The translations under genes were made by a program, and so were the position numbers. This document shows, piece after piece, positions 1-64,000 of a stretch of 64,000 bases of DNA; the first letter of the stretch is position 1; the number at the start of each line of letters is the position of its first letter. Under the pieces are notes generated by a model. The model did not search any database, had not been told where the DNA came from, and worked only from the letters and a program-made list of their open reading frames with translations. The stretch is from a virus. The DNA lies in IMG/VR virus record IMGVR_UViG_3300017951_000002, positions 1-64,000 of that record; one strand, given 5' to 3'.

Positions 1-204
1 CGCAAGGCCGCCAGGCAGTTGTTGGTACGGTACTCTGTAATCTCTTTTGCGATTGGCTTCGCTGCAGGTGCTACTGTTTTCACTGCTTTTTGCTTAAATA
101 ATGCGCACACGGTTCGTCTTACAATAAAACGGTGTATAAACACAGGTAAACTAAACTGTACGACCAGCGCTAAAACGTGCCCGAGTATCTCGTTGGAATC
201 ATGA
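1..204 (+). CDS. Partial membrane protein, cut by the window start
   Basis: The reading frame is open from the first base and ends at 204, so a gene may begin before the window. The visible part holds one hydrophobic segment (VISFAIGFAAGATVFTAF) and then a basic tail. Its end overlaps the next gene and contains that gene's late box, so it may be only the read-through end of something upstream. No function can be given. Confidence 0.3.
   Translation, partial: RKAARQLLVRYSVISFAIGFAAGATVFTAFCLNNAHTVRLTIKRCINTGKLNCTTSAKTCPSISLES
145..158 (+). promoter_or_regulatory. Late-box promoter for the 177 gene
   Basis: GGTAAACTAAACTG lies 32 bp before the GTG at 177. It is a weaker match to the late box GGNATNCTAG and is followed by ACCAGC, as at 41320. 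Confidence 0.4.
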
Positions 205-515
205 TTACGGCAGCTCTTGGCTGGGGAGGATTTACCTGGCGCAAGGCCGAGGATGCGATCACTCAGGCGATTAAAGCCGTTGATCGTGTCGACCGCCTGG
301 AAGTTAAAATGGCTGAAAACTATCTGACCAAGCAAGAATTCCAGGGCTACATGGACCGTTTGTTCGAGACCTTAGGCGAGATGAAGGGCGGCATGCAGTA
401 CTTGACCGAACGGGTCGATTTTCACGTCAGCGAGCAGGCTGGCGAAAGCAAGCGACTAAAGGCTGAAGTCGAGCGCCTTCGTAGCAACACACAACGTCGG
501 AGGATTGACGACTGA
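177..515 (+). CDS. Membrane-anchored coiled-coil protein
   Basis: 112 residues. A single N-terminal hydrophobic segment (about residues 5-20) is followed by a charged helical region, about residues 25-105, with coiled-coil character and a basic end. The GTG start is supported by the late box at 145; an ATG at 201 is the alternative. It heads a run of small basic proteins with stop/start overlaps (515, 775). A holin- or spanin-like role is possible given nearby lysis genes, but nothing specific shows it. Confidence 0.7.
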   Translation: MPEYLVGIMITAALGWGGFTWRKAEDAITQAIKAVDRVDRLEVKMAENYLTKQEFQGYMDRLFETLGEMKGGMQYLTERVDFHVSEQAGESKRLKAEVERLRSNTQRRRIDD

Positions 516-778
516 TGGCCGCCAAATCAAAATCTGCACGGTACTACGCCAGCAACCCTAAGGCCAAGGCCAAGAAGAAGAAGTACGATACTGCTTACCA
601 CTCAACCGCTGAGCGCAAGGCCTACAGGGCGAAGCTAGCCAAAGCCCGCCGAGCACGCAAGTTGATGGGCAAGGGTGGAGCTGACCTAAGTCACACTAAA
701 TCTGGAAGGCTAGTAAGGGAGTTCGCTTCCAAGAACCGCGCACGTAATGGAGCCAACGGCAGGAGTACTAAGAAATGA
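515..778 (+). CDS. Small Lys/Arg-rich protein
   Basis: 87 residues, very rich in Lys, Arg and Ala, with no hydrophobic segment. Lysine runs (KAKAKKKK) near residues 17-24 suggest nucleic-acid binding. It follows the 177 gene directly and overlaps the 775 gene by 4 bases. With 775, 1164, 1787 and 22824 it forms a set of histone-tail-like basic proteins; packaging with DNA is an inference. Confidence 0.75.
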   Translation: MAAKSKSARYYASNPKAKAKKKKYDTAYHSTAERKAYRAKLAKARRARKLMGKGGADLSHTKSGRLVREFASKNRARNGANGRSTKK

Positions 779-1161
779 GCACAGCAACCAAACGCGATCC
801 GAAGAAGTGGGCCGCAGCCAAGGCTCGTGCCAAGCGCAAGATGGGCGGCAAGTGGTCTGCTCGTGCGGCTCAGTTGGCTGTAGCTTACTACAAGAAGTCT
901 GGTGGTGGATACTCTGGCCCCAAGAAGTCTGACAACAGCTTGAGTAAGTGGACCGCGCAGAAATGGCGTACCCGTGACGGCAAGAAGGCCAAGCGCAAGG
1001 GCGGGACAGCTCGTTACTTGCCTGATGCAGCGTGGAAGTCCCTGAGCAAGTCTGAGGCCAAGGCTACTGACGCCAAGAAGCGTCGTGCCAGCCGTAAAGG
1101 GAAAGGAGTTGTTCCTAACACTAGGAAAGCTAAAGCAGCAGGAAAACGCGCACGGAGTTGA
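775..1161 (+). CDS. DUF5872-type basic protein
   Basis: 128 residues, strongly basic. The middle (about residues 53-110), with the pattern W..RDGK.AKRKGGTARYLP..AW, then SEAKATD..KR..SRKGK, matches my memory of DUF5872, a short basic domain of phages and large viruses of unknown function. Start ATGA overlaps the previous stop. A DNA-binding virion protein is plausible. Confidence 0.8.
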   Translation: MSTATKRDPKKWAAAKARAKRKMGGKWSARAAQLAVAYYKKSGGGYSGPKKSDNSLSKWTAQKWRTRDGKKAKRKGGTARYLPDAAWKSLSKSEAKATDAKKRRASRKGKGVVPNTRKAKAAGKRARS

Positions 1162-1163
1162 TC

Positions 1164-1433
1164 ATGCCAGCCAAGAAACCACGTAAGCGCAAGAAGGGAC
1201 CTAGCCTTTCTGTGGGTCGCGGCGAAAAGCTGTCGGTCAAGAGGGGCGGTGGACTGACTGCCAAGGGCCGCAAGCGGTACAATGCTGCCACTGGTAGCAA
1301 CCTCAAGGCTCCCGTGACTGGCAAGGTCAAGCCTGGCAGTAAAGCAGCAAAGCGCCGCAAGAGCTTCTGCGCTCGCAGCCGTAGCTGGACGGGTCCACGA
1401 GGTAAAGCTGCACGCCGTCGCTGGAAGTGCTGA
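1164..1433 (+). CDS. DUF6321-type basic protein
   Basis: 89 residues, basic. It carries GGGLTAKGRKRYNAATGSNL, then VTGKVKPGSK and RRKSFCARS, ending in a basic W-K-C tail. This matches what I recall of DUF6321, another short basic phage domain of unknown role. The ATG at 1164 is preferred over the in-frame TTG at 1158. The stop overlaps the ATG of the next gene. Confidence 0.8.
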   Translation: MPAKKPRKRKKGPSLSVGRGEKLSVKRGGGLTAKGRKRYNAATGSNLKAPVTGKVKPGSKAAKRRKSFCARSRSWTGPRGKAARRRWKC

Positions 1434-1600
1434 TGACTGCCAACAAGCAGACATGGACGCTGGGCCTTCTGGGGGTGTTAATGTGCTCTCACCTGGCCTT
1501 TCTTGGCTTTCGTTCCGACAAGCCTACCGAGTTCCAGCGGGCTGCTGAGACTTACGTCACCATCATCCTGGCGCTGATGACGCCACTGCCTAGCAAATGA
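1433..1600 (+). CDS. Small two-helix membrane protein
   Basis: 55 residues, starting MTANKQTWTLG. Two hydrophobic stretches (about residues 8-25 and 40-52) flank a charged turn (FRSDKPTEFQRAAET). Start overlaps the 1164 stop, and the end overlaps the next ATG. Size and shape would fit a small holin, but that is inference from topology only. Confidence 0.65.
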   Translation: MTANKQTWTLGLLGVLMCSHLAFLGFRSDKPTEFQRAAETYVTIILALMTPLPSK

Positions 1601-1767
1601 GTTTTCACCAGCTAATCGTGGTCGACATCCTTGTTGGCTTCGCGATCATGGAAGCCATCGTCAAGCCCCTTACTGTGCGTGCAGTCAGACACGCCATGCG
1701 TTGGATTGACTCACACGTTGACTGGATTCCTGACTGGCTATACCATCCCCTGAAAAAGGAATACTAA
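1597..1767 (+). CDS. Small hydrophobic protein
   Basis: 56 residues. An N-terminal hydrophobic stretch (LIVVDILVGFAIMEAIV) is followed by a Trp- and His-containing amphipathic tail ending in KKEY. ATGA overlap with the preceding gene indicates translational coupling. Function unknown. Confidence 0.6.
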   Translation: MSFHQLIVVDILVGFAIMEAIVKPLTVRAVRHAMRWIDSHVDWIPDWLYHPLKKEY

Positions 1768-1771
1768 GCAG
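1758..1771 (+). promoter_or_regulatory. Late-box promoter for the 1787 gene
   Basis: GGAATACTAAGCAG begins 29 bp before the ATG at 1787; it almost repeats the box ahead of 56838. Confidence 0.55.
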
Positions 1772-1786
1772 TACACAAGAGTCGTC

Positions 1787-1978
1787 ATGCCCTTACCGCG
1801 TGCCACTGCTCAATCCACTAAAGGAATCAAAATGCCTGGACATTACGGACACGGCGGCAAGAAAACCGCTGCCAAGAAAGCTCCTGCAAAGGGCAAAAAA
1901 GGCCTTCCCCCTGCACTTGCCAAAAAAGCCGCAGAGATGAAGTCCAAGGCCGCTAAGAAGCGCTCATCCAAGAAGTGA
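1787..1978 (+). CDS. Small Lys/Ala-rich protein
   Basis: 63 residues, or 48 if the ATG at 1832 is used. The C-terminal two thirds is almost only Lys, Ala and Gly with KKTAAKKAPAKGKK-type repeats, like a histone H1 tail. The late box spacing supports the upstream start at 1787. Probably a nucleic-acid-binding virion or DNA-condensing protein (inference). Confidence 0.65.
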   Translation: MPLPRATAQSTKGIKMPGHYGHGGKKTAAKKAPAKGKKGLPPALAKKAAEMKSKAAKKRSSKK

Positions 1979-2206
1979 TCTGCTGATCGTTCCGATCGCT
2001 AACACAAAGAACAGACTACCCAGTGCTACTGTGCTCCAAGCCCTTTGTTTCAAGGCGCTAGGGGCCAGTAGCATTTCTCCTAGAAGGGTGCAGCAGGCAC
2101 CAGGAACAACACTTCCACGCTCAAAAAACAAGTAAGAGCCGACGAAACATAGGTTGGAGAAATGACGGCAGGTGTCACGCCAATCGGTCTGATACTTTAC
2201 GCCCAT
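1964..2206 (-). CDS. Small membrane protein, holin candidate
   Basis: 80 residues. Two hydrophobic stretches (LCFVGSYLFF, then TVALGSLFFVLAIGTI) flank a loop, suggesting a membrane hairpin. It is last in a leftward four-gene run with overlapping ends, on the opposite strand to the lysozyme at 4196. Start ATG 2206 (GTG 2212 possible). A holin role is a guess from topology. Confidence 0.55.
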   Translation of the reverse strand: MGVKYQTDWRDTCRHFSNLCFVGSYLFFERGSVVPGACCTLLGEMLLAPSALKQRAWSTVALGSLFFVLAIGTISRSLLG

Positions 2207-2430
2207 GGCCACCCCAGCTCGATATCGCCTCTCCAGACATCTTCGTCGATAAGGTTGTGCTCACAGTAGAGACTGAACACCTCTTGCATCTCCTTTAATG
2301 GAATACCTAAGCGGTTGGCCATGATCTTGACATTGGACTGGCCCTTGAATAAGGTCTGGCAAGCCTCAAGCGTCGTTATCTTCGCTGAACTTGTAGGTGT
2401 AGCCAAAAGGTCCTCCCAGGGGCGTTTCAC
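2197..2430 (-). CDS. Hypothetical protein, HTH-like fold possible
   Basis: 77 residues from a GTG at 2430, overlapping the upstream gene by 65 bases. The middle (KIMANRLGIPLKEMQEVFSL) reads like a helix-turn-helix with a LEA-CQ lead-in, so a DNA-binding role is possible. The long overlap makes the exact start uncertain. Confidence 0.5.
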   Translation of the reverse strand: MKRPWEDLLATPTSSAKITTLEACQTLFKGQSNVKIMANRLGIPLKEMQEVFSLYCEHNLIDEDVWRGDIELGWPWA

Positions 2431-2674
2431 CCTCTTTCTCTTCCCAGTATAACGGGGGAAGTACCTTTGGCTCTGGAGTCAGGGCCTCTGCCTGCTTGTC
2501 AACAGACGCCATGGTGATTCCTGTCTTCACGTCGATCCAGTCAGGCAGCCAGGCCTGGTAGATCAGGTCGATAATTTTGTTGTTGTGCAGGTAGCCGTGA
2601 TCCCACAGGCGCTGAATGGCTTCCACCACTAGCGCCCGCAGTCTCTTGGCTACCGTAATTGCACGGTTTGCCAT
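2366..2674 (-). CDS. Hypothetical protein
   Basis: 102 residues. The ATG at 2674 overlaps the upstream stop (TGATG). An N-terminal helical basic part precedes an acidic Pro-containing tail (PPLYWEEKEGETPLGG). I recognise no domain. It sits in the leftward 1964-2838 run. Confidence 0.6.
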   Translation of the reverse strand: MANRAITVAKRLRALVVEAIQRLWDHGYLHNNKIIDLIYQAWLPDWIDVKTGITMASVDKQAEALTPEPKVLPPLYWEEKEGETPLGGPFGYTYKFSEDNDA

Positions 2675-2838
2675 CACTTGTCAGTGTGGCTTTCGTGAGG
2701 GAAGATCTGGCGAGCAGACTTGAGGATCTGATCGACAAGGCCGTTACCCTTGAGGGGGGTAAAAGGCAGGATCTCTGACACGATGAACAGCACGAGGCCG
2801 ATAAGTGCGAGGGGTTCCATGATAGGAATTGATGACAT
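2674..2838 (-). CDS. Small membrane-anchored protein
   Basis: 54 residues from the ATG at 2838 (48 from 2820). One hydrophobic segment (LALIGLVLFIVSEIL) precedes an amphipathic tail. A leftward TAGAAT box at 2846-2851 lies just upstream, back to back with the rightward late box of the fibre gene. Confidence 0.55.
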   Translation of the reverse strand: MSSIPIMEPLALIGLVLFIVSEILPFTPLKGNGLVDQILKSARQIFPHESHTDK

Positions 2839-2845
2839 CGCCCCT

Positions 2846-2851
2846 ATTCTA
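2846..2851 (-). promoter_or_regulatory. Leftward -10 box TAGAAT
   Basis: Reads TGGTAGAATAGG on the minus strand, the same extended -10 form seen before replication genes. It would drive the 2838-1964 gene run. Confidence 0.5.
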
Positions 2852-2856
2852 CCAAC

Positions 2857-2870
2857 GGTATCCTAGCAGG
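2857..2870 (+). promoter_or_regulatory. Late-box promoter for the fibre gene
   Basis: GGTATCCTAGCAGG starts 27 bp before the ATG at 2884. It is divergent from the TAGAAT box at 2846. Confidence 0.6.
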
Positions 2871-2883
2871 AGACAGTGAAGCC

Positions 2884-4128
2884 ATGATCTTAAGCTCTGC
2901 CAACATTCTGGAGATCCTACAGGGCAGCGCTGTTGTTCGCACGGCAGCTGGCGGGATTAGCATTGTTGACAAGAAGCCGATCGCGTCTGGTCGTGAAGGG
3001 TTTTACGTTTATATTGAAAAATACCCAAGCCTGGAGGAATTTGAGGCGACCTGGAAGGTTTGGATTGAGTCCGACGGATCAGAGCCAGATGACCTGCTGC
3101 TGGCGGAAATGCGGCGCTTGTTGCCGAATTTCGAGTTTAAGCTTGGCCTGATTATCGAGGCGACCGTCAAAGACTTCAAGTCCGACAGTACCGAGCTGCG
3201 TCCTGAGCCTCAGCAGACTCTTGCCGTAATGCCGCCGACGGGGTGGATGGATGGGATCGAAAAGCGCTTTGAGGAGCTTGCCGAGGATATCCAAGACCGT
3301 ATGCTACTGGTTGGCAGTGGTAGGCCTGGCAAAGATGGCATAAGAGGCCCTGAGGGCCGCCCAGGAGCCCCTGGAAAAGACGGGAAAAACGGCAAGGACC
3401 TCGTGGCTACGGACGCCATGTTGGATGACCTCCTGAACGTCAAGATCGCCGACAGGCTTCCCTTGAAAAAGGGCCAGGTCCTCACGTACAACGGTAGCGA
3501 CTGGGAAAATCTGTATGTGCCCCAGCTTCAGGCTCTTGTTTCTGGGGGCGGAGAAGATACCACCGTCGTCACAGGCGGCCAGGGGTCGCAGATCAACTGG
3601 ATCTATCACGAGGAGACGGGCGAGCCTCACTCTCGTAAGTTTCACACACATGGAGAGACTGATGCGACACTGGTCACGGAGCTACACGTTAGTAAGACGA
3701 ATGCCGCCAACAGTGATGTTGAGTTGTTACTGGATGCCATTCTTCCGATCACCAACCAGATCTACATCTCGGATAATGACGATCCGTCACAGGCCCACCT
3801 CTATGACCTGACCAGTTACACCGAGACCACTGATGGCTTCAATCTTGCTATCAGCCACGTAGAGACTCCAGGGCCTGAGTCCAACTTTATCGCCAACGAC
3901 CAGTACAATTTCCTGTTCCTGACAGGTGCAGGCAGTGGTGGCGCTACCTCAATCGACGAGCTTACCGACGTTGACACCAGCACCACGACTCCTTTTGTCG
4001 GGCAAACCTTGGTCTGGGATGGCGCTAACTGGGTTCCTGGCGATAGTATCGAAGAAGCGCCGATCGATGGCGACTTCTACGTTCGGCACAACGGCCAGTG
4101 GGTCAACATGGATGGCGGTGCTTTCTAG
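2884..4128 (+). CDS. Fibre-like virion protein with collagen-like repeat
   Basis: 414 residues. N-terminal about 130 residues (SSANILEILQGSAVV..., then FEATWKVWIE, EPDDLLLAE) resemble a module I recall at the start of cyanophage virion proteins. Residues about 142-170 are a short collagen-like Gly-X-Y run (GRPGKDGIRGPEGRPG). The C-terminal half is beta-rich and ends in a VDTSTTTPFVGQTLVWDG linker, which recurs in the fibres at 54978 and 56838. Probably a tail fibre or baseplate attachment protein, expressed late from the box at 2857. Confidence 0.8.
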   Translation: MILSSANILEILQGSAVVRTAAGGISIVDKKPIASGREGFYVYIEKYPSLEEFEATWKVWIESDGSEPDDLLLAEMRRLLPNFEFKLGLIIEATVKDFKSDSTELRPEPQQTLAVMPPTGWMDGIEKRFEELAEDIQDRMLLVGSGRPGKDGIRGPEGRPGAPGKDGKNGKDLVATDAMLDDLLNVKIADRLPLKKGQVLTYNGSDWENLYVPQLQALVSGGGEDTTVVTGGQGSQINWIYHEETGEPHSRKFHTHGETDATLVTELHVSKTNAANSDVELLLDAILPITNQIYISDNDDPSQAHLYDLTSYTETTDGFNLAISHVETPGPESNFIANDQYNFLFLTGAGSGGATSIDELTDVDTSTTTPFVGQTLVWDGANWVPGDSIEEAPIDGDFYVRHNGQWVNMDGGAF

Positions 4129-4167
4129 GCAGACTGTCTAGAAGCTAGTTTCAAAACCCGCTTGATT

Positions 4168-4184
4168 GGCATCCTAGCCCAGCT
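4168..4184 (+). promoter_or_regulatory. Late-box promoter for the lysozyme gene
   Basis: GGCATCCTAGCCCAGCT, a full match to the late consensus, 28 bp before the ATG at 4196. Confidence 0.65.
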
Positions 4185-4195
4185 TTCATTGGGTG

Positions 4196-5236
4196 ATGAA
4201 AACCTCCGCCAACGGCATCGAGATCATCAAAGCTCACGAGGGCTTGGTGCTTTATGCTTATCCCGATCCTGGGACTGGGGGAGACCCCTGGACGATTGGC
4301 TACGGCCATACCAGGGGTGTTACGCCTGGCATGTGGATCGCAGAGGAGCAGGCAGAGGCATTCCTGATTGAGGATCTGGAGCGGTTTGAGACGGCAGTCG
4401 CGGAACTGCTACCCATCCCGCTGGCGCAGAGCGAGTTTGACGCCCTGGTCAGCTTCGCCTTCAATGTTGGAGCCCATGCTCTGCAGACCTCCACGCTGCG
4501 CAAGCGGCTGCTGGCTGGTGAGCCACGCTGTCAGGTGTACCAGGAGGAGCTGAAGCGCTGGAATAAGGGCGGCAATGGCGTCATGGCTGGGCTTGTAAGG
4601 CGCCGCCAGGAGGAGGCCGACCTCGCATGCCTTGGATACCTCTCAGAGTACGCAGAGGAGCTTCCAGAGGTCTCTGAGGAAGAAGAGAAAGTCGCCTTCC
4701 CGCTGGATGTGCCTTACTACACGCAACTCGACAGCGAAGTATGGGGCCAGGCAGAGCGTTCCTGCTTTTCAAGCTCTATGGCAATGGCCTTGGAGTACGT
4801 GGATCCCGAAGGCATTGACGGCGATGATGACTGGTACCTCCGCGAGGTGCTCAAGCGTGGTGATACGGTCTCGTCAACTGCTCAGGTCGAAACTGCACGA
4901 GCGCTGGGCTACGATGTCGAGTTTTGCATGGATGGAACCGAGCAGGACCTCTTGGATCAGCTGGATCGTGGCATCCCCGTACCGATCGGCATCCTTCACA
5001 AGGGTCACGTCACCAAGCCTACGGGTGGCGGCCATTGGATCTGCCTGACTGGCTACGATGAAACACACTTCTATGTCAACGACCCTATGGGCGAGCTGAG
5101 CCTGATCGGCGGCGGCTATCCTTGGGAAACTCAGGGCAGAGGTTATGGACTGGAGTACACCCGCAAGAACACCCTCAAGCGCTGGCTGATCGATGGGTCT
5201 GGTGCAGATGGGTGGTGGATGAAGATCAACCCCTAA
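4196..5236 (+). CDS. Endolysin: GH24 lysozyme fused to C39-like peptidase
   Basis: 346 residues. The N-terminal half is a T4/lambdoid-type lysozyme (GH24): HEGL with the catalytic Glu at about residue 15, then YPDPGTG..WTIGYGH with the Asp and Thr region, and later FDALVSFAFNVG. After an acidic linker (EVSEEEEK) comes a papain-fold C39-like domain: Cys in RSCFSSSMAMALEY, His in GGHWICLTGYDE and Asp in YVNDPMG. The lysozyme cleaves peptidoglycan glycan; the second domain probably cuts peptide bonds or anchors the enzyme. No signal peptide is visible, so a holin is expected. An in-frame GTG at 4193 is an alternative start. Confidence 0.92.
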   Translation: MKTSANGIEIIKAHEGLVLYAYPDPGTGGDPWTIGYGHTRGVTPGMWIAEEQAEAFLIEDLERFETAVAELLPIPLAQSEFDALVSFAFNVGAHALQTSTLRKRLLAGEPRCQVYQEELKRWNKGGNGVMAGLVRRRQEEADLACLGYLSEYAEELPEVSEEEEKVAFPLDVPYYTQLDSEVWGQAERSCFSSSMAMALEYVDPEGIDGDDDWYLREVLKRGDTVSSTAQVETARALGYDVEFCMDGTEQDLLDQLDRGIPVPIGILHKGHVTKPTGGGHWICLTGYDETHFYVNDPMGELSLIGGGYPWETQGRGYGLEYTRKNTLKRWLIDGSGADGWWMKINP

Positions 5237-5271
5237 TTTTAGGAACCATACCAGCAGAATTACTCAGAACG

Positions 5272-5481
5272 GTGCAAGCAGTCCTCTCCTGGCTCCCTGG
5301 TTACTACTACGACAGAGGCACTCTCAAGACGACGGGTGCTGCGATCCCTCCTACTTTCCACCTACGGGAAGATGGCGAGATCATGGCATACTGCCGCCCG
5401 ATCTTTCGTGAAGGGCCTACTGTTGGTCTGTTCTTGAAAATGAGCGGTATCAAGGCTGCGGTGGAGCGAGGAGAGGTCTGA
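5272..5481 (+). CDS. Hypothetical protein after the endolysin
   Basis: 69 residues from a GTG at 5272. The frame is open further upstream, but an earlier start would overlap the endolysin out of frame. Contains LPGYYYDRGTLKTTGAAIPP and ends AAVERGEV. No known domain. It is followed directly by the terminator at 5484. Confidence 0.5.
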   Translation: MQAVLSWLPGYYYDRGTLKTTGAAIPPTFHLREDGEIMAYCRPIFREGPTVGLFLKMSGIKAAVERGEV

Positions 5482-5483
5482 GC

Positions 5484-5520
5484 ATAGAAAAAGGGGCCTT
5501 GATGGCCCCTTAATCTTTTC
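5484..5520. terminator. Bidirectional terminator
   Basis: Stem GGGGCC/GGCCCC with loop TTGAT. On the minus strand it is followed by TTTTTC, on the plus strand by TTAATCTTTTC. It separates the rightward lysis genes from the leftward replication operon. Confidence 0.75.
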
Positions 5521-5538
5521 CCCGAGCCCCCACGGCTC
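5486..5538 (-). ncRNA. Candidate small RNA between a TAGAAT box and terminator
   Basis: On the minus strand CCTGTTAGAAT lies at 5545-5550, just past the stop of the 5556-5972 gene. About 55 nt later comes the terminator at 5484. The interval has a GAGCC/GGCTC hairpin and no ORF. It does not contain the GCCCANNNNYTAGC core of the other small RNAs. Confidence 0.4.
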
Positions 5539-5555
5539 CCACTTATTCTAACAGG

Positions 5556-5972
5556 TCAGGGCTCCTCGGTCCCGTACTCTAAGCCGTCGATTGATTCGAC
5601 CAAGCCTTTGAGGTACTGGTGGACAGAATCTTCTTGCCAGCCCGATTCCGAAATCAGTGCGTCACCAATGGCATTAAGAGCTTCGGTGTGGCGGTCAGTC
5701 CAATCATCGGTTTCCTTGGCGTGGTCACGCACTTGATTGGCAGAGGCCAACAGGCGAAGTTCCATGGCCTGGCTTTCCAGTTCACTCGTGCCTGTCTCCT
5801 CCATGCTCTCTATGAGTCGTGAGTACGTTTCGACCCTTTTCTTGTCGATCAAATTCATTAGAAAGTACCCAATGTTACCAACAACCTTGAGAGAAACCGT
5901 GCTCACGAAGCTGATCAGCCAGATGAGTGACGCAGACCCTTGGGTGACGGCATTGAATGCGAATCCTCTCAT
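5556..5972 (-). CDS. Membrane-anchored helical protein
   Basis: 138 residues. The N-terminal part is hydrophobic (about residues 10-42, probably one or two membrane helices), followed by a long acidic helical domain (LIDKKRVETYSRLIESMEET...). AGGAAA lies before the ATG at 5972. It is last in the leftward replication operon, so it could tether the replication machinery to membrane, but that is inference. Confidence 0.7.
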   Translation of the reverse strand: MRGFAFNAVTQGSASLIWLISFVSTVSLKVVGNIGYFLMNLIDKKRVETYSRLIESMEETGTSELESQAMELRLLASANQVRDHAKETDDWTDRHTEALNAIGDALISESGWQEDSVHQYLKGLVESIDGLEYGTEEP

Positions 5973-5995
5973 TGGTTTCCTGTCGATACTACAGT

Positions 5996-7693
5996 TTACC
6001 GCTTTTTGATTTTCACGGCGATGAGGCCGTCGGTCTCATCCTCCCTGATTGCACTGTGGGCGTAATCCATCTTCAGGATTGACTTGTCCAGGAAGCCGCC
6101 AATGCCCTCGATCTTACTGCCAGACCAGCGTGCCTGACGGCCACGGGTTTTGGCATGCCAGAACTCCAGGCCACCAGTCCACTTGTCCTCGTCTCCGACC
6201 TTCTGGATCTCCTTGCGGACGATCCACACAGCATGGCTGACATGGGACAGTGCATCCGTGCCACGAATCTGGTCCAGGGTGGGAGCTTCCTTCTTGCCGT
6301 TAGGATCCATGCCTACTCGGTTCATCTGAGCCAGGACAATCAGGTCGATCTCCAGCTGCTTGGCGCAGTTCATCAGCTTGTAGGCACGCTCCTCCAGCAT
6401 TGAAGCATCCGAGGAGGGGGCACCCTTGTGGCGAGCCAAAACGTGGAAGTGGTCAATTACGGCACATCGGAGATCAGGGTTCTTAGCCTTCATGGAGCGC
6501 AGTGAGTTGATCACCGACTCAACGTCAGCACCCCAGGGGTCCTCAACTAACAGCTTGCCGCCGTTGTTCTGAATTGCCATAGCCGCCTGAGCCACTCGCT
6601 CCGAAACCTCGCTGCGTGTGTGGTCGGGGGATTCGATGGCACCGACTTCGGCCCAGGCCGTGTTTGGGTTGGCGACTTTGGTGGCTGCTGCCCAGATGCG
6701 AGCGTAGATAGCATGCTTGTCAAGCTCGGCTGAGATGAAGCCCACCTTGAGGCCGCCGTATGCCAGATTGACGGCAGCGTAAACGCCTAGAACGGTTTTA
6801 CCAACACCAGTGCGGGCAGCAAGGGTGAATAGCCGACCACCTGCGGCTTGACCTGGCGGGCGAACACCACCCTCCATGTCGATGTCCATGGCCTGCATGC
6901 CAGTACTGACAGGGGCGACCTGCTCGCGAGCGTCCATGATGATATCGAGAAACGACTTGTTGCCGTTCTTGGGTGCTAGCAGGTCCTCTACAGCATCAGT
7001 GGCATTGCCCTCGTTGCCAACGGAGCCGCGTAGCATGCCAAGGCAGCGCATCAATTCTTCTTGTTGCGCTTCGATCGCCTTCTCCAACTTGGTGTCAGAC
7101 TTGATGGTCTGCTCGGCTTGATGTTGAGCAGCAAGAAAGTTAGCGCGGGCGCGAGCCTGGCGGAGCAAGTCCAGGGCAACGCCGAATTCTGAGGCGGCAT
7201 CGCCGTAGCGCTCAAGGGTGGCAGGTTCCGACAAGTCTGAAACCGTCTTCTCGAACTCAAGCTTGGAACAGAACTGGGTGCTGTTCAGGGAGAATGCCTT
7301 GATCAACAGCTCTTTGCTGATCATAGTCGCGCCGTCAGCTTCGCCGTTGAAAACGCGATCAATCAGTGAGCCTACAGCGCGAAAGGCTGGGTTGGACCAT
7401 AGTTGACGGGGCAGCTCTTGTCCGTGCCCAACACCAACAGCAATACGCAGCTCGGACCAAAGCTCACGGGCCAGGCCAGGAGGGCTGGTCAGGACGCGGC
7501 TTAGCACAATGGCTTCCTGGTCTGTGGTGTCGTCACCATCGACCTGGGTAGTGGGCTGGATTTTTTCGATCAGGCGAGCGATGCCCAGGACTGATTCGGC
7601 TTCTTCTTGACCGACCCCGACAATGCGGCCATCTCTGGCTTCGAGCAGGCCGAGGTCGACGGCGTTTTGGATGTGCTTGGGGAATTGCATCAT
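5996..7693 (-). CDS. dnaB: Replicative DNA helicase, DnaB family
   Basis: 565 residues from ATG 7693, one base past the stop of the initiator gene. The RecA-like C-terminal domain has a Walker A motif (AARTGVGKT, about residue 292-300), a Walker B motif in LRCAVIDHFHVL, the H3-type LIVLAQMNR and the H4-type LDQIRGTDALSH. The N-terminal region (LIEKI..., AIVLSRVL) stands where the DnaB primase-interaction domain lies. It unwinds DNA at the fork with the DnaG-type primase at 17902. The frame is open above 7693, but that would overlap the upstream gene. Confidence 0.92.
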   Translation of the reverse strand: MMQFPKHIQNAVDLGLLEARDGRIVGVGQEEAESVLGIARLIEKIQPTTQVDGDDTTDQEAIVLSRVLTSPPGLARELWSELRIAVGVGHGQELPRQLWSNPAFRAVGSLIDRVFNGEADGATMISKELLIKAFSLNSTQFCSKLEFEKTVSDLSEPATLERYGDAASEFGVALDLLRQARARANFLAAQHQAEQTIKSDTKLEKAIEAQQEELMRCLGMLRGSVGNEGNATDAVEDLLAPKNGNKSFLDIIMDAREQVAPVSTGMQAMDIDMEGGVRPPGQAAGGRLFTLAARTGVGKTVLGVYAAVNLAYGGLKVGFISAELDKHAIYARIWAAATKVANPNTAWAEVGAIESPDHTRSEVSERVAQAAMAIQNNGGKLLVEDPWGADVESVINSLRSMKAKNPDLRCAVIDHFHVLARHKGAPSSDASMLEERAYKLMNCAKQLEIDLIVLAQMNRVGMDPNGKKEAPTLDQIRGTDALSHVSHAVWIVRKEIQKVGDEDKWTGGLEFWHAKTRGRQARWSGSKIEGIGGFLDKSILKMDYAHSAIREDETDGLIAVKIKKR

Positions 7694-7694
7694 A

Positions 7695-8540
7695 TCAGCG
7701 AGCAGTGGGGAGGTAGGAGACGCCGAGATCGTTCTCCTTGTAGGTCCAGTGTACCAGACAATCTTCGTCGGTGTAAATGTAGATCGTGTGATCGCCGTCA
7801 TTGGCTACCTGATGGGTCCAGGCAGTACTGCGGCTCATTTCAAGGCGAACGACCTTGTCCATCTTCAACCCCTTGGACTGGAACCAGTTGATCCAGCTTT
7901 GATCATTGCTGGCATCAAACAAGACAGCCTGGCCTTTCTTTGAGCCTGCCAGCTTGACTAGCTTCTCGACATTGGCGAACTTGTTTTGCTTAGGGGTGCC
8001 AGTCCCGAAGACATTAGTAAAGCTCATGTTCTTTTCCTTCCACCAGTCGTCAGCCTTGCAGCCGTTAAGGGTAGCCGCTAGGAACTTACAGAGGTCTGGC
8101 TCGTTGTTGTGCTTCGCGTGAAGCTTAAGGGTGTCAACCTGATTCAGGCTCAAGGAAGAGCGGAGACGAGCATAGCCGTCAGGCTTGAAAGAGTTCCAGG
8201 TGTCCTTGAGGTCCTCGCGAATCTGCTGCTCCTTTGTGAGCTTGGCCTCCTTTGGCTTGAAGTTCTCGCCAGGAATCGTGACAACCAGGCGGTTTTTCTC
8301 TTGGATCAGGTAGCCCTTGTCCTTCAGTGCCTGGCGTTGCTTGCGAAAGGCCACGGTAGAGATGCCGAACTGATCTGCGATGCTATCCGCTTCGACGATC
8401 ACCTGATCAGCTCCCCTCGGAAGGGCCAGCAAACGGCACCAGAGGCGGAACTCTGCGTGAGTCAGGTCTTGGTCGAAGATCACCTCGTTCATCACCTTGG
8501 TGAAGTCCGTAGTAGGCCTTAGGTCGGTCGTCAGATACAT
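7695..8540 (-). CDS. Replication initiator / helicase-loader-like protein
   Basis: 281 residues. Residues about 20-90 look like a winged helix-turn-helix: LTHAEFRLWCRLLALP, then DSIADQFGISTVAFRKQRQALKDKGYL, as in phage O-like and DnaD/RepA-type initiators. The C-terminal half is unfamiliar. It lies directly upstream of the helicase in one operon and next to the iteron-like array at 8569, matching an initiator that binds its own upstream repeats. The role is inferred from this arrangement. Confidence 0.75.
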   Translation of the reverse strand: MYLTTDLRPTTDFTKVMNEVIFDQDLTHAEFRLWCRLLALPRGADQVIVEADSIADQFGISTVAFRKQRQALKDKGYLIQEKNRLVVTIPGENFKPKEAKLTKEQQIREDLKDTWNSFKPDGYARLRSSLSLNQVDTLKLHAKHNNEPDLCKFLAATLNGCKADDWWKEKNMSFTNVFGTGTPKQNKFANVEKLVKLAGSKKGQAVLFDASNDQSWINWFQSKGLKMDKVVRLEMSRSTAWTHQVANDGDHTIYIYTDEDCLVHWTYKENDLGVSYLPTAR

Positions 8541-8568
8541 GGCGTGGGGTCGGCTGTATTCAGCATAG

Positions 8569-8662
8569 GTGATAGCTGCGGTTGCGCAACCTCAGGTATC
8601 GGTTAGCGATAGCTCAGGTATCGGTTTAGCGATACCTCAGGTATCACCACATCTATATATAA
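8569..8662. promoter_or_regulatory. Iteron-like control region A, candidate origin
   Basis: Contains GATANCTCAGGTATCG-type repeats starting near 8571, 8608 and 8631 (steps of 37 and 23). The longer first unit carries the palindrome GGTTGCGCAACC, and the array ends in CACATCTATATATA. The same plan recurs at 36651-36770. It lies between the divergent initiator and 8733 genes. Confidence 0.75.
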
Positions 8663-8672
8663 GATTTTAAAG

Positions 8673-8693
8673 ATCCTTTACTTCGTAAAGGAA
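8673..8693. repeat. Perfect hairpin CCTTTAC-TTC-GTAAAGG
   Basis: An inverted repeat between the iteron array and the 8733 promoter, in AT-rich DNA. It may act as a terminator for transcription reading across, or be part of the control region. Confidence 0.45.
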
Positions 8694-8720
8694 GATATGC
8701 GTGCGTGCGGGTTTATTTGG

Positions 8721-8726
8721 TAGAAT
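8721..8726 (+). promoter_or_regulatory. -10 box TAGAAT before the 8733 gene
   Basis: TTGGTAGAATG, an extended -10. The ATG at 8733 is only 12 bases on, so the message would be almost leaderless. Confidence 0.5.
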
Positions 8727-8732
8727 GTTTAC

Positions 8733-9014
8733 ATGGCTGGACGAAAGCGGCGATTTACACCACCTCCTGGGTTCACCCAGTGCCCCAAGCTTCGAGCGAA
8801 GTACGAAGAGTTCGGCGTCAAGCTTGGCAGGCTCTACCTGTGGTATCCAGACCGAGCAATCAAGGCCTGGTCGTTCTTCGGCGGCGTCCTGGGCGCTCGT
8901 TGGATGCTGGAGGTGTTTCGCTACCACTGGATCAAAGACAATCCAGAAGACTACAGGATCTGGAAGAAGAAACGCGAAAACGCCAAGGACCGAGAGAGGC
9001 GTAGGAATGCTTGA
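8733..9014 (+). CDS. Small basic hypothetical protein
   Basis: 93 residues, rich in Arg, Lys, Trp and Pro. The tail KKKRENAKDRERRRNA is highly basic. No recognised domain. First gene of the rightward replication region; overlaps the next gene by 8 bases. Confidence 0.65.
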   Translation: MAGRKRRFTPPPGFTQCPKLRAKYEEFGVKLGRLYLWYPDRAIKAWSFFGGVLGARWMLEVFRYHWIKDNPEDYRIWKKKRENAKDRERRRNA

Positions 9015-9201
9015 CACGATCTTTCGAGCGCTCAACATGGCTGGCATGCTGTTCAGCATCTGCACCCAGTCGCCAGAGACCGTGCGGCTTTGTATGACCG
9101 ACCATCATGTCTGGCTGTGGCCTGAGATCAGGCGAGCATGGGATCTCTACACCGAACGGGAGTTGCCGTATGCGGATGAGGCTGGTAGAATGGACGAGTA
9201 A
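9007..9201 (+). CDS. Small hypothetical protein
   Basis: 64 residues starting MLDTIFRALNMAG. The hydrophobic start is followed by PETVRLCMTDHHVWLWPEIRRAW. Overlaps the previous gene. The promoter of the annealing-protein gene lies within its last codons. Confidence 0.6.
   Translation: MLDTIFRALNMAGMLFSICTQSPETVRLCMTDHHVWLWPEIRRAWDLYTERELPYADEAGRMDE
9163..9191 (+). promoter_or_regulatory. Sigma70-like promoter for the annealing-protein gene
   Basis: TTGCCG (9163-9168), 17 bp spacer, TAGAAT (9186-9191). ATG follows at 9220 with AGAGGG as its ribosome site. Confidence 0.65.
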
Positions 9202-9219
9202 ACCTCTCAGAGGGCTCGA

Positions 9220-9924
9220 ATGACTTTCCCCAACCTCGCAGGCGTCGCCACTAAAGACCTGGTCGAAGCGATCGGCACAGGCAAATTCAAGGCCAGCTAC
9301 ATCAACTGGTCGCGCACCATGAACCTGCTCCGCCAGAATGCTCCTGGCTGGCTCGTGGACTACGTTCCCGCAGAAGATGGCAGCCTGCTACATCGCGCTC
9401 CTGTGGGTGCCTACCTGCTGATCCGCTTCCAGCACATCGACGGCCATGTCACCCCTGCGCTGCCTCAGGCAGTCATGGACCATCGCAACAACGCAATTCC
9501 CTATGACAAGATCACGGCTCGTGACATCACGGATACGCAACGGCGTGGTATGTGCATGGCTGCTGCTATGCACTTTGGACTTGCTTATGAACTTTGGGCA
9601 AAGCTTCCGCTAGAGTCTGGCTACGCTGCTCCCGCTAGCGAGGAGGCACCTGCAGCCCCAAAAGCAGCTACCAAGGCCCCTACTGCGGCGGCTGTCAGGG
9701 CATCTGAACCACTGGTGCCTGATGTGGCATCTGAGACTACGTTTCGCGAAGCCGCCCTCGAAAAGGGTGTCCACACCGTCGCCATCGATGCACTCGTCAA
9801 GATCGTCGGCGAAAAGCTCGGCGGTGACTTCGAGAAAGGGCTCGGCGTCCTGGCAGGCAAGTCGGCAGAGGAGCTTAACTCCAAGTACGGCCCAACGCCC
9901 AAAGACGGCGTCGAGCAGTGGTGA
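9220..9924 (+). CDS. Single-strand annealing protein, DUF1071/Sak3-like
   Basis: 234 residues. The N-terminal about 130 residues show the family pattern of phage recombinases: ASYINWSRTMNLLRQN, then PVGAYLLIRFQHIDGH and ARDITDTQRRGMCMAAAMHFGLAYEL. A Pro/Ala-rich linker (about 135-165) leads to a helical C-terminal part, probably for partner binding. It would anneal single strands after resection by the exonuclease at 13290, with the SSB at 10906 nearby. Family assignment is from motif memory. Confidence 0.75.
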   Translation: MTFPNLAGVATKDLVEAIGTGKFKASYINWSRTMNLLRQNAPGWLVDYVPAEDGSLLHRAPVGAYLLIRFQHIDGHVTPALPQAVMDHRNNAIPYDKITARDITDTQRRGMCMAAAMHFGLAYELWAKLPLESGYAAPASEEAPAAPKAATKAPTAAAVRASEPLVPDVASETTFREAALEKGVHTVAIDALVKIVGEKLGGDFEKGLGVLAGKSAEELNSKYGPTPKDGVEQW

Positions 9925-9974
9925 TCCGCTGGTTTCATTTATCAGCTTCTTCAATGGCGAAGAAGTGTAACGAT

Positions 9975-10006
9975 AAGGCCTCCTGTCTTGACAGGGGGCT
10001 TTTTCT
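9975..10006 (+). terminator. Terminator after the annealing-protein gene
   Basis: A stem formed by GCCTCCTGTC and GACAGGGGGC with a short loop, followed by TTTTT. Confidence 0.7.
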
Positions 10007-10042
10007 GCTTCATACTGTTCACATACCTCACGAGGACCCGAC

Positions 10043-10882
10043 ATGTCTGATTCCATTCAATCCTGGCTCAATGCAGCAGGCCGCTTCCCGCTCCTGCCCC
10101 AGTCCGAGCTGATTCGCCTTGCCAAGAAGCGCGACTCCCTAAAGCCTGGCAGCGCAGCTTACGCCAAGGTGATCAACAAGATCTGCGAACACAACCTGCG
10201 CCTTGTACCGAACGTTGTCCGCAGCTATATCAGGAAACGCTCTGGATACACCATGGGCAGCGAGGTCATTTCAGACCTTCTGCAGCAGGGTTACATCGGC
10301 CTCCGCCGTGCCGCTGAGAAGTACGATCCATCCCTGGGCTACGCTTTTTCCACTTACGCCCACCGCTGGATCTCACAGGCCTTCATCCGTTGGCATAACA
10401 GCCATGATCGGACTATCTACATTCCCGAAAACTCGATGTGCGAAGTTCTGTACCGCTGGCGGAACGGTAAGCCCAGCAGGTCCAAGAACGGCAAGATTGG
10501 TAGCAGCATAATCAACTGCGCTATCCGTGCTACGGAGATCAGTTCCATTGACCAACGCGCAGGCGAAGACGGTGATACGGCTACCATTGCTGACTTGATT
10601 TCCGAAGAAAACCTGATTCTGCCCCGTACCAGCGCAGACAAGAGCTATGCCGAGGTGAAAATCAAGAATCTGATGGACGAGTGTGGCATCAAGCCTCGCG
10701 TTCAGAGCATTGTCATGACATATGCCAAGAAAGGCAACATGAAAATGACTGCCTATAAGCTGGGCCTCTGCTCTAACACCTGCCGCAAGCTCTACAATGA
10801 GGCCTTTGAGGTGATGAAATCCAAGGCCGACGAAAAGGAAGCAGCCGCCGCATCCGTTCGGGCTGTTAGAATGGGAAGGTAA
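10043..10882 (+). CDS. RNA polymerase sigma-70-family factor
   Basis: 279 residues. Region 2 is clear (about residues 50-118): KICEHNLRLVPNVVRSYIR, then DLLQQGYIGLRRAAEKYDPS, then AFSTYAHRWISQAFIRW, the core-binding and -10-recognition helices of sigma-70 proteins. The C-terminal third (about 205-265) may be a divergent region 4, with a weak helix-turn-helix around MTAYKLGLCSNTCRKLYNEA. It probably redirects host polymerase to phage promoters, for example the late boxes. GAGGA precedes the ATG; its last codons contain the SSB promoter. Confidence 0.88.
   Translation: MSDSIQSWLNAAGRFPLLPQSELIRLAKKRDSLKPGSAAYAKVINKICEHNLRLVPNVVRSYIRKRSGYTMGSEVISDLLQQGYIGLRRAAEKYDPSLGYAFSTYAHRWISQAFIRWHNSHDRTIYIPENSMCEVLYRWRNGKPSRSKNGKIGSSIINCAIRATEISSIDQRAGEDGDTATIADLISEENLILPRTSADKSYAEVKIKNLMDECGIKPRVQSIVMTYAKKGNMKMTAYKLGLCSNTCRKLYNEAFEVMKSKADEKEAAAASVRAVRMGR
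10867..10872 (+). promoter_or_regulatory. -10 box TAGAAT before ssb
   Basis: CTGTTAGAATGG, an extended -10 inside the last codons of the sigma gene, 39 bp before the ssb start. No clear -35 was seen. Confidence 0.55.
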
Positions 10883-10905
10883 CACACCTCATCGAGGACA
10901 CGACA

Positions 10906-11262
10906 ATGGCTGCAATCACTACAGCTGGCAAAGTCACCTGCAAAGAAGGCACTGAAGCCGTTACCATTCGCGAGTTTGGCAACGGTGGCAAGATCGCCAA
11001 GTTCAGCATGGTTGACAATGAGTACTTTTACGTCAAGGAGGGGGATGACCGCAAAGGTCAGTTCTACAGCATCGAGGTCAATGGCAAGCAAGCCGACATC
11101 GTTGCTGATCGCCTGAAGCGTGGTGATCGCGTCTGCGTGCGTGGTCAACTGGTCCAACGCGAGTACAACGATCGCATCTATCTTGATGTGAAGCAGGCTT
11201 CTGTGACATTCATGGAAGATCGTCGCGACGGCGCGGCTGGTGGCGGGGATTCGCTGTTCTGA
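10906..11262 (+). CDS. ssb: Single-stranded DNA-binding protein
   Basis: 118 residues, an OB-fold SSB: GKVTCKEGTEAVTIREFGNG, AKFSMVDN, FYSIEVNGKQADIVADRLKRGDRV, VRGQLVQREYNDRIYLDVK. The C-terminus ends GGGDSLF, a shortened form of the acidic tip (DDxxF-like) that binds partner proteins. It protects single strands during replication and recombination, beside the sigma and annealing genes. Followed by a terminator. Confidence 0.88.
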   Translation: MAAITTAGKVTCKEGTEAVTIREFGNGGKIAKFSMVDNEYFYVKEGDDRKGQFYSIEVNGKQADIVADRLKRGDRVCVRGQLVQREYNDRIYLDVKQASVTFMEDRRDGAAGGGDSLF

Positions 11263-11298
11263 TTGGAACCCTACGGTCCCTTCGTCCGAACGACACCG

Positions 11299-11326
11299 AG
11301 CGCTCCTTGACGGGGCGCTTTTTTTA
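11299..11326 (+). terminator. Terminator after ssb
   Basis: AGCGCTCC-TTGAC-GGGGCGCT stem-loop followed by a T tract. Confidence 0.8.
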
Positions 11327-11336
11327 TGGTTAGAAT
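11307..11336 (+). promoter_or_regulatory. Sigma70-like promoter overlapping the terminator
   Basis: TTGACG (11307-11312), 18 bp spacer, TAGAAT (11331-11336). The -35 lies in the terminator loop, so one transcript ends where the next begins. Confidence 0.65.
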
Positions 11337-11359
11337 GGTTGCAGTTCAAGGAGGTATCC

Positions 11360-11794
11360 ATGAATCAATTCGGATTTCGTATCGAGGAGGCCGAGGTTGC
11401 GCCAGGTACTCTTGGCTTGCTGTACGATCACACGCCTGAGCTGACAACAGCAGACATCCGCCCATTCGTTTGGTCGATCCTGCTCTACCGTGGTGCAGTC
11501 AAGCGTCATGAGGTCGTTGGCTCTGTAACGCCCCTGTGCGGCCACTCGGAGCTGTACAGCGGCTGGAGTGATGATCTGGACCCAGAGGACGATCGAACGC
11601 GCCTGGAATGGCTTGTGGACGAGGTTCTGGGCGACTGGACCGCTTGCGGCCTGCTGCGTTACAGCACCAAGGCCGATCTTTGGGTATTGAACAGCTCCAA
11701 CAAGCACCTGCCAGAGGTGATCAAGGCCGTCGCTGGCGTCAACGGCAGCCTACCGCAACACTACATCTTAGAAAGGGAGGTCGAGAATGCCTAG
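11360..11794 (+). CDS. Hypothetical protein
   Basis: 144 residues starting MNQFGFRIEE, with AAGGAGG before the ATG. Contains LLYDHTPELTTADIRPFVWSI and an acidic middle (DDLDPEDDRTRLEWLVDEVL). No family recognised. First of a tightly overlapping series to 12939. Confidence 0.75.
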   Translation: MNQFGFRIEEAEVAPGTLGLLYDHTPELTTADIRPFVWSILLYRGAVKRHEVVGSVTPLCGHSELYSGWSDDLDPEDDRTRLEWLVDEVLGDWTACGLLRYSTKADLWVLNSSNKHLPEVIKAVAGVNGSLPQHYILEREVENA

Positions 11795-12017
11795 ACGAAC
11801 TGAAAAGAAACGCGCACAGCGCCGTCAGAGACAGCTCGAAAACGACATCAACACCAACGGGGTGGATAATCACAAGCCAGGCACCTTCAAGGTCTACGAC
11901 CGCAAGAACATGGTGACACTGGCCAAGGGGCTCAACTGGGAGCAAGCGGTCAAGGTGTGGAACGACCACCCATCGACGGCTATCATCCTCAACGAACAAC
12001 ATAGGATGGGGCGCTGA
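11787..12017 (+). CDS. Small basic hypothetical protein
   Basis: 76 residues. Basic N-terminus (PRRTEKKRAQRRQRQ), then FKVYDRKNMVTLAKGLNWEQAVKVWND, which resembles short phage proteins of unknown role. Overlaps both neighbours. Confidence 0.7.
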   Translation: MPRRTEKKRAQRRQRQLENDINTNGVDNHKPGTFKVYDRKNMVTLAKGLNWEQAVKVWNDHPSTAIILNEQHRMGR

Positions 12018-12265
12018 TGGCACGTCTGCTCAAGGATGGCACCTACAAGCCCGCACCATCTGCTGCCAAACGCTCTGAACGAATGTCTGGCTCTATCGTC
12101 TTTACAGAGGCTCTTCGTAAGGGAACCAACGTAAAGGTCTTCATGGGAGCTGGCTGGGAGAAGGGCGTGGTGGTACAATGGGAAAAGAGTCGCTGCACGG
12201 TGCGCCTAAACCGTGGCAACAAAACGGTCGTCTGTCATGATGCCCGTAACCTGCAAACCTTCTAG
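12017..12265 (+). CDS. Small SH3-like hypothetical protein
   Basis: 82 residues. The C-terminal part (TNVKVFMGAGWEKGVVVQWEKSR...) has the alternating pattern of a small beta barrel. TGATG overlap with the previous gene. Function unknown. Confidence 0.7.
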   Translation: MARLLKDGTYKPAPSAAKRSERMSGSIVFTEALRKGTNVKVFMGAGWEKGVVVQWEKSRCTVRLNRGNKTVVCHDARNLQTF

Positions 12266-12274
12266 GAGGATCTG

Positions 12275-12784
12275 ATGACTTTCGACCCCGTCAACAAGCC
12301 TTCCCACTACGCAGAAGGCCGCCAGTTCGAGACCATTGAGGTCATCGAGGACTGGAAGCTCAGCTATCGGTTGGGCAACTGTATAAAATACATCTCACGT
12401 GCTGGCCGCAAGGGTGACCGCAAGCAGGACCTGGAAAAGGCTCTGTGGTATCTTCAACGAGAGATCGAAGCCATCGACAAGCCCAGTCAGTACCAGCCGC
12501 CTGCTGATGTCCAGTACGAGGACGTGCTGGAGTACTACGGTCAATCCATCGACCTGGACGAAGCTTGGCCCTACGAAGAGACCCCCGACTACGTGACTGG
12601 CTGGGACGACTCTATTGGACCTATCGAGATCGAGCCTGAAGAGATCCAGCAGCGCCTGGCCAAGAAGGATCTGGATCGGTTCGAGGATGACGAGATCGTC
12701 TCTACTATCGAGCGGCGTGGCATGATCATCGGCTTCCGTAAGGATGGCTCTAGCTGCGTGCTGAAAAATGGGAGATGCGAGTGA
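12275..12784 (+). CDS. DUF3310 protein
   Basis: 169 residues. The N-terminal 65 residues carry the DUF3310 signature: NKPSHYAEGRQFETIEVIED, then LGNCIKYISRAGRKG and DLEKALWYLQREI. Proteins with it are common in phages and are often loosely called nucleotide kinases, without proof. The C-terminal 100 residues are acidic and unfamiliar. Preceded by AGGAGG. Confidence 0.85.
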   Translation: MTFDPVNKPSHYAEGRQFETIEVIEDWKLSYRLGNCIKYISRAGRKGDRKQDLEKALWYLQREIEAIDKPSQYQPPADVQYEDVLEYYGQSIDLDEAWPYEETPDYVTGWDDSIGPIEIEPEEIQQRLAKKDLDRFEDDEIVSTIERRGMIIGFRKDGSSCVLKNGRCE

Positions 12785-12939
12785 TCTGCCTTTCTCTGGT
12801 TGCCATTGCGCCCCTGTTCGAGTTCCTCGCGTTCTCGGCAGGGGTTCTTGGTACCCTTGCGGTAGTTGCTGAGCTGACGGATGGTTACGCTGGAGATCAG
12901 GCACCCGTTGTTCTCCAAAGCGAGGCCGAGGGTAACTAA
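12775..12939 (+). CDS. Small membrane protein
   Basis: 54 residues from ATG 12775. A long hydrophobic stretch (about residues 4-32, LVAIAPLFEFLAF...) precedes an acidic tail. Overlaps DUF3310 at its start and the RusA-like gene at its end in another frame. Confidence 0.5.
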   Translation: MRVICLSLVAIAPLFEFLAFSAGVLGTLAVVAELTDGYAGDQAPVVLQSEAEGN

Positions 12940-13255
12940 GCACGGCACATTCATGCCTGTTGCTTACAAGAAAAATCAGAAAGAACTGCTAGAGAAGATC
13001 AAGGAGCAGTATGACGGGCCCCCTCTGGAGGGGCCTCTTCGCGTTGAGATTGACCTGTACGGCGAAGGAAGGGCTGACATCGACAACGTGGTCGGAGCCT
13101 TCTTCGACACCGCCAACAAGGTGCTGTGGATCGATGATCGAATCAGCATCATCCCTGAGCTGTCCGTCCGCTGGACGAAGGCCAAGAAAGAGTACAGCAT
13201 GTGGGTGGTGAGGATCATTTCTATCGAGGAGGGGCAGGAGGAGTTGCCGTTCTAA
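12881..13255 (+). CDS. RusA-like Holliday junction resolvase
   Basis: 124 residues, the usual RusA length. It has the family features: ARPRVTKHGTFMPVAYKKNQ, then the acidic catalytic cluster GRADIDNVVGAFFDTANKVLWIDDRIS, and a final strand VRWTKAKKEYSMWVVRI. The conserved Asp residues of D-IDN and DD would bind the metal that cuts four-way junctions. Context: recombination genes at 9220 and 13290. Confidence 0.85.
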   Translation: MVTLEIRHPLFSKARPRVTKHGTFMPVAYKKNQKELLEKIKEQYDGPPLEGPLRVEIDLYGEGRADIDNVVGAFFDTANKVLWIDDRISIIPELSVRWTKAKKEYSMWVVRIISIEEGQEELPF

Positions 13256-13261
13256 CCCTGA

Positions 13262-13267
13262 TAGAAT
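13262..13267 (+). promoter_or_regulatory. -10 box TAGAAT before the exonuclease gene
   Basis: CTGATAGAATGG. An ATG at 13266 lies inside it, which argues for the later start at 13290. Confidence 0.5.
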
Positions 13268-13289
13268 GGAGGCAACTGTACCCTACCCC

Positions 13290-14162
13290 ATGGACCTTGA
13301 AGTTGCTTATAACCAGCCAGACCTAGCCTATCGCAAGGAGCCTGGGGTCAACCAGTCGAGCCTCAAGAAAATCCTGCAGAGCCCTGCGCACTACCAGGCA
13401 GCCCTGAAAGACAAGTTCCTGCCCTCTCCTGCCATGGAGATCGGTACGGCTGCGCACTGCCTGATCCTGGATGGTCCCAAGGCATTCGACGCTGCTTACG
13501 TGCTGCAGCCAGATCACATCAAGCTGACGACGAAGGACGGCAAGGAATGGAAGGCCGCCCAGGGACGCAAGAAGATTCTTAAGGATGACGGCAAGGATAG
13601 GATGTGGAGCAGCATCCACGGCATGGCTGAACAGCTGTCCAAGGTCGATCACTACCAGGTCACGGACGATCCTGAATACATCCGCCGCAATGAGGTCTCG
13701 ATTTACTGGGACTGGTTGGGAGTACGCTGCAAGGCTCGTCTCGACAGCATTCTAGTAGAGCAGGGCATCGTACTGGACCTCAAAACAACCGCCTCTGTGG
13801 ACCCCGATCAGTTCGGCAAGAAGGTGATCGGCCTTGGCTATGACTTCCAAGCCGCCTACTACACCCAGGCTGCCCAGATGGCCTACGGCAAGCCGTTCAA
13901 GTTCATCTTTGCTGCTGTTGAGCGTGTTGCGCCGTACAATGTCCAGTTGTTCGAGGTGACGCCCGACATGATGGCTACAGGCATGGCCATGTGTGAGGAT
14001 GCGTTGCACATTTACAACCAGTGCACAGCCTCTGGAGAGTGGGCACAGCCTGAGATCCAGACCCATAAGCTGGAATACCCTCGTTGGCATAGGTCCTACC
14101 AACGCCGTTTCAAGCCTGGTAGAGTGGTTGAGACCCCCGAATCCCTGGAGGATGTTTTCTGA
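13290..14162 (+). CDS. Phage exonuclease, RecE/PD-(D/E)XK type
   Basis: 290 residues. N-terminal NQSSLKKILQSPAHYQAAL and MEIGTAAHCLILDGP, then CKARLDSILVEQGIVLDLKTTA with the D...DLK catalytic pattern, then YDFQAAYYTQ. This matches DUF3799/RecE-like exonucleases. It would resect double-stranded ends to feed the annealing protein at 9220. The in-frame ATG at 13266 lies in the -10 box, so 13290 is preferred. Confidence 0.85.
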   Translation: MDLEVAYNQPDLAYRKEPGVNQSSLKKILQSPAHYQAALKDKFLPSPAMEIGTAAHCLILDGPKAFDAAYVLQPDHIKLTTKDGKEWKAAQGRKKILKDDGKDRMWSSIHGMAEQLSKVDHYQVTDDPEYIRRNEVSIYWDWLGVRCKARLDSILVEQGIVLDLKTTASVDPDQFGKKVIGLGYDFQAAYYTQAAQMAYGKPFKFIFAAVERVAPYNVQLFEVTPDMMATGMAMCEDALHIYNQCTASGEWAQPEIQTHKLEYPRWHRSYQRRFKPGRVVETPESLEDVF

Positions 14163-14809
14163 TGGAACGCGAAACCCACATTGCTCGCCTTGTCAGCATC
14201 ACTCCTGATGCCGAGAAGCAAATCGTCTACATGGCGCGGGTATCCAACCCCAGCAACCAGGACAACATGGAGACGGCGCCGCGCCTGATCAAGTACCTGA
14301 TCAAGCATAAGCACTGGTCTCCGTTTGAAATGACCAGCATGCAGGTCGAAATCGAGACCACCCGTGCAGTGGCCGCCCAGATCCTGCGCCACCGCAGCTT
14401 CAGCTTCCAGGAGTTCAGCCAGCGGTACAGCTCTGTTGACCAGCTAGGAACAGTCGGCCTTCCGCACCTCCGCAGCCAGGACCTGAAAAACAAGCAGGCC
14501 AGTCATGACGACCTGGATCCTAAAAAGGTCGATCTGATGAACAAGCAGATCCAGCAGCTGTACCACAGCACCTTCGACTACTACGAGTACCTGCTCAGCC
14601 AGGGGGTTGCAAAGGAATGCGCCCGCAGCATCCTGCCGCTAGGGACTCCGACAAGGCTTTACATGTCTGGTACCATAAGGTCGTGGTTGCATTACGTCCA
14701 GATCCGTGCGGGTGTAGAGACTCAGCTCGAACATCGCTTGATCGCGGAAGCTTGTAAGGACATCCTTGAACAGCAACTCCCCAACGTCTACGAGGCAGCT
14801 TTCACATGA
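14162..14809 (+). CDS. thyX: Flavin-dependent thymidylate synthase ThyX
   Basis: 215 residues. The ThyX signature RHRSFSFQEFSQRY is present at about residues 76-89, with ETARAV-like helices before it and AGVETQLEHRLIA-type C-terminal helices. It methylates dUMP to dTMP using methylene-folate, NADPH and FAD. Start overlaps the exonuclease stop. With the reductase (23634) and deaminase (25949) it forms a phage dNTP pathway. Confidence 0.95.
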   Translation: MERETHIARLVSITPDAEKQIVYMARVSNPSNQDNMETAPRLIKYLIKHKHWSPFEMTSMQVEIETTRAVAAQILRHRSFSFQEFSQRYSSVDQLGTVGLPHLRSQDLKNKQASHDDLDPKKVDLMNKQIQQLYHSTFDYYEYLLSQGVAKECARSILPLGTPTRLYMSGTIRSWLHYVQIRAGVETQLEHRLIAEACKDILEQQLPNVYEAAFT

Positions 14810-14910
14810 CCCTCCACCTCTCCCACTCCGAGCCAATCGGCACCGAGTTCACCGACAGCAGCGGCCACACACTACGAGCCCTGGCCTGTTTGCTTTACTC
14901 CATCCACTGA
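14806..14910 (+). CDS. 34-residue hypothetical protein
   Basis: Starts by ATGA overlap with thyX. Reads MTLHLSHSEPIGTEF and on to ACLLYSIH. Too short to classify; coupling and the terminator right after it suggest it is translated. Confidence 0.45.
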   Translation: MTLHLSHSEPIGTEFTDSSGHTLRALACLLYSIH

Positions 14911-14911
14911 C

Positions 14912-14937
14912 CAGGGGCCTTCGTGGCCCTTTTTTGT
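14912..14937 (+). terminator. Terminator after thyX
   Basis: AGGGGCC-TTCGT-GGCCCT followed by TTTTT. Confidence 0.8.
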
Positions 14938-14943
14938 TGCTTC

Positions 14944-14959
14944 GGCATACTAGCCCGAC
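14944..14959 (+). promoter_or_regulatory. Late-box promoter for the terminase genes
   Basis: GGCATACTAGCCCGAC, 30 bp before the GTG at 14974. Confidence 0.6.
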
Positions 14960-14973
14960 ACAGGGAGATCCTA

Positions 14974-15600
14974 GTGAGCGACGGCGAATTTAGAGAATGG
15001 AAACCCGAGGTAAAGCGGGACCGTAACATCTGGGAGTTCCAGCGGGGCTACCATGTCTACGCTGCTGGCCAGCACGAAAGCAATGATCAGTTCAACGCTT
15101 TCCAGCTGTACCTGCACGGCAAGCGCAGCTTTGAGGCCGTGGCGGAAGAGCGTGGTGGCAAGGCGGAAACGGTCTCCAAGTGGGCAAAGAAGTATAATTG
15201 GGAGAAGCGTGCAGCATCCTGGGACACCAAGCAGATGGCACTGGCTGTACGGGAAGCCAATAAGATCGAGCGCAAGCGTCAGCGTGACTCCATCGAGGAG
15301 TACCGCAAGGCGAATGAAGAGCAGGCGAAAATGATGATGGAAACATCGGCTGACCTGATGGCCATCATCCAGAAGCGGATCACCAAGGCCGAGGCCGAAG
15401 GGGAAGACATCCCGATGGGTCTGATCTCAGGCCTGATGCGGGCAGCTGCCAACATTTCCGACTCTGGTCGTCAGTCCTGGGCCACAGCTCTCGGCGTTGG
15501 CCAACTGATGGCAGTCGTTGACCAGGAGCTAGAGGAAGTTCAGGTTGAGGTCATGGACGAAGAGGTCGACGAGGCCTACGACATTCCGCTTGACGACTGA
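14974..15600 (+). CDS. terS: Terminase small subunit
   Basis: 208 residues from GTG, with GGGAGA upstream. The N-terminal part has a helix-turn-helix-like stretch (FNAFQLYLHGKRSFEAVAEERGGKAETVSKWAKKYNW split over residues 36-70), typical of DNA-recognising small terminases. A long helical middle and an acidic tail (EEVDEAYDIPLDD) follow. Position directly before the large subunit with a stop/start overlap supports the call. Confidence 0.75.
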   Translation: MSDGEFREWKPEVKRDRNIWEFQRGYHVYAAGQHESNDQFNAFQLYLHGKRSFEAVAEERGGKAETVSKWAKKYNWEKRAASWDTKQMALAVREANKIERKRQRDSIEEYRKANEEQAKMMMETSADLMAIIQKRITKAEAEGEDIPMGLISGLMRAAANISDSGRQSWATALGVGQLMAVVDQELEEVQVEVMDEEVDEAYDIPLDD

Positions 15601-17117
15601 TGTCCACTAAGCTCGGCAAAGACTACCTGGAGTACGCCGCTTCAGGTCAGGACCTTCTCAAGGAGGTCAAGAAAAAGAAGTCCGCCAAGAATGCGGAACG
15701 TGTTGTGCTGTGGAAGTTCATCAAGAAGGTGATGCCCAGCTACAAATTCTACAAATTTCACGCAACTGTAATTGAACAACTCCAGCGAGTCATTGATGGA
15801 AAGTGCAACCGCCTTATCTTGCAGGTCCCGCCGCGACACGGAAAGTCGCTTCTTGCTTCGCAGCTTCTTCCTGCTGCTTACCTACTGGCTCACCCTGAGC
15901 GTTACGTCGGTATTTCTTCCTACTCAGCCGAACTTGCTGAGGGATTCTCTCGAAAGGCACGAGAGTTCTTCAAGGATGGTGGTGGGCTCCTGAATGAAAG
16001 CTCAAAAGCTGTCAATGCTTGGGGTACTGAGGGAGGCGGAGGCCTGTGGGCTGCTGGCGTGGGTGGCGCCGTCACTGGTCGCTCAGGCCATTTACTCATC
16101 ATCGACGACCCCGTCAAGAACCGAGAAGACGCGGAATCAGGCCGCATGATGGAGAAGCTCAATGACTGGTACACATCCACCCTCTACACCCGTCTTGAGC
16201 CACATGTCGGCGCTATCGTGGTCATTCAGACCCGATGGTCTGAAAACGACATGATCGGGCAACTGCTCGAAAACGAACACAACGTATCTGAAAAAGGCCG
16301 TGAAAACTGGACTGTTGTTGACCTCCCTGCCCTCTACGAAGACGAATCCGACAGACCAATCCTGCCAGCTCACTGTCCCACTGTTCCTGATTGGCGTTCT
16401 GAACTGGGCGAAGCACTCTGCCCCCAGCGTTACGACACGGATGCCCTGGAGCGAATCCGTGAAGCCGTTGGGTCTAGGGACTTTGCTTCGCTGTACCAGC
16501 AGCGGCCAGCTCCCGAGGGTGGCAACATGTTCAATCCTGACTGGTGGCAATTTTACAGTTGGGATACTACTCTCCCTGAATTCCAGAGAGTCATGCTTAG
16601 CGTTGACTGTACCTTCACCGATACCAAGAAAAGCGACTACGTGGTGGGTGCTGTGGTCGGGCAAGCTGGGAACCAGTTCTACGTTCTTGACCTCGTCAGG
16701 GAGAAGCTGGACGTGGTAGGTACCATGGCGATGATCGCTAGGCTCTATAAGCGGCATGCCTTGTCTGGCACTGTGATCGAACTTGCGGCATCAGGCTACG
16801 CGGTCTATCAGATGATGCAGAAGAAGGTACCAGGGCTGATCGGCTTCAAACCAGAGAAGTCCAAGACCTCGCGAGCTGCGGGCATCGTGCCGCTGGTGGA
16901 GGCTGGCAACGTCTTCCTGCCTGCTAGCGCTTCCTGGTTGGACGCATTTTTGAACGAATTCGCCCTGTTCCCTGCTTCTAAAAATGATGACATGGTGGAC
17001 GCCTTGACGATGGCAATCAACTACTGTAGCCAGCGCTCCGCTCCGACGATGACCTCCGTCACCTGGGGGCGAGGTGACAGGGCTTTGCCCGATGCCGCGC
17101 ATTATCGGGCTTGGTAG
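15600..17117 (+). CDS. terL: Terminase large subunit
   Basis: 505 residues. ATPase domain: Walker A in LQVPPRHGKSLLASQ (about residues 76-90), Walker B in HLLIIDDPVKN (about 164-174), then a coupling motif near IVVIQTRW. Nuclease domain: MLSVDCTFTDT with the first catalytic Asp (about 334), later YVLDLVREK and the final DDMVDALTMA (about 462-471). It pumps DNA into proheads through the portal at 26550 and cuts the concatemer. Confidence 0.95.
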   Translation: MSTKLGKDYLEYAASGQDLLKEVKKKKSAKNAERVVLWKFIKKVMPSYKFYKFHATVIEQLQRVIDGKCNRLILQVPPRHGKSLLASQLLPAAYLLAHPERYVGISSYSAELAEGFSRKAREFFKDGGGLLNESSKAVNAWGTEGGGGLWAAGVGGAVTGRSGHLLIIDDPVKNREDAESGRMMEKLNDWYTSTLYTRLEPHVGAIVVIQTRWSENDMIGQLLENEHNVSEKGRENWTVVDLPALYEDESDRPILPAHCPTVPDWRSELGEALCPQRYDTDALERIREAVGSRDFASLYQQRPAPEGGNMFNPDWWQFYSWDTTLPEFQRVMLSVDCTFTDTKKSDYVVGAVVGQAGNQFYVLDLVREKLDVVGTMAMIARLYKRHALSGTVIELAASGYAVYQMMQKKVPGLIGFKPEKSKTSRAAGIVPLVEAGNVFLPASASWLDAFLNEFALFPASKNDDMVDALTMAINYCSQRSAPTMTSVTWGRGDRALPDAAHYRAW

Positions 17118-17120
17118 AAT
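17115..17120 (+). promoter_or_regulatory. -10 box TAGAAT before the second sigma gene
   Basis: TTGGTAGAATGG at the very end of terL, 28 bp before the GTG at 17143. Confidence 0.55.
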
Positions 17121-17142
17121 GGATGTAGCATTGTAACAGTTT

Positions 17143-17871
17143 GTGGCTCGCAAACCAACAAAATTTAAAATGACTCGCGAGCAGCAAGTACTTGCTACCG
17201 AGAACCTGAATCTAGCGCGACGTGAAGCCTGGCGCATTCAGCGCAGCACTGGCATTGACTACCACACCCTGGAGTCCGTGGCATTTGAGGGCCTGTGCAA
17301 GGCCGCTAATCGCTACGATCCTGATCGGCCCCATCCTGTCACGGGTAAGTCGATGAAGTTCAGCTCCCTGGCAGTTCCCACCATCCGTGGTGAACTCCTG
17401 CACTGGGTGCGTGATAAAACTTATGCTGTCAGACTAAGCCACAAGATGCGGGAGCGCTGGGTTAAGGGCCGCAAGCTACTCTACAGAGGATCCACCGACC
17501 TGGAAGTCGCAGAAGCCCTGGGCATCACCAAAGAGGAATGGCTGGAAGTCCGCAAGGTTTGCTCTGGCCCGCCGCTGGAGCTAAAGGAACAGGCTAAGCC
17601 CACTGATCCACTGGAGCCTAGTGAAATTGATTTTGCGCGAATCTATCTGGATGCCGCTGAAGATGCGGTGGACCGCGTCGACTCTGAGGCGATCACGACT
17701 GCTCTTGAGGTCTATCTAACTGGCCTTGGCATCGTGGTCCCCAGGGACGGCGTTAACGACCTCCTGGAGGCCGCTGGCTGTACCGCTACTGACTGGTCCG
17801 AAGAAGAGATTGACCTGATCGATGGCTGGGAGGAGCTGGGCGAAGGAAGGTTGCAGGGCTCGCTCTTTTGA
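17143..17871 (+). CDS. Second sigma-factor-like protein
   Basis: 242 residues from GTG. Region-2-like sequence spans about residues 20-85: ENLNLARREAWRIQ, LESVAFEGLCKAANRYDPD, MKFSSLAVPTIRGELLHWVRD. A region-3-like part follows: SHKMRERWVKGRKLL, DLEVAEALGITKEEW. The acidic C-terminal 110 residues do not look like region 4. It may be an alternative sigma or a co-factor for the late boxes. Distinct in sequence from the 10043 sigma. Confidence 0.75.
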   Translation: MARKPTKFKMTREQQVLATENLNLARREAWRIQRSTGIDYHTLESVAFEGLCKAANRYDPDRPHPVTGKSMKFSSLAVPTIRGELLHWVRDKTYAVRLSHKMRERWVKGRKLLYRGSTDLEVAEALGITKEEWLEVRKVCSGPPLELKEQAKPTDPLEPSEIDFARIYLDAAEDAVDRVDSEAITTALEVYLTGLGIVVPRDGVNDLLEAAGCTATDWSEEEIDLIDGWEELGEGRLQGSLF

Positions 17872-17901
17872 TGTTAAGCTGAAGGGAGCTGCCCCTTCCC
17901 T

Positions 17902-19461
17902 ATGGCAATCACCCCTGCTTCATTAGAAAAGCTCAAGTCTGGCTCGATCTCCAAGGTTATCGAGAGCCTTGGCAGTAAGCTGAAGCGGGTGGGTCGCGAA
18001 TATGTCACCCAGTGCATCTGGCACCAAGACACCAACCCGTCGCTGACGATCAACGACGACAAGGGTTTCTGTTTCTGCCATGTCTGCCGCAACGGTGGCG
18101 ATGTCATTGCTTACACCCGCCAGCGCAAGGGTCTGGACTTCGTCGATGCTGCGAATCTCTCAGCCTCTATCCTGGGGATCAGCCTGGAGACCGACGGGAT
18201 CAGTCCCGAGGAACAGGAGAAGCGCAAGAAGGCGCGACAGGCTGCGCTAGCTAAGCTGCAGAAGGATCAGGATCAGTGGAAGGCGAACCTGCACGACTCC
18301 CGAGCGGGTCGCATCCGCCAGATCCTGAAGGATCGTGGACTGAACACAGAGGCTGCAGAGGAGTTCGGCCTAGGCTTTGCTCCTGACGGCTTCTTTGCTG
18401 GCCGCATCACTATACCTATCCACAACCACAACAACGAACTAGTGGGATGGACGGGTCGTGCCACTGGTGATCAGACTGGCAAATACAAGAACAGTTCTGA
18501 TGGCGACCTGTTCCATAAGAAGAGCCTGGTGTTTAACGAGCATCGCGCCAAAGAAGCAGCCCGCTTAACGGGATCGCTAATCTTCGTCGAAGGCCATCTG
18601 GACGTGGTGTCGCTGTGGCAGCATGGCGTGGCCAATGCTGTTGCCATGCAGGGAACAGGAGCCCCTGAGCCGTTCGTCCTTGAACGCCTGGCCCGTTCTG
18701 TTGACAACTTTGTTCTGTGCTTTGATGGCGACGAGGGTGGTCGCAAGGCAGTGCAGCACTTCATCGCAGCCGCTGGCCCGATGGCGCAATCTGGCAAGCT
18801 GCAGATCAACATTGCTCAGATGCCTGCAGGCAAGGACCCTGACGAGGTGTGCCGCGAGTCTGGTGCTGACGCATTCCACGCCTTGGTGGCCGATGCTACG
18901 CCCTGGCTGGACTGGGTGATCGACTTCTGGGCGGCAGATCTCGACAAGAATGACACCAAGATGGTGACAGAGGTCGAGACAGAGCTTCGCAAGGTGATCG
19001 ACAAGCTTTCCTCGGCTGCGGTAAGGGCACACTATGTGGACAAGGCTGCACGAGCACTGTCGCAGAGCACCAAGGAAGCCCAATCGGTCATCAAGTCCTG
19101 GGGCACCTTCGAGGAGGTTAGGGTCGAGCGAGCATGGCAAGTACGCTCTGCTGAAAAGTGCCGCATTGCAACTGAGCGCCGCATGCTGCGAATTTTTGTC
19201 CATAGGCCGCACCTGCGCGATCAACTGCGCCCACTGCTGGCTGCTGTGTCCCATCCGCCTCTGAGATGGCTCTGTGAGCGCCTGGAGGAGTTAGAAGAGC
19301 ACTGCGAGACCGATCTTACCCCACATAGCGTCATGGCCGTTGTAGCGGCTTCTGAGCCCCACTTCCTGCAGCAGCTGCGGACGGTGGTGCAGCCGAATGT
19401 GCAGATCGATGAAACGGATGGAGTGTTACAGCACATTGAGCGAACGCTCACGACCTGTTAG
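17902..19461 (+). CDS. dnaG: DNA primase, DnaG type
   Basis: 519 residues. N-terminal CHC2 zinc finger: TQCIWHQDTNPSL, then FCFCHVCRNGGDVIAY (about residues 35-72). Toprim core: LIFVEGHLDVV (about 226-236) with the catalytic Glu, and FVLCFDGDEGGRKA (about 269-282) with the metal-binding Asp pair. The C-terminal about 150 residues would contact the helicase. It makes primers for the fork with the DnaB-type helicase at 5996. Confidence 0.93.
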   Translation: MAITPASLEKLKSGSISKVIESLGSKLKRVGREYVTQCIWHQDTNPSLTINDDKGFCFCHVCRNGGDVIAYTRQRKGLDFVDAANLSASILGISLETDGISPEEQEKRKKARQAALAKLQKDQDQWKANLHDSRAGRIRQILKDRGLNTEAAEEFGLGFAPDGFFAGRITIPIHNHNNELVGWTGRATGDQTGKYKNSSDGDLFHKKSLVFNEHRAKEAARLTGSLIFVEGHLDVVSLWQHGVANAVAMQGTGAPEPFVLERLARSVDNFVLCFDGDEGGRKAVQHFIAAAGPMAQSGKLQINIAQMPAGKDPDEVCRESGADAFHALVADATPWLDWVIDFWAADLDKNDTKMVTEVETELRKVIDKLSSAAVRAHYVDKAARALSQSTKEAQSVIKSWGTFEEVRVERAWQVRSAEKCRIATERRMLRIFVHRPHLRDQLRPLLAAVSHPPLRWLCERLEELEEHCETDLTPHSVMAVVAASEPHFLQQLRTVVQPNVQIDETDGVLQHIERTLTTC

Positions 19462-19464
19462 AAT
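19436..19464 (+). promoter_or_regulatory. Sigma70-like promoter for the 19513 gene
   Basis: TTGAGC (19436-19441), 17 bp spacer, TAGAAT (19459-19464), spanning the end of the primase gene. Confidence 0.6.
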
Positions 19465-19512
19465 GGAGACAAGCCGTAAGGCCCATACCACTTTCTCTCA
19501 GGAGCCAGCATC

Positions 19513-20661
19513 ATGACATCTCAGAACAGCATTTCCCTCAAAGGTCTGCCCCTTGCTTCCATCGACTGTGGAGGTAAGAAACTGCACTTTTGCTACGAGG
19601 ACGGCAAGTACGTTGTCGTGGCCCGTGACAAATTTATCAAGGACCCTGCCAAGTACCTTCGCCCTGGTTACATCTACGGCATCGAGTTCATCCATGCCGT
19701 GCCTCGTCGCGAAAGCGGCTTTGTGAGCCAGTCCCAGTACTACACCGAGACCCAATGGACTGCAATCCACCTCGCCCTCGCATCTATCGGGTCGCGCCTT
19801 GTTTACCTGAGCGCAAACGAGACCTGGAAGTGGCGTGTAAGCGCCCTTGGTGTCGACAAAAGCGACTATGCGGATTGTCAAGCCCTCTTGATCCAGATGC
19901 AGAACAAGGATCGCCTGCCGCTACTGAAGCCGTTTTCACCTGACGACGTTGGTGTTGTTGAGGCCTGGGCACGGACGGTCCGCGAAGAGGAGCTGAACGA
20001 GATGGCCATCAACCTGGGCACCGTTGGCTACCCCGCTTTCCCTGCGACAGAGAAGCTGCTAGAGATCCATGACGACATCATCGATGCTATCGAGGCTGAC
20101 GCCGCAGACGAAAACTGCGCCGATCAAAAGGTTGCCAAGGAGGTGCTGAAGTACTGTTACCAGAAACTGGAAGGGTGTAAGGAGTCTTTTGTTGGAGAAG
20201 ATGGCAAGAAAAAGCAGCGAACCGTTAAGGACGTTAACGGCGAGACCGTTTACAGTGTGGCTCGCAAGGGTGCTGGTGCCATTTCACCGTCTGTTGAGAT
20301 CGCTTGGATGGTGACGCACATGATGGATGGTTCTCTGCGCAAGGGTCCTGGTGGTCAGGACCTGACCCTCGGCCTAATCACCCGCTCACTGCTGAAGATG
20401 CGCGAGCACCGTGGCATCGCCAAGTCTGGTACCATGCGTGCCTACCTCTACAACTTCAACCTGAAGGCCATCCAGCGCATGATCGCTCACATCGACTACG
20501 GGTACAACCTCAACAGCAGTGCGAAGTACAAGATCATCAGCCGCGTTCGTGGCGAAGGTAATCAGGCAACCGAGTACGACATCCGCAAGGATTCCCTGCG
20601 GTTCCTCGGACGCTCAACCAAGTATCTGTGCCGCCTGTGTCAGCGCCCCGAGTTCAACTGA
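19513..20661 (+). CDS. Conserved-looking hypothetical protein
   Basis: 382 residues, well-formed coding sequence with AGGAG before the ATG. Contains YVVVARDKFIKDPAKYLRPG, then SPSVEIAWMVTHMMDGSL and MRAYLYNFNLKAIQRMIAHI. No transmembrane segment or known catalytic motif. Its stop lies immediately before the promoter of the RNA array. Placement after primase suggests a replication-stage role; nothing more can be said. Confidence 0.8.
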   Translation: MTSQNSISLKGLPLASIDCGGKKLHFCYEDGKYVVVARDKFIKDPAKYLRPGYIYGIEFIHAVPRRESGFVSQSQYYTETQWTAIHLALASIGSRLVYLSANETWKWRVSALGVDKSDYADCQALLIQMQNKDRLPLLKPFSPDDVGVVEAWARTVREEELNEMAINLGTVGYPAFPATEKLLEIHDDIIDAIEADAADENCADQKVAKEVLKYCYQKLEGCKESFVGEDGKKKQRTVKDVNGETVYSVARKGAGAISPSVEIAWMVTHMMDGSLRKGPGGQDLTLGLITRSLLKMREHRGIAKSGTMRAYLYNFNLKAIQRMIAHIDYGYNLNSSAKYKIISRVRGEGNQATEYDIRKDSLRFLGRSTKYLCRLCQRPEFN

Positions 20662-20666
20662 CCTGT

Positions 20667-20672
20667 TAGAAT
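20667..20672 (+). promoter_or_regulatory. -10 box TAGAAT for RNA array A
   Basis: CCTGTTAGAATAGAGG. Exactly 8 bases separate it from RNA unit 1, as at the two other RNA loci. No clear -35. Confidence 0.65.
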
Positions 20673-20678
20673 AGAGGT

Positions 20679-20953
20679 ATGCGGCCCAAGGGTTAGCTGG
20701 TTCCGTCCAGCCCACGAACTAGCCGCCACCTTCCTTTTTCTCTTTGCATGCAGCCCATATATTAGCTAGTTCAATCTAGCCCATAAATTAGCTGCCTCTG
20801 CATCCACTCTTGCGGTCTGGCCCATGTATTAGCTGTGATCCAGCCCATCAATTAGCCAGTCGCACCCTCTTGACTTCTCGCCCAAAGACTAGCTGTGATC
20901 CAGCCCAGTTGTTAGCGAGCGTCACCAGCGAACCGCCTTCACGGGCGGTTTTC
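20679..20953 (+). ncRNA. Small-RNA gene A with four tandem structured units
   Basis: A promoter-to-terminator unit without ORFs. Units lie at 20681-20726, 20750-20795, 20817-20859 and 20877-20919. Each has an outer 5-bp stem (GCGGC/GCCGC, GCAGC/GCTGC, CTGGC/GCCAG, CTCGC/GCGAG), a symmetric internal loop whose two strands both read CCANNNNYTA, an inner 4-5-bp stem (GCTGG/CCAGC, GCTAG/CTAGC, GCTG/CAGC twice) and a 5-6-nt loop. Stem changes are compensated. I know no RNA family with this pattern. Confidence 0.8.
20931..20953 (+). terminator. Terminator of RNA array A
   Basis: AACCGCC-TTCACG-GGCGGTT stem-loop followed by TTCT. Confidence 0.75.
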
Positions 20954-20956
20954 TGC

Positions 20957-20962
20957 TATAAT
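20957..20962 (+). promoter_or_regulatory. -10 box TATAAT
   Basis: CTGCTATAATGG, an extended -10 directly after the terminator and before the 20969 ORF. Confidence 0.55.
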
Positions 20963-20968
20963 GGCAAC

Positions 20969-21139
20969 ATGGACATCCTTCAATCTCTCTGGAGCTGGGC
21001 TATGACCCCGTTCCGTAAACCAACCCCTGTTTTTTATGTCGACGGCAACACGCGCATCCAGATCCTTCCGCCACGGGACAATCAGCGAAAAACGCTTCGC
21101 ACACCACCTGCGGGGCCTTGGGATCGACTTCACAACTGA
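20969..21139 (+). CDS. Small hypothetical protein overlapping the nuclease
   Basis: 56 residues starting MDILQSLWSWAM, directly after the TATAAT box. It overlaps the 21036 gene by about 100 bases in another frame, so one of the two starts is likely wrong. Its codons in the overlap are less convincing than the nuclease frame. Confidence 0.35.
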   Translation: MDILQSLWSWAMTPFRKPTPVFYVDGNTRIQILPPRDNQRKTLRTPPAGPWDRLHN

Positions 21140-21533
21140 GGTCGGTACGGATGCTGACCTGAAGGGCAAGATCGACTTCGTCGTTCAGGGCCAGACCGTC
21201 AACGTCAAGTCGCCCACCAAGTCTGGGCCACCTGGACTGTGCGTCGAATGGCGTGCTGTCAATGGCTCTGTCGGCTGGCTGCACAAGATCGACTACGTGG
21301 TCAAGTTCATCGACAACGATTCCTACTGGCGCATTCCATGCGACAAGCTCAAGGAACTGGTGGTCGCCAAACACGGTGAACCGCCTGCCAAGTGCCCCCA
21401 GACGGGCGCTGGCCGATCCAACGGCGCCTGGTATGCTAGGGCCAACTGGGAGGGCAAAGACCGCACCAAGGAGGCCTGTATCATGGTCCCCCTCAAAGAA
21501 ATCCAACACCTCGCCATCGAAATCAACCCATGA
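21036..21533 (+). CDS. PD-(D/E)XK-like endonuclease candidate
   Basis: 165 residues. Motif order HGTISEKRFAHHLRGLGIDF, then GTDADLKGKIDFVVQGQTVNVKS: a Glu in the first helix, an Asp at the start of the central hairpin and N-V-K at the end, as in small PD-(D/E)XK nucleases. A Gly/Trp-rich C-terminal part follows. The true start may lie elsewhere in the overlap with 20969. A DNA-degrading or Holliday-type role is unproven. Confidence 0.65.
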   Translation: MSTATRASRSFRHGTISEKRFAHHLRGLGIDFTTEVGTDADLKGKIDFVVQGQTVNVKSPTKSGPPGLCVEWRAVNGSVGWLHKIDYVVKFIDNDSYWRIPCDKLKELVVAKHGEPPAKCPQTGAGRSNGAWYARANWEGKDRTKEACIMVPLKEIQHLAIEINP

Positions 21534-21724
21534 AAGGAACCATCAACACCCTGCCCAACTGCCCCTGGTGCGTTAAGGCCAAGAAGCTGCTTGACCTGAA
21601 AGGGGTCGAATATGAAGAAATCCACGGAAAGTTTGACGGATGGCCAACAGTCCCCTATGTTGAGATCGATGGCCGAGTCATTGGTGGATTCACCGAGCTG
21701 GCCAGGTACCTACGATCTGTCTAG
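21530..21724 (+). CDS. Glutaredoxin
   Basis: 64 residues, a short single glutaredoxin: NTLPNCPWCVKAKKLL with the CPWC active site at about residues 11-14, then a WPTVPYVEIDG cis-Pro segment and GGFTELARYL. It probably reduces the C-terminal cysteines of the ribonucleotide reductase at 23634. Start overlaps the preceding stop. Confidence 0.9.
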   Translation: MKGTINTLPNCPWCVKAKKLLDLKGVEYEEIHGKFDGWPTVPYVEIDGRVIGGFTELARYLRSV

Positions 21725-21725
21725 C

Positions 21726-22370
21726 ATGAGCCTTAAACCCGTTATCGCCTGTGCTTCGGTGGCTGCTTGCCTCTGGGGTGCAGGCGATTTCCCTTCTCCG
21801 CCCCCTGCAGTCGCCTCAGGCGTGTTCTGCAGCAACCCTGAGTACGTTTCCCCAGAGCAGCGCTTGAGGCCGCTCATGGACCTCATAGCGAAGGGTGAGG
21901 GCGACTACAACTCCGTAAACCGTGGCTACGCTGGCGACACACCTGGCGGCATCCAGGGCGTCACAGGCCAGACCTTCGAGAACTACACTGTCGGCCAGGT
22001 GATGGACATGCAGCGCTCTAGCCTGTATGCCGTTGGCCGCTACCAGTTCATTCCAAGCACCCTGCGCTGGGCTGTGCGCCACTCCAGTGTTGACGAACTG
22101 GACATGTTCACCCCCGAAGTCCAGGACCGCCTGATGGCCACCCTGGTGATCTTCAAGCGGCCTGCGATTGGTGCCTACCTGCGCGGTGATCACGACCTCT
22201 TGGGCTGGGCACTGAACGAGCTTGCCAAGGAGTGGGCATCGATTGAATACCGTTATGGCCGCAGCTACTACAGTGTTGGCGGCAATCGAGCCAAGATCAC
22301 ACGAGCTGAAGCGTCCGCCGTGTTACAAAACATTAAGAGTGCTTGGCAAACTACCGCGTACTTGCCATGA
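21726..22370 (+). CDS. Exported muramidase-like protein
   Basis: 214 residues from ATG 21726. A hydrophobic N-terminus (VIACASVAACLWG) looks like a signal or anchor. The rest has lysozyme-like features: LMDLIAKGEGDYNSVNRG with a candidate catalytic Glu, GIQGVTGQTFENYTVGQV, and SSLYAVGRYQFIPSTLRWAV. It would act on peptidoglycan outside the membrane. A second cell-wall enzyme located in the replication/metabolism region, away from the endolysin at 4196, is unusual. Confidence 0.75.
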   Translation: MSLKPVIACASVAACLWGAGDFPSPPPAVASGVFCSNPEYVSPEQRLRPLMDLIAKGEGDYNSVNRGYAGDTPGGIQGVTGQTFENYTVGQVMDMQRSSLYAVGRYQFIPSTLRWAVRHSSVDELDMFTPEVQDRLMATLVIFKRPAIGAYLRGDHDLLGWALNELAKEWASIEYRYGRSYYSVGGNRAKITRAEASAVLQNIKSAWQTTAYLP

Positions 22371-22552
22371 TGATCGTGTCCCCCGCAAGCAACCCCATGA
22401 AGCTCTATCGAGCCGTCTACAGGGAGTCCGACCAGAGCGAGCGCAAGCTTGACCTGTACGCCCAGTCCCTGGCCAAGGCAACACTGTCCGCAGCCGAACT
22501 GGTTGGCCCTCAAAGCACACTGGTCCGCGTCTACGAAAACCCTGACTGGTGA
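22367..22552 (+). CDS. Small hypothetical protein
   Basis: 61 residues from ATG 22367, overlapping the muramidase stop. Contains MKLYRAVYRESDQSERKLDL and AKATLSAAELVG. No family recognised. Confidence 0.6.
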   Translation: MMIVSPASNPMKLYRAVYRESDQSERKLDLYAQSLAKATLSAAELVGPQSTLVRVYENPDW

Positions 22553-22556
22553 TTTT

Positions 22557-22793
22557 ATGCAAGGAACTTATTTACTAGCAGCACTGATCCTGGCCGCGTT
22601 CATCGTCGACCAGGACACCACCACCCGCGTCCTGACGGCTATTAGCCTTAAGATCCAGGTCTATTGGATCAACTGGCGCATGAAGTACCATGCTCGCAAG
22701 CTTCACCGTCAGCTCAGTGCCGACATGAAGAAACATTTCGGTTCCGAGGTGCCGCCCTTTCAATGGGTTGACCTGTGGGACCGCGACCGTTAA
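22557..22793 (+). CDS. Small membrane protein
   Basis: 78 residues. One N-terminal hydrophobic helix (YLLAALILAAFIV) is followed by a basic amphipathic region (KYHARKLHRQLSADMKKHFG). Function unknown. Confidence 0.65.
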   Translation: MQGTYLLAALILAAFIVDQDTTTRVLTAISLKIQVYWINWRMKYHARKLHRQLSADMKKHFGSEVPPFQWVDLWDRDR

Positions 22794-22823
22794 ACTGAAT
22801 TTGTTCTTCACCCCCGAACCATC

Positions 22824-22958
22824 ATGGCAATGTACGGCAAGTCCGACACCTTCCAGCCAGGACCCAAGAAGCGCACCAGCCAAGGCAACGGCCTTCGCAA
22901 GCGCGGCTCCTTCAAGAAGGGCAGCGGCTCTAAGAAATACAAGGGTCAGGGCAAGTGA
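22824..22958 (+). CDS. 44-residue basic protein
   Basis: Starts MAMYGKSDTFQPGPKKR and is rich in Lys, Gly and Ser to its end (KKYKGQGK). Resembles the 1787 protein in character. Its stop overlaps the next GTG. Confidence 0.55.
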   Translation: MAMYGKSDTFQPGPKKRTSQGNGLRKRGSFKKGSGSKKYKGQGK

Positions 22959-23200
22959 TCTTTGACCTGCTCCTTTCCCGCCTCAATCAACGCCACCAAG
23001 AAAAGTCTATGACCTGCAAAACACCTTGCGCCAAATGCACTTGCGTCAAGTCGACCTCACCCTACGACTCTGACTACGCCGAGACCGACGCATCGCCTCT
23101 TGCTACTCAGCAGAGCAAGTGGCTGGCATCACCCGTTAGCTTCTACTTCCGTGATTGCACTGCCAATCCTTCCGCTTCTCACTGCCGCATCGAGGACTGA
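22955..23200 (+). CDS. Small Cys-containing protein
   Basis: 81 residues from GTG (63 from ATG 23009). Contains CKTPCAKCTC, a possible metal site, then a Ser/Thr/Asp-rich stretch. Function unknown. Confidence 0.5.
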   Translation: MIFDLLLSRLNQRHQEKSMTCKTPCAKCTCVKSTSPYDSDYAETDASPLATQQSKWLASPVSFYFRDCTANPSASHCRIED

Positions 23201-23203
23201 TTT

Positions 23204-23395
23204 ATGTTCAACTTCTTTCGCCGCCAGCCACAACGCGCCTATACCGTTCTTGCCCGCTATCGCACGGGCAGTTGGTTCCGTCGCTTTGTAGTCCAGGCAC
23301 CTTCTTCATACGAAGCCGCCCGCAAGTTCGACACCAGCGAGGACGGTCAAAGCTGGACCCGCGTGTCTGGCGCCACCCTTTACGATGAGGTTTGA
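23204..23395 (+). CDS. Small basic hypothetical protein
   Basis: 63 residues starting MFNFFRRQPQRAYTVLARYR. Contains FVVQAPSSYEAARKFD, a short alpha/beta pattern. Two bases before the next ATG. Confidence 0.6.
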   Translation: MFNFFRRQPQRAYTVLARYRTGSWFRRFVVQAPSSYEAARKFDTSEDGQSWTRVSGATLYDEV

Positions 23396-23397
23396 TC

Positions 23398-23544
23398 ATG
23401 TCTTTTGATGTCACCTTCAAGCGGATGGGCCACGACCTGCCGCAGCACTGCTTTCAGGTCACTGGATCCATGGAGGAAGCGATCAAGCAAACCAAGCTCC
23501 AGTACCCTGGCTGCCTTGTGATCAACGCGATCCTGATTTCCTGA
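23398..23544 (+). CDS. 48-residue hypothetical protein
   Basis: MSFDVTFKRMGHDLPQH... with EEAIKQTKLQYPGCL; resembles small phage proteins of the 23204 type. Ends just before a terminator. Confidence 0.5.
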   Translation: MSFDVTFKRMGHDLPQHCFQVTGSMEEAIKQTKLQYPGCLVINAILIS

Positions 23545-23566
23545 ATCAGTTACAAAACCGTTACAA

Positions 23567-23591
23567 GAGCCCTCGGAAACGAGGGTTTTCT
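23567..23591 (+). terminator. Terminator before the reductase gene
   Basis: CCCTC-GGAAAC-GAGGG stem-loop followed by TTTTC. Confidence 0.75.
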
Positions 23592-23593
23592 TG

Positions 23594-23599
23594 TAGAAT
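23594..23599 (+). promoter_or_regulatory. -10 box TAGAAT before nrdJ
   Basis: TTGTAGAATG directly after the terminator, 40 bp before the reductase ATG. Confidence 0.55.
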
Positions 23600-23633
23600 G
23601 ATTAGGTAAACTTTCCCTACGCGCTTCCGCTCT

Positions 23634-25952
23634 ATGTCAGAATTTCGTCCACAAGCTCCCTCCGCAGAAACCGTTTTCTACCGCACGTACAGCCGCCGCA
23701 AACAAGACGGCACCCGCGAGAACTTTCAGGAGGCTATGACCCGCACGGTCGATGATCTTGCACGGATTGGCAAGTTTACCGAGCAAGAAGCCGCGCAAGT
23801 CACCGAGCAAGCCTTAGCTCAGCACGCATTCCCCTCTGGTCGCGCCTTCTGGGTGGCTGGTACCGAATGGGGCCAGAAGCAGGAGAACTTCTCAGGCTAC
23901 TACAACTGCACGTCCACCCACATGTCCGACCTGGAAGCCTTCGGGCTTATGGTAGACCTGGCAATGCAGGGCTCTGGCACTGGCGCTGTGCTTGAGCAGG
24001 ATGTAATCGATGCCCTTCCTGCCGTTAGCCACGAGCTGGAGATCGTCTCGACCACCGAGATCGGCACGAACTCCGCCCGCCGCGCTGAGACCACCTTTGA
24101 CACCCTGCTGCCTTCTGGCGCTGTAACCCTCTCTGTGGGCGATTCCCGCAAGGGCTGGCAGGATGCCTACCAGCTGATCGTTAACTGGGCTCACGAGGGC
24201 CTGGAGCACCACGAGGGGCACATCCGCATCCACCTGGATCTGGGCAACGTCCGCCCCGCTGGCGAGCGTCTGAAGGGTTTCGGCGGCACTTCTAACCCTA
24301 TCAAGCTGGAGGTCATGTTCCGCAAGGTTGTGGATCTGCTGAACGGTGCCGTAGGCCGCAAGCTCACCACTGTCGAAGCCTGCCTGCTGATCGACGAGGC
24401 CGCTGCCTGCATCGTTGCTGGTAACATCCGCCGCTCTGCTGGTATGCGCCAGTTCAGTCAGGACGACCAAGAGGCTGCTACCGCCAAGCTTGGCCTTTAC
24501 AGCCAGGACGAGGACGGCAACTGGCGCGTGGACCCAAAGAAGGAAGCCCTTCGCATGGCGAACCATACCCGTTGCTACCACAGCAAGCCAGACTACAAAA
24601 CCGTAGAGGACGCCGTACTCCTGCAGTTCAGCTCTGGAGAAGGCGCCATTCAATATGTGCCTGAGTCCGTGGCTCGCGCTAACGTGGACATCCTGCCTGA
24701 CCCTGCCTCCAAGCGCGGTTTCCTGGAGCTATACAACCTGAAGGGACGCGAGGCTGCCAAGCGTTACCTAGGGCTTGCCTTCCAAGCCACCTACGGCGAG
24801 GAGTGCGATGAGCGGGAACTGCAGCACCGTATGGACCGCTATGGTCTGAACCCCTGCGGCGAGATCATTGGTCGCGACTTCCACTGCAACCTGGCTGAAG
24901 TTCATCTCAATACCATTGATCCCAACGACAAACAGGCTCAAGAAGCGGCCTTCTACGCTGCTGGCCTCCAGGTCGCGGCCCTCCTGCAACACGAATTTGT
25001 GCATGAGCGCTACCAGTACAGTCGGAGCATTGATCCGATTGTTGGCGTCAGCTTTACTGGTCTCTTCGATTTTCTTGTTCACGCACTAGGCTACGAGTGG
25101 CTGCGCTGGATGATGCAGGGTCGCCCTGACAACCGCGCCGCCAAGTTGTTCGTCGGCAAGGAACGCAACTACCTGTCCCGCTGGCGGAAGGCTGCTCGTG
25201 ATGGCGTGGTTGCCTACTGCGAGAAGCACGGCATTCGCATCCCGAATCGCATCACCACCGTCCAGCCTGCTGGCACCAAGTCACTGCTGACTGGCGCCTC
25301 CTCTGGCTGGCATCCGCCCAAAGCTCAACGTTTTATTCGGAGAATCACCCTTGGTGTCAATGATCCTCTGGTGCCTGCTCTTATTGAGCACGGTTATAGC
25401 GTCATCCCTGCCCAGTCCGCTCGCGACGACGATGGCAACCTGCTTGACGACATTTCCGATCCTCGTGTTCATGAGGTGCTGGTGGAGATCCCGACCGAAG
25501 TAAGCTGGGCAAACATCCCTGGCTGTGATGAGTTTGACCTGGCTAAACTGCCTGTCGAAGCCCAGTATTGCCTCTATATGCAGGTTCAACAATACTACAC
25601 AGAGCACAACACGTCAGCCACTATCGAGCTGCGTGAAGAGGAGGTTCCTGTTCTGTCCAAGTTGATCTACGAGAACATCCAGGAGAACGGCGGCTACATT
25701 TCCGCAGCTCTGTTGGCTCGATTCGACGTTGACGGCGGTACCTTCCCAAGGCTCCCGTTTGAGCCAATCTCCAAAGAGCGTTATGATGAACTCATGGCAA
25801 TCCAAGAAATCTCAGGCGAAACCGACGAGGACTTTCTGACCACGCTCAACAAATTCGATTCTTCCGACTGGAGTATCGAATCTGTCGCGGGCTGCTCTAA
25901 CGCTGCATGTATCGCTAAAGCAGAAGCCGACGAGCGGGAGAAAGGGGTATGA
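23634..25952 (+). CDS. nrdJ: Adenosylcobalamin-dependent (class II) ribonucleotide reductase
   Basis: 772 residues, the size of monomeric class II ribonucleoside-triphosphate reductases. The loop NPCGEI places Asn406, Cys408 (thiyl radical) and Glu410. Cys92 (in YYNCTSTH) and Cys418 would be the redox pair, and the C-terminal CSNAAC (Cys754, Cys759) the reducing shuttle. It makes dNTPs from NTPs using vitamin B12 without oxygen. Followed by overlapping dcd; the glutaredoxin at 21530 is a likely reductant. Confidence 0.93.
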   Translation: MSEFRPQAPSAETVFYRTYSRRKQDGTRENFQEAMTRTVDDLARIGKFTEQEAAQVTEQALAQHAFPSGRAFWVAGTEWGQKQENFSGYYNCTSTHMSDLEAFGLMVDLAMQGSGTGAVLEQDVIDALPAVSHELEIVSTTEIGTNSARRAETTFDTLLPSGAVTLSVGDSRKGWQDAYQLIVNWAHEGLEHHEGHIRIHLDLGNVRPAGERLKGFGGTSNPIKLEVMFRKVVDLLNGAVGRKLTTVEACLLIDEAAACIVAGNIRRSAGMRQFSQDDQEAATAKLGLYSQDEDGNWRVDPKKEALRMANHTRCYHSKPDYKTVEDAVLLQFSSGEGAIQYVPESVARANVDILPDPASKRGFLELYNLKGREAAKRYLGLAFQATYGEECDERELQHRMDRYGLNPCGEIIGRDFHCNLAEVHLNTIDPNDKQAQEAAFYAAGLQVAALLQHEFVHERYQYSRSIDPIVGVSFTGLFDFLVHALGYEWLRWMMQGRPDNRAAKLFVGKERNYLSRWRKAARDGVVAYCEKHGIRIPNRITTVQPAGTKSLLTGASSGWHPPKAQRFIRRITLGVNDPLVPALIEHGYSVIPAQSARDDDGNLLDDISDPRVHEVLVEIPTEVSWANIPGCDEFDLAKLPVEAQYCLYMQVQQYYTEHNTSATIELREEEVPVLSKLIYENIQENGGYISAALLARFDVDGGTFPRLPFEPISKERYDELMAIQEISGETDEDFLTTLNKFDSSDWSIESVAGCSNAACIAKAEADEREKGV

Positions 25953-26452
25953 CCATCGTCGACCACCAGATCCGCTACTTGTCCCGCATGGCGGGACTTG
26001 TGGAGCCATTTGACCCTGAAATGGTCAACCCTGCTTCCATCGACGTTACCCTGGGCGCTACCCTCCTTCGGGAGGGCGGTGCTGGGGAAGACCGCTGGGT
26101 GGAGGTGGATATCGAAAACGGCATCTACAGCCTGGCTCCAGGTGAGTTCGTCCTGGCTCATACTGCCGAGATCGTTCGCGTCCCGCCCAATCTTGAGTGC
26201 GTCTTTAACCTAAAGTCGTCCCGAGGGCGCGAAGGTTTTGATCACCTCATGGCTGCCTACATCGACCCTGGCTTCCACGGCCAAGTCACCCTGGAGCTGG
26301 TCAACGTCAACCGTTTCCACCGTCTCCCCTTGGAGCATGGTATGCGGATCGGCCAGCTGCGGTTCTCGACACTCGACGAGACTCCTATGCGCAGCTACGC
26401 CGTCACTGGCCGCTATATGAACGACCAAGGCGTCCAGGCCTCCAAGGGGTGA
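25949..26452 (+). CDS. dcd: dCTP deaminase
   Basis: 167 residues. Family motifs: VNPASIDVTLG, then FNLKSSRGREGFDHLMAAYIDPG split around the S-S-R-G-R phosphate loop, GQVTLELVN with the catalytic Glu, and RIGQLRF. It deaminates dCTP to dUTP, feeding ThyX. ATGA overlap with nrdJ. Trimeric dUTPase relatives share these motifs, so a bifunctional enzyme is possible. Confidence 0.88.
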   Translation: MTIVDHQIRYLSRMAGLVEPFDPEMVNPASIDVTLGATLLREGGAGEDRWVEVDIENGIYSLAPGEFVLAHTAEIVRVPPNLECVFNLKSSRGREGFDHLMAAYIDPGFHGQVTLELVNVNRFHRLPLEHGMRIGQLRFSTLDETPMRSYAVTGRYMNDQGVQASKG

Positions 26453-26498
26453 TACACTGATTAAGTCCACCCCGATGGACGGTTTAAGGAAAACCCCC

Positions 26499-26527
26499 GA
26501 GGCCCCCTGAGAAAGGGCCTCTTTTTT
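26499..26527 (+). terminator. Terminator after dcd
   Basis: GAGGCCC/GGGCCTC stem with a 9-base loop and a run of six T. Confidence 0.85.
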
Positions 26528-26544
26528 ATGCTCAGGCAACCTAA

Positions 26545-26551
26545 TAAGAAT
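26545..26551 (+). promoter_or_regulatory. Possible -10 box TAAGAAT at the portal gene
   Basis: CTAATAAGAATGG, a TAGAAT-like variant overlapping the ATG at 26550. Confidence 0.35.
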
Positions 26552-28202
26552 GGCTGGCGTGATGCCGCTACTCAGCAAACTTTCCGAGACGGATCTCATG
26601 TCACACGGCATCAACCACCCGATTAACGACCCTGCGCTGGTGAGCTACCACCGCCCTGAACTGGTCAAGCTTCTTCCTCAACTTGAGCAGGCTTACGACT
26701 GCTGGACCCTCCTAAACGCCGACGGCCTTGGTGTCGCCAAGGAGAAGTACCTGCACAAGGAACCTGCTGAGCCCGCAGCGGCCTACAAGGCTCGCCTTGA
26801 CCGTGCGACATACACTCCAATCTACCGTGACAGTATCCGCTCCTATGCTGGTCTGTTGAGCCGCTTCCAGATCGTGGATGCGCCCCCTAGCATGCAAGCC
26901 AACAACGACAACGTGGACCTTCAGGGCTCCAGCATGCAGTCGTTTCTGACCCTGGCTGACGAGATGGTGCTCCGTGATGGCGGCAGCTTCATCATGGTTG
27001 ACATGATGCCCGAGACCGCAGCGGATAACTTTTTTGATCAGATGAACGACGGTCGCCATCCGTACTTCATTTCCGTCAAGCGCTCCGACGTGATTAACTG
27101 GCAGGTCAGCTATGACCGTGGTCGCGAGACGGTGGAGCGTGTGACCGTCCGTCAGCTGCGTTCTGTCGCTAGCGAAGGCTTTGGCAGTAAGGTCGAGCCC
27201 ATCTACTACGTGCTGACGCCTGGGAAGGTTGAGATTTACCGCCTAGTGAAGTCCGACGCCAGCCGCTGGAGTAACAAAAAGATCGATGAGATGGGAACCA
27301 GCATGCCCATCATCCCCCTGGTGTGGTATGGTGCAACCACCAGCCGCTTTGCCCAGGGCGACCTGCCCATGGATGGCCTGGCTGATCTCAGCATCCAGCA
27401 CTTCCAGATGCGCTCCGACCTTTGCGAGCTGCTCCACAAGTGTGCGATGCCCGTCCCCGTCCGCAAGGGCGCTCCCATTGGCCCTGACGGCAAGGCCGCC
27501 CCTCTGGTTCTCGGCCCCAACACCGCTGTCGACCTGCCTGCAGAAGGTGGCGACTTCGGCTTCGCCGAGCCTACTGGCAAGAGCCTTGAGCGCCACCAGA
27601 ACGAGATCAAGCACGTTGAAGAGTTGATGGATCGCAGCTCCTTGAACTTCCTCTATGGAGCCAACGTCAAGACCGCAACCGAGGCCAGCCTCCGCGCTTC
27701 ACAGGTTGCTTCCAGTGTATCCGCCCTGATCCGCAACAAGACCGCTGCCTTTGGCGTGCTGATGCGTCTCTGGGCCTGGTATGCAGGCGAGCAGTCCAGT
27801 GTCACCGAAGAGTCGGGCCTGGCCATCAACGACTCCCTGATCAGCAAGCCTGTTGAAGCTTCCGAGATTGCTCAGCTGGTCAACCTGTTCAACACTGGCC
27901 TACTGTCCCGTCAGACCGTGCTGGAAGAGCTGCAGCGTGGTGGTGTCCTGGATCCTGACCTGGTTGTCGATCAAGAGATCGAGCGCATCGAGGAAGACCG
28001 CGAGGACAGCCTGGACAAGCAGATCGAAGAGGGTGAGATCAAGCTGGAAGCTGACCTCAAGCGTGCCGAGCAGTTCCAAGCAGTGGCTCCCAGCCAGCCA
28101 GGGCAGAGCGGTGACAATGCCCCGAGCAGCGGCCAGTCCTCTGAGAAGAAGGGCAAGTCCGAACAGGAAAAGACCGAACAAGCCGCCAAGGTCGCTAAGT
28201 AA
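26550..28202 (+). CDS. Portal protein, DUF4055 type
   Basis: 550 residues. It resembles DUF4055 portals: NDPALVSYHRPEL near the start, GLLSRFQIVD, SDVINWQV, MDGLADLSIQHFQMRSDL, HVEELMDRSSLNFL and KTATEASLRASQVAS. The C-terminal about 100 residues are acidic and helical and end in a Lys/Glu/Ser-rich tail. It forms the capsid vertex ring on which the terminase docks. The ATG at 26550 lies in a -10-like box; later in-frame ATGs at 26562 and 26598 are alternatives. It is separated from the terminase genes by 9 kb. Confidence 0.88.
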   Translation: MAGVMPLLSKLSETDLMSHGINHPINDPALVSYHRPELVKLLPQLEQAYDCWTLLNADGLGVAKEKYLHKEPAEPAAAYKARLDRATYTPIYRDSIRSYAGLLSRFQIVDAPPSMQANNDNVDLQGSSMQSFLTLADEMVLRDGGSFIMVDMMPETAADNFFDQMNDGRHPYFISVKRSDVINWQVSYDRGRETVERVTVRQLRSVASEGFGSKVEPIYYVLTPGKVEIYRLVKSDASRWSNKKIDEMGTSMPIIPLVWYGATTSRFAQGDLPMDGLADLSIQHFQMRSDLCELLHKCAMPVPVRKGAPIGPDGKAAPLVLGPNTAVDLPAEGGDFGFAEPTGKSLERHQNEIKHVEELMDRSSLNFLYGANVKTATEASLRASQVASSVSALIRNKTAAFGVLMRLWAWYAGEQSSVTEESGLAINDSLISKPVEASEIAQLVNLFNTGLLSRQTVLEELQRGGVLDPDLVVDQEIERIEEDREDSLDKQIEEGEIKLEADLKRAEQFQAVAPSQPGQSGDNAPSSGQSSEKKGKSEQEKTEQAAKVAK

Positions 28203-28220
28203 GCTTGAGCTAAAATACTC

Positions 28221-28251
28221 AGGGCCAGGGGTTGACTTCTGGCCTTTTTTT
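28221..28251 (+). terminator. Terminator after the portal gene
   Basis: GGGCCAG/CTGGCC stem with a 10-base loop and seven T. Confidence 0.85.
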
Positions 28252-28256
28252 GTGGT

Positions 28257-28262
28257 TAAAAT
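28257..28262 (+). promoter_or_regulatory. -10-like box TAAAAT
   Basis: TGTGGTTAAAATGGAAAGG directly after the terminator; the ribosome site AAAGGAGG follows for the 28293 gene. Confidence 0.45.
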
Positions 28263-28292
28263 GGAAAGGTAACCAATCAAAGGAGGTTCTAC

Positions 28293-28511
28293 ATGCACCA
28301 GACATCCACCCCTATCGTTGCCCGCTTCACTTTTACCCCTGAGCGTGCAGGAGAGTTCCTGGAAGACGACCGCCTCGTGACCCAGCAGGAGTACGAGACC
28401 ATCGACGAGATCATGGAGGACCTGCACATGTTCGGTGATGCCGTCATCGATTGCAGTGCCATTGTCAACGGCCAAGTAGTCAGCCTGTCCGACCATTCCG
28501 AGGACAACTGA
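28293..28511 (+). CDS. Small acidic hypothetical protein
   Basis: 72 residues with AAAGGAGG upstream. Contains ARFTFTPERAGEFLEDDR and DEIMEDLHMFGDAVID. First gene of the long series of tiny genes. Function unknown. Confidence 0.7.
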   Translation: MHQTSTPIVARFTFTPERAGEFLEDDRLVTQQEYETIDEIMEDLHMFGDAVIDCSAIVNGQVVSLSDHSEDN

Positions 28512-28513
28512 TT

Positions 28514-28651
28514 ATGCTAGCCATCACGCAAACCGAGTACTACCTGACCCTGCTGAAGTACCTAGCACTGATCGGCGGTACCACCGTCTTTGCTGCCCTG
28601 TTTATGGCTGCCGTCTGGGCGATCGTGTTCTATTCGCACTACTGGAGATGA
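28514..28651 (+). CDS. 45-residue membrane protein
   Basis: One long hydrophobic segment (LALIGGTTVFAALFMAAVWAI) flanked by charged ends. Overlaps the next gene by ATGA. Confidence 0.6.
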   Translation: MLAITQTEYYLTLLKYLALIGGTTVFAALFMAAVWAIVFYSHYWR

Positions 28652-28965
28652 CCCATGAACACGGCAAAAAGCTCCGCTCACCTGGCGGTAGCTTCGTCTA
28701 CGAAGTGCAGGGTCCTGTCTGTCGGCTGTTCGACCGAGAGGAACTTCCCTGGCCCAGCTGCTCCCTCCAATGGCGTGGTAAGCAACCTAGCTGGAGGAGA
28801 GTGGGTCGCAGGTTTGTTGCTGATCTTGCTGTTCGCCGCTGCCCTTCTTACGCCGTTCGAGCGGTTGATTCCTCAGGAACGGAATGGGAACAAGTCCTCA
28901 CGCTCTACCAGCACAGGCTCACGCCAGAAGAAAAGCTCTGGTGGTACGGAAAAGGGGCAGTATGA
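28648..28965 (+). CDS. Hypothetical protein
   Basis: 105 residues. Contains GGSFVYEVQGPVCRLFD and RLTPEEKLWWYGKGAV. ATGA overlaps at both ends, and GC-rich third positions support this frame over the competing one starting at 28655. No known domain. Confidence 0.65.
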   Translation: MTHEHGKKLRSPGGSFVYEVQGPVCRLFDREELPWPSCSLQWRGKQPSWRRVGRRFVADLAVRRCPSYAVRAVDSSGTEWEQVLTLYQHRLTPEEKLWWYGKGAV

Positions 28966-29105
28966 CGAAGAATAACAAGCGCAAGATCGGACAGAACTGG
29001 ACAGCTATGCTGAAAGCTGCGGGGATCCCTGACTCCCCTGGCTACCACGAAACCATCGCCAAACTCTACCCACAGGAGAAAACCAATGACACCAGAAGCA
29101 ACTGA
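28962..29105 (+). CDS. 47-residue basic protein
   Basis: MTKNNKRKIGQNWTAMLKAAG..., then ETIAKLYPQEK. Overlaps both neighbours. Function unknown. Confidence 0.55.
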   Translation: MTKNNKRKIGQNWTAMLKAAGIPDSPGYHETIAKLYPQEKTNDTRSN

Positions 29106-29328
29106 AGACATGAGGGCTGCCTGCCATGCTCTTGCTGAGCACATCCTGAGGCGTCCTTGTCACTCAAACCGTTCAAAATGGCTGCGGCAGCAAGTGATCG
29201 ACCTGCTGACCAAGAACGACCACATCCTGTGGTATGCTCAAGCCTACGAAAAGGAGTATGCTTACGCCGACGTGCGTAGCCCGTTCCTTGTCGACATCCT
29301 GAAAGCTTATGATGAGGAGGGCAACTGA
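29086..29328 (+). CDS. Small helical hypothetical protein
   Basis: 80 residues. Contains MRAACHALAEHILRRPCHSN, and ILWYAQAYEKEYAYADV. AGGAG upstream; overlaps the preceding gene by 20 bases and the next by one. Confidence 0.65.
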   Translation: MTPEATEDMRAACHALAEHILRRPCHSNRSKWLRQQVIDLLTKNDHILWYAQAYEKEYAYADVRSPFLVDILKAYDEEGN

Positions 29329-29783
29329 TGGCACGATCCAATCGACAACTGACCCAAACCGCGATAGAAGCCGTAGACTTGGCGCTTAAGTGGGATGGCC
29401 TCCTGCATGGAACTATTATTGCTGGCAATACTGAAATCTCCTCTCGTGACGGAGGGGTGCAGGTTAAGTTGTTTGGCAAGGAAATTCTTTTTCTTGGGTT
29501 CCAGGCCAACAGGGTTGTGACCGTCATTGTTCGTTCTGGTGATTTTCATGACAGCAAGGGTCGGCCTTCTCGGACCACCCGTGAACGTCTCAACGGTCTC
29601 CTGGACTTCCTGGGTGATCGAGGCATCATTCCCGAAGGCACTCGGGTTTTCCTGTCACCCGATGGCTGCCGTGTCGGCAAGGGTGAGCAATCACAGCCTT
29701 TGGATAAAGACAATCCCATGGCCCCTCTCTTGACCAGCTTCAAGCAAATTCCCGACTCACTTATCGCAAAAGGACTCTTATGA
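29328..29783 (+). CDS. Hypothetical protein
   Basis: 151 residues, alpha/beta in appearance: VQVKLFGKEILFLGFQANRV, VTVIVRSGDFHDSKGRPS, RLNGLLDFLGDRGIIPEG. No family recognised. Confidence 0.7.
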   Translation: MARSNRQLTQTAIEAVDLALKWDGLLHGTIIAGNTEISSRDGGVQVKLFGKEILFLGFQANRVVTVIVRSGDFHDSKGRPSRTTRERLNGLLDFLGDRGIIPEGTRVFLSPDGCRVGKGEQSQPLDKDNPMAPLLTSFKQIPDSLIAKGLL

Positions 29784-29968
29784 CTCAACTCCCCGAAGGC
29801 TGGACCACCCGCCAAACCCGATTTATGTGGTGCCTCGTCGATCCGACTGGCAAGGACCGTTCGTTCGGTCTAACCGAGGAGATCGTCAAGAGCGCCATCG
29901 ACCTACAGCCTGAGTTTTATCAGGGCGACGAACGACGAATAACCGTCAACAAGCACGTCGAACTGTAG
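29780..29968 (+). CDS. Small hypothetical protein
   Basis: 62 residues (MTQLPEGWTTRQTRFMWCLV). ATGA overlap with the previous gene; followed by a strong terminator. Confidence 0.6.
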   Translation: MTQLPEGWTTRQTRFMWCLVDPTGKDRSFGLTEEIVKSAIDLQPEFYQGDERRITVNKHVEL

Positions 29969-29997
29969 CATAAACCGAATAACTGCTGTACGGTAAA

Positions 29998-30031
29998 CCC
30001 CAGTCCTTGCAAAGGATCTGGGGATTTTTGT
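29998..30031 (+). terminator. Terminator
   Basis: CCCCAGTCCTT-GCA-AAGGATCTGGGG followed by ATTTTTG. Confidence 0.85.
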
Positions 30032-30062
30032 TGGTAACTTAATAATAGTTAAGTTGCTAACT

Positions 30063-30221
30063 ATGCTTGATCTTTTTGATTTTATGGGTCCTAGAGTGCT
30101 TGTGGTTTCCGACAAGCAGTACAAGGACGCCAAGCGCAAGCGCCTAGAGCAAAGGCGAGACCTGTATCAGGAGGCGCTGGATGGCGTCAACAAGGAGCTA
30201 AAGGAACTAGAGGAGTCGTAA
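30063..30221 (+). CDS. 52-residue charged helical protein
   Basis: MLDLFDFMGPRVLVVSDKQY, then a Lys/Arg/Glu-rich helix to the end. Stands alone between two terminators. Confidence 0.55.
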   Translation: MLDLFDFMGPRVLVVSDKQYKDAKRKRLEQRRDLYQEALDGVNKELKELEES

Positions 30222-30245
30222 CAGCTAGGCACAAATACTCAACTT

Positions 30246-30268
30246 TAGGGGCTTCGGCCCCCTTTTTG
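30246..30268 (+). terminator. Terminator
   Basis: GGGGC-TTCG-GCCCC followed by CTTTTTG. Confidence 0.8.
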
Positions 30269-30322
30269 TTGCGAGCTGATACCATTCTTGTAACAAAGGC
30301 TACAACTTTACGTTTTTTCTGG

Positions 30323-30328
30323 TACAAT
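30323..30328 (+). promoter_or_regulatory. -10 box TACAAT
   Basis: TCTGGTACAATGAGG; the 30410 gene follows after an 80-base leader. Confidence 0.5.
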
Positions 30329-30409
30329 GAGGGTAAGGCGTTGGACCCGTAAGGGTCGCAATTCGATCCAGAGCAAGCAACGGGGCTCTGGGCACTGTGG
30401 AGTATTCCA

Positions 30410-30577
30410 ATGACCGAACTCACCCTGATTCAAAAGAAAGAGCAGAAGCGTCGTGCTCTGTTCCAAGCCCAGTTCAGTAATGCCAAGGCCTATCGTGGCG
30501 TTCCTTACGGTAAGGTCGCCAATGGTAAGGCGGTCCATGGCCGACTTACCTACCGAGGTGTTGCCTACAGCAAGTGA
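30410..30577 (+). CDS. Small DUF4278-like protein
   Basis: 55 residues. Two copies of a YRGVxY motif (AYRGVPYGK and TYRGVAYSK), which I associate with DUF4278, a short domain of cyanobacteria. This is one of the host-type hints in the window. Its final codons carry the promoter of RNA gene B. Confidence 0.6.
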   Translation: MTELTLIQKKEQKRRALFQAQFSNAKAYRGVPYGKVANGKAVHGRLTYRGVAYSK

Positions 30578-30588
30578 CCTGTTAGAAT
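30561..30588 (+). promoter_or_regulatory. Sigma70-like promoter for RNA gene B
   Basis: TTGCCT (30561-30566), 16 bp spacer, TAGAAT (30583-30588), 8 bases before the RNA unit. Confidence 0.7.
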
Positions 30589-30594
30589 CAGAGC

Positions 30595-30674
30595 ATGCAG
30601 CCCAATGACTAGCTAGCTCAATCTAGCCCAGACGTTAGCTGCTACCCTGAGAAGCCCCCGAAAGGGGGTTTTTC
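30595..30674 (+). ncRNA. Small-RNA gene B with one structured unit
   Basis: The unit at 30597-30642 has outer stem GCAGC/GCTGC, loop strands CCAATGACTA and CCAGACGTTA, inner stem GCTAG/CTAGC and loop CTCAAT. A terminator follows at once. Predicted transcript about 80 nt, with no ORF. Confidence 0.75.
30654..30674 (+). terminator. Terminator of RNA gene B
   Basis: GCCCCC-GAAA-GGGGG followed by TTTTTC. Confidence 0.85.
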
Positions 30675-30780
30675 TTTGTCAATCTGTGGACTGGGCGAGA
30701 AAGTTGTCTGCTCCCCAGCACATTTGTTGATCCCCACGGTTTTGCCAACCAGAATGGATAGGTAGTCGCACCTACCACCC

Positions 30781-30876
30781 ATGAAGAACCCCTTCGAGAC
30801 TCTGTTCGGCAACGTCCTCTTGTTCCTGGCCTGTGCTGCAATCGTGCAGATGGCGCCAATCTTCTACAATCGTTAA
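30781..30876 (+). CDS. 31-residue membrane peptide
   Basis: MKNPFETLFGNVLLFLACAA..., one hydrophobic helix. Stands alone before a terminator, with AGAATGG upstream at 30751. Confidence 0.5.
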   Translation: MKNPFETLFGNVLLFLACAAIVQMAPIFYNR

Positions 30877-30884
30877 AAAGTATT

Positions 30885-30910
30885 GCGGGGTATTGACCCC
30901 GCTTTTCTTT
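30885..30910 (+). terminator. Terminator
   Basis: GCGGGG-TATTGA-CCCCGC followed by TTTTCTTTT. Confidence 0.85.
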
Positions 30911-30922
30911 TGGGCGATACTT
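30894..30922 (+). promoter_or_regulatory. Sigma70-like promoter over the terminator
   Basis: TTGACC (30894-30899), 17 bp, GATACT (30917-30922). The leader CATCAACCAAAGGAGGAACC follows and recurs at 32009 and 32205. Confidence 0.6.
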
Positions 30923-30947
30923 GAGCCATCAACCAAAGGAGGAACCT

Positions 30948-31202
30948 ATGACCACCATCACCCTGACCCTTGAGCTTCACCACAACAACCGCGTCATCAG
31001 CGGGCTTTACGACGTGGAAGATCACTTCACCATCGACTACGGCTTCGCTGTCCGCCCTGGCGCCTTCCCTGGCAAGGATGTCGTCGACGTGACCCTGGCT
31101 GACCTTGACCTCGGTCGCTTTGATGCAGAGGGTGACGCCTACATCTGCGACTTCCTCAACATCCTGCCTGGCGATCTCCTTTCCTGGGAGGCTGTTGACT
31201 GA
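30948..31202 (+). CDS. Small acidic hypothetical protein
   Basis: 84 residues after a strong AAAGGAGG site. Beta-rich look: ITLTLELHHNNRVISGLYDV, then DVTLADLDLGRFDAEGDAYI. TGATG overlap with the next gene. Function unknown. Confidence 0.7.
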   Translation: MTTITLTLELHHNNRVISGLYDVEDHFTIDYGFAVRPGAFPGKDVVDVTLADLDLGRFDAEGDAYICDFLNILPGDLLSWEAVD

Positions 31203-31384
31203 TGCAAACAGAAGCATGGACAACCGCTCTCGGCAGGGAGCTTCAAAACCTCAACTCACAAGGAGCCGATTTCAATGCCATTTACAGTCTCGAATGTCGC
31301 CTGCAGGCTGCGTTCAACCAGCTCAAGCTTATCCGCAGGTGCTACCACAAGCCGTGCCACGCACCTCATCTACCACAAGATTAA
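31202..31384 (+). CDS. Small hypothetical protein
   Basis: 60 residues, MQTEAWTTALGRELQNLNSQ, helical; C-terminus rich in His, Cys and Pro. Overlapped at its end by the 31275 ORF in another frame. Confidence 0.5.
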   Translation: MQTEAWTTALGRELQNLNSQGADFNAIYSLECRLQAAFNQLKLIRRCYHKPCHAPHLPQD

Positions 31385-31481
31385 GAATTATTACGGTGTG
31401 TTGGTAGACGGCATGACCCAGTTCTCTGGTAGTTATGATGCCTGTGTTGACTACATCAATCTTATGATCACCTATGACTAA
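31275..31481 (+). CDS. Overlapping small ORF
   Basis: 68 residues from an ATG with AAGGAG 11 bases upstream. The second half (KIKNYYGVLVDGMTQFSGSY) reads like a normal coding sequence, whereas the first half overlaps 31202. A later start is possible. Confidence 0.4.
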   Translation: MPFTVSNVACRLRSTSSSLSAGATTSRATHLIYHKIKNYYGVLVDGMTQFSGSYDACVDYINLMITYD

Positions 31482-31599
31482 CTACATCGTCTTCGGGGCC
31501 TACAGCTCCACTATCTGCGCCCTGGCAGGCTTTGCCTGCGGCTACATCTGGCAAACACTGATTAACGAGGAGGTTCTCAATGGCCCAAACCACCGCTGA
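31474..31599 (+). CDS. 41-residue membrane protein
   Basis: One hydrophobic segment with small residues and Cys (YSSTICALAGFACGYIW). Overlaps both neighbours. Confidence 0.5.
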   Translation: MTNYIVFGAYSSTICALAGFACGYIWQTLINEEVLNGPNHR

Positions 31600-31855
31600 A
31601 AAGAAGTCTCGCTTTGCCAGGGTCGCAGTGCCCCGCATCGAGACCGCCGTCAACCAGTTTAGGCTGATCGGCAACTGTTCCAGCAAGTCCAACTACGAAT
31701 GGGACCAGCTGAAGCTCAAAAAGATTTTCGTCCACATCCTGGTCGCCGTCCAAGACTGCGCCACCAGCTTCGGTCTGGATGTCCACTTTACCATCGACGA
31801 GGTAGACTCCAAGGACCTTTACGACCCCAACGCTCTGGAAGAGTTTTTGAAATGA
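31580..31855 (+). CDS. Hypothetical protein
   Basis: 91 residues. Contains RVAVPRIETAVNQFRLIGNC, a segment typical of short helical phage proteins, and an acidic end. GAGG upstream; ATGA overlap with the next gene. Confidence 0.65.
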   Translation: MAQTTAEKKSRFARVAVPRIETAVNQFRLIGNCSSKSNYEWDQLKLKKIFVHILVAVQDCATSFGLDVHFTIDEVDSKDLYDPNALEEFLK

Positions 31856-32004
31856 AAACCCGTGAACAGATCGTAGCCAAGCTCGCCAAGTGGTACCTTC
31901 GTGCCGAGGAGGCTGCCACCAGATCAGAGGCGGCCAAAGTGTTGCGAAAGATTAAAAAGCACGCCAAGCGTCTTGCCAAGCTGGACCTGACCAGCGATAC
32001 TTGA
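31852..32004 (+). CDS. 50-residue basic helical protein
   Basis: MKTREQIVAKLAKWYLRAEE..., ending in a Lys-rich helix. Its last codons hold the promoter of the 32031 gene. Confidence 0.6.
   Translation: MKTREQIVAKLAKWYLRAEEAATRSEAAKVLRKIKKHAKRLAKLDLTSDT
31975..32003 (+). promoter_or_regulatory. Sigma70-like promoter, RBS cassette 2
   Basis: TTGCCA, 17 bp spacer, GATACT, then GAGACATCAACCAAAGGAGG before the 32031 gene: a near copy of the 30894 cassette. Confidence 0.6.
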
Positions 32005-32030
32005 GACATCAACCAAAGGAGGAACCAACC

Positions 32031-32186
32031 ATGGCCTACTACGCAATGCTCCTGAGCCCCGAATCCGCTGAAGCCTGCTCTTACGAAGGCCCCTTCTATA
32101 GCGAGCAGGAGGCTAGTGACTTTGCTGATTCCGCGAATGACCATCTCGCCGATCGAGGTCTGCCCGCACTCTGGTCAGTCGTCTGA
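32031..32186 (+). CDS. 51-residue acidic protein
   Basis: MAYYAMLLSPESAEACSYEG, then acidic (SEQEASDFADSANDH). Strong AAAGGAGG site. Function unknown. Confidence 0.65.
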   Translation: MAYYAMLLSPESAEACSYEGPFYSEQEASDFADSANDHLADRGLPALWSVV

Positions 32187-32189
32187 TCT

Positions 32190-32225
32190 GTGATACAATT
32201 AACCCATCAACCAAAGGAGGAACCC
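32190..32225 (+). promoter_or_regulatory. -10 box and RBS cassette 3
   Basis: TGATACAAT followed by CATCAACCAAAGGAGGAACC directly before the ATG at 32226, the third copy of this leader. Confidence 0.55.
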
Positions 32226-32402
32226 ATGAGAAAGCGCATCGCCCAGTACCTCGGCCACACCGAGAACCGCATCCACCACTCCATCGTCAACGCCCTGCTC
32301 AACGAGCACAACGGCGACAAGTGGCTGGCACAAGAGTCCCGCCGCCGCGTCTACGACTGGATCGCCATCGCCCAGGAGCAGCATCAGGAGGACCACTTTT
32401 GA
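32226..32402 (+). CDS. 58-residue hypothetical protein
   Basis: MRKRIAQYLGHTENRIHHSI, helical and His-rich. Coupled to the next gene by TGATG. Confidence 0.65.
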   Translation: MRKRIAQYLGHTENRIHHSIVNALLNEHNGDKWLAQESRRRVYDWIAIAQEQHQEDHF

Positions 32403-32572
32403 TGAACGAAGAATCCCGCCGCCAGCTGCGTCGTGCAAACGTCGTGGCTCGTGGCTACATCCTGGCAGCCAAGTGCAGCAAGTCCAGGGAAAAAGCCTGC
32501 GAGGCTTTATGTAAAGCTTTGCTAATTTACGGCGTATGGGTTGCCAACATGGCAGTTCCTTCGCTACCATGA
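32402..32572 (+). CDS. 56-residue basic protein
   Basis: MNEESRRQLRRANVVARGYI, basic first half, hydrophobic end (LLIYGVWVANMAV). Function unknown. Confidence 0.6.
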   Translation: MNEESRRQLRRANVVARGYILAAKCSKSREKACEALCKALLIYGVWVANMAVPSLP

Positions 32573-32598
32573 ATACATCCACCACAGGAGAACCAACC

Positions 32599-32886
32599 AT
32601 GACCAACCCCCACGAAGCCATCACCGACGCCAAGCGTCAGATCTTCCGCAACGCTAAGGATGCTGCTGGCAGCCGCTTCGTCAGCGTCAAGTTCCGCAAG
32701 GCCGACGGCACCAAGCGCACCCTGGTGTTCAATCCCCGCGATATCGCTGGCATCAAGGGCACTGCAGAGGTCAACCCTGCAGTCACCTGCCGCGTCCGCG
32801 ATATCACCCTGGGGCAATGGCGCAGCTTCAACCTTGACCGCGTCATCAGCATCAAGGTCAACGGCACATCCTTCAATTTCTTCTGA
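32599..32886 (+). CDS. Hypothetical protein with small beta-barrel look
   Basis: 95 residues. After a basic helix, SRFVSVKFRKADGTKRTLVF and RVRDITLGQWRSFNLDRV suggest a small beta fold. CAGGAG upstream. Function unknown. Confidence 0.65.
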   Translation: MTNPHEAITDAKRQIFRNAKDAAGSRFVSVKFRKADGTKRTLVFNPRDIAGIKGTAEVNPAVTCRVRDITLGQWRSFNLDRVISIKVNGTSFNFF

Positions 32887-32888
32887 TC

Positions 32889-33089
32889 ATGATCGACCCA
32901 GCAATTCAAAAGAAATTTGACGACCAGCGCTTCGAGCGCCTCAAGGAGGTCCTTGTGGAGTACCTTGACGACGATGGTGGCACTGCCACCAGGTTCCTTC
33001 ACGACCTGGAACGAGCAGCACTGGAAAATTCCCAGTACTTCGTCAGCAGGGTCGATGAATACACTACTGTACGAGGCTTCTTCTCATGA
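32889..33089 (+). CDS. 66-residue hypothetical protein
   Basis: MIDPAIQKKFDDQRFERLKE, then LVEYLDDDGGTATRFLHDLE; helical and acidic. ATGA overlap with the next gene. Confidence 0.65.
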   Translation: MIDPAIQKKFDDQRFERLKEVLVEYLDDDGGTATRFLHDLERAALENSQYFVSRVDEYTTVRGFFS

Positions 33090-33574
33090 TCAAACTCACC
33101 CCCGAGCGCACCTTTCGCAAAACCCCTGGTGTCCACTTCGCTGACATCGGGGTCCCTGGCTCCAACGGCATCGACCTGGTAGAGCACACAGGACCCTCTG
33201 TAAGCCCTCCAGACCGCGATCGACAGCCTACCTGGTATGTTCACGCCCATCAGGTCGACAACAACCGTGTGATCCACGGTGAGCGCCTGTTCGAGCTGTT
33301 CAATCCACAGTGGAACGACAAGCACTGGTTCGTCTTCCTGACACCAGAATCTGGCGCCCTGGAGATACCTGTAGGCTGCTACCACCGCTCCTATAGCGGC
33401 AGGGCTGGTAGTCTACTACTCAACCACGCCATCAGAGACGACGAATACGACGAGACGACGGAATTCGTTCCCCGTCTTCTGCCCATCGTCAACCAGTTCC
33501 CAACGCACTACCACGGCATCAACTTCTACGATGTCGAAAGTTTCATTGAAAACGGAGTCCGCACTCATGTCTGA
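33086..33574 (+). CDS. Cupin-like protein
   Basis: 162 residues. The region TWYVHAHQVDNNRVIHGERL, with an H-x-H, and then ALEIPVGCYHRSYSGRAGS fits the two metal/ligand motifs of a cupin barrel. No enzyme class can be assigned. It is the largest of the local hypotheticals except 35891. Confidence 0.55.
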   Translation: MIKLTPERTFRKTPGVHFADIGVPGSNGIDLVEHTGPSVSPPDRDRQPTWYVHAHQVDNNRVIHGERLFELFNPQWNDKHWFVFLTPESGALEIPVGCYHRSYSGRAGSLLLNHAIRDDEYDETTEFVPRLLPIVNQFPTHYHGINFYDVESFIENGVRTHV

Positions 33575-33722
33575 ACAGCTCTACCGCGTCACTTTAATTG
33601 ACGGCAGCACCATCGAAGGCTTGACTTACGACGAGGCTAACGAGTACTTCTATGGCTACGCGGGCTCTTCAGTGCAGCCCTGGCCTGTGCAGGAGTACGT
33701 TCCGCCTGGTACCAAAAAGTGA
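33567..33722 (+). CDS. 51-residue hypothetical protein
   Basis: MSEQLYRVTLIDGSTIEGLT, then YDEANEYFYGYAG. Overlaps both neighbours. Confidence 0.6.
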   Translation: MSEQLYRVTLIDGSTIEGLTYDEANEYFYGYAGSSVQPWPVQEYVPPGTKK

Positions 33723-33949
33723 GGCTCACGGCGCGGCGACAAAAGAACATCAGCGTCTACATCGGAGTGGCTGGCTACCTTGCCATGATCGTCTCTGGTA
33801 GCTTCATCGTCGGTGTGTGGAGCAAGCTTATCGCTGAACTGCTGCGCATTGCCTTCTACAGGGAGACTAAGGCGCCTGATATGGTAGGGCTCTCGCTCTT
33901 CTTCATCTGCGCGTCAACCATCACTATTGTCCTGGAGGTATTTAAATGA
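33719..33949 (+). CDS. Two-helix membrane protein
   Basis: 76 residues from GTG. Two hydrophobic helices (VYIGVAGYLAMIVSGSFIVG and LSLFFICASTITIVLEV) flank a charged loop. Function unknown. Confidence 0.65.
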   Translation: MRLTARRQKNISVYIGVAGYLAMIVSGSFIVGVWSKLIAELLRIAFYRETKAPDMVGLSLFFICASTITIVLEVFK

Positions 33950-34038
33950 CTCACATCCTTGCCCTATACGGCTCCGCCGTACTGATCGCCATCCTGTTCG
34001 TCGGAATTGTTTTTTCATTCGTGGGGTTCGAGCAATGA
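33946..34038 (+). CDS. 30-residue membrane peptide
   Basis: MTHILALYGSAVLIAILFVG..., a single hydrophobic helix. ATGA overlaps at both ends and CTGGAGG upstream make translation likely. Confidence 0.55.
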   Translation: MTHILALYGSAVLIAILFVGIVFSFVGFEQ

Positions 34039-34334
34039 CCAGCGAAAGCAAGAAAACTGCCAAAGAAATGGTAGAGTACGCCGACATCCTGGCGGAAGAA
34101 TCTCTCAAAGGGATGACTGGCGAGGAGGCTGTCAATATGGTCCGCAACTTCTGCGAGGTCATGGCAGACTGGCAGCCCAGTATCAAGGAGCTGGTGGATG
34201 AGCCTGTGATGTTAGGCATTCACTGCCTTACCGTCGCGGAACTGTTCAAGCAGGCCTTTGTTAAGGGCTACGACCACACGGCTGACCGCATCGATGCGGT
34301 AGAGTCCATTAAAAAAGCATTTGATCAATCATGA
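34035..34334 (+). CDS. Helical hypothetical protein
   Basis: 99 residues, MTSESKKTAKEMVEYADILA, acidic helices throughout. Coupled to the lyase gene by ATGA overlap. Confidence 0.65.
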   Translation: MTSESKKTAKEMVEYADILAEESLKGMTGEEAVNMVRNFCEVMADWQPSIKELVDEPVMLGIHCLTVAELFKQAFVKGYDHTADRIDAVESIKKAFDQS

Positions 34335-34753
34335 CAACTCCACTCCAGTTTCTCCGCCGCACTGTTGGCGACTGGTCCAGCGAACGGCGATACCTATTCG
34401 CTCCCAAGCTCAATCCAGTCAATATGACCACCGAGTTCAAAATCGACGAGCTAGCCCATGGCGTGTTCCAGGTCATCTGGGATGGCCAGACATCAGGCAC
34501 CATGGAACTGCGCCTTGACGGCGACGTGCTGCACCGCTCACGGGACTACTTTGGTGAAGGCTCCCACAGCTCCAGGGTCGAAATGATCGATCCCGACTGC
34601 ATCGTGATGCACACTGAATACGATGGCATCCGCTTTCGTGAAGAAATTCGTCTCTTTGAGCAGGATTGCTTCCGCCATCGCTACACTGTGGGAGTCAACA
34701 TCCAGACAGGTCAACTGGCCTTGACTGGGTCCTATTGGGAGACACGCCAATGA
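34331..34753 (+). CDS. Phycobiliprotein lyase, CpcS/CpeS family
   Basis: 140 residues. It opens with FLRRTVGDWSSERRYLF, close to the FxRRTVGxWxSERRYY start of CpcS/CpcU/CpeS lyases. It then has a beta-barrel pattern ending HTEYDGIRFREEIRLFEQDC, FRHRYTV and LTGSYWETR, again the family signature. These enzymes attach bilin chromophores to cysteines of phycobiliproteins. It is shorter than host forms (about 170-200 residues); the central part is reduced. Most likely an auxiliary metabolic gene acting on host phycobilisomes. It sits among tiny genes of unknown function. Confidence 0.82.
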   Translation: MTTPLQFLRRTVGDWSSERRYLFAPKLNPVNMTTEFKIDELAHGVFQVIWDGQTSGTMELRLDGDVLHRSRDYFGEGSHSSRVEMIDPDCIVMHTEYDGIRFREEIRLFEQDCFRHRYTVGVNIQTGQLALTGSYWETRQ

Positions 34754-34989
34754 CCACACCAAAGAAAACTGATCCACTGACCGCTCAAGAGGTCTCGACC
34801 GCCGCTGAGATCTTCTTCGACCTGTTCGACATCGTCTTGTCCCAGGCTCCCGAAGGCACCTCTATCGAGGACGCCATCAAGCTCTCTGAAAGCATTTTTG
34901 CCTACGCCCACAAGCTACGGGCCATCAATGCTGAGGAGAACGCTTTCGCACCATTTGGCTTTAATAAAGGTTGCACCATTTCGCTTTAA
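34750..34989 (+). CDS. Hypothetical protein
   Basis: 79 residues, helical and acidic (AAEIFFDLFDIVLSQAPEG). Its C-terminus lies in a 25-bp tandem duplication (34948-34997), so the last residues differ from the probable ancestral end. Confidence 0.6.
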   Translation: MTTPKKTDPLTAQEVSTAAEIFFDLFDIVLSQAPEGTSIEDAIKLSESIFAYAHKLRAINAEENAFAPFGFNKGCTISL

Positions 34990-34997
34990 TAAAGGAG
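34948..34997 (+). repeat. 25-bp tandem duplication
   Basis: GCACCATTTGGCTTTAATAA (34948 on) and GCACCATTTCGCTTTAATAA (34973 on) differ by one base at this point. The second copy runs into the AAAGGAGG site of the 35004 gene. Confidence 0.8.
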
Positions 34998-35003
34998 GTT
35001 CCA

Positions 35004-35177
35004 ATGACTGATTCCGCCCGCTACACGCTGACCTACAACAACCAAGAGGGTGTCAAGGTCGAGCTTTGCGTCAAAGCAGAGCACATCACTGAAGCCATCG
35101 AGGCTGCCCGCTCAGAGATCCCAGCCCTCAAGCTGTATCCTGGTCGCATCGTTTCCGTTATCCGAGGTTGTTCATGA
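35004..35177 (+). CDS. 57-residue hypothetical protein
   Basis: MTDSARYTLTYNNQEGVKVE, a short beta-alpha-beta pattern. AAAGGAGG upstream; ATGA overlap with the next gene. Confidence 0.65.
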   Translation: MTDSARYTLTYNNQEGVKVELCVKAEHITEAIEAARSEIPALKLYPGRIVSVIRGCS

Positions 35178-35545
35178 CCAAAACCGTTATCGCTGGCTCC
35201 AACGACAATCACTGCCTCAACCTGGCGCTGGAGCAGCCTGATGCTGAGACCAACTTCAATGAGGCCCTGCCCTTGTATGGCGTCATCCTGCTGATGCAGG
35301 AAACTTCAGAGGATGAGGTCAATGACCTGTCCAGTGAGCTGCCGACCGACACCCACGTTGTCGTTTACCGTTATCCTGATGGTGCAGCAGGCTGTGACGC
35401 TGTCCGCAGTCACACTTCTAGTGACATCTTCGACGCCTATCACGACGCTGGCCTGACGGTCCTCTCCATTAAGTCGGGGTGGGGCTCGATTAAGCCGAAA
35501 CTTTGGCAGGACGCCAAGCCCACCTCTACCAAGAAAGCATCATGA
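35174..35545 (+). CDS. Hypothetical protein
   Basis: 123 residues. Contains PLYGVILLMQETSEDEVND and HVVVYRYPDGAAGCDAVR, an alpha/beta look. No family recognised. ATGA overlaps on both sides. Confidence 0.65.
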   Translation: MTKTVIAGSNDNHCLNLALEQPDAETNFNEALPLYGVILLMQETSEDEVNDLSSELPTDTHVVVYRYPDGAAGCDAVRSHTSSDIFDAYHDAGLTVLSIKSGWGSIKPKLWQDAKPTSTKKAS

Positions 35546-35757
35546 TCTGGGATCTTTCTGACACTGGCGGCCTGATCCGCCTTGGACCCTTTGCCCTTCT
35601 CTGGCAAAATCCAGACAGCGAATACCCAGGCTTTACCACCCTGTCCCTGGGTGACTACAGCCTGGAGTTTGGCGAGATTGATGCTGGCAACGGTATCTTC
35701 GTCACTGTCTACGCTGACGGCGACATCCTGCAAACATTGCCTATTGTAAAGCTATGA
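35542..35757 (+). CDS. Small beta-rich hypothetical protein
   Basis: 71 residues, MIWDLSDTGGLIRLGPFALL, acidic, mostly strands. Function unknown. Confidence 0.65.
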   Translation: MIWDLSDTGGLIRLGPFALLWQNPDSEYPGFTTLSLGDYSLEFGEIDAGNGIFVTVYADGDILQTLPIVKL

Positions 35758-35894
35758 CCGCTGCCGCACCCACCCAAGACGGCATGGGCTATTATGTGGT
35801 GGTAGGGAATAGGCGAGCATTCGTCAGCTCTTACCACCTGGTCCCAGACAAGGAAGCCCAGCTCAAGCGTCTCAACAAGGAGGACAACCAATGA
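35754..35894 (+). CDS. 46-residue hypothetical protein
   Basis: MTAAAPTQDGMGYYVVVGNR, then a charged helix ending NKEDNQ. Overlaps both neighbours by ATGA. Confidence 0.55.
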   Translation: MTAAAPTQDGMGYYVVVGNRRAFVSSYHLVPDKEAQLKRLNKEDNQ

Positions 35895-36403
35895 TCAAAC
35901 AGCTCGCCGCCCTAGCCTTAGCAGGCTCCGTCACCCTCGGCTCCGCCTCGGTTGCCGTGGCTCAAGAGGTAAAGTATCAGCCATTTAATAAGGCTGAGGT
36001 AAATTTTTTATTACGCACCGTCACTGAAACGGGTCATGCTGTTTATAGTGGTGGTAATTGGTGTGACCCACAGCGTGCCTATGGCTTTGCCACTGCTAAT
36101 AAGCAGTTAGTGATCTGTGTGGACAACCATGGCGATGATTTGGATGAACTTGCGGATACCGTAAGGCACGAGGCATTTCATCTGGCGCAGTACTGCAAGG
36201 CACGGCGTGTAGGGGCCAGTATAGCATTGATCTTTCCCGATACCACGGATGATTCGATAGCACTTGCAAGGGAACTGGGAATGCCGATGCAGAGGTACAA
36301 TGAAAGTCAGTATGCTTTTGAGGCTGAGGCCCGTGCTGCTGCGTTTGCATTGAACGAGCGGCAGATTGCTGCTGTTTTGAAGGAGGAGTGCCGCTATGAT
36401 TGA
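35891..36403 (+). CDS. Exported HExxH metalloprotease-like protein
   Basis: 170 residues. A typical signal peptide (LAALALAGSVTLGSASVAVA, then QEV) is followed by a domain with VRHEAFHLAQYC, an HExxH zinc site at about residues 95-99. AFEAEARAAAF may supply a downstream ligand. It would act in the periplasm or outside the cell. Codons are more A/T-rich than those of neighbours (for example GTAAATTTTTTATTACGC), which suggests separate transfer. Substrate unknown. Confidence 0.65.
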   Translation: MIKQLAALALAGSVTLGSASVAVAQEVKYQPFNKAEVNFLLRTVTETGHAVYSGGNWCDPQRAYGFATANKQLVICVDNHGDDLDELADTVRHEAFHLAQYCKARRVGASIALIFPDTTDDSIALARELGMPMQRYNESQYAFEAEARAAAFALNERQIAAVLKEECRYD

Positions 36404-36461
36404 ATTGGTACTGCTTGCGTTTATTACTCTGTTCATATTTGCATGGAGGATTTCCGAATAA
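36396..36461 (+). CDS. 21-residue membrane micropeptide
   Basis: MIELVLLAFITLFIFAWRIS, one hydrophobic helix. AAGGAGGAG lies 8 bases upstream and it overlaps the previous stop. Confidence 0.45.
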   Translation: MIELVLLAFITLFIFAWRISE

Positions 36462-36550
36462 AACGCACCATCATTGCTCCAGGATACGGTCAAGAAGCTA
36501 CTACACCCGTCAGCCTGGCTGTTCCGTTCTCCCAAGTGCCAAAGAAGTAA
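36443..36550 (+). CDS. 35-residue hypothetical peptide
   Basis: MEDFRIKRTIIAPGYGQEAT, ending VPFSQVPKK. Overlaps the micropeptide. Last rightward ORF before the non-coding region. Confidence 0.4.
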   Translation: MEDFRIKRTIIAPGYGQEATTPVSLAVPFSQVPKK

Positions 36551-36597
36551 TCACTACCCAAGGTACTAGCAAGTGCCAAGGGCGGTGATTTTTTTAA
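36549..36597 (+). terminator. Probable terminator
   Basis: ATCACTACCC pairs imperfectly with GGGCGGTGAT across a 20-base loop and runs into TTTTTTT. Confidence 0.5.
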
Positions 36598-36650
36598 AAT
36601 ATTTTTTTTTTAAAATAATTTTTTTTTTATTTCCCCCCCCCTTATTCTCT

Positions 36651-36770
36651 TGACCGATACCTGCGGTTGCGCAACCTCAGCTATCGCTGACCGATACCTC
36701 AGCTATCGCAAACCGATACTTCAGCTATCGCAAACCGATAGTTGCGCTATCGCACATCTATATATATATA
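36651..36770. promoter_or_regulatory. Iteron-like control region B, candidate origin
   Basis: CCGATAC-type repeats start at 36654, 36691, 36713 and 36735 (steps of 37, 22 and 22). The first unit carries GGTTGCGCAACC and the array ends in CACATCTATATATA, as in region A at 8569. Each repeat is an inverted pair of the form CGATANNTNNNNTATCG. Confidence 0.75.
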
Positions 36771-36879
36771 CTCTAATATATAAAGACATTAATACGTGAA
36801 AAACAACAACAGAAAGCCTCTCAGAGAGCCGTTAGCATAGGTCTATGACACATACCACCTAGCAGAGGGTAGAGGGGCC

Positions 36880-36907
36880 TTGTAGGGGCTTCTAGGGGGC
36901 TTAGAAT
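36880..36907 (+). promoter_or_regulatory. Sigma70-like promoter in the origin-like region
   Basis: TTGTAG (36880-36885), 16 bp, TAGAAT (36902-36907). The transcript would run through the LexA and DnaA boxes to the terminator at 37477. Confidence 0.5.
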
Positions 36908-37168
36908 GGACCTTGCGAATAGTTGGCATGTGGGTAGTGTATATAGTTACTCTGTCAGCACTGAGGTGGTGGGGGCAAGATCCTAGTGGATAGGTAGAGG
37001 GGGACGGCGCCTGTTACCAAACTTTACACAAAATTGATACAGCGTAACATTTCGACTACTGATGGGGCCAGGCGGGGGCAAAAGCATTGCTAATACTACG
37101 TTTTGTGACGAACGCGGGGTGATAGTGAACGGGCCGTGATAGTGAAAGGGAGGTAGTGGGTGGGTGAC

Positions 37169-37280
37169 TAGTACGAATGTACTATAGTACAAATGTACTA
37201 CTCCTTAACATTTCTTAACAATAGTACACCTGTACTACCTGTGGAAAAACCTGTGGAAAACGGGTAGTACATATGTGCCT
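37169..37280. promoter_or_regulatory. Four LexA-type operators and two DnaA boxes
   Basis: TAGTACGAATGTACTA (37169), TAGTACAAATGTACTA (37185), TAGTACACCTGTACTA (37222) and TAGTACATATGTGCCT (37265) fit the cyanobacterial LexA consensus RGTACNNNDGTWCB. Between the last two lie TGTGGAAAA at 37240 and 37252, the reverse of the DnaA box TTTTCCACA, 12 bp apart. Confidence 0.75.
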
Positions 37281-37476
37281 GAGTATTTCTACCTATCTGC
37301 AAATGAGAATCATTCGCAAAAAGATCGTAATAATTCGTCACATAAAAATGAGCACAAATACTCATGGCCCTGGGGGCCGTATGGGCCATTATGGGGATGG
37401 TCAGCGATGACCCCTCGGCCGTGAGATGAGAGCACGGCAGCCCTGGCACCTGAGGCGCGATCACGCGGTGCACTTG

Positions 37477-37504
37477 AGAGGCTCCTTCGGGAGCCTTTCT
37501 TGTT
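37477..37504 (+). terminator. Terminator at the edge of the origin-like region
   Basis: AGGCTCC-TTCG-GGAGCCT followed by TTCTTGTT. No rightward gene precedes it within about 900 bp, suggesting a non-coding transcript. Confidence 0.7.
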
Positions 37505-37588
37505 GGGTAAAAATACCCAGATGCGACTCATTCTCAATAGGCGTATGCGAAAAATCCCCGAATCTCGCGACTCAGGGATCTCTCAGAT

Positions 37589-37831
37589 TTAGAAGGGGAG
37601 CTTTCTTAAGGCTTTCTTCACTCGTCGGTTTCGGTAGAAGTCGGGCGACCGTGCCCGCCGCTGGCCCAGATAGGGCTTTTTACCTAGTGCGATCTGGGTA
37701 GGGGTGAGGGGCTTGATCTGCGCGGCCTGGGAGGAGAGGCCAGGGGTCCGCGGTGGCGGCGGCTTGGTAGTGTCGCGGGTGGCCAGGGAGAAGGCGGCCG
37801 CGATGACCGCCAACGTCAGGGCCTCAATCAC
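37589..37831 (-). CDS. Membrane-anchored basic protein
   Basis: 80 residues. N-terminal hydrophobic helix (ALTLAVIAAAFSLA), a Pro-rich linker (TKPPPPRTPG) and a basic tail (RRVKKALRKLPF). Overlaps the DUF7178 gene by ATGA. Last gene of the leftward block. Confidence 0.6.
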   Translation of the reverse strand: MIEALTLAVIAAAFSLATRDTTKPPPPRTPGLSSQAAQIKPLTPTQIALGKKPYLGQRRARSPDFYRNRRVKKALRKLPF

Positions 37832-38430
37832 TTAGTCACGCCATGGATGCGGCGCCAGGTGACCCAGGTGATCGCCTGGCAAGCGCTAGGAGTGATCCCC
37901 AGCTCATCAGCTGCGGCCTGGTAGTCTGCCTTGATCTCACGGCGAAGCTTGACGCCAATAGCGGGGACATCAGCGAGGCCTGTCCGATTGGCTGCCCAGA
38001 TGCAGAAGGCATGGCCATCGATACAGACATCGTTAATGCCTTGGATGCAGCTGTAGAATTCCTTAAGCTTGGGGCCTGACAGAATGGCCAGCACGTCAGC
38101 GTCAGTCAGCACGCCAGCGGCCAGGATCCTGATAGCTTTAGCTTTGTTAGCTCCGAACGTGCAGACCTTCGTGAGCATGGCCTGCTCAGCGCCGCCAGCC
38201 TGGAAGGCAGCGATCAAGGAGTCAGCATCCTGTACGTTACGTTCCCACCGATTGCGAGGCGATAGGGCAGCAATAACGCCAGCTGCTTCTGCTGGATGGA
38301 TGCCGTGCTTGCTAGCGAGGACGCGGGCAATCTGGCGGGCGTTGGGATACCACGCGACGCCGTCTTGCTTTTCGGTCAGTGTGGCCAGCTGATAGATGGC
38401 TTTGATGTTGTCGACGTTGGTGCGGGTCAT
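37828..38430 (-). CDS. DUF7178-like protein
   Basis: 200 residues. Matches a family I know from cyanophages as DUF7178: DGVAWYPNARQIARVLA, AAGVIAALSPRNRWERNVQD, FGANKAKAIRIL, CIDGHAFCIWAANRTG, SACQAITWVTWRRIHG. Parts recall helix-hairpin-helix DNA glycosylases, but no catalytic residue is certain. It is the largest gene of the leftward block. Confidence 0.75.
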   Translation of the reverse strand: MTRTNVDNIKAIYQLATLTEKQDGVAWYPNARQIARVLASKHGIHPAEAAGVIAALSPRNRWERNVQDADSLIAAFQAGGAEQAMLTKVCTFGANKAKAIRILAAGVLTDADVLAILSGPKLKEFYSCIQGINDVCIDGHAFCIWAANRTGLADVPAIGVKLRREIKADYQAAADELGITPSACQAITWVTWRRIHGVTK

Positions 38431-38470
38431 GGCTGAGTGCCTTTGATTGATGTCTTAATGGTAGCGACTG

Positions 38471-38496
38471 AAGGGGCCCTGTGACGGGCCCGTTAA
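38471..38496 (-). terminator. Possible hairpin terminator before the DUF7178 gene
   Basis: GGGCCC-GTCACA-GGGCCC on the minus strand, then CTTC; the T tract is weak. Confidence 0.35.
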
Positions 38497-38503
38497 CATC
38501 TCT

Positions 38504-38680
38504 TCAGAATTCAGATTGGTCGGCGCGGTGGCCCATGGCCCCGTGCAAGTAGCGCTCAAAGGTGGCCTGGCTGTCGTTGCGCAGGCTGCGGGGCAGGTAC
38601 TGATCCAGGAGACGGTTGGGCTGGCTCATGCGGGCAAGCTGGGCGGAGAAGTCTTGATGGCTGTTGTAGGTGTTGGCCAT
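38504..38680 (-). CDS. 58-residue hypothetical protein
   Basis: MANTYNSHQDFSAQLARMSQ, helical. AAAGGACC lies upstream in a leader with its own promoter and hairpin. Confidence 0.6.
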   Translation of the reverse strand: MANTYNSHQDFSAQLARMSQPNRLLDQYLPRSLRNDSQATFERYLHGAMGHRADQSEF

Positions 38681-38703
38681 GGGAGCGGGTCCTTTGTGGG
38701 TAG

Positions 38704-38758
38704 TGGGGGATCTGTCTCCCCCGTGTCTCTAATATAGTCGATTGGGGGCCGTTGCCTA
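38704..38758 (-). promoter_or_regulatory. Leftward promoter and hairpin leader for the 38680 gene
   Basis: Minus strand: TAGGCA (38753-38758), 16 bp, TATATT (38731-38736), then the hairpin GGGGGA-GACAGA-TCCCCC near the expected 5' end. Confidence 0.7.
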
Positions 38759-38786
38759 GCCCCCAAACCTTAAGAAAACCTGAGAA

Positions 38787-38948
38787 TCAAAAGGAGTAGA
38801 AGGAAGCGGTGTGGGCATGGGCGGCGGCTTCAGATTCGATCTCGTCAAGCAGCTGGATCAGCTCACCGTCAGTCTCGGCACCGCCCAGAATGGCTCCCAG
38901 CTCTTGAAGCTCGGCAATCAGCTGGTCGCGGTCCTGTTGGTCAAGCAT
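38787..38948 (-). CDS. 53-residue acidic protein
   Basis: MLDQQDRDQLIAELQELGAI, acidic helices, ending HTASFYSF. The frame is open further upstream but only through the leader hairpin, so ATG 38948 is chosen. AAGGACC upstream. Confidence 0.6.
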   Translation of the reverse strand: MLDQQDRDQLIAELQELGAILGGAETDGELIQLLDEIESEAAAHAHTASFYSF

Positions 38949-38965
38949 GGTTCGGGTCCTTGTGG

Positions 38966-39022
38966 GTGGTGGGGGATCTCTCCCCCTTGATCCCAATATA
39001 GTCGATTGGCGGCCCCTGCCTA
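38966..39022 (-). promoter_or_regulatory. Leftward promoter and hairpin leader for the 38948 gene
   Basis: TAGGCA (39017-39022), 16 bp, TATATT (38995-39000), then GGGGGA-GAGA-TCCCCC. The palindrome GGTAGAAATACC (39025-39036) adjoins the -35. Confidence 0.7.
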
Positions 39023-39339
39023 GGGGTAGAAATACCTATTCTTGAATTCTGTTACATTTCTTCACAATCTATAGGGTCTACCTCCAATCTAGCACTGGGG
39101 GCCGCGGCCCTGTCCAGTGGGCTCGCAAAACTTAACATTTGGGCTAGGGGTATTTCATGGCAGGGTCGGTGTCGATGTCTTTTCGTCTTCAAGGCTACCC
39201 CGCCTCTCGTTCGGTTTTTCGGTCGGGGCCCTCCCGCCCTTTCTTCCCCAATTGTAAGCACAAAAAGGGGCCCCTTGCGAGGCCCTCCACATTTCTTAAC
39301 ATTTGGGGCTTGCTTGGCTTTGCCCCGTGGCCGCGGCGA
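39023..39339. other. Intergenic stretch
   Basis: No supported gene. It holds the GGTAGAAATACC palindrome, two ACATTTCTT[AC]ACA[AT]T repeats (39054, 39289) and a leftward terminator at 39261-39287. Confidence 0.6.
39261..39287 (-). terminator. Leftward terminator
   Basis: On the minus strand GGGCC-TCGCAAG-GGGCCC then CTTTTTG, downstream of the 39480 gene. Confidence 0.65.
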
Positions 39340-39480
39340 TCAGCGCAGGCTGGCCAGATAAGCATCCCGACGGGCGGCCAGCTCCTGAGGGGAGGGGAGG
39401 CGGCAGGCGGCCTGCTCAGCATCACGCAGGGCTTGAGCGAATAGGGCAAGCTGGCGGGCAGAAGGGCGGGCGTTGGACAT
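39340..39480 (-). CDS. 46-residue helical protein
   Basis: MSNARPSARQLALFAQALRD, rich in Ala, Arg and Leu. AAGGTAACTACC upstream; own promoter at 39557. Confidence 0.6.
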   Translation of the reverse strand: MSNARPSARQLALFAQALRDAEQAACRLPSPQELAARRDAYLASLR

Positions 39481-39511
39481 GGTAGTTACCTTGGGTTGAT
39501 TGGTAGGCCCG

Positions 39512-39565
39512 AAGGCCAGAGGAGAGGGATCCGACTCTGAGGTGTCCCTCTCCTGGATTGTATCA
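39512..39565 (-). promoter_or_regulatory. Leftward promoter and long hairpin leader for the 39480 gene
   Basis: TGATACAAT on the minus strand (TACAAT 39557-39562) followed by AGGAGAGGGA...TCCCTCTCCT, a 10-bp stem. Confidence 0.6.
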
Positions 39566-39754
39566 GATCTCGGGTTGATCTGCGCGGTAGCCCATCAGGG
39601 TGTGGAGAGCTTCGGCTGCGTCTTCCCTCATCTCAGGCTCGGGGCGGTAGGTAGTGGGGCGGTAGCACATACCATCAGCGAGGCCCTGGCAGAAGCGGAA
39701 GGCCTCTAGGTACTGTTGCCGAAGACTGGTGAGCAGGTCGTGGGAGTGGGTCAT
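39563..39754 (-). CDS. 63-residue hypothetical protein
   Basis: MTHSHDLLTSLRQQYLEAFR, helical with an acidic end. Start after TAGGACCCAACC. Confidence 0.6.
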   Translation of the reverse strand: MTHSHDLLTSLRQQYLEAFRFCQGLADGMCYRPTTYRPEPEMREDAAEALHTLMGYRADQPEI

Positions 39755-39775
39755 GGTTGGGTCCTATGGTTGGTG

Positions 39776-39827
39776 AGAGGTGTTCCTCTCATGTCCTTAA
39801 GTTAAACGATCGGGGGCTGGCTGCCAA
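39776..39827 (-). promoter_or_regulatory. Leftward promoter and hairpin leader for the 39754 gene
   Basis: TTGGCA (39822-39827), 17 bp, TAACTT (39799-39804), then TGAGAGG-AACA-CCTCTCA. Confidence 0.7.
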
Positions 39828-39855
39828 CCCCCTAAAGCTTAAAAGAATCTGAGAA

Positions 39856-40170
39856 TTAAACCCAGATCGTCTCGGGCTTGGTGATCTGCACTAGAACGCA
39901 GTCCTGAGCCGCGGCATCCTTGTATTGTTTGCAGAACTTGCTGACGGCATCGCGGTGGGCTTGGCCTTCCCCGATGACGGTGATGACCAGGGACGGCTCA
40001 TCGATCAGGCCGCGCTCTGGAGACTCCCAACGACCGACCGCTTCGGTGACCGTGTGGCCTGAGGGGAAGCGGACGCCCGCGAGAAACAGAGCGGCTTCCT
40101 TGGCGGCCTGAATGCTGAGGGTAGGGGATTCGAGCCCGACGGTGATTGTGTAGGTGGTTGCGTTGGACAT
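39856..40170 (-). CDS. Hypothetical protein
   Basis: 104 residues from ATG 40170. A beta-alpha pattern: TYTITVGLESPTLSIQAAKE, PSLVITVIGEGQAHRDAVSK, DCVLVQITKPETIWV. No family recognised. AAAGGC upstream. Confidence 0.65.
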   Translation of the reverse strand: MSNATTYTITVGLESPTLSIQAAKEAALFLAGVRFPSGHTVTEAVGRWESPERGLIDEPSLVITVIGEGQAHRDAVSKFCKQYKDAAAQDCVLVQITKPETIWV

Positions 40171-40201
40171 GGCTGATTGCCTTTGGTAGTGGTTGGGTGG
40201 G

Positions 40202-40251
40202 AGGCGTTTCTCCCATGTCCCTAAGGTAAACGAGATGGGCTCCCAGGGCAA
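40202..40251 (-). promoter_or_regulatory. Leftward promoter and hairpin leader for the 40170 gene
   Basis: TTGCCC (40246-40251), 17 bp, TACCTT (40223-40228), then TGGGAG-AAACGC-CTCCCA. The GGTAGAAATACC palindrome (40254-40265) adjoins the -35. Confidence 0.7.
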
Positions 40252-40330
40252 TAGGTATTTCTACCCAACTTGCTTAATGAGAGCCGTTCGCAATAAGGGG
40301 TGGGGGCTGGCGTAAGCGGATGGCCGCGGC

Positions 40331-40489
40331 CTACAGGTTGGCAGGCCTAGCCGACGTGATCCTGATGATCCGATTGTCGGCAGCTGCAACGGATGCCATG
40401 GCGTTGGCTGCGGATGAGGCGCCCACCAGATGGGAGACATAGCGGCCCGAAGCATAGAGGCCTTCAACGCGGTAGATGGGTTGGGTCAT
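40331..40489 (-). CDS. 52-residue hypothetical protein
   Basis: MTQPIYRVEGLYASGRYVSH, then an Ala-rich helix and IIRITSARPANL. Follows the 40581 peptide 27 bases on, without its own promoter. Confidence 0.55.
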   Translation of the reverse strand: MTQPIYRVEGLYASGRYVSHLVGASSAANAMASVAAADNRIIRITSARPANL

Positions 40490-40515
40490 GGTGATGGGGT
40501 GGGGTGGGGTGAATC

Positions 40516-40581
40516 CTACAAGCCGTAAATGCAGAGCATGGGGAAGCCCAGCAGGATGACGGGGACGAGTAGCAGCTCCAT
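40516..40581 (-). CDS. 21-residue membrane micropeptide
   Basis: MELLLVPVILLGFPMLCIYG, almost wholly hydrophobic. First in the leader from the 40633 promoter. Confidence 0.4.
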   Translation of the reverse strand: MELLLVPVILLGFPMLCIYGL

Positions 40582-40599
40582 GTTGGTGCCTGTCGGCGT

Positions 40600-40661
40600 G
40601 GTGTGGTGGGTGGCCTTGCCTCCCATGTCCCTAAGGTATCTGATCCGCCAGCCCAGGGCAA
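40600..40661 (-). promoter_or_regulatory. Leftward promoter and hairpin leader for the 40581 peptide
   Basis: TTGCCC (40656-40661), 17 bp, TACCTT (40633-40638), then TGGGAGGC-AAG-GCCACCCA, a stem with one A-A mismatch. Confidence 0.7.
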
Positions 40662-40794
40662 TAAGTATTTTTTCTCATCTCTCCTTTTTCCCTGAGTCTC
40701 GGGATTCTTGGTTTTTCGGAGGTCCCCTCGCTTTTTCCTCTTTTCTCCCAGCTCACCCACGGCTGCCCTGACCCGATCCGATCCGATCTGACCG

Positions 40795-40880
40795 AAGTTG
40801 CCGAAATCGCCGAAAATCGCAACTCATCCGCAGCTCACCTGATCTGAGAAAATCCTAAGTTGCCGAAATCGCCGAAAATC
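40795..40880. repeat. 24-bp direct repeat
   Basis: AAGTTGCCGAAATCGCCGAA plus AATC occurs at 40795 and again at 40857, 62 bp apart. Confidence 0.8.
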
Positions 40881-41104
40881 CGAAAATACCCCCCGCCCCC
40901 GCGGCCAGATGCGGCAGGTTCAGGCTGCCCCCTCTCGAAACCTCGCGTAAAAACTGAAACCGACTCTGTATCCCCCTGAACATTTCCCATAAAAACGCCC
41001 CCTGGTTCAAAAGTGAGGGGGTAAAATCCGCCAAAAAATTCTGTGAAAAATTTTTGAAACGAGTTTTGCTAGGAGACAGACTCTGTCGACTCTGTAGCGA
41101 AGCG

Positions 41105-41308
41105 TCAGTACAAATCTTTTAACCAATCTCTTTCCTTGGGTTCAAGGAGCATGATGGTTCTATTCATAAAGATTTTAGCTTGCTTGGCGCTCATCTGGTG
41201 GTAAAACCGCCCCAAAAGTTGTGTTACGGCATCTTTTGACTGGCAACGAACTGCCAACAGAAGGGCGAGGGAGTTGATCACCATCTGTTTGGCGGTTATT
41301 TCAGTCAT
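41105..41308 (-). CDS. 67-residue hypothetical protein
   Basis: MTEITAKQMVINSLALLLAV, helical. The first ATG overlaps a TAGAAT box (41307-41312, minus strand), so ATG 41284 may be the true start. Confidence 0.5.
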   Translation of the reverse strand: MTEITAKQMVINSLALLLAVRCQSKDAVTQLLGRFYHQMSAKQAKIFMNRTIMLLEPKERDWLKDLY

Positions 41309-41312
41309 TCTA
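41307..41312 (-). promoter_or_regulatory. Leftward -10 box TAGAAT
   Basis: CCTGTTAGAATG on the minus strand, next to the rightward late box at 41320: divergent promoters, as at 2846/2857. Confidence 0.5.
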
Positions 41313-41319
41313 ACAGGTT

Positions 41320-41340
41320 GGAAGACTACTTTGACCAGCT
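41320..41340 (+). promoter_or_regulatory. Late-box promoter for the 41352 gene
   Basis: GGAAGACTACTTTGACCAGC plus T, 32 bp before the ATG at 41352. First box of the structural region. Confidence 0.5.
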
Positions 41341-41351
41341 ATTGTACCGAC

Positions 41352-41756
41352 ATGGCCTTAATCACGACTGGCAACTGGGTGGCTGGTGATGAGCTGCGCA
41401 TTATCGAAGCTTTGGGGGTGCCATTTGGCAGTTTTACCCTTGAATGCATCTCGAATTGCGCTAATCAGCTTGAGGACATGAGTGCCCAGGCGGTCATCAA
41501 TGTGCGAGCAGCACTTGATGAGTATGAGGCAGCAAAATCCGCCGAAAGTACCCAGAACCTGAGCGATACTGAGGGTAAGACGCTGGTCAAGGCGGATGTT
41601 TTGGAGTGGGAGGCTGATTCTGCTGATCAGCCAAGTGGTGCGCAGAAGGAAATGGTGCGGGCAAAGGACGAAATTGCCCAGTATTTTGCATTCTGTTCCT
41701 GTCTTGGTGGCCTTCTTGGTAGCGGAAACTACGGAACCCCTCTCATTCGTTCCTGA
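41352..41756 (+). CDS. Probable neck or adaptor protein
   Basis: 134 residues from ATG 41352, chosen by late-box spacing. Helical, with GDELRIIEALGVPFGSFTLE and AQAVINVRAALDEYEAAKS. The position at the head of the neck and tail genes suggests a head-tail adaptor; the sequence alone does not prove it. Confidence 0.65.
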   Translation: MALITTGNWVAGDELRIIEALGVPFGSFTLECISNCANQLEDMSAQAVINVRAALDEYEAAKSAESTQNLSDTEGKTLVKADVLEWEADSADQPSGAQKEMVRAKDEIAQYFAFCSCLGGLLGSGNYGTPLIRS

Positions 41757-41823
41757 AGAGTCGTCTACGACTCCTGATTGCGTTTCATCGGTAGACTGTA
41801 GCAGTATTTTACGGTTTTCCGTC

Positions 41824-41997
41824 ATGGGCCACCCCGAAAACAGTCCAGAGGTGAACAAGTTGATGGAAGAAATTGCTAAATCTGATGTCTGTGATGTATG
41901 GTGTAAGGGTTGCCAGGACTGGCGGGTCATGAATGCGGCCTATGCTGCTGTGATCAAGACTGGTGAAATCGAGAGCTGTGGCAAATGTCGCAAATGA
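41824..41997 (+). CDS. Small zinc-ribbon-like protein
   Basis: 57 residues. CDVWCKGC and CGKC give paired cysteines for a metal site. A degenerate late box (GGTAGACTG) lies 34 bp upstream. ATGA overlap with the next gene. Confidence 0.55.
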   Translation: MGHPENSPEVNKLMEEIAKSDVCDVWCKGCQDWRVMNAAYAAVIKTGEIESCGKCRK

Positions 41998-42191
41998 ACG
42001 ACGATCTGATGGGTTTCATGGTCGAACTGTCTGACGACGAGGTCCGTACACTGCTCTATGCGATCCAGGAAGCCATTGAAGCGTGGCCTGGGCACCCTGC
42101 ACGCCCTCAGGAAGAACAAGAGCAGCTACAGGCCCTCAGGAACTCCTTGTTTACCATGACGTTGGAAATGCAGTTTGATCCTGAAGCGTAG
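41994..42191 (+). CDS. 65-residue acidic protein
   Basis: MNDDLMGFMVELSDDEVRTL, helical and acidic. In-frame ATG 41985 is an alternative start. Confidence 0.6.
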   Translation: MNDDLMGFMVELSDDEVRTLLYAIQEAIEAWPGHPARPQEEQEQLQALRNSLFTMTLEMQFDPEA

Positions 42192-42232
42192 CGAGGCGAA
42201 GCCGAGGTAAGCTGAAAAAAATCGCGCTGCGC

Positions 42233-42248
42233 GGCATACTAGACTAGC
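42233..42248 (+). promoter_or_regulatory. Late-box promoter for the 42263 gene
   Basis: GGCATACTAGACTAGC, 30 bp before the ATG. Confidence 0.6.
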
Positions 42249-42262
42249 GAAACTGGCGTAAA

Positions 42263-42772
42263 ATGGCCTCACCACTGTTACCTTACGCCAATGCACGGGT
42301 CCTGGTGCCGAATCAGGGCGCTGTTAGCCTTGTGAATGGTCGCTGGGTAGAAGCAGCTGGTGATTCCTACCTTGTGAAGTGCTTCCTGAAGAGGGCGCAG
42401 TATTCAGGCGTGTCCTCGGGCTCTAAGCTGGTGCCGATTCCGTCCCAGCTGGCGGGTGAGATGCTGCCTGGGGCTAGTGGCGACCAGTTCTACTACCGTG
42501 GCTACGCCTTGGAGTGGGTAGAAGTACCTAGCACATGGGATCTGGAGGCCTCGGACGAGTCCGCGCTGGTCTGGGCGCAGGTCACAACGCAGTACAGCTG
42601 GCTTGCTACGGGCACTGAATGCCAGTTTCGCCTTGGTCAGGACCCGATCATGCCTACAGCGAAGATCCAACGCTCTAGCGGCGTTTTTGGAGGGGAGGGC
42701 ATTGACCAAATTCTGTACCAGGAGATCGGCGGAGTTGAGCTTCAGCTGACAGGATCGGAGTTGCAGAACTGA
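42263..42772 (+). CDS. Probable head-tail connector protein
   Basis: 169 residues, beta-rich: MASPLLPYANARVLVPNQGA, FYYRGYALEWVEVPSTW, ECQFRLGQDPIMPTAK. Located just before the HK97-gp10-like protein, where a stopper or connector normally lies. Assignment is by position. Confidence 0.6.
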   Translation: MASPLLPYANARVLVPNQGAVSLVNGRWVEAAGDSYLVKCFLKRAQYSGVSSGSKLVPIPSQLAGEMLPGASGDQFYYRGYALEWVEVPSTWDLEASDESALVWAQVTTQYSWLATGTECQFRLGQDPIMPTAKIQRSSGVFGGEGIDQILYQEIGGVELQLTGSELQN

Positions 42773-42774
42773 TC

Positions 42775-43227
42775 ATGGCAAAAACTCAGTTCAACTTTAA
42801 CGCAACAATCGAAATCCAGATGCCCAAGGTGGCTGGTAAGGCGGATACAAAGAAAATGCAAGCCGCCGTCAGGAAGGCACTTTCAAAAGGCGCTCAAAAG
42901 GGCGCTACCTACATCCAGAAAAGTCTCGGAACTGCTCTTGACGAGTCTATTACCAGGGTCGGGGCTATCGATACAGGAAAACTCAAGAACTCTCTGGAGA
43001 TCAGGCCAAAGTTTGCCCAGACCAAGGTCGGCTTCAGCATCATCTATAAAACACCTTATGCGGCTTTCGTCCACTATGGTGGTGTTATGCGCCCTTACGG
43101 TAATCCCAACGCTGCAACGGTAACCATCCCTGGCAGGCCTTGGATTGAGATGGCCTTAAAGGATTTCGATATGAGAACGCCGTTTGACAGAGGCATAGGG
43201 GAGGCCTGGTCGGCTCAGTTTGGATAG
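42775..43227 (+). CDS. HK97-gp10-like neck/tail protein
   Basis: 150 residues. The family pattern is present: VRKALSKGAQKGATYIQKSL, GAIDTGKLKNSLEIRP, YKTPYAAFVHYGGVMRPYG and IPGRPWIEMAL. Members lie at the head-tail junction of siphoviruses. The stop is followed by the late box of the chaperone gene. Confidence 0.82.
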   Translation: MAKTQFNFNATIEIQMPKVAGKADTKKMQAAVRKALSKGAQKGATYIQKSLGTALDESITRVGAIDTGKLKNSLEIRPKFAQTKVGFSIIYKTPYAAFVHYGGVMRPYGNPNAATVTIPGRPWIEMALKDFDMRTPFDRGIGEAWSAQFG

Positions 43228-43244
43228 GTATCCTAGCCCAGCTT
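43227..43244 (+). promoter_or_regulatory. Late-box promoter for the tail chaperone genes
   Basis: GGTATCCTAGCCCAGCTT, the best consensus match, 28 bp before the ATG. Confidence 0.7.
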
Positions 43245-43254
43245 CCGCCCAATC

Positions 43255-43773
43255 ATGGCAAAGAAAAAGGGACTTCCTTTCGTCGTACAGCCCCGTCTCA
43301 AGCCTATCGTTGAGCGAGTGGGGACAGAGGAGAGTGGGATCATTGAGATTGAACGTCGCGGATACCTAAGTGTGGCCGAAAAGGCTATCGTACAGCAGGC
43401 TACACAGGGTGACGACAGCATTCGCAAGATGTACGCTCTTGGCGGTCGTATTGCCCGAGATGCGGGTAAGCCGCAGGTGGAGGTCATGCAGGACCTGATG
43501 CAGCCTGAGCGACCTAGCTATATGGAACCCTTCGAGGATGAGATCCTTGAGAGTATGATTGAGATGATGGCGTACCAAGAGCGCGTGGATATCGTTCAGG
43601 CGACCGCTTTGCTGATCTGCCGCGTTGACGAGAAGTGGAGTGTTGACCAATCTATGGATTTGCATCCTGATCTGGTCAAGGCCCTGTCTCAACTTTACGT
43701 CGAAGAAGATCAGCGCTCCACGGAGGCTCTAGAAGCTGCTGTGGCACAAGATGGCGGTGCTGAGGGAAAGTAG
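43255..43773 (+). CDS. Tail assembly chaperone gpG-like
   Basis: 172 residues, acidic and helical, ending DGGAEGK at TAG 43771. It occupies the gpG position and ends on the slippery heptamer GGGAAAG (43764-43770) that leads to the gpGT fusion. In lambda-like phages gpG coats the tape measure before tail tube polymerisation. Assigned by position and frameshift signal, not by sequence match. Confidence 0.8.
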   Translation: MAKKKGLPFVVQPRLKPIVERVGTEESGIIEIERRGYLSVAEKAIVQQATQGDDSIRKMYALGGRIARDAGKPQVEVMQDLMQPERPSYMEPFEDEILESMIEMMAYQERVDIVQATALLICRVDEKWSVDQSMDLHPDLVKALSQLYVEEDQRSTEALEAAVAQDGGAEGK

Positions 43774-44390
43774 TAAGCCAGGACGCGGGGTACGACTTTG
43801 AGGAGTTCTACTGGATCCTCAAGTCGACCTTTCCTGGCGACCCTGAGTTTGCTCTAGACAACTATTCCCAGCTTCCCTGGGGGTATGTTGTTGCGGCAGT
43901 CAATCGCGGACTCAAAGTCTATCACCAGCGCTTGCATGACCAGGAGCGTCCGATTGCACTCCTTTCATCTATGCAAGCCAACGCCAATCGGGACAGCAAG
44001 AAGCAGTCTCAGCCATATTCCTATCTGGATTTCAGTTTCTACAAGCCTCAAGACGCAGGAGAAACGCCTGACGGTCACAACGGCGCGGCGTACTTGGAGC
44101 TTCTCAGGCTCAAGCTACTACCCTCGTGGGCGCTGTTCTGCTACAAGGAGCTGGCATCGTCCGCGACCCCTGGCTATGTTCCTGCGGAGCCAGCCCTTGT
44201 TGCGGAGGACGCGATCTTACTGCACCCAGAGCCAAGGCCAGGCGGTTACTCGGGCCTTTTGATTGCAATGGAGTCAGCTAGCGACCAGGCGAGAACGTTC
44301 ACAACGACAAAGGGCACCGAAGTCATCCTCCGAGTGCCCTTCATTGAAACCAAGCTCGTCGCGAGAGAGAACGAGTTGCTTACCCGATAG
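43255..44390 (+). CDS. gpGT-like fusion made by -1 frameshift
   Basis: Predicted 378 residues. The ribosome would slip back one base on G-GGA-AAG (43764-43770), then read GGG AAA GTA GTA AGC and continue to 44390. The second frame has a stop at 43761 and no ATG or GTG start before the TTG at 43932, though coding sequence (DAGYDFEEFYWILKSTFPGD) begins right after the slip site, so frameshifting is the natural way to express it. The T-like domain would recruit tail tube subunits. Confidence 0.8.
43764..43770 (+). promoter_or_regulatory. -1 ribosomal frameshift site GGGAAAG
   Basis: X XXY YYZ heptamer in the gpG frame, one codon before its TAG. It is the same heptamer used by phage lambda for gpG/gpGT. 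Confidence 0.85.
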
Positions 44391-44823
44391 GCCAATCCCC
44401 TGAGATCTGGTTAATGTAGTCGTCAACAATGCGGCTGTCCTCTTCGGAGTACGGCCCAAAACCCTGAATCCCACCCTTTAACCATTGCTGGATGCGCCAC
44501 TCAGCGGCGATGCTGTAAAAGGGTTGCATGCGGTACCACGCAGCCCACTCTTGGCTGGACTTGTCCTGGTTGCATTCTCGGCAGGCAGGAATGCAGTTCG
44601 ATGTCTTATCTTCGCCGCCATTTGTCTTGGGGCGAACGTGGTCAACAGTAAGGCTTTCGTCGTCGATAGGGGGTTTGCCGCAGTAGGCGCAGCGGTTGTT
44701 CCAGGCGTCTTTAATGGATTGACGCCATTGGCGGCGGGCTTCACCGCGAGTCAAGGCAGACATGTTATGGAGATAATCTGAAACCCTCTCGTAAACGGGG
44801 AGGAAATCCTGCGAACAGTGCAT
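44380..44823 (-). CDS. HNH endonuclease
   Basis: 147 residues. HNH core: NRCAYCGKPPIDDESLTVDH, then RPKTNGGEDKTSNCIPACRECN, with two CxxC zinc knuckles and the VDHVRP catalytic His. A shorter start at the Met of MSALTRGEA is possible. It is on the opposite strand within the tail operon, overlapping gpGT by 11 bases, as expected of a free-standing homing-type nuclease. Confidence 0.88.
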   Translation of the reverse strand: MHCSQDFLPVYERVSDYLHNMSALTRGEARRQWRQSIKDAWNNRCAYCGKPPIDDESLTVDHVRPKTNGGEDKTSNCIPACRECNQDKSSQEWAAWYRMQPFYSIAAEWRIQQWLKGGIQGFGPYSEEDSRIVDDYINQISGDWPIG

Positions 44824-44917
44824 CTCAGAAAATCATTGAGACATCACCACAGAAACGTGTTCTTTTCGTTAGCATTGAAGCCTCCGTGGATTGTCTTGCC
44901 CTAAGTTTACCAAGGAA

Positions 44918-44933
44918 GGTACCCTAAAATAGC
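44918..44933 (+). promoter_or_regulatory. Late-box promoter for the tail terminator gene
   Basis: GGTACCCTAAAATAGC, 28 bp before the GTG at 44946. Confidence 0.5.
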
Positions 44934-44945
44934 GTTTTTCGGCCT

Positions 44946-45383
44946 GTGGCACAGACTTTCCCGACATCAGCACAGGTCATTTATGACATTTTGGCTGCTG
45001 ACAGCACGTTTACTGATCTGCTGGGCACCTACGAGTTCCGAGCTGGTCAAACGACCACCGCTTTGTCCATCGTTTCGGCTGGAGAAGACATGCCAGCCCT
45101 TAGGAATGTGCAGGGTGTCGAGTGCATTATTCAAGACGCTGGTGATTTTACGAAGAACGAATACATCAGCAACGACGCTGCACGTTTAACTGTCAACTGG
45201 AGCGTCTTCCTGGTGGCTTGGGAGCCCGCCAAGGGCTCTGATGTCCAAGCGGTTGCGGAAAGGGCTTGTAGCCGCTTCCTGGGGTCCGAGGCGATCCAGA
45301 CAGTCGCAACAACGGATGGCCTGGGGTCCTTGGTGCAGACCAAGCTTGTGATCCGCTCTGATATGCCTGTCCTGGCAGCTTAA
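44946..45383 (+). CDS. Probable tail terminator/completion protein
   Basis: 145 residues from GTG. SAQVIYDILAADSTFTDLLG, then LTVNWSVFLVAWEPAKGSDV and LVQTKLVIRSDMP resemble short minor tail proteins that cap the tail tube. Position between the chaperones and the tube gene supports this. Confidence 0.65.
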   Translation: MAQTFPTSAQVIYDILAADSTFTDLLGTYEFRAGQTTTALSIVSAGEDMPALRNVQGVECIIQDAGDFTKNEYISNDAARLTVNWSVFLVAWEPAKGSDVQAVAERACSRFLGSEAIQTVATTDGLGSLVQTKLVIRSDMPVLAA

Positions 45384-45543
45384 GAGTCGGGCGGCTCCTA
45401 TAAAACGAGGAGCCCAGAGACTCCGATATATCGAGGAACCGCCTCAAGAACATTCTACCAGGCTTCCGAGCCGTTTGGAAGAATAAAGATAACGGCCCCA
45501 TGAGGGTCCGAGGTACCTTCATGCGGGTTTTCCCGTTTTTACT
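45384..45543 (+). promoter_or_regulatory. Structured leader of the tail tube gene
   Basis: Hairpins GGCTCC/GGAGCC, CGATATATCG and GGCCCC-ATGA-GGGTCC, then CGGG-TTTT-CCCG with a T run just before the ATG. A minus-strand TAGAAT box lies at 45452-45457. Confidence 0.5.
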
Positions 45544-46110
45544 ATGGCAAACTTCTCGGCAGCCTTCGGCTACGACTTTTACATCGTCCCAGTGCAGAAC
45601 GCACTGGTGAGCGACTTCGCTGCAGCTCCTACCGTTGACACCGCTACTCCTGTCGACTCTGCCCACTCCGTGGCTTACAGTAATGGCGTGTTCACTGTGA
45701 ACTCCGTTGCCTTCACTATGGACGGCACGGATGACGCTGTTCGCCTGCAGGGCTTGACCTCCGCTTCCCTGGAGACCGACACGGGAACCGAGGACATCTA
45801 TACCTACGATGACAGCACCAACGGCTTCAACCAGGCTGTGGCCACCACCAAGAGCTTCAGCGTCACCCTGGCTGGTATCGCTGATTTCGGCGATGCTGGC
45901 TACAAGATCCTTCGCCTGACTGAGCAGAACACCGTGGCAGATGGCCTGCGTGTTGCTTTCAAGCGTGTTGGACCTACTGGCACCACCGAAGAAATCGTGG
46001 GCTACGGCACCCTGACTGGCTACACCGAGTCCAACGAGGTTAGTAGCATCGTGTCCTGGGAATGCACCCTGACTGGCTACGGCCCTTACCACCTGACCCT
46101 CCAGAGCTGA
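45544..46110 (+). CDS. Major tail tube protein
   Basis: 188 residues, beta-rich and Thr/Gly/Val-heavy: VFTVNSVAFTMDGTDDAVRL, KSFSVTLAGIADFGDAG, GYGTLTGYTESNEVSSIV. It lies directly before the tape measure with its own leader and terminator, as for highly expressed tube proteins. Codons are strongly biased to C/G endings, consistent with high expression. Assigned by context. Confidence 0.75.
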   Translation: MANFSAAFGYDFYIVPVQNALVSDFAAAPTVDTATPVDSAHSVAYSNGVFTVNSVAFTMDGTDDAVRLQGLTSASLETDTGTEDIYTYDDSTNGFNQAVATTKSFSVTLAGIADFGDAGYKILRLTEQNTVADGLRVAFKRVGPTGTTEEIVGYGTLTGYTESNEVSSIVSWECTLTGYGPYHLTLQS

Positions 46111-46130
46111 TTCTAACCTAGCAAGAACCA

Positions 46131-46157
46131 AGAGCCCTTTCGGGGGCTCTTTTTTTA
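46131..46157 (+). terminator. Terminator between tail tube and tape measure
   Basis: AGAGCCC-TTTCG-GGGGCTCT and seven T. It lets the tube be made in excess over the tape measure. Confidence 0.85.
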
Positions 46158-46158
46158 T

Positions 46159-46176
46159 GGAAGCCTACAGGCAGCT
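46159..46176 (+). promoter_or_regulatory. Late-box promoter for the tape measure
   Basis: GGAAGCCTACAGGCAGCT, 29 bp before the GTG at 46188, directly after the terminator. Confidence 0.6.
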
Positions 46177-46187
46177 CTGGTCTCGAC

Positions 46188-48956
46188 GTGGCTCAAAATC
46201 TTAATTTTAACCTAGAAGTCGACACCAACACAGCGGTTTCGTCGATCAACCAGTTCTTCAGTGCTTTCGATCAGGGCGCAGCCAAGGCTAAGCATCAGCT
46301 AAACCAGGCATTCGGGCAAAACCTTCAGACCAGCGTACAGATCAACCTGAAGGACGGCGAACTGGTCGCCAAAAAGGTGCAGAGCATTAACCAGGAGTCC
46401 AAAAGGCTTGAAACGGCGGTCAAGGCTATCAATGGCGAGTTCGGGAAGACGCCTAATGAATTAAAGCGTCAGTTGACCATTCTAAAACAGCTTCAAGGAG
46501 ATACTGCAAAATACAAAAACGGTACCAAGGAGGTTTCCGCTGACTGGAACAAGGTAACGCAGAGAATCCAGGAAGCTACCAAGCGCCTGAGGACTATGAC
46601 CCAGGGCGGTCCGTTGCAACAGATGAAGGCACAGCTTACTGGCATAATCGGCAAATTCGCTGTCGTTCAGACCGTTGCCAACTTGGCGACAAGCGCGATC
46701 ATGGGCATCGCTCGCGGTATTGGTGATTTTGCTGCAACCGCACAGCGCATGGAAGTGCTTCAACTGCAGCTGGAGGCTTTTGCTGGTGGGGCGGACGAAG
46801 CTAGGGATGCCTTTGATGAATTCGTGAGAATTGCCGCCAACAGTCCGTTTAACCTGGAACAGGTTGCTCAGGCGGGCAAGATCATGATGGCATTTGGCGT
46901 TGAGACCGAAACCGCCATCGATGCTACCGAGCGGCTTGCGGTCGTTTCTGCCGCCACTGGTGGAGATATCAACCTGCTAGCTAGAAACCTTGGCCAGATT
47001 GCTGCCCAAGGCCAGGCCTATACTCGTGACTTGACCCAGTTCGCCATCCAGGGTATTCCCATCTGGGAGGAGATGAGTACTGTAACTGGCTATACGACCA
47101 CGGAACTCAAGAAAATGGCGTCGGAGGGTAAGATTAGCTTTGACACAGTCAGCGCAGCTCTTGAGAATCTGACTTCAGATACCAGTGATTACATGAATGT
47201 CGCCAAGCGGATGCAGGAGACTTTTGCTGGCAGGCTGCAGAGGATTGAGGCTGCCATGCAGAAGCTGGCGCTGGAGTTTATCAATGGCTTTAATAACCTG
47301 GATCGAGCCATGGGAGGTGTCGTCAGTGGCTCTATGAAGCTTTTTGCGGACGGCATCTTCGCCATCGCAAACAATATGAGCACTGTCATTGGGCTTTTTG
47401 CTGGGCTGGCCGCTGCAACAATAGCCTACTTCGCCCTGTCCAAGTGGTTTGTCATTGCTAATGCAATCGAGACTGTTGTCAAGGCTATTAAAAATTATAA
47501 GAATATACAGATGGCATTGAATGCTGCCAAGGCCTTCTTTGTAGCTTTAGCTCCTGGCGGCATACTCAAGGTTGCGGCTGCTGCGGGAACTGCTGCGCTT
47601 GCTTACTCTGCCGTGAAGGCCAGTGTGGACAACGCAGCTGCTGGGACACAAAACCTGAAGCAAGAAGCACTTATAGCTGCAGGAGCTACTGGCGAGCTTA
47701 CTCAAGAGCAGGTGAAGTTCCTTGAGGCGAGCAACCAAGGATTTGACGGCCTGCTGGATAGGTATAAGGAGGCAAAGGCCCAGCAGGATGAAAGAAAAGC
47801 AGCGCTTAACGAAGAGATCGAAATACTCAAAGCTTTGAAAGAATCTGTCAAAGAAAAGTACGATAAAGAGATTGCAGGAATCAAGGAAACGCTTGAGGAG
47901 GACAGAATTAAACAGCAGGAGATGAAGGATAATCATCGAGAGCGCTTGGATGAAATCAACACTCGCTATGACGCCGAGCTTGATCTTATCGATTTAGCTA
48001 TCGGAAAACTGCGCGAAAGAACGTCTGCAGAAGAAAAGCTTTACCAGTTCGAGAAGAGTCAACTTCAGGCCAAAATTTCGAGCGGAGAACTCGATAAAGA
48101 AGGATTGCTGCGTGCTCAAGCCCGCCTGTCACGAATGGAGCGGCAGGAGCAAATTCAGAAAAAGCTTGCGGAAAAAGCTGAAGTCCAAGCCGAAAAAGAC
48201 AAGGAAATTAAAGCCACTAAAGAAAAACAGGCAACCGCGGAAGAAAAGATTGGTAATAAAATCAAAGCGAACGAAAAAAGGCTAAGAAATATAACCAAAG
48301 AGCGTGACAAACAGATCGGGCTCATGGATCAAGCTCTTGCGAATGCCAAAAATGTGACGAGACAGGTTGACCTCAGTAACGTAAGCGTTAACGAACAGGT
48401 TGGCCTTGTTAACACACTTGCGGGAGAGTACGGCCAAGCCACACAAAGGGTTAATGAACTTGGCACCGCGCTCAGGCAGGCTGCAGCGGCGCAAAGGGAG
48501 CTTAACGCAGCCAGGGCCAACAAGTCTTCTGGCAGTGCTGAAGGCTCGGGAAGGCTTTCTGCTAGGGCTTCAGGTGGCCCAGTTTCTGGCGGCACTTCCT
48601 ACCAGGTCAACGAGCTTGGTCGTGAGGCCTTTTTAAGCGCTAGTGGCAGGCTCAGCATGATCAATGCTCCCGCGTTTGGCGCATGGAAGGCCCCAGGCTC
48701 TGGTACCGTTATTCCTGCCCATCTGACGAGCCAGCTTAATATCCCGACGGGTGGCGTCAACCTTAACAGCGCAGCAGCTTCAAATGCTTCTCGCGCCAGC
48801 AGTGGTGGAATGGGTTCCATGGTCAAGGCTATTCAGAGCGCAATGGGCGGGGACACCTTTAACCAGAGCGTTACCGTCCAAGCAGCCAACCCCGTCCAAG
48901 CTGCTAACAACATGATGGTCGAGATGACTCGCCTCCGCCGCCGTCGGTTCCGCTGA
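46188..48956 (+). CDS. Tail tape measure protein
   Basis: 922 residues from GTG. N-terminal coiled coil, then a hydrophobic region (about 150-190), a TMP-like segment (FNLEQVAQAGKIMMAFGVET, ARNLGQIAAQGQAYTRDLTQ), membrane-like helices (about 395-420 and 440-470), a long Lys/Glu coiled coil (about 515-770) and a Gly/Ser-rich end. It sets tail length and probably takes part in DNA entry. At about 1.5 angstrom per residue a tail near 135-140 nm is expected. Confidence 0.92.
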   Translation: MAQNLNFNLEVDTNTAVSSINQFFSAFDQGAAKAKHQLNQAFGQNLQTSVQINLKDGELVAKKVQSINQESKRLETAVKAINGEFGKTPNELKRQLTILKQLQGDTAKYKNGTKEVSADWNKVTQRIQEATKRLRTMTQGGPLQQMKAQLTGIIGKFAVVQTVANLATSAIMGIARGIGDFAATAQRMEVLQLQLEAFAGGADEARDAFDEFVRIAANSPFNLEQVAQAGKIMMAFGVETETAIDATERLAVVSAATGGDINLLARNLGQIAAQGQAYTRDLTQFAIQGIPIWEEMSTVTGYTTTELKKMASEGKISFDTVSAALENLTSDTSDYMNVAKRMQETFAGRLQRIEAAMQKLALEFINGFNNLDRAMGGVVSGSMKLFADGIFAIANNMSTVIGLFAGLAAATIAYFALSKWFVIANAIETVVKAIKNYKNIQMALNAAKAFFVALAPGGILKVAAAAGTAALAYSAVKASVDNAAAGTQNLKQEALIAAGATGELTQEQVKFLEASNQGFDGLLDRYKEAKAQQDERKAALNEEIEILKALKESVKEKYDKEIAGIKETLEEDRIKQQEMKDNHRERLDEINTRYDAELDLIDLAIGKLRERTSAEEKLYQFEKSQLQAKISSGELDKEGLLRAQARLSRMERQEQIQKKLAEKAEVQAEKDKEIKATKEKQATAEEKIGNKIKANEKRLRNITKERDKQIGLMDQALANAKNVTRQVDLSNVSVNEQVGLVNTLAGEYGQATQRVNELGTALRQAAAAQRELNAARANKSSGSAEGSGRLSARASGGPVSGGTSYQVNELGREAFLSASGRLSMINAPAFGAWKAPGSGTVIPAHLTSQLNIPTGGVNLNSAAASNASRASSGGMGSMVKAIQSAMGGDTFNQSVTVQAANPVQAANNMMVEMTRLRRRRFR

Positions 48957-48958
48957 TC

Positions 48959-48975
48959 GGTATCCTTTGCCTAGC
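48959..48975 (+). promoter_or_regulatory. Late-box promoter for the 48988 gene
   Basis: GGTATCCTTTGCCTAGC, a box with four extra bases, 29 bp before the ATG. Confidence 0.5.
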
Positions 48976-48987
48976 GAAGGTTGGCCC

Positions 48988-49335
48988 ATGTTCCTGTTCG
49001 GAGACACTAGCGACACTGCCAGGCTCTACCTGGAGTACACCATGGGCGAAGACCCTCGCAAGTTTCCAGACGTGCATCCTGATGAGATGTCTTTGTCGGA
49101 ACTGGAAAACCTTGTTATATGGCTTTTGATAGCCGTCAAGCGTTCAACTGGGGATGATGTTGATGAGCCAGTCCATGAGACCTTACTAGCCTGGTACGAC
49201 GAAGCCTTTGAGGCCTATGCCAGGGCAAGCGATAAGGTCCTTAAGGCAATCAAGGCTAATAAGCATGTTCCTCCTACGGGTCGAAGAGATCTTCCCAAGT
49301 ACGCGGCCATTGCAGAACGGGCTTCGGAATCCTAG
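48988..49335 (+). CDS. Tail-region hypothetical protein
   Basis: 115 residues from ATG 48988. Helical and acidic: MSLSELENLVIWLLIAVKRS, then AYARASDKVLKAIKANKH. It follows the tape measure. Role unknown. Confidence 0.65.
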   Translation: MFLFGDTSDTARLYLEYTMGEDPRKFPDVHPDEMSLSELENLVIWLLIAVKRSTGDDVDEPVHETLLAWYDEAFEAYARASDKVLKAIKANKHVPPTGRRDLPKYAAIAERASES

Positions 49336-49342
49336 CCCAGCT
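49326..49342 (+). promoter_or_regulatory. Late-box promoter for the 49354 gene
   Basis: GGAATCCTAGCCCAGCT, a full match, 28 bp before the ATG and overlapping the previous stop. Confidence 0.65.
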
Positions 49343-49353
49343 AGGCAATCCTA

Positions 49354-49761
49354 ATGGCGGCACGACGACTAGGCATTTCTTACACGCCGTCAGGTGGATC
49401 GCCTGTTTATAGTTTTTATATTGACAATTTTGGTGACAATGCAATGCCAAGGTCGTATGTTGGCGAAATTTCCTACGAAATGTCTGCTAGCGGCGCTAAC
49501 CTGCTTGGCGGATCTGCTTATGCGCAGAAATACCAATGGGTCATTTCTACAGTTATGGACACAGCGGATGCCCTTAGCTTTGATGCTATGTTCAGGGCCT
49601 GGGATACGGACAGAGCAGCAGGGCTTACGGCTGCGTGCGGGGTTGTTGACGAGACCTGGGGTGCTGATGTTACCACGAATGTCGTCTTCGTCACTGCGCC
49701 CTCTTACACACGCATGGGTCCCAAGTTGACGATGGTAAGCTTCGGCTTGCAGGAGGTCTGA
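49354..49761 (+). CDS. Probable minor tail protein
   Basis: 135 residues, beta-rich: RRLGISYTPSGGSPVYSFYI, YAQKYQWVISTVMDTADALS, GPKLTMVSFGLQEV. Its position after the tape measure suggests a distal tail component. Start fixed by the late box. Confidence 0.65.
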   Translation: MAARRLGISYTPSGGSPVYSFYIDNFGDNAMPRSYVGEISYEMSASGANLLGGSAYAQKYQWVISTVMDTADALSFDAMFRAWDTDRAAGLTAACGVVDETWGADVTTNVVFVTAPSYTRMGPKLTMVSFGLQEV

Positions 49762-49763
49762 TC

Positions 49764-52079
49764 ATGGGGTACCTCGTACAAAAAACAAGAGCCGCAAGCC
49801 TGACAGTCGGCGGGCAAGACTACACGAGCAGTTTCGTTTCCCTGCAGGTAAGCGATGTCAGCGCATTCAAGAATGGTTTAATCACAACCAGCGGCACGCT
49901 GTTGCTTGGGCAAAGGCCAGGAGGGGTCGATATAGAGGACTACGACCGCAATCTGTTCAAGCGTGGCACCTTGATCACCCTTGACGTTCAAGAGCCTGGT
50001 GGAGCGGCTTACAGGCACCCCAGGGGCCATCTTTATGTGCTTGGCCTAGCTTACAACGTGGAGGCTGAGCAACTTGACATCCAGGTTGGCTGCCGCTTAA
50101 GCCTGGCCTACCTAACGGACAACACCTCCGAGGTACTTCCTCTGGTGCCAATCCCCCTGGATCCGACACAGCGGACGATCGAAAACTGCTCGGCCAGCTT
50201 CGCCTCGGCTGGCATGATCCTGTATCAGGACAATCAAGGCGTTCTCCAAAGCCGAAGGTTTTTCGGCAACGACAACAGCTCTGGCGTTGACGGTGGTGAC
50301 TGGGTTTCCGTGCTAGGAGAAACAGCTTTATCGGTCTCGCCTTTGGCGGGAGCTGGTCCAATTCCAGATACAATCAAGCTGTCCTACCAGGTTCCTGCTG
50401 GCGCAATTACTGGCGATCAAAGTGCGCCGACGGAAGACACTACGGTAACAGAATCAAACTACTTTATTACCTATCCTGCTGTTACGTTTGCTCGTGTAAA
50501 ACAAGACGAAAATGACAGCAACATCAATGAAAGAGTAAACGAACCTCCTCGTAGTCCAGTTAGAGTTAGTGGCTGTGGAACTGTTATCGAGGCCCCGCAG
50601 TCAAACCAAGGGCAGCAGGACGGCGAACAGCAAAGCCAGCTATGCAACGAAGCTTTCGTTACCGAAAGAACGACTGTCTACCTTCCTGCCAACAAGGTCG
50701 TAACATCCACAAGCTACTACCTTGGCATAGGAGGACAAATTTCTAGGGCCGAAGAGGAAGAGTCTGGCCCACTCATTGAGGCTAACTCGCAGTACTTTGC
50801 AGACAGATATGCTTTCTGTAAGCAAATTTACGGCTACAGCTGTCGCCCCAGCGGCGGCTGTTCATACTACGGAATGGAAACGAGCGTTTTAAGGCGTACT
50901 GTCGTTGAATACTTTTACAACAGGGATGGGTCCTTGGCAAGCACTGTTCAGGACAGTTATGAAACAATGCTTTCCGCTGCCAATCCAGAAGACTGGCGCT
51001 CTGGCGTTTCTAACGGTCGACTTCAAGATTTTGACAAGCAGTTTGATACGAAATATAATCAGCTTTACTTAGCAACAAAAGTTATCACGAACTACAGGTT
51101 AGAAAACAACCTAAACATTCAAGAAACAATTACCTTCAACAGTGTAGCCTCTAGGGGAATCGGGGTTTCGGGTTTAGGTAGCTCGTATTCAGTCGCCCGC
51201 TACTTGGACGCAACGGAAGGAATCAAGACAGTCGTTATTAGAAAATCTGCTACAAACGTCGTCAACGACCCTCGTCCTGATTCGGTCAAATCGCCTTCGA
51301 CCTCTACCTCAGAACGCTCGACCTTAATTAACCTGAATACAAACTCCTACATCACTCCACCTTCAGTGGCGGCCAACTACCAGCTGGAGGAGTCAATCCC
51401 TGTTCCGCTGCTTTCTTCCAGCAGTTCTACTGTCCAAGGATGGGTTGCTGACTACAGCAACTACCTTGTTCGATTTACCAAGGGGAGTCTTTACGGTCTG
51501 CAGATTGGCGAGTCAATGCGCTCTGAGATCGTAACTGGCTGGTATCCAGGTAGGCCGTTCCGTTATGCTGACAATAAAAACAACAGAATTGCCGCAATGC
51601 GGATGGATGCCTGCGCCTGGGGCGTGACCCAAGAGGAAGCGATTGTTGTGATGAATGGGGTTTGGAACGGATTCAGCATCGGCACGCTTGTGCTTGGGGA
51701 CAATCTGACAGGCAACTCCAGTCCAGACATGAGTGCAACGCCAGGGGCTCCTACGCCTCCGCCTGGAGTGTCTGCTCCGCCATCTATTGCGAATGACGTA
51801 GTCGGCCAAAGCTTTTCCTTTAACGTTGACATCAATCTTCAGTTGGATTCGTATGTCTTTATTTACGGAGACTCTCCAGTACGCACCCCCAACCCTACGG
51901 ACCTAACCGCTCGGGTGGATCTTACTATTATTCCGCATGTCGGGGGTATAGTGGTAGAGCCAGGAGGGATCGTCGAGACGACAGGCACTGGCAGCATTCC
52001 TTTGGAAACGAATGATGGCTTAATCGTTACCACCACTGCTGTTGTCGTGACTGACGATCTTTTCGCGGCAGCACCGTAG
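49764..52079 (+). CDS. Large tail tip or hub protein
   Basis: 771 residues, beta-rich. Start: ASLTVGGQDYTSSFVSLQVS, LFKRGTLITLDVQEPGG. A Cys-containing insert (YGYSCRPSGGCSYYGMETS) lies near residue 355. A Pro/Gly-rich linker (GAPTPPPGVSAPPS) near 660 precedes the final domain. It is the largest protein after the tape measure, where the tail hub normally lies. Sequence resembles virion proteins I associate with cyanosiphoviruses. Confidence 0.7.
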   Translation: MGYLVQKTRAASLTVGGQDYTSSFVSLQVSDVSAFKNGLITTSGTLLLGQRPGGVDIEDYDRNLFKRGTLITLDVQEPGGAAYRHPRGHLYVLGLAYNVEAEQLDIQVGCRLSLAYLTDNTSEVLPLVPIPLDPTQRTIENCSASFASAGMILYQDNQGVLQSRRFFGNDNSSGVDGGDWVSVLGETALSVSPLAGAGPIPDTIKLSYQVPAGAITGDQSAPTEDTTVTESNYFITYPAVTFARVKQDENDSNINERVNEPPRSPVRVSGCGTVIEAPQSNQGQQDGEQQSQLCNEAFVTERTTVYLPANKVVTSTSYYLGIGGQISRAEEEESGPLIEANSQYFADRYAFCKQIYGYSCRPSGGCSYYGMETSVLRRTVVEYFYNRDGSLASTVQDSYETMLSAANPEDWRSGVSNGRLQDFDKQFDTKYNQLYLATKVITNYRLENNLNIQETITFNSVASRGIGVSGLGSSYSVARYLDATEGIKTVVIRKSATNVVNDPRPDSVKSPSTSTSERSTLINLNTNSYITPPSVAANYQLEESIPVPLLSSSSSTVQGWVADYSNYLVRFTKGSLYGLQIGESMRSEIVTGWYPGRPFRYADNKNNRIAAMRMDACAWGVTQEEAIVVMNGVWNGFSIGTLVLGDNLTGNSSPDMSATPGAPTPPPGVSAPPSIANDVVGQSFSFNVDINLQLDSYVFIYGDSPVRTPNPTDLTARVDLTIIPHVGGIVVEPGGIVETTGTGSIPLETNDGLIVTTTAVVVTDDLFAAAP

Positions 52080-52100
52080 GTACTCTATAGTCGATCAGCT
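52079..52100 (+). promoter_or_regulatory. Late-box promoter for the 52109 gene
   Basis: GGTACTCTATAGTCGATCAG plus CT, 30 bp before the ATG; a divergent copy. Confidence 0.45.
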
Positions 52101-52108
52101 TTGGGTCT

Positions 52109-52849
52109 ATGACAATCGCAGCGAAGGTATCTTCTACCGAAATTGACGACATCCTGCGTGAACGTTACGTTGACCAGTTCTTCGAGGCTCGACTGATCAA
52201 TCTGCCCGCCTTTGTTTTTGACCCTAGCGTCGTAGGTTCAGACACTACTTTGCTTGCAGGTGAGGTTGCCCTCGGCACTGGCGGCTACGCTCGTGCCGTG
52301 ATCAAGTACGAATCCGCCGACGTTGGCGGATACGCTGATGGTGGCGTTGCTATGTCACAGAAGGCGACGGTTTTCGCGCATGATGGCGGTACCACTGCGC
52401 TGGAATTTAGCCATGTCGCGCTTGTCTGGAGTACTGGAAACGTATTAACACTAGGCTCTGTCACCGCCGCACCCGCCTCTGCTGCTAACTCCCCAGCCGC
52501 TTACACAAACATTCCCATTGACAGTACAAGCGGCTCTGGAGTAGGCTTGACCGTCGATCTGGTGGTTACAAACCTTGGTGCTGCTACCACGGACTATGCC
52601 CTTACAATCAACAAGCCTGGTTACGACTACGCGGCATCGGACACCTTGACGATTAACAATGCAACCCTTGCCGCACTGGATCCGACTGTCGGGGCAGGCG
52701 ATCTAACCTTCAGCGCTGGAACGATCTATGCTCCCGCAAATGCAGGCGACCTGTTCACTAGCGCAAAAACCACCAGTCTCGTCACGCTGGTTGACGGCAA
52801 CGAGGCAGCATTTTACTGGAACCTGAAGCAGTATGGAGTTGTTAACTGA
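52109..52849 (+). CDS. Tail or fibre-associated protein
   Basis: 246 residues, mostly beta. Contains ALVWSTGNVLTLGSVTAAPA, then a repetitive Thr/Asn/Gly/Asp-rich half (LTINKPGYDYAASDTLTINN). Overlaps the next gene. Probably virion-exposed; no known domain. Confidence 0.65.
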   Translation: MTIAAKVSSTEIDDILRERYVDQFFEARLINLPAFVFDPSVVGSDTTLLAGEVALGTGGYARAVIKYESADVGGYADGGVAMSQKATVFAHDGGTTALEFSHVALVWSTGNVLTLGSVTAAPASAANSPAAYTNIPIDSTSGSGVGLTVDLVVTNLGAATTDYALTINKPGYDYAASDTLTINNATLAALDPTVGAGDLTFSAGTIYAPANAGDLFTSAKTTSLVTLVDGNEAAFYWNLKQYGVVN

Positions 52850-53112
52850 TGAGCCTCCTGAATGAACTAATCGATCTTAGCGCTAGCGAGCGACTTGTTC
52901 AGCTGGAGCGACTAGAAAGCAAGGAAGTTATTCCTGGAGACTTTGAGGGTAGTGTTCGTGCGTCTTGGGTAAGGCTGGCCAACGACGGAACGGCTGTGGT
53001 CTCGTATAACGACAAGGAGTACACGACCAAGCCGATTGGCTTGACTTCTATCAGGGCAGGCAGCGAGGTCGAGTTAACTCACGCCAAGGGCGTTTACTAC
53101 AGCAAGTACTGA
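52849..53112 (+). CDS. Small tail-region protein
   Basis: 87 residues: MSLLNELIDLSASERLVQLE, then a small barrel-like part (RLANDGTAVVSYNDKEYTTK). TGATG overlap with the previous gene. Confidence 0.65.
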   Translation: MSLLNELIDLSASERLVQLERLESKEVIPGDFEGSVRASWVRLANDGTAVVSYNDKEYTTKPIGLTSIRAGSEVELTHAKGVYYSKY

Positions 53113-53114
53113 TC

Positions 53115-53327
53115 ATGGCAATCAACAGATCATCCTTCTCGGCTCAGGATATCACCACTAATTACAGTGTTGCGATTCAGATGCTGGGGACGAAACCCAA
53201 CACGTCTGAAACCCTGGCCACGCCAGTAGAGCCTAATGTGATGTTTGGTTACTACAACGACACGATTGATGCTGTCGAGCTTTACGTCTCGGACCCGTTT
53301 GGGGATCGTTACATTAAGGTGTTGTGA
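53115..53327 (+). CDS. Small tail-region protein
   Basis: 70 residues, beta-rich with acidic end (VELYVSDPFGDRYIKVL). Translationally coupled on both sides. Confidence 0.6.
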   Translation: MAINRSSFSAQDITTNYSVAIQMLGTKPNTSETLATPVEPNVMFGYYNDTIDAVELYVSDPFGDRYIKVL

Positions 53328-53671
53328 TGGCTATCAATTCACCGCGAGTTGTTGCTGGCCCAACTGTTCAGCGCAGGCATGTCTTGAATCAGCCCGTGTC
53401 TGTCGACAGGAGGCCCGACTTTGATCATACCGCTTCCACCCCCGACTACGAGGGGCAGTTGATCTTTGATTACTACCAGACGTACGACGTGGCCAACAAC
53501 ATTCAGTTTGGTTTTGGCGGCAACCTTGAACTTTACGGCATGTATGTTGGGGTAAACGTTGGCGGAACCTTGCAATGGGTGCCAGTTGCCATGAGAGCTT
53601 TTGAAGATGGGTATACTGGAGCAGAAGTCGACCCGATGCACTTTGGTCGCGGAACCTTAGACAACACATAA
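53327..53671 (+). CDS. Tail-region protein
   Basis: 114 residues: MAINSPRVVAGPTVQRRHVL, then YVGVNVGGTLQWVPVAMRAF. A GTG at 53324 is an alternative start; ATG overlaps the preceding stop. Unknown function. Confidence 0.6.
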   Translation: MAINSPRVVAGPTVQRRHVLNQPVSVDRRPDFDHTASTPDYEGQLIFDYYQTYDVANNIQFGFGGNLELYGMYVGVNVGGTLQWVPVAMRAFEDGYTGAEVDPMHFGRGTLDNT

Positions 53672-53672
53672 C

Positions 53673-54941
53673 ATGGCAGCCCAATTTGAAGACTGGTTTG
53701 AAAAACGCTACGAGGCCGATCGGCTGCGGCGAGAAGAAGAGCGGCGCCTGCGGGACCTGGGGTACTTCAGCAAAAATAACGGCAGTCCTTGTGTTGCAAC
53801 ATCTCAATGCGCGGCTGGATACGCCTGTATCGATGGCAAGTGTCAGCCAATCAATAATAACCCTGGAAGCGGCACTAATGACACTCAAGGGACCTATGTG
53901 AAGGGCTGCTACATATATGAGGGTGACTGTAACTCAGGCAAACGCTCCTGCTCTTTGGACGCAACATGCGGAAGGGGTAGTGGAAGGGTTGACTGTTGCG
54001 GGGGACGACTGTATTACGGCTATAATGCGGCCACAAATAGCGTAACTGGAAAATGCGCACGCGACGATGGTGGCCAAGACGATGGTGGCCAAAACAACGA
54101 TGAACGTTCGTGCAGTGCTTGGTGCGAAGGGTACTATGCCCTTCTCGGTACAGTCTCAAGCCTATGCGATGGGCAACCACTTTGCGATCCCGAATGTGAG
54201 ACCTGTTCGCTTGGTAAATGCGCACGACGAACTGTTAATGTTCCGTGCTACTGTAACGCGGGACGCACTTGTGATGGATGCAAGGCATGCATCACCGACT
54301 CATCCAGCTCTAGCTTTGGCCAATGCGCCGCAACTGACGAGACGAACAATCGCTGCCGTCAATGTGTCAAAATTGAATCGCATATCTGCTGCGGCAAAGA
54401 TGTGGGTCCCGCAAGAGTCTGTTCATACGAAGGTTTTGGCGGCACCACGAATGATTTAAGAAGTAAGCTACAAGCAGAGATTCGGTCTCGATGCAGCGAG
54501 GCGTGCGTAGACTTCAGTCAACCAGGTGGTTGGTCGTTCACTGGCACGCAAAGCTATGTGGACCAAGGTCAGCGAAAATTTAGGACTGTCTACGCTAGCT
54601 TCAGTCAAGGTAGCGGCCTTTGCGATGATGGCGGCTGCTATCCCGTGTCCTACGGACCCCCTTGCTCCCACCCTGGTAAGTTCAGCCCCTGCGGGGAATC
54701 AGCGTGGAGCAGCGGTATCTCTGTTGGCCCAGGAGACTGTACTGGCCAAAGCTTAGGATGTGGCATGTACCTGGCGAACTCAAGTGGAGTAAACATACAA
54801 CGCCTGGTAAGAAGCACGGAAGCTGGCTGTCTAAGGAAGACGTACCTAAAACCTGGTGAGCCCACGCTTGGGCAAACCTATTTCGGTCCTCACTTTAACC
54901 CAGGCTGCATCCTTGCTGGCAAGTGGACCTTCAACGGATAG
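53673..54941 (+). CDS. Cysteine-rich tail protein
   Basis: 422 residues with 39 cysteines (about 9 percent), very unusual for a phage. After a charged helix (FEDWFEKRYEADRLRREEER) come Cys modules such as SPCVATSQCAAGYACIDGKC and CDPECETCSLGKC, CNAGRTCDGCKAC, RCRQCVKIESHICCGK. Two or more modules resemble small disulfide-knot domains of extracellular proteins. It lies between tail-tip and fibre genes, so it is probably surface-exposed. Whether the cysteines bind metal or form disulfides cannot be told. Confidence 0.75.
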   Translation: MAAQFEDWFEKRYEADRLRREEERRLRDLGYFSKNNGSPCVATSQCAAGYACIDGKCQPINNNPGSGTNDTQGTYVKGCYIYEGDCNSGKRSCSLDATCGRGSGRVDCCGGRLYYGYNAATNSVTGKCARDDGGQDDGGQNNDERSCSAWCEGYYALLGTVSSLCDGQPLCDPECETCSLGKCARRTVNVPCYCNAGRTCDGCKACITDSSSSSFGQCAATDETNNRCRQCVKIESHICCGKDVGPARVCSYEGFGGTTNDLRSKLQAEIRSRCSEACVDFSQPGGWSFTGTQSYVDQGQRKFRTVYASFSQGSGLCDDGGCYPVSYGPPCSHPGKFSPCGESAWSSGISVGPGDCTGQSLGCGMYLANSSGVNIQRLVRSTEAGCLRKTYLKPGEPTLGQTYFGPHFNPGCILAGKWTFNG

Positions 54942-54949
54942 CCCTCATA

Positions 54950-54966
54950 GGAAGCCTAGCCCAGTT
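54950..54966 (+). promoter_or_regulatory. Late-box promoter for the 54978 fibre
   Basis: GGAAGCCTAGCCCAGTT, 28 bp before the GTG. Confidence 0.65.
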
Positions 54967-54977
54967 GTACTTGTACT

Positions 54978-56807
54978 GTGGCTGTTTTTCCCGATAGAAT
55001 CGTACTCAAGAACTCTACGGACAGCCAGGCGGCAATCGAGTCTGCTATCGGGTCAGGTGGAACGGACGAGATCAGCCAGGGAGAGGTAGTCATTGGCCTT
55101 ACTACGGGCGCTGCAGCGCTTTACACAAAGGATGCTGTTGGCACTATCGTCACCCTTTCGGGCAAGGTTGCCAGCGTCAATAGCCAGATTGATGATGTCA
55201 TTATTGACGTTGAGAATTTAGGAAACTTTCAGTACGGGGTTGACCCAGCCAAGCAGTCGTTTGTTTTGTCTGGCCCCTCAAACAACACTCCCAGCGCGTC
55301 GGGGATGTGGGATATCGGGTCTAATTTTAACAACTATTTTGCATGGTACGATACAGACCCTATACAGTCTTGGCTCAGCACAGTTCCTGTTGGTACTGCG
55401 ATTGAATTCGTCACGCGATGGGGATACAAGCATACGGCTGTAACCAGCACCGTTGCGAGCACATACGCCTCAGGAGCGGACTATATTAGTTTTTCTGGTT
55501 ACCCTTGGCCGCAGGAGCTGTTGGACGCCCAGGCTAACAACGAGTTTATCGTCGTTCAGGAACAGAATGCGTTCCTTACCCCTCAAGACGGCGAGGCACT
55601 CCTCTACGAGGCTTCTACGGGTCTCTGGAGGCCTGCTTCGACCAGCGGCAGTGTCAGTAGTGTTAATGGGCTTACAGGCGCTGTCAGCATTGGCGTAGAA
55701 GATCTGGACGACTATTTGCCGCAACCAGGCACTCACCCCGTTGCATATCACTCTGACAAGCAATCTGATGGCAACTGGAGTGGATCAAATTCCAGCACGA
55801 CTGGTGGATACGCTCTTGATCAGAGCGGCGGCAATTACACAGGCATATATATCAACAAAAACACTCCTACTTCAGGAACCTCCCTGGCCAGTCAAGGCTT
55901 TACCGCAGGAACAACTCTGGACCTGTGGGTTAGTGCGGACGGTGTGAACTTCACGCAACACACAGCGACAAACTCATACGCCCAAAGTGTTAACAATGCA
56001 CTGTTTACTGGGCTTTCGCCAAACCTAAACGCCTACACCAGCGCATCTGCTCTGTACTTCAGCCTTTCGGCCCCTGGTGCCGCTGCACCCCTTGCTGACG
56101 GCGACATCCTGCAATACGAATCAGCCACCTCTGCCTGGAGACCCGTACCGTCAACAGGGCTTGGCGGGTCTGTTGCTAGTATTGACGACATCGGCGACGT
56201 GGATACGACGACAGTCGCCCCCACAGACGGTCAGGCGTTGGTTTGGGATAATACCGCTCAACAATGGGAGCCTGGCTCCGTGGCTGCCAGCGCTGGTCGA
56301 GGTGATGGTGGCGACTTTGATACAGGAACAGTGGACTCAGCATATGTCTTTGGGGTTTATGGTGGCGGTGATTTCAGTGCTGGATCTGCGTCTACGACAG
56401 CGGTTGCTCCGTTCGCGCATGCTTACATCGACAGCAATAACATCAGCTCCACGACTGCCCACACAGGCATGTCATCCGCAGCGCATGTTTACATTGCCAG
56501 CACAGACAGTTACATCGACTTTACCTTTGACACCGCCCAGCCTGGCACGGATTATTCGGTACTGCACTCAGGAGAGGCTGGATGGAATGTTCTTGAAGTC
56601 GAAAACAAAACGACCTCTGGCTTCAGGGTAAGCTTTTACGATGAAGCCACTGGTAATGTGCTATCTACTGGCGCAGTAGGAATTGGTGCGCCCGTAATTA
56701 CCGTTTACGATTCTGACCCCACGATCACGGTTAGCAGCAGTAGCGGAGTAGACCTTCCCGCTGAACTTTTTGGCGACGATGAGGGGCCTGACGGGGGAAG
56801 CTTCTAG
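54978..56807 (+). CDS. Tail fibre-like protein 1
   Basis: 609 residues from GTG. N-terminal attachment-like part (NSTDSQAAIESAIGSGGTDE), linkers of the DVDTTTVAPTDGQALVWDN type (about 410), and a roughly 150-residue module (VEDLDDYLP..., INKNTPTSGTSLASQGFTAG, ASALYFSLS) shared with the 56838 fibre. The end is acidic and Gly-rich. Probably a trimeric receptor-binding or accessory fibre. Confidence 0.75.
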   Translation: MAVFPDRIVLKNSTDSQAAIESAIGSGGTDEISQGEVVIGLTTGAAALYTKDAVGTIVTLSGKVASVNSQIDDVIIDVENLGNFQYGVDPAKQSFVLSGPSNNTPSASGMWDIGSNFNNYFAWYDTDPIQSWLSTVPVGTAIEFVTRWGYKHTAVTSTVASTYASGADYISFSGYPWPQELLDAQANNEFIVVQEQNAFLTPQDGEALLYEASTGLWRPASTSGSVSSVNGLTGAVSIGVEDLDDYLPQPGTHPVAYHSDKQSDGNWSGSNSSTTGGYALDQSGGNYTGIYINKNTPTSGTSLASQGFTAGTTLDLWVSADGVNFTQHTATNSYAQSVNNALFTGLSPNLNAYTSASALYFSLSAPGAAAPLADGDILQYESATSAWRPVPSTGLGGSVASIDDIGDVDTTTVAPTDGQALVWDNTAQQWEPGSVAASAGRGDGGDFDTGTVDSAYVFGVYGGGDFSAGSASTTAVAPFAHAYIDSNNISSTTAHTGMSSAAHVYIASTDSYIDFTFDTAQPGTDYSVLHSGEAGWNVLEVENKTTSGFRVSFYDEATGNVLSTGAVGIGAPVITVYDSDPTITVSSSSGVDLPAELFGDDEGPDGGSF

Positions 56808-56821
56808 GAATACTAACGCAG
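56807..56821 (+). promoter_or_regulatory. Late-box promoter for the 56838 fibre
   Basis: GGAATACTAACGCAG, 31 bp before the ATG. Confidence 0.55.
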
Positions 56822-56837
56822 AAATTGCGTCTTTGAA

Positions 56838-59138
56838 ATGGCCACCCCCGCTAACCGTGTTCCCGTAAGAATTGCTCGCGGCAGTAAGGCAAACCTCGAT
56901 ACGGCTATCGCGGCTGGTGACCTAAAAGAGGGGGAAATTTGTTACGCTACGGATGAAAACGGCATCTATGTCATAGAGGGCGGCACGCTGACCCAGGCAG
57001 GCGCAGACCTGGCTTCTACGTCTATTGACGCGCTGTCAGACGTTGACACCACGACGGCAGCCCCTACAGATGGGCAGGTACTGATCTGGAACAACGTTGA
57101 CAGTGAGTGGCAGCCCAATGATCTTTCTATTGACGCCCTGTCAGACGTTGACACCACGACGGCAGCCCCTACAGATGGGCAGGCGCTTGTCTGGAATAAC
57201 TCCGTTAGCCAGTGGGAGCCTGGAGGTGTTAGCGGTGAAATCGAATGGACGCTGACCGCAAACGGGACTACTGATTATATTTTTGCAGGCGCTGGCTTCG
57301 CAGGAACGGAAACGGATCCCGCCATCTATGTGATGCGTGGGCAGACGTACAAGTTCACCAACACGATGGGTGCCCACCCGTTCCAGGTTCAGAGCACTCA
57401 GGGTATCGGTGGCACGGCATACAACGACGGTATCACCAACAACGCAGTCAGTAATGGCACGTTGACATGGGAAGTGCGAATGGACGCTCCATCAACGCTT
57501 TACTACCAATGCACCAGCCATGCCTTAATGGCTGGCGTTATTCATGTGCTGAATGAAGGTAGTGCTGTTGCGAGCATTGACGACCTCAGCGATGTAGATA
57601 CTTCGACCGTTGCCCCTACTGATGGCCAAGCATTGGTCTGGGACAACGCAAATAGTCAGTGGGAACCAGGGACAATCTCAAGTGGCACAACACTGCCATC
57701 AGCAGCGGACGGCGAAGCGCTGATCTATGAGAACGGTCAATGGATTGCTGGACCTGTCATTGGCGGAGTGAGTTACACATCCGCAGCTGATCCTGAATAC
57801 AGCAACGTTCAACTGCTGCTGCATTGCAATGGCACTAACGGATCAACAACATTTACAGACAGCAGCCAAAACGGACTAAGCCTTTCCGCTAACGGAAACT
57901 CTCAAATTTCAACCGCTCAATTTAAATTTGGCGGAGCTTCAGCCTATTTTGACGGTGCAAACAGCACTATTTCAGTACAAGACAGTGTTCTAGTTACGGG
58001 CACAGGTCAGTTCACAATTGAAATGTGGTTCTACGCATCCAGTACTGATGGTGGGCTTGTGAATTCCCAGAATGTTAATGGCGGATATGAGCTGATTCAT
58101 CGTAATTCAGAATTGAAGTTTTGGGCATACAACAGCGGTGATGTTCTTGTTGCCACAGCTCCTTCCCTAAACGCTTGGCATCACGTTGCCGTCACCCGTG
58201 ATGCGTCTAACGTTCTCAGAATGTTCGTAGACGGTACTCTTGTCGATAGTGCTACAAACTTTACTGAATGGTTATTCAAGAACAGCCTTACCATTGGATC
58301 GAGCCGCACTGGCTTTTACGATTTTGATGGATATATAGACGATTTCAGGCTTACAACAGGAGTCGCTCGTTACACAGCAGCATTCACGCCACCAACTGCG
58401 CAGCTACTTGGTGGAGGATCACCAGTTACTATCCCTTACTCTATCGACAAGCTCGATGATGTAGACACCTCCACCGTTGCACCCACTGACGGTCAAGCAC
58501 TTATCTGGGATAACGCTGCCCAGAAGTGGGAGCCTGGCGCGGTCAGTCTTGGTGTTGAAGATCTGGATGATTTTCAACTTCAAGTGACTCCTCCCACGTC
58601 CTCCTACAACGCCGCAAAGCAGTCCGATGGTGATTTTACCAACACTGGCAACACTGCAGGAGGCTTTGCTCTTGACACCAACGGTGGCATCTATAACAAG
58701 ATCTACATCAACAAAAATAATCCAACCTCAGGAACATCACTTGCCTCTCAAGGGTTTACCGCAGGGACAAGTCTAGACTTATGGATTAGCGCAGACGGCA
58801 CAACCTTTACGCAACACACAGCGACGAACTCCTTCGACCAGGGCACAAATAACGCCTACTTCAGTGGGCTTTCTCCAGACTTGAGTGCCTACACCAGCGC
58901 ATCTGCTCTTTATTTCAGCCTGACCAGTGTTTCTGGAACGCCTGTCGCCCTGGCTGACGGGGACATCCTGCAGTACGAATCGGCCACTGCTAAGTTCAGG
59001 CCTATTCAAGCCGCTGGCGTGCGTTCCTTGCTTGACATCGAAGAGTATGTGGACGACACAGCAGCAGGCACTGGCGGCTTGTCCACTGGTGAGCTGTACT
59101 ACAACACCACAAGTTCAAGTTACGTGCTCAAATCCTGA
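56838..59138 (+). CDS. Tail fibre-like protein 2 with cupredoxin-like and LamG domains
   Basis: 766 residues. N-terminus: VPVRIARGSKANLDTAIAAG. Tandem linkers LSDVDTTTAAPTDGQ (about 60-130). A cupredoxin-like domain (about 135-240) has MGAHPFQVQ and YYQCTSHALMAG, giving His, Cys, His and Met as possible copper ligands. A LamG/concanavalin-like domain (about 315-530) has FTIEMWFYASS, LNAWHHVAVTRDASNVLRMF and GYIDDFRL. The module shared with 54978 follows (about 570-745). Likely a host-binding fibre recognising sugars. Confidence 0.8.
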   Translation: MATPANRVPVRIARGSKANLDTAIAAGDLKEGEICYATDENGIYVIEGGTLTQAGADLASTSIDALSDVDTTTAAPTDGQVLIWNNVDSEWQPNDLSIDALSDVDTTTAAPTDGQALVWNNSVSQWEPGGVSGEIEWTLTANGTTDYIFAGAGFAGTETDPAIYVMRGQTYKFTNTMGAHPFQVQSTQGIGGTAYNDGITNNAVSNGTLTWEVRMDAPSTLYYQCTSHALMAGVIHVLNEGSAVASIDDLSDVDTSTVAPTDGQALVWDNANSQWEPGTISSGTTLPSAADGEALIYENGQWIAGPVIGGVSYTSAADPEYSNVQLLLHCNGTNGSTTFTDSSQNGLSLSANGNSQISTAQFKFGGASAYFDGANSTISVQDSVLVTGTGQFTIEMWFYASSTDGGLVNSQNVNGGYELIHRNSELKFWAYNSGDVLVATAPSLNAWHHVAVTRDASNVLRMFVDGTLVDSATNFTEWLFKNSLTIGSSRTGFYDFDGYIDDFRLTTGVARYTAAFTPPTAQLLGGGSPVTIPYSIDKLDDVDTSTVAPTDGQALIWDNAAQKWEPGAVSLGVEDLDDFQLQVTPPTSSYNAAKQSDGDFTNTGNTAGGFALDTNGGIYNKIYINKNNPTSGTSLASQGFTAGTSLDLWISADGTTFTQHTATNSFDQGTNNAYFSGLSPDLSAYTSASALYFSLTSVSGTPVALADGDILQYESATAKFRPIQAAGVRSLLDIEEYVDDTAAGTGGLSTGELYYNTTSSSYVLKS

Positions 59139-59140
59139 TA

Positions 59141-59158
59141 GGCATCCTAGCCTAGCTT
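59141..59158 (+). promoter_or_regulatory. Late-box promoter for the 59169 gene
   Basis: GGCATCCTAGCCTAGCTT, 28 bp before the ATG. Confidence 0.65.
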
Positions 59159-59168
59159 TTGACTAGGC

Positions 59169-59534
59169 ATGGACATTCGTGAGGAACTGAAGTCAGCAGG
59201 GGTCTATCCTACAGGCCCTTGCTCGGCTTATCCGAAGTCTCGGAATGAAAAGCTGCTAGAGTTAGCAGGAATGGCGCAAAAGGCAACCCCTGCTGCCAAG
59301 GGCCCGAGCATAAGCAAGATGGCGACAGGCTTGATGAAAACAGCAGGCCAAGCAGTCAGGTATGGAAAGGTCTCGAAAGAGATTCGTGAAGAGCGTTACG
59401 ACACCTGCAAGGCGTGTCCTTTCTTCAATGCTGAAAGCAAGCGTTGTAAGGATTGTGGTTGCTTCATGGAAGCTAAAACATGGGTTGGCGGTGACCCTGA
59501 CATGCTCTGTCCTCAAAAGAAGTGGAAACGCTGA
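59169..59534 (+). CDS. Zinc-ribbon protein before the scaffold
   Basis: 121 residues. The C-terminal 45 residues form a four- to six-Cys ribbon: DTCKACPFFNAESKRCKDCG, CFMEAKTW, DMLCPQKKW. The N-terminal half is basic and helical. Found next to head genes; possibly a structural or assembly factor. I recall similar proteins in cyanophages, without known function. Confidence 0.7.
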   Translation: MDIREELKSAGVYPTGPCSAYPKSRNEKLLELAGMAQKATPAAKGPSISKMATGLMKTAGQAVRYGKVSKEIREERYDTCKACPFFNAESKRCKDCGCFMEAKTWVGGDPDMLCPQKKWKR

Positions 59535-59546
59535 TTCGGGGCAATT

Positions 59547-59561
59547 GGAATACTAGCGGCG
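59547..59561 (+). promoter_or_regulatory. Late-box promoter for the scaffold gene
   Basis: GGAATACTAGCGGCG, 50 bp before the ATG. The extra length holds a hairpin CAGGG-GTGAT-CCCTG, so this box breaks the usual spacing. Confidence 0.5.
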
Positions 59562-59596
59562 TAACATTCGTCCAGGGGTGATCCCTGGCAGACAAC

Positions 59597-60319
59597 ATGG
59601 CTGACGAGAACATGACTCCCGAGAAGGAAGTCACCTCCGCCCCCGCTCCAGCAGGCGACGACATGATGCCTCGCTCGGAAGCAGAGAACCTTTTGAAAGC
59701 CCTCAAAGCTGAGCGTGAAGCACGCAAGCAGTACGAGCGCGACCTGAAGGAGACCAAGACTCAACTCGACAAGTTCGCCGAGATCAATCCCGACGAATAT
59801 ACTAAGCTCCAAGCCGAAGCTGCTGAAGCTGCCCGTGTGCAGGCTCAGTGGGGCGAAGCAAAGGAGGCGATCGAGTTGAAGTACAGCAAGGACGCTCAAG
59901 AAGCTGCCTCTAAGGCTGCTGCTGCTGAATCCGCACTGGCTGACTACAAGAAGAAGTACGCCTTGGAAAAGGTGTTCTATGCTGCTGGTGGTCGCACTGA
60001 TGCGGCTGATGGCGTGTCGTTCTTCGACATGATGGCTCAGCAGGTTGGTGCTAACTTCCGCCAGGAAGCTGATGGCTCTCTGACTGTGGTCGACGCTGCT
60101 GGCGATCCTGTGCTTGACAAGGAGTCTGGTAAGCGTGTGTCTGCCGAGGACTACATCGCCTCATATAAAGTCCATCCCATCTACGGTACCTTCTTTAAGG
60201 GTACTAAGGGTGCGGGGGCTGGTATTGGCTATGGCGGCACTGACGCCAACGGGATGCCGACCGAAGATCTGTCAAGCCTAAGCGCTGAGCAACTGTTCCA
60301 ACGCGCTTTCGGTTCCTGA
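59597..60319 (+). CDS. Capsid scaffolding protein
   Basis: 240 residues. Central coiled coil (about 30-120; ENLLKALKAEREARKQYERD, LKETKTQLDKFAEIN), acidic start and a Gly-rich end (GAGAGIGYGGTDANGMP). This is the usual plan of phage scaffolds, and the gene directly precedes the capsid gene. It would shape the prohead and then leave. Confidence 0.82.
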   Translation: MADENMTPEKEVTSAPAPAGDDMMPRSEAENLLKALKAEREARKQYERDLKETKTQLDKFAEINPDEYTKLQAEAAEAARVQAQWGEAKEAIELKYSKDAQEAASKAAAAESALADYKKKYALEKVFYAAGGRTDAADGVSFFDMMAQQVGANFRQEADGSLTVVDAAGDPVLDKESGKRVSAEDYIASYKVHPIYGTFFKGTKGAGAGIGYGGTDANGMPTEDLSSLSAEQLFQRAFGS

Positions 60320-60325
60320 TAGAAT
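60320..60325 (+). promoter_or_regulatory. -10 box TAGAAT for RNA gene C
   Basis: CCTGATAGAATAGG at the scaffold stop codon, 8 bases before the RNA unit; a weak TTCCAA lies 18 bp upstream. Confidence 0.65.
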
Positions 60326-60331
60326 AGGCTC

Positions 60332-60409
60332 ATGCAGCCCATTCACTAGCGAGTTCAATCTCGCCCATAGGTTAGCTGCTACCAGAAAGGCCCTTCGGGG
60401 TCTTTTTTA
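60332..60409 (+). ncRNA. Small-RNA gene C with one structured unit
   Basis: The unit at 60334-60379 has outer stem GCAGC/GCTGC, loop strands CCATTCACTA and CCATAGGTTA, inner stem GCGAG/CTCGC and loop TTCAAT. The inner stem differs from gene B by compensated changes. A terminator follows directly. Confidence 0.75.
60386..60409 (+). terminator. Terminator of RNA gene C
   Basis: AAAGGCCC-TTCG-GGGTCTTT followed by a T run. Confidence 0.75.
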
Positions 60410-60559
60410 TTGGTATAGGTATTATATGGATAGCAGCCCCGTAGGAAAGTTCCGAGATGGAGACGACTGAAAGGGTGCAATTTGTCGAAGCGGTCGTGAC
60501 GGCTGCCTAGGCCTAACACCCACACTCTGTTCTTTCTTACTTTAAGAGGTATTTTTATC
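60410..60559 (+). promoter_or_regulatory. Long leader of the major capsid gene
   Basis: 150 bases without an ORF. It starts GGTATAGGTATTATATGG, a possible strong promoter, and includes GCAGCC...GGCTGC pairing potential and TAAGAGG before the ATG. The standard late box is missing here. Confidence 0.5.
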
Positions 60560-61456
60560 ATGGCTTTGACGCTCCTTGAAGCTCAAAAACACGCCAAGAC
60601 TCCTCAGGAGCTGGCTGTTGTAACCGAACTGGCCGCTGGTCAGCTCATGTCCGCTCTCCCTTTCCGCAACATTGAAGGCAACGGCCTGTTCTGGAAGCGC
60701 GAAGAGAGCCTGCCCGATGTCGGATTCCGTAACTACAACGGCGCCCTGGCTGAGTCTTACGCTGAAGTGAGCCAGCAGTCCGAAAGCCTGAAGCTTTTCG
60801 GTGGCGACATCAAGGTTGACCGCGCTATCGTGGACCTCGAAGGCGCTGAAGCCAAGGCTTATCAGATCCAGTCCCGCGTCCGTGCAATGCGCATGGCTTG
60901 GGAAGCTCTGTTCATCAACGGCGACTCCAACCAGTCCCCTTCCGAGTTCGACGGTCTGGCTGCTCGTATTCAGTCTGGCTCTTCTCAGTACTTCGAGAAC
61001 GCTGGTTCTGCTGCTGCTCTGGATCTGGGCAAGCTTGACGAAGTGATCGACAACGTGGACGCCCAGGGCGGTTCCAAGTACTTGATCATGTCGAAGTCTG
61101 CTCGTCGTCACCTGAGCAAGCACGCTCGCGCTAACGGTCAGATCGAAATCGCTCGTACCGAATTCGGCTACCAGCAGATGAGCTACAGCGGCGTGCCCGT
61201 GCTCGAACTGGATCGCGACCACAAGAACGTGGCTATCCTCGACAGCAACCCTGCTGATCAGGACATCTACTGCGTCTCCTTCGGCCAGGACCTCCTGACT
61301 GGCATCCAGAACGGCGGCGTGAACGTCCGCGAACTGGGCGAGTCCTTCTCCCAGCCTCAGCTGATCACCCGCGTGGAATGGTATTGCGGTCTTGCTTTGA
61401 TCAATGGCCGAGCCGCCGCTCGCTTGACCAACGTCGACGCAACTGCCTCCGTCTGA
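60560..61456 (+). CDS. Major capsid protein
   Basis: 298 residues, HK97-fold-type. Contains EESLPDVGFRNYNGALAESY, ESLKLFGGDIKVDRAIVDLE, RMAWEALFINGDSNQSPSEF, FDGLAARI, then LIMSKSARRHLSKHARANGQ and AILDSNPADQDIYCVSFGQD. Follows the scaffold and has its own long leader and a strong terminator. Codons are highly biased towards C-ending forms, as for very abundant proteins. Confidence 0.9.
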   Translation: MALTLLEAQKHAKTPQELAVVTELAAGQLMSALPFRNIEGNGLFWKREESLPDVGFRNYNGALAESYAEVSQQSESLKLFGGDIKVDRAIVDLEGAEAKAYQIQSRVRAMRMAWEALFINGDSNQSPSEFDGLAARIQSGSSQYFENAGSAAALDLGKLDEVIDNVDAQGGSKYLIMSKSARRHLSKHARANGQIEIARTEFGYQQMSYSGVPVLELDRDHKNVAILDSNPADQDIYCVSFGQDLLTGIQNGGVNVRELGESFSQPQLITRVEWYCGLALINGRAAARLTNVDATASV

Positions 61457-61476
61457 TCAGTCTACCACTGACTTCT

Positions 61477-61500
61477 TAGGACCCTTCGGGGTCCTTTTTT
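61477..61500 (+). terminator. Terminator after the capsid gene
   Basis: GGACCC-TTCG-GGGTCC followed by TTTTTT. Confidence 0.85.
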
Positions 61501-61549
61501 AATGCTTGGGTAGACTAGTGTAACTAATTTAATGCCGCAGGAGGGCGTT

Positions 61550-61732
61550 ATGGCTACCACTCTTTCCACCCGAGGTCTGAACCTCCCCGCTCACGACACT
61601 GTTGAGCCCGCTGGTCATAACGCTGACGGCAATCCTGCCACCATCGCTTATAAGCTTAACGGTGCTACCGTTGCTACCCTGACGTTTACCTACGATGGTA
61701 GCGGCAACTGCACCTCCATTGCACGGAGCTGA
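61550..61732 (+). CDS. Small beta-rich protein
   Basis: 60 residues from ATG 61550, with GGAGGG upstream and a box GGTAGACTAG 41 bp before the start. Sequence NLPAHDTVEPAGHNADGNPA and ATLTFTYDGSGNCTSI. Possibly a capsid or fibre accessory; unknown. Confidence 0.6.
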   Translation: MATTLSTRGLNLPAHDTVEPAGHNADGNPATIAYKLNGATVATLTFTYDGSGNCTSIARS

Positions 61733-61737
61733 GAATA

Positions 61738-64000
61738 ATGTCTGCACATTTTAACGCCCTGACTGGGCAGTTCCTGCTCAGCGAGCAGCTAATTCCTGCT
61801 GGCAGCGGACAACACTACGACCTGCAGAATGGCGGTATCGTCTTTAGTGATCTGCTGGTGCCGAAGCTTGGCGGCACGCTGTTTGATGACGCAACCCTTG
61901 ATATTAACTTCGCTGAGAACAAGAGCCTTACTGACAGCGTCAGTGGCAACAACCTGATCACCTTCACCCGCGCCAGCAGTGGGACGTATGTCGACAGTGA
62001 TGGGCTGATTCAGAGTGCTGCTGTAGATACGCCCCGCTTCGACCACGATCCATCTACGGGTGAAAGCCTCGGGTTGTTGATTGAAGAGGCTAGGACGAAC
62101 TTATTGACGGAAAGTGAAGATGTGAGTAGTGGCTATGGCCTTAAGAGTGTGACTGTTCCCTTTGATTCTTCTGCAGTTAATCCAACTGGATCGCTTGGGT
62201 CCTACAAAATTCTTGCTGATTCGGGGTTTTCTACAGGCGGAGTTAGAATAACTAAAAGTACAACATCTTCAAATAATATCGTTGTAAGTGCGTTTGTTAA
62301 AAAAAGCACTTATAGATACGTTTTAGTTGGGTTTGGGGGTATTGACAACCATTTCACTGCATTATTCGATATCGAACCTGGACTCACCTCTAATCGTCTT
62401 CTTGGTCAGGACATAAAAGGATCATCAAGTACAATCATCAGTGCAGGATATCAGGATTTTCCGAATGACTGGATCCGCATTTGGGCAGTCGGAACAACTA
62501 TTGGCGGTGGTGGACCGACTGTCGGCATGAGTGAAGATGCTAGTACTTTTGTTATCAGAAACTGGACTCCTGCTGGTACCGAAGAGATTTACGTTTGGGG
62601 CTTGCAGTATGAAAACAACAAAACCTTCCCCACCTCCTACATCCCAACCTCAGGCGCTACCGTAACCCGCGCTGCTGACGTTGCAACGATCGATAATAGT
62701 GGTAGCTCTGTCTTTAACGTTGACCAGTTTACGACTATCAATAAGCCGTTCGGACGCTCTAGTGGTTCTACCACGCTGACACTCCTCCCTGCCGACCCTG
62801 CTAGCATTCAGCGGGTTTCCGTCTTCAACCAGCACCTGTCACAGGGGTCAATCAATAGCGCTTCAGATGCAGAGGATGACGGCTTCTGGCGTTGGCGGAT
62901 CTTTGCTAGCACCTTTCGTCTTCTCGACTTCACTACTGATGGACAGGTAACAGTTGACTGGGGTGATGGAACGGTAGAGACACTAACTAATGCTGTTCAC
63001 ACGTTCGCTAATGGACTTGGATATTACGAGGTTGGCTTCAGGTTGGATAGTGGAACTTATTTCCAACCCTATATCAACAACAACACCACTCACAAAGACA
63101 AGGTAGTTGCCATTGGTCCTGCACCAGTGAGCATGACGTTACATGCGTTTAGAGCATTTAATGGTTGCGCGTCACTTGAAGCATTTGATGCAACGGTTGA
63201 TACTACTGGTGGGGTTAACTTTACCCAATCTTGGCGTAACTGCAGCAGCCTCGCTAGCTTCCCGTTCATTGATACGTCTGGTGGGACTAACTTTAACTCC
63301 GCTTGGAGTCTCTGCAGCAGCCTTACTAACTTCCCGTTACTTGATACGTCTAGTGGGACTAGCTTTAACGCCACTTGGCGTAACTGCAGCAACCTGACCA
63401 GCTTTCCGTTAATCGATACGTCTGGTGGGAGTGACTTTCAGTTTGCTTGGGACAACTGCAGCAGCCTAACCAGCTTCCCGTTAATTGATACTTCTAGTGG
63501 GATTGAGTTTGACTCCGCTTGGGAAGACTGCAGCAACCTTACTAGCTTCCCGTTACTTGATACTTCTAGTGGGAGTGCCTTTAATGCCGCTTGGAGAGGG
63601 TGCAGCAACCTTGCTAGCTTCCCGTTAATTGATACGTCTGGTGGGACTAACTTTGCCAACGCTTGGAACGGCTGCAGCAGCCTGACCAGCTTCCCGTTAA
63701 TTGATACGTCTGGTGGAACTAACTTTAGCTCCACTTGGTACGGCTGCGGCAACCTGACCAGCTTCCCGTTAATTGACACTTCTAGTGGGACTACCTTTAA
63801 CGCCACTTGGAGGCTGTGCAGCAGCCTGACCAGCTTTCCGTTAATTGATACGTCTGGCGGGAGTAACTTTCAGTCTGCTTGGTACCAATGCACTAGCCTT
63901 ACAAGTTTTCCAGCTATTGATACGTCTAGTGGAACTATTTTCAGAAATGCTTGGCGCGACTGCAGCAGCCTAACAAGTTTCCCCGCAAACTTCTTTGACT
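61738..64000 (+). CDS. Leucine-rich-repeat tail fibre, cut by the window end
   Basis: At least 754 residues, open at the window edge. Residues about 60-130 contain TFTRASSGTYVDSDGLI, DTPRFDHDPSTGESLGLLIE and EARTNLL, a fibre module common in cyanophages. The middle is a carbohydrate-binding-like beta domain. From about residue 480 run 11 or more 24-residue repeats of the form LTSFPLIDTSGGTNF..W..C, a BspA-like leucine-rich repeat (DUF285 type), coded by 72-bp units from about 63180. Probably a host-binding fibre. No ribosome site is obvious; ATG follows the previous stop by 5 bases. Confidence 0.8.
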   Translation, partial: MSAHFNALTGQFLLSEQLIPAGSGQHYDLQNGGIVFSDLLVPKLGGTLFDDATLDINFAENKSLTDSVSGNNLITFTRASSGTYVDSDGLIQSAAVDTPRFDHDPSTGESLGLLIEEARTNLLTESEDVSSGYGLKSVTVPFDSSAVNPTGSLGSYKILADSGFSTGGVRITKSTTSSNNIVVSAFVKKSTYRYVLVGFGGIDNHFTALFDIEPGLTSNRLLGQDIKGSSSTIISAGYQDFPNDWIRIWAVGTTIGGGGPTVGMSEDASTFVIRNWTPAGTEEIYVWGLQYENNKTFPTSYIPTSGATVTRAADVATIDNSGSSVFNVDQFTTINKPFGRSSGSTTLTLLPADPASIQRVSVFNQHLSQGSINSASDAEDDGFWRWRIFASTFRLLDFTTDGQVTVDWGDGTVETLTNAVHTFANGLGYYEVGFRLDSGTYFQPYINNNTTHKDKVVAIGPAPVSMTLHAFRAFNGCASLEAFDATVDTTGGVNFTQSWRNCSSLASFPFIDTSGGTNFNSAWSLCSSLTNFPLLDTSSGTSFNATWRNCSNLTSFPLIDTSGGSDFQFAWDNCSSLTSFPLIDTSSGIEFDSAWEDCSNLTSFPLLDTSSGSAFNAAWRGCSNLASFPLIDTSGGTNFANAWNGCSSLTSFPLIDTSGGTNFSSTWYGCGNLTSFPLIDTSSGTTFNATWRLCSSLTSFPLIDTSGGSNFQSAWYQCTSLTSFPAIDTSSGTIFRNAWRDCSSLTSFPANFFD
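63180..64000 (+). repeat. 72-bp repeats in the fibre gene
   Basis: TTCCCGTT-containing units recur every 72 bp, with landmarks near 63258, 63330, 63402, 63474 and on to 63978. They encode the 24-residue leucine-rich repeats. Confidence 0.85.

Follow-up and report, generated by a model that had tools for sequence, protein, structure and literature searches.

The virus represented by the 64,000-nucleotide stretch analysed here (hereafter the window: positions 1 to 64,000 of IMG/VR record IMGVR_UViG_3300017951_000002, which has 65,840 bases) encodes a group 3-type phage sigma factor of 242 amino acids, a candidate late sigma factor, in an open reading frame with a GTG start (17143–17871, plus strand). 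The protein combines sigma regions 2 and 3 with an acidic C-terminus ending in a conserved Q-x-x-L-F motif. On balance, we think it probable, from the sequences and by analogy, that it works as a late sigma factor in the manner of T4 gp55, tethered to the sliding clamp of the host. The terminal Q-x-x-L-F tail and a -10-only late box as the candidate sigma target appear to be new here. A search of the literature, mostly not at the level of full texts, found no clamp-binding phage sigma factor outside T4 and no description of this late box.

Two sigma factors in a siphovirus-type genome

The record of the window contains siphovirus-type structural genes for a portal, a tail protein, a tape measure and a major head protein, in agreement with the genome type given in the preliminary description, and the virus, a marine cyanophage, is a relative of the Synechococcus phages S-CBS2 and S-CRES1-3. 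The sigma gene lies between terL (terminase large subunit, 15600–17117), upstream, and a DNA primase gene (17902–19461), downstream, both assigned by Pfam and PHROG profile matches; terS (terminase small subunit, 14974–15600; PHROG 6299) precedes terL, and all of these genes are on the plus strand. The same order around the sigma gene is found in S-CRES3, S-CBS2 and S-CRES1, that is, in all three relatives viewed. A tandem array with a 72-base unit in about 10 copies, in which a period of 216 is also seen, occupies 63238–63983 at the end of the window and probably belongs to the gene of a surface or structural protein with repeats.

Pfam Sigma70_r2 matches residues 18–92 of the 17143 product with E 5.8e-5 and 23.2 bits, just below the curated cut-off of 24, and PHROG 36098, 'RNA polymerase sigma factor', matches it with E 2.9e-93. 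Sequence profiles lead from this protein to SigB, SigF and FliA, i.e., to group 3, and its nearest phage relatives among the matches listed are 'SigF' genes. Matches to bleomycin hydrolase in the PDB sequence search were taken as chance. The second sigma factor, of 279 amino acids (10043–10882, plus strand), is a different protein, classified as RpoD-like (group 2) by Pfam, PHROG and its phage relatives: it matches Sigma70_r2 with E 3.7e-13, and its nearest phage relatives are RpoD-like sigma factors. Two differing sigma-like proteins with region 2, as claimed in the preliminary description, are therefore encoded by this genome.

The two-sigma arrangement is not new, because it is annotated in S-CBS2 and S-CRES1-3 and has been described in Cyanophage PSS2, where the available part of the paper reports a group 3 (ORF 003) and a group 2 (ORF 113) sigma factor (PMC2784084). 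As in the window, the group 3 gene of PSS2 adjoins terL; its product is 48% identical to the 17143 product over residues 2–151, and a similar late box is present in the genome. The PSS2 protein differs in having 213 amino acids and another C-terminus without Q-x-x-L-F. As far as the paper is available, it gives sigma-70 promoter predictions only, and no sequence is named there for the regulon of the group 3 sigma factor (PMC2784084). S-CBS2 gp077 and the 'SigF' proteins of S-CRES1, S-CRES2 and S-CRES3 are direct orthologues of the 17143 product, 70% identical over the full length, and are annotated as sigma factors only. S-CBS2, S-CRES1 and S-CRES3 share not only the gene order but also the QGSLF end with the window, the S-CBS2 tail lying in the next frame.

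Domain architecture of the late sigma candidate

The AlphaFold run took in 28 proteins from the window and from viral contigs. In the model of the 17143 product, helices spanning residues 12–141 correspond to regions 2 and 3. Region 2 is assigned to residues 12–94 (17176–17424, plus strand, as are all parts of the gene) from the Pfam match, the AlphaFold helices and the similarity to 8b3z_C, and region 3 to residues 98–141 (17434–17565) from hhalign against 79 cellular sigma factors and the similarity to 4ki2_B. The preliminary description had made its reading depend on a sigma2 fold in this protein, and the model contains one: the sigma2 domain matches 8b3z_C with Z 10.0 and an rmsd of 2.3 Å over 74 aligned residues. 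The sigma2-3 unit (model residues 20–140) matches 4ki2_B with Z 8.9 and an rmsd of 4.1 Å over 113 residues. When the 17143 family was compared by hhalign with the 79 cellular group 3-type sigma factors, the score was 99.5% over residues 17–139, and the alignment stops at residue 139.

Region 4 has no Pfam match in the 17143 product, and a profile of the C-terminal part gave a non-significant 4% in hhalign against the same 79 cellular sigma factors. Only for the sigma factors of the tail-less clade B does the alignment extend a little way into the first part of cellular region 4.1. Where region 4 would be, residues 164–210 (17632–17772) form a three-helix module in the AlphaFold model. Its helices reach a pLDDT of about 90 when residues 158–242 are modelled alone, and a PDB fold search with the module alone gave a best Z of 2.6, with no sigma factor among the matches and none confident, so that no known fold can be assigned with confidence. 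Alignments of the whole model to the end of sigma-70 chains have an rmsd of about 25 Å and were hence disregarded as evidence of region 4. The module is followed by a divergent acidic linker (residues 211–237; 17773–17853), delimited from the alignment of relatives and from composition, and by the terminal QGSLF (residues 238–242; 17854–17868), a candidate beta-clamp-binding motif recognised by its conservation in relatives. Residues 211–242 contain nine D/E and one K/R, and the C-terminal tail is of low confidence in the AlphaFold model. The architecture of the preliminary description, with regions 2 and 3, an acidic C-terminus and no region 4, is thus retained. Regions 2 and 3 align with those of cellular group 3 sigma factors such as SigB, SigF and FliA. 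In contrast to those proteins, the 17143 product has the three-helix module, the acidic linker and the clamp-like motif, and region 4 is not detectable. Five other phage sigma factors were read: region 4 is of the ordinary kind in the four that come from human faecal records, and the S-CBWM1 sigma factor lacks Q-x-x-L-F and shows no evident region 4.

A -10-only late box

A common motif, tnGGnAtcCTA or near it, was found by de novo EM motif search upstream of the late genes of the window, S-CBS2, S-CRES1 and S-CRES3, each searched separately (4/4), and the upstream regions of PSS2 late genes gave the similar motif nGGAAnccTaa. The early gene sets yielded no such motif in the de novo EM search. 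By a late/early split of our own among the plus-strand genes annotated in S-CBS2, S-CRES1 and S-CRES3, 69 of 112 late genes have the pattern GG.A..[ACT]TA in the 100 nt before them, as do 15 of 110 early ones (Fisher p 6e-14). Minus-strand genes and variable hypothetical stretches between modules belong to neither class, and S-CRES2 was left out. Because terS, terL, sigma and, in all three genomes, the portal region were counted as early, the split works against the late-box reading. The separate late box of the preliminary description is therefore real and statistically strong. In the window, 14 of 21 late ORFs, picked by hand, have the box.

The start of the box lies 28–31 nt ahead of the start codon in 41 of 75 cases. 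Such near-fixed spacing would suit an RNA element, either a translation enhancer or a processing site, rather than a promoter, yet we regard this as very improbable. Many boxes are found directly 3' of an intrinsic terminator (14 of 128 boxes; for positions drawn at random, 169 of 21,000), a place at which transcription has to begin anew, the A and T of the box are spaced as in a -10 element, and some boxes stand as far as -45 to -79 from the start codon. No base preference is seen at the expected position of a -35 element in the regions upstream of the boxes. The promoter reading of the box is thus that of a -10 element only.

The box is biased towards the plus strand in all six genomes with the 17143 sigma family. 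The plus/minus counts of GGnAnnCTA are 28/6 in the window, 38/5 in S-CBS2, 30/5 in S-CRES1, 32/5 in S-CRES3, 20/3 in PSS2 and 38/9 in G005, a 93-kb contig. The bias is seen in none of the four genomes without this family, the counts being 1/0 in S-CBS1, 0/0 in S-CBS3, 1/1 in S-LBS1 and 4/6 in the first 49 kb of S-CBS4; these four phages are not among the sigma 17143 matches listed (best 40 of 41). The plus-strand total of PSS2 shows no excess over the Markov expectation (20 against 20.2), and the case for the box in this genome is made by strand bias and by position, 15 of 20 boxes lying just before an ORF. Because the sigma carriers are related phages, the correlation between box and sigma factor is confounded by descent. 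This leaves room for an improbable alternative, in which the box is read by a host sigma factor or by the RpoD-like 10043 sigma factor and the 17143 product does something else, for example regulating the switch; the link between sigma factor and box comes from sequence comparison, and the box carriers are related. However, S-CBS1, S-CBS3 and S-LBS1 have a relative of the RpoD-like 10043 sigma factor, have no SigF-like match among the best 40 of 41, and lack the box, whereas PSS2, which shares the SigF-like sigma factor at 48% identity, has it. Furthermore, a box without -35 fits a sigma factor without region 4. The redirection of host polymerase by a second, phage-controlled sigma factor, put forward in the preliminary description, is accordingly well supported at the sequence level, in that the box has no -35 element and is found where the sigma factor is found.

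Box map and wiring of the sigma unit

The sigma gene itself probably belongs to a unit started by its own box. A terminator-like stem-loop (14913–14931, plus strand) ends the upstream unit, and the late box GGCATACTA (14944–14952, plus strand) follows it 30 nt ahead of the terS start at 14974. This box is likely the promoter of a terS-terL-sigma unit, which would place the sigma gene under autoregulation. S-CRES1 and S-CRES3 carry the same box at the same place ahead of terS; in S-CBS2 no box was found in front of this gene.

The other boxes mapped in the window are likewise on the plus strand. GGTATTATA (60418–60426) lies upstream of the major capsid gene (60560), and GGAAGCCTA (46159–46167) lies at -29 of the tape measure gene (46188). 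The same sequence recurs at 54950–54958, at -28 of ORF 54978, and the sequence of the terS box, GGCATACTA, recurs at 42233–42241, at -30 of ORF 42263. Boxes at -28 are also found before ORF 43255 (GGTATCCTA, 43227–43235), ORF 44946 (GGTACCCTA, 44918–44926), ORF 49354 (GGAATCCTA, 49326–49334) and ORF 59169 (GGCATCCTA, 59141–59149). ORF 52109 has its box at -30 (GGTACTCTA, 52079–52087), ORF 56838 at -31 (GGAATACTA, 56807–56815) and ORF 59597 at -50 (GGAATACTA, 59547–59555). Near the other end of the window, GGTATCCTA (2857–2865) stands at -27 of a fibre-like gene (2884) and GGCATCCTA (4168–4176) at -25 of the endolysin gene (4193). The portal gene (26550 in the window) has a box only 15 nt ahead of its start, and the corresponding box is at -79 in S-CRES1 and S-CRES3; the ribonucleotide reductase genes of S-CBS2 and S-CRES3 have a box at -31. 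The boxes before the portal and ribonucleotide reductase genes indicate that the box regulon exceeds purely structural genes.

A conserved C-terminal Q-x-x-L-F motif

In the first search, 43 sigma sequences (42 relatives and the window) were collected, of which five were dropped, namely S-CBS2 twice because of a frame break, L036 and L038 because of cuts at contig ends, and PSS2 because it differs. The remaining 38 sequences, window included, comprise 31 distinct complete relatives, and in all 31 the terminal pentapeptide has an invariant Q, L and F. Over the same 31 relatives, column entropy averages 0.44 bits in the first hundred columns and 1.65 bits between column 161 and the last five. 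When the set is widened to 40 tail-bearing loci, which encode 39 distinct proteins, every one of the 39 ends in Q..[LV]F. The codons at the motif vary over the tail-bearing loci, with both Gln codons, all six Leu codons and both Phe codons in use, and selection therefore acts on the protein. The linker is much shortened in L039/L098 and L099 (57% identity), and QGSLF or QGRLF is kept. Among 512 ORFs of at least 40 amino acids in the window, only the 17143 sigma factor ends in Q-x-x-L-F; none of the 764 ORFs of PSS2 ends in a clamp-like motif.

The bacterial beta-clamp-binding pentapeptide, as given in the available part of its source, is QL(S/D)LF and stands at the C-terminus (PMC9690074). The preliminary description had suggested that the acidic C-terminus contacts another factor, and this suggestion can now be given a candidate partner, since the conserved terminal Q-x-x-L-F may dock on the host beta sliding clamp. 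It is possible, though rather unlikely, that the 17143 product is the late-box sigma factor and that Q-x-x-L-F serves instead to contact core polymerase, a phage anti-sigma factor or a co-activator, or to set protein stability. Most tails have Gly and not Leu at position 2 of the motif, a departure from the bacterial consensus that would agree with such a role, as would the retention of the box, and presumably of sigma activity, in tail-less relatives. However, the terminal Q, L and F remain invariant after a variable acidic linker, close to the bacterial clamp motif and with Ser at position 3 in 30 of 40 loci, and the motif survives the shrinkage of the linker in L039 and L099.

The reading frame of the S-CBS2 sigma gene (L041, 20001–20736) is broken after about codon 203, with the codons for the QGSLF tail in the next frame. 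The annotated S-CBS2 sigma factor of 206 amino acids has no tail because of this frame break in the deposited genome, which may be either a sequencing error or a real mutation. The RusA nuclease of S-CBS2 (L041, 15272–15643) also has a clamp-like end, QEPLF; no counterpart of this ORF end was found in S-CRES1 or S-CRES3.

The tail is present in 39 of 70 distinct complete phage relatives and missing from the other 31 (27 of clade B and 4 PSS2-like). The loci L100–L130 and L131–L134 are a large related set of phage sigma factors of about 202–231 amino acids without a clamp-like tail. The proteins with a tail are not a single clade, L039/L099 standing apart from the other 37, which implies either two gains or several losses of the tail. 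PSS2 and G005, the two genomes with a tail-less sigma factor that were examined, still have the late box, and a tether is therefore not needed to read it. The tail-less phages, PSS2 and G005 included, have no match to DnaN or DNA polymerase A above the cut-off, and the tail therefore does not track the use of the host clamp. The idea that tail-less relatives carry their own polymerase, which would have accounted for the loss of the tail, was dropped: when 17 records were searched with PF00476 and PF02768, the outcome was a single weak match (12 bits, in G006), located inside a 593-aa ORF that by reading resembles the DnaB-like helicase.

Replication genes and the probable origin of the clamp

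No match to DnaN (PF02768), T4 gp45 (PF02916) or DNA polymerase A, B or III-alpha was found in any of eight records, comprising the isolate genomes deposited as complete (S-CBS2, S-CRES1 and S-CRES3), the record of the window and four other contigs. Synechococcus elongatus, the positive control, gave matches for DnaN and Pol III alpha. The replication proteins encoded by the window phage include a DnaB-type helicase, a helicase loader, a primase and an SSB; the DnaB-like replicative helicase is encoded at 5996–7801 on the minus strand. Because neither a clamp nor a known replicative polymerase is encoded, the clamp would be that of the host. We infer from the gene content that the window phage borrows the replicase and clamp of its host, and that its replication would run without a polymerase of its own. 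Two short direct-repeat arrays with related units, at 8589–8645 (ACCTCAGGTATCGGTTTAGCGAT) and 36674–36754 (ACCTCAGCTATCGCAAACCGAT), are distant from each other in the genome and are possible origin iterons or protein-binding sites.

Comparison with T4 late transcription

T4 gp55 consists of a sigma2 domain, a divergent linker and a C-terminal clamp epitope, and T4 late promoters have no -35 element, according to the available part of PMC2988020. The T4 gp55/gp33/gp45 system is described there and in the accessible portion of PMC7892883 as using a region 2 homologue without region 4 at -10-only promoters. Like gp55, the 17143 product has sigma2, no detectable region 4, a divergent linker and a candidate clamp motif at its C-terminus, and the putative late promoters of the window phage, like those of T4, have a -10 element only. 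Unlike gp55, the 17143 product keeps region 3, the sequence of its presumed box differs, and its motif is of the bacterial beta-clamp type and not of the LDFL type of T4, as far as the available text of PMC9690074 describes them. Also unlike in T4, no phage clamp was found (8/8 records), nor a gp33-like second clamp binder in the window, where no other ORF of at least 40 amino acids ends in the motif; a gp33 without the motif would escape this search. Because gp55 is absent from the PHROG and PDB sequence matches of the 17143 product, no homology was detected beyond sigma region 2, and neither a phage clamp nor a gp33-like clamp binder was found, the protein would not be a member of the gp55 family by these tests.

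Proposed mechanism and implications

In the mechanism that we propose, regions 2 and 3, derived from a group 3 (SigF/SigB-like) sigma factor, would bind the host core RNA polymerase, and the resulting holoenzyme would read the -10-only promoter tnGGnAtcCTA about 30 nt before most late genes. With neither region 4 nor recognition of a -35 element, the holoenzyme by itself would be expected to be weak. Sliding clamps that stay behind on newly replicated phage DNA may then recruit the late polymerase by docking of the terminal motif, so that late transcription would wait for, and scale with, DNA replication. This would be the logic of T4 gp55 and gp45, built from a different sigma factor and the clamp of the host. 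Since a late box also opens the terS-terL-sigma unit, positive feedback would strengthen the switch further.

Whether the whole scheme applies seems to us evenly balanced: replication-coupled late transcription may exist outside the T4 family, in a cyanobacterial siphovirus lineage whose truncated group 3 sigma factor would have acquired a beta-clamp-binding motif of host type, with the host clamp serving as mobile enhancer for a -10-only late promoter and with a self-reinforcing sigma operon. If so, the coupling of late genes to replication would be a recurrent solution, with this lineage as a second case beside T4, and clamp-driven transcription would become testable with bacterial DnaN. The orphan group 3 sigma factors of PSS2-type cyanophages would gain a concrete target sequence, and late promoters could be predicted in this group of marine phages.

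Follow-up and report, generated by a model that had tools for sequence, protein, structure and literature searches.

A two-fold symmetric RNA hairpin in probable small-RNA genes of a cyanophage, and its possible role as a protein decoy

The window analysed here, a stretch of 64,000 nucleotides, belongs to a viral contig of 65,840 bases (IMGVR_UViG_3300017951_000002), the relatives of which are the Synechococcus phages S-CBS2 and S-CRES1-3. The capsid protein is 83-85% identical to the versions found in S-CBS2 and S-CRES1-3, and the source virus infects picocyanobacteria. Six copies of an RNA hairpin are found at three loci on the plus strand, namely four in tandem at 20 kb (20681-20919) and single ones at 30 kb (30597-30642) and 60 kb (60334-60379).

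The 20-kb locus begins with an orphan gene (19513-20661, +) coding for a 382-residue product. An extended -10 promoter, TGTTAGAAT (20664-20672), is predicted 2 nt past its stop codon, and is followed by hairpins 1 to 4 (20681-20726, 20750-20795, 20817-20859 and 20877-20919), all identified through their half-sites, covariation and model R1 (52.1 bits for the first one), and by a putative intrinsic terminator (20931-20953), indicated by the sequence and by the fold of 20679-20955 (z -4.95). Directly past the terminator a separate extended -10, TGCTATAAT (20954-20962), would serve the next gene. The same organization is found in a second phage contig of 4.4 kb, L021, which contains five hairpins past an ortholog of the 19513 gene, with TGGTATAAT as the counterpart of the 20664 promoter at equal spacing, a TATAAT box at the identical 8-base distance from the hairpin, and TGGTATGCT in the place of the downstream box. 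The genes that follow the array in the window, at 21036 and 21612, give just weak Vsr-like and endolysin-like matches.

At 30 kb, TGTTAGAAT is again found 2 nt past a stop codon, that of a DUF4278-like gene (promoter at 30580-30588, +), and precedes a single hairpin (30597-30642, supported by half-sites, covariation and R1) and an intrinsic terminator (30650-30674) predicted from sequence and RNA folding. The DUF4278-like gene is itself preceded by a glutamine-II riboswitch (30336-30392), which is the only Rfam match in the window; the same riboswitch precedes the S-CRES2 DUF4278-like gene, and in L051 it is found at 25365-25426 before a DUF4278-like small protein gene. At 60 kb, the scaffold gene ends with the TGA of the promoter TGATAGAAT (60317-60325, +), and some relatives carry TGATAGACT at this position; the hairpin (60334-60379), recognized by the same three types of evidence, is followed by a terminator predicted from sequence and RNA folding (60384-60409).

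An earlier note on this DNA had described a TAGAAT box after the preceding stop codon at each locus, a gap of exactly 8 bases between the box and the RNA unit, a terminator past the last unit, and had predicted transcripts of about 80, 80 and 275 nt. The sequence features are confirmed: the boxes lie at 20667-20672, 30583-30588 and 60320-60325, the outer stems start at 20681, 30597 and 60334, the three terminators are all predicted by RNA folding, and the predicted transcripts of about 277 nt (20 kb), 82 and 80 nt agree with the expected sizes.

The box as such is not peculiar to these loci. The TAGAAT box with an upstream TG (TGNTAGAAT) is present in 13 copies in the window against 1.4 expected, most of them devoid of a clear -35 box, often just upstream of gene starts (e.g. 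before SSB at 10864, a sigma factor at 17112 and the 19513 gene at 19456), with several overlapping the preceding stop codon. It is, therefore, a genuine signal and a general promoter class of this phage, and its location behind a stop codon does not single out the RNA; what distinguishes the RNA genes is the fixed 8-base distance together with the hairpin at the predicted start.

The half-site GCCCANNNNNTAGC occurs 13 times in the window, where 0.58 would be expected, and 12 of these 13 copies fall inside the six hairpins. Each hairpin, 43-46 nt long, contains two opposed CCANNNRYUA half-sites, one per strand. In an alignment of 11 hairpins (six from the window and five from L021), CCA is kept in 22 of 22 half-sites and YUA in 21, the exception having C for U, and the outer stem undergoes two-sided pair changes at four of its five positions. 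Standard pairs fill 99% of the pair cells, with 20 two-sided changes versus 5.2 in shuffles and a stem covariation score that none of 500 shuffles reaches, figures that overstate independence since the 11 hairpins share descent. In all 11 the 5'-strand RY doublet and its 3'-strand counterpart are reverse complements (AC/GU, GU/AC or AU/AU), a degree of complementarity reached by 25 of 200,000 shuffles (P about 1e-4, with the same caveat of common descent), and the two column pairs involved are the top two among 80; when these pairs are included, two-sided changes rise to 28, against 8.4. Hairpin 2 even exhibits a compensatory RY change between the window and L021 at the same place (AU/AU versus AC/GU). 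Thus, the motif is two-fold symmetric, and its likely fold consists of an outer stem of 5 bp, CC/A, an A-U pair, an NNN bulge, the R-Y and Y-R pairs, an NNN bulge on the opposite strand, a U-A pair, A/CC and an inner stem of 4-5 bp, although nearest-neighbour energies do not favour the RY:RY core, for which they are less favourable than for the open loop by about 4 to 6 kcal/mol. Pairing of the N stretches with one another found no support in the alignment. The apical loops read UUCCGU, UUCAAU, CUCAAU, UCCCAU, UGAUC and CGAUC; mimicry of a T-loop or tRNA by the UUCAAU loop was considered and rejected, as the YGAUC units differ and no tRNA was found. Searches of Rfam 15 returned nothing on the element, either at the gathering cut-off or at E up to 5. 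The hairpin is a new, intricately folded RNA.

This degree of conservation bears on two simple explanations of the element. Leaderless mini-ORFs might be envisaged, given that the promoter-proximal hairpins read AUG CRG CCC ANN NNY UAG, i.e. a pentapeptide, in four of four cases (20, 30 and 60 kb and L021); however, every second half-site and the array units from the third onward have the motif without the AUG, and the UAG belongs to the motif itself, making this reading extremely improbable. A bare structural hairpin shielding the transcripts, or an element for RNA stability or 3'-end processing, would account for hairpins that lie at the predicted 5' end and adjoin the terminator, but would have no need of repeated loop letters, of a symmetric RY complement or of a separate promoter, and we consider it very improbable. 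The features expected of dedicated small-RNA genes are, instead, present: an own promoter and terminator, a conserved fold and no substantial ORF, the five-codon AUG-UAG frame not being common to all units. On these grounds, the three loci very probably represent dedicated phage small-RNA genes.

The comparison of the two arrays adds information on which letters are constrained. Four units are present at 20 kb and five in the orthologous L021 array, and every internal linker has YTCTT a few bases upstream of the next hairpin. The linker CTCTGCATCCACTCTTGC is identical in the window and L021 whereas the NNN letters differ and the third codon positions of the neighbouring genes agree only to the extent of 53%, so that the linkers seem constrained and the NNN free. 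The identity of this linker, as well as the promoter-terminator layout typical of small RNAs, might be taken to indicate a regulatory RNA that base-pairs with mRNAs through the NNN stretches or the linkers, but the variable stretches are of 3 nt and unrelated between orthologous hairpins, and the single-copy RNAs have no linkers; a base-pairing function is, in our opinion, highly unlikely. The conserved loop letters, which exceed what the stems need and enclose three weakly constrained positions, point to a protein as the partner instead of a base-paired target.

The known distribution of the hairpin is narrow. Among the matches listed from four pattern scans of 2.9 million IMG/VR viral contigs, L021 is the only other carrier, and diverged relatives could remain; the other listed matches were discarded as simple repeats or sequences without stems. 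Scanning 84,980 prokaryote species for the pattern gave 93 hits, of which the stem-forming ones were all simple repeats, and model R1, which does detect the window's own record, found nothing in 292 cyanobacterial genomes. Furthermore, blastn of the three loci against known phages yielded just terminator-like or short chance matches, and the hairpin is in none of the 80 capsid-gene relatives retrieved.

At conserved sites the element can be seen as present or absent. S-CRES1 and S-CRES2 share the DUF4278-like gene (67-73% identity), and their version of the 30-kb site consists of the stop codon, a few bases and a terminator, with neither promoter nor hairpin. For the 60-kb site, most capsid-gene relatives in which the scaffold end can be read show the scaffold stop, a short spacer and a terminator, and S-CBS2 holds an HNH gene there. 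In several relatives, L108, L110, L111, L120, L124, L130, L135, L138 and L166, the slot between scaffold stop and terminator contains a different conserved stretch, TGATAGACTGA...CGGAATCTGATGC; this stretch and the HNH gene of S-CBS2 suggest that the slot may act as an insertion hot spot for small elements. For the 20-kb site, an equivalent of the upstream gene is known only from L021, which also has the array. Since relatives lacking the element already have the terminator, the piece added at 30 and 60 kb was probably a promoter with a hairpin, placed before pre-existing terminators which seem to belong to the upstream genes, that at 30650-30674 being probably the DUF4278-like gene's own. The earlier note had proposed mobile or copied small-RNA genes on a promoter-to-terminator plan. 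The presence or absence at conserved sites supports copying, but there was no indication of autonomous mobility, such as a recombinase or a target-site duplication, and only two carriers are known; as to the plan, the own promoter and the layout of the units stand, whereas the box is of a general class and the terminators at 30 and 60 kb appear to be those of the upstream genes. The presence/absence pattern also provides a view of a route by which a phage gains small-RNA genes, i.e. by insertion of a promoter and a hairpin before an existing terminator.

The downstream regions are informative with respect to a leader function, which the same note had rejected. At 20 kb the box at 20954, and at 60 kb a promoter-like box and a structured leader of the capsid gene that are common to the element-less relatives examined, would provide for the downstream genes independently, while for 30 kb no promoter was recognized downstream. 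Promoter-like boxes downstream at two of three loci argue against leaders, relatives without the element keep the genes, and the elements are probably separate small-RNA genes, as proposed. The capsid-gene leader (window 60430-60530 and L100-L179, alignment A3), found in S-CBS2-like cyanophages and without an Rfam match in the window, has features of its own: two covarying hairpins with GNGAY-like loops sit inside a GGGUG/CACCC closing helix, and a 5' ACCC and the 3' CACCC could compete for one GGGUG in a switch-like manner. The order promoter, hairpin and terminator at the three loci is also that expected for a cis-acting antitermination or processivity element such as HK022 put, the RNA of which acts alone on RNA polymerase (PMC9378689), with the nascent hairpin modifying the polymerase to allow terminator read-through into the genes behind. 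The boxes downstream at two loci, and the presence of the same syntenic genes in relatives devoid of the element, stand against this possibility, which we hold to be decidedly unlikely.

The reading that we prefer is that of small-RNA genes encoding a trans-acting decoy. RNA polymerase would start at the extended -10 promoter placed right behind the upstream gene, and the short RNA produced (about 80, 80 and 277 nt) would have the hairpin at its 5' end and extend to the terminator that follows. The hairpin would act as one symmetric module (outer stem, opposed CCANNNRYUA half-sites, 2-bp RY:RY core and inner stem) binding a protein that probably acts as a dimer or pair. The RNA would then operate in trans and titrate a host RNA-binding or defence protein, as a decoy or an orphan RNA antitoxin whose dose depends on the number of copies (1, 1 and 4 here, 5 in L021). 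Such a protein-binding RNA would agree with the conserved letters on both strands and the free ones that separate them, with the repeated units in one RNA and with transcription from a dedicated gene. Against a decoy speaks the finding that no host counterpart was detected in the scan of 84,980 species or in the 292 cyanobacterial genomes, although mimicry might be expected. The decoy part, i.e. titration of a protein, is tentative, with a probability somewhat under even, and the full explanation, combining small-RNA genes with a protein decoy or orphan antitoxin, comes close to an even chance while staying below it.

As the target, a host protein would be the first choice, and the orphan phage protein encoded beside the array the second. 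Within the phage, no RRM protein or CsrA is encoded in the record, and RNase III was dropped as a partner: S-CRES gp1 (L048 54-488, minus strand) carries an RNase III annotation, yet the RNase III profile does not match its homolog in the window (5556-5972, minus strand; 38% identity). The 19513 product deserves separate consideration, as the array might bind it, and the copies at 30 and 60 kb would then provide additional binding sites for it. Gene and array co-occur in both known carriers; the sole known homolog (L021, 80% amino acid identity) also directly precedes an array, and the gene was found nowhere else: a search of 50,697 phage records gave no homolog even at E = 10, and the IMG/VR scans used exact short peptides, which detect close relatives only. 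However, the carriers are two and L021 is a fragment, so that the linkage amounts to one observation, and the product, which has a CxxC near its end, has no Pfam match or other recognizable domain, its structure model (pLDDT 43) being too uncertain for a fold search. Binding to the 19513 product is, in our estimate, unlikely.

Returning to capture of a host protein, the element could even define a structurally new class of decoy RNAs in phages, in which a symmetric CCANNNRYUA hairpin would capture a dimeric host defence or RNA-binding protein, promoter-hairpin cassettes would have spread before existing terminators and tandem copies would raise the dose; in this full form the proposal is doubtful. 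A function is known for few phage small RNAs, and for very few of those in cyanophages. With a covarying symmetric motif, dedicated genes and variable dose, a pull-down with synthetic hairpins could name the target and, if this were a defence protein, RNA-based counter-defence would be brought to light in picocyanobacteria.

Among known systems, the CsrB/RsmZ sponges carry tandem hairpins on one RNA, each binding a dimeric protein. The array resembles them in its tandem hairpins, but the apical loops here are without GGA, and conservation concerns CCA and YUA, located on opposite strands. Structured or regulatory RNAs known from cyanophages include Glutamine-II, wcaG, manA and CfrI, while the hairpin element matches no Rfam family. 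HK022 put is, as the element here, a phage RNA structure found early in the transcript and upstream of a terminator; it works in cis on the genes behind it, (PMC9378689), whereas the genes behind the element have, at two of three loci, their own promoter-like boxes. A comparable setting is offered by the abiF RNA (RF03085), reported as a lone small RNA of the estuarine Synechococcus cyanophage S-CREM1 (PMC9964418), the covariance model of which has no match to the element up to E = 10. Racrs, or solitary repeat units, are a precedent for small phage decoy RNAs, often located directly past a predicted promoter (PMC10651486); they copy host CRISPR repeats, whereas the element is a two-loop hairpin that matches no Rfam CRISPR-repeat family. 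With regard to type III antitoxins, in which a terminator and then toxN come after the toxI repeats, no ToxN/AbiQ-type toxin (PF13958) was matched in the 65.8-kb record, the profile being equally silent on control genomes, and no toxin-like gene is among the two scanned genes downstream of the array. ToxI units are 36-nt pseudoknots, whereas covariation supports a nested, symmetric hairpin of 43-46 nt here. The pseudo-ToxI repeats of phage PhiTE, which titrate the host toxin as RNA decoys, are phage-encoded tandem repeats of variable copy number (PMC3475682), and tandem repeats between a promoter and a terminator are what is found in the 20-kb array and in L021.
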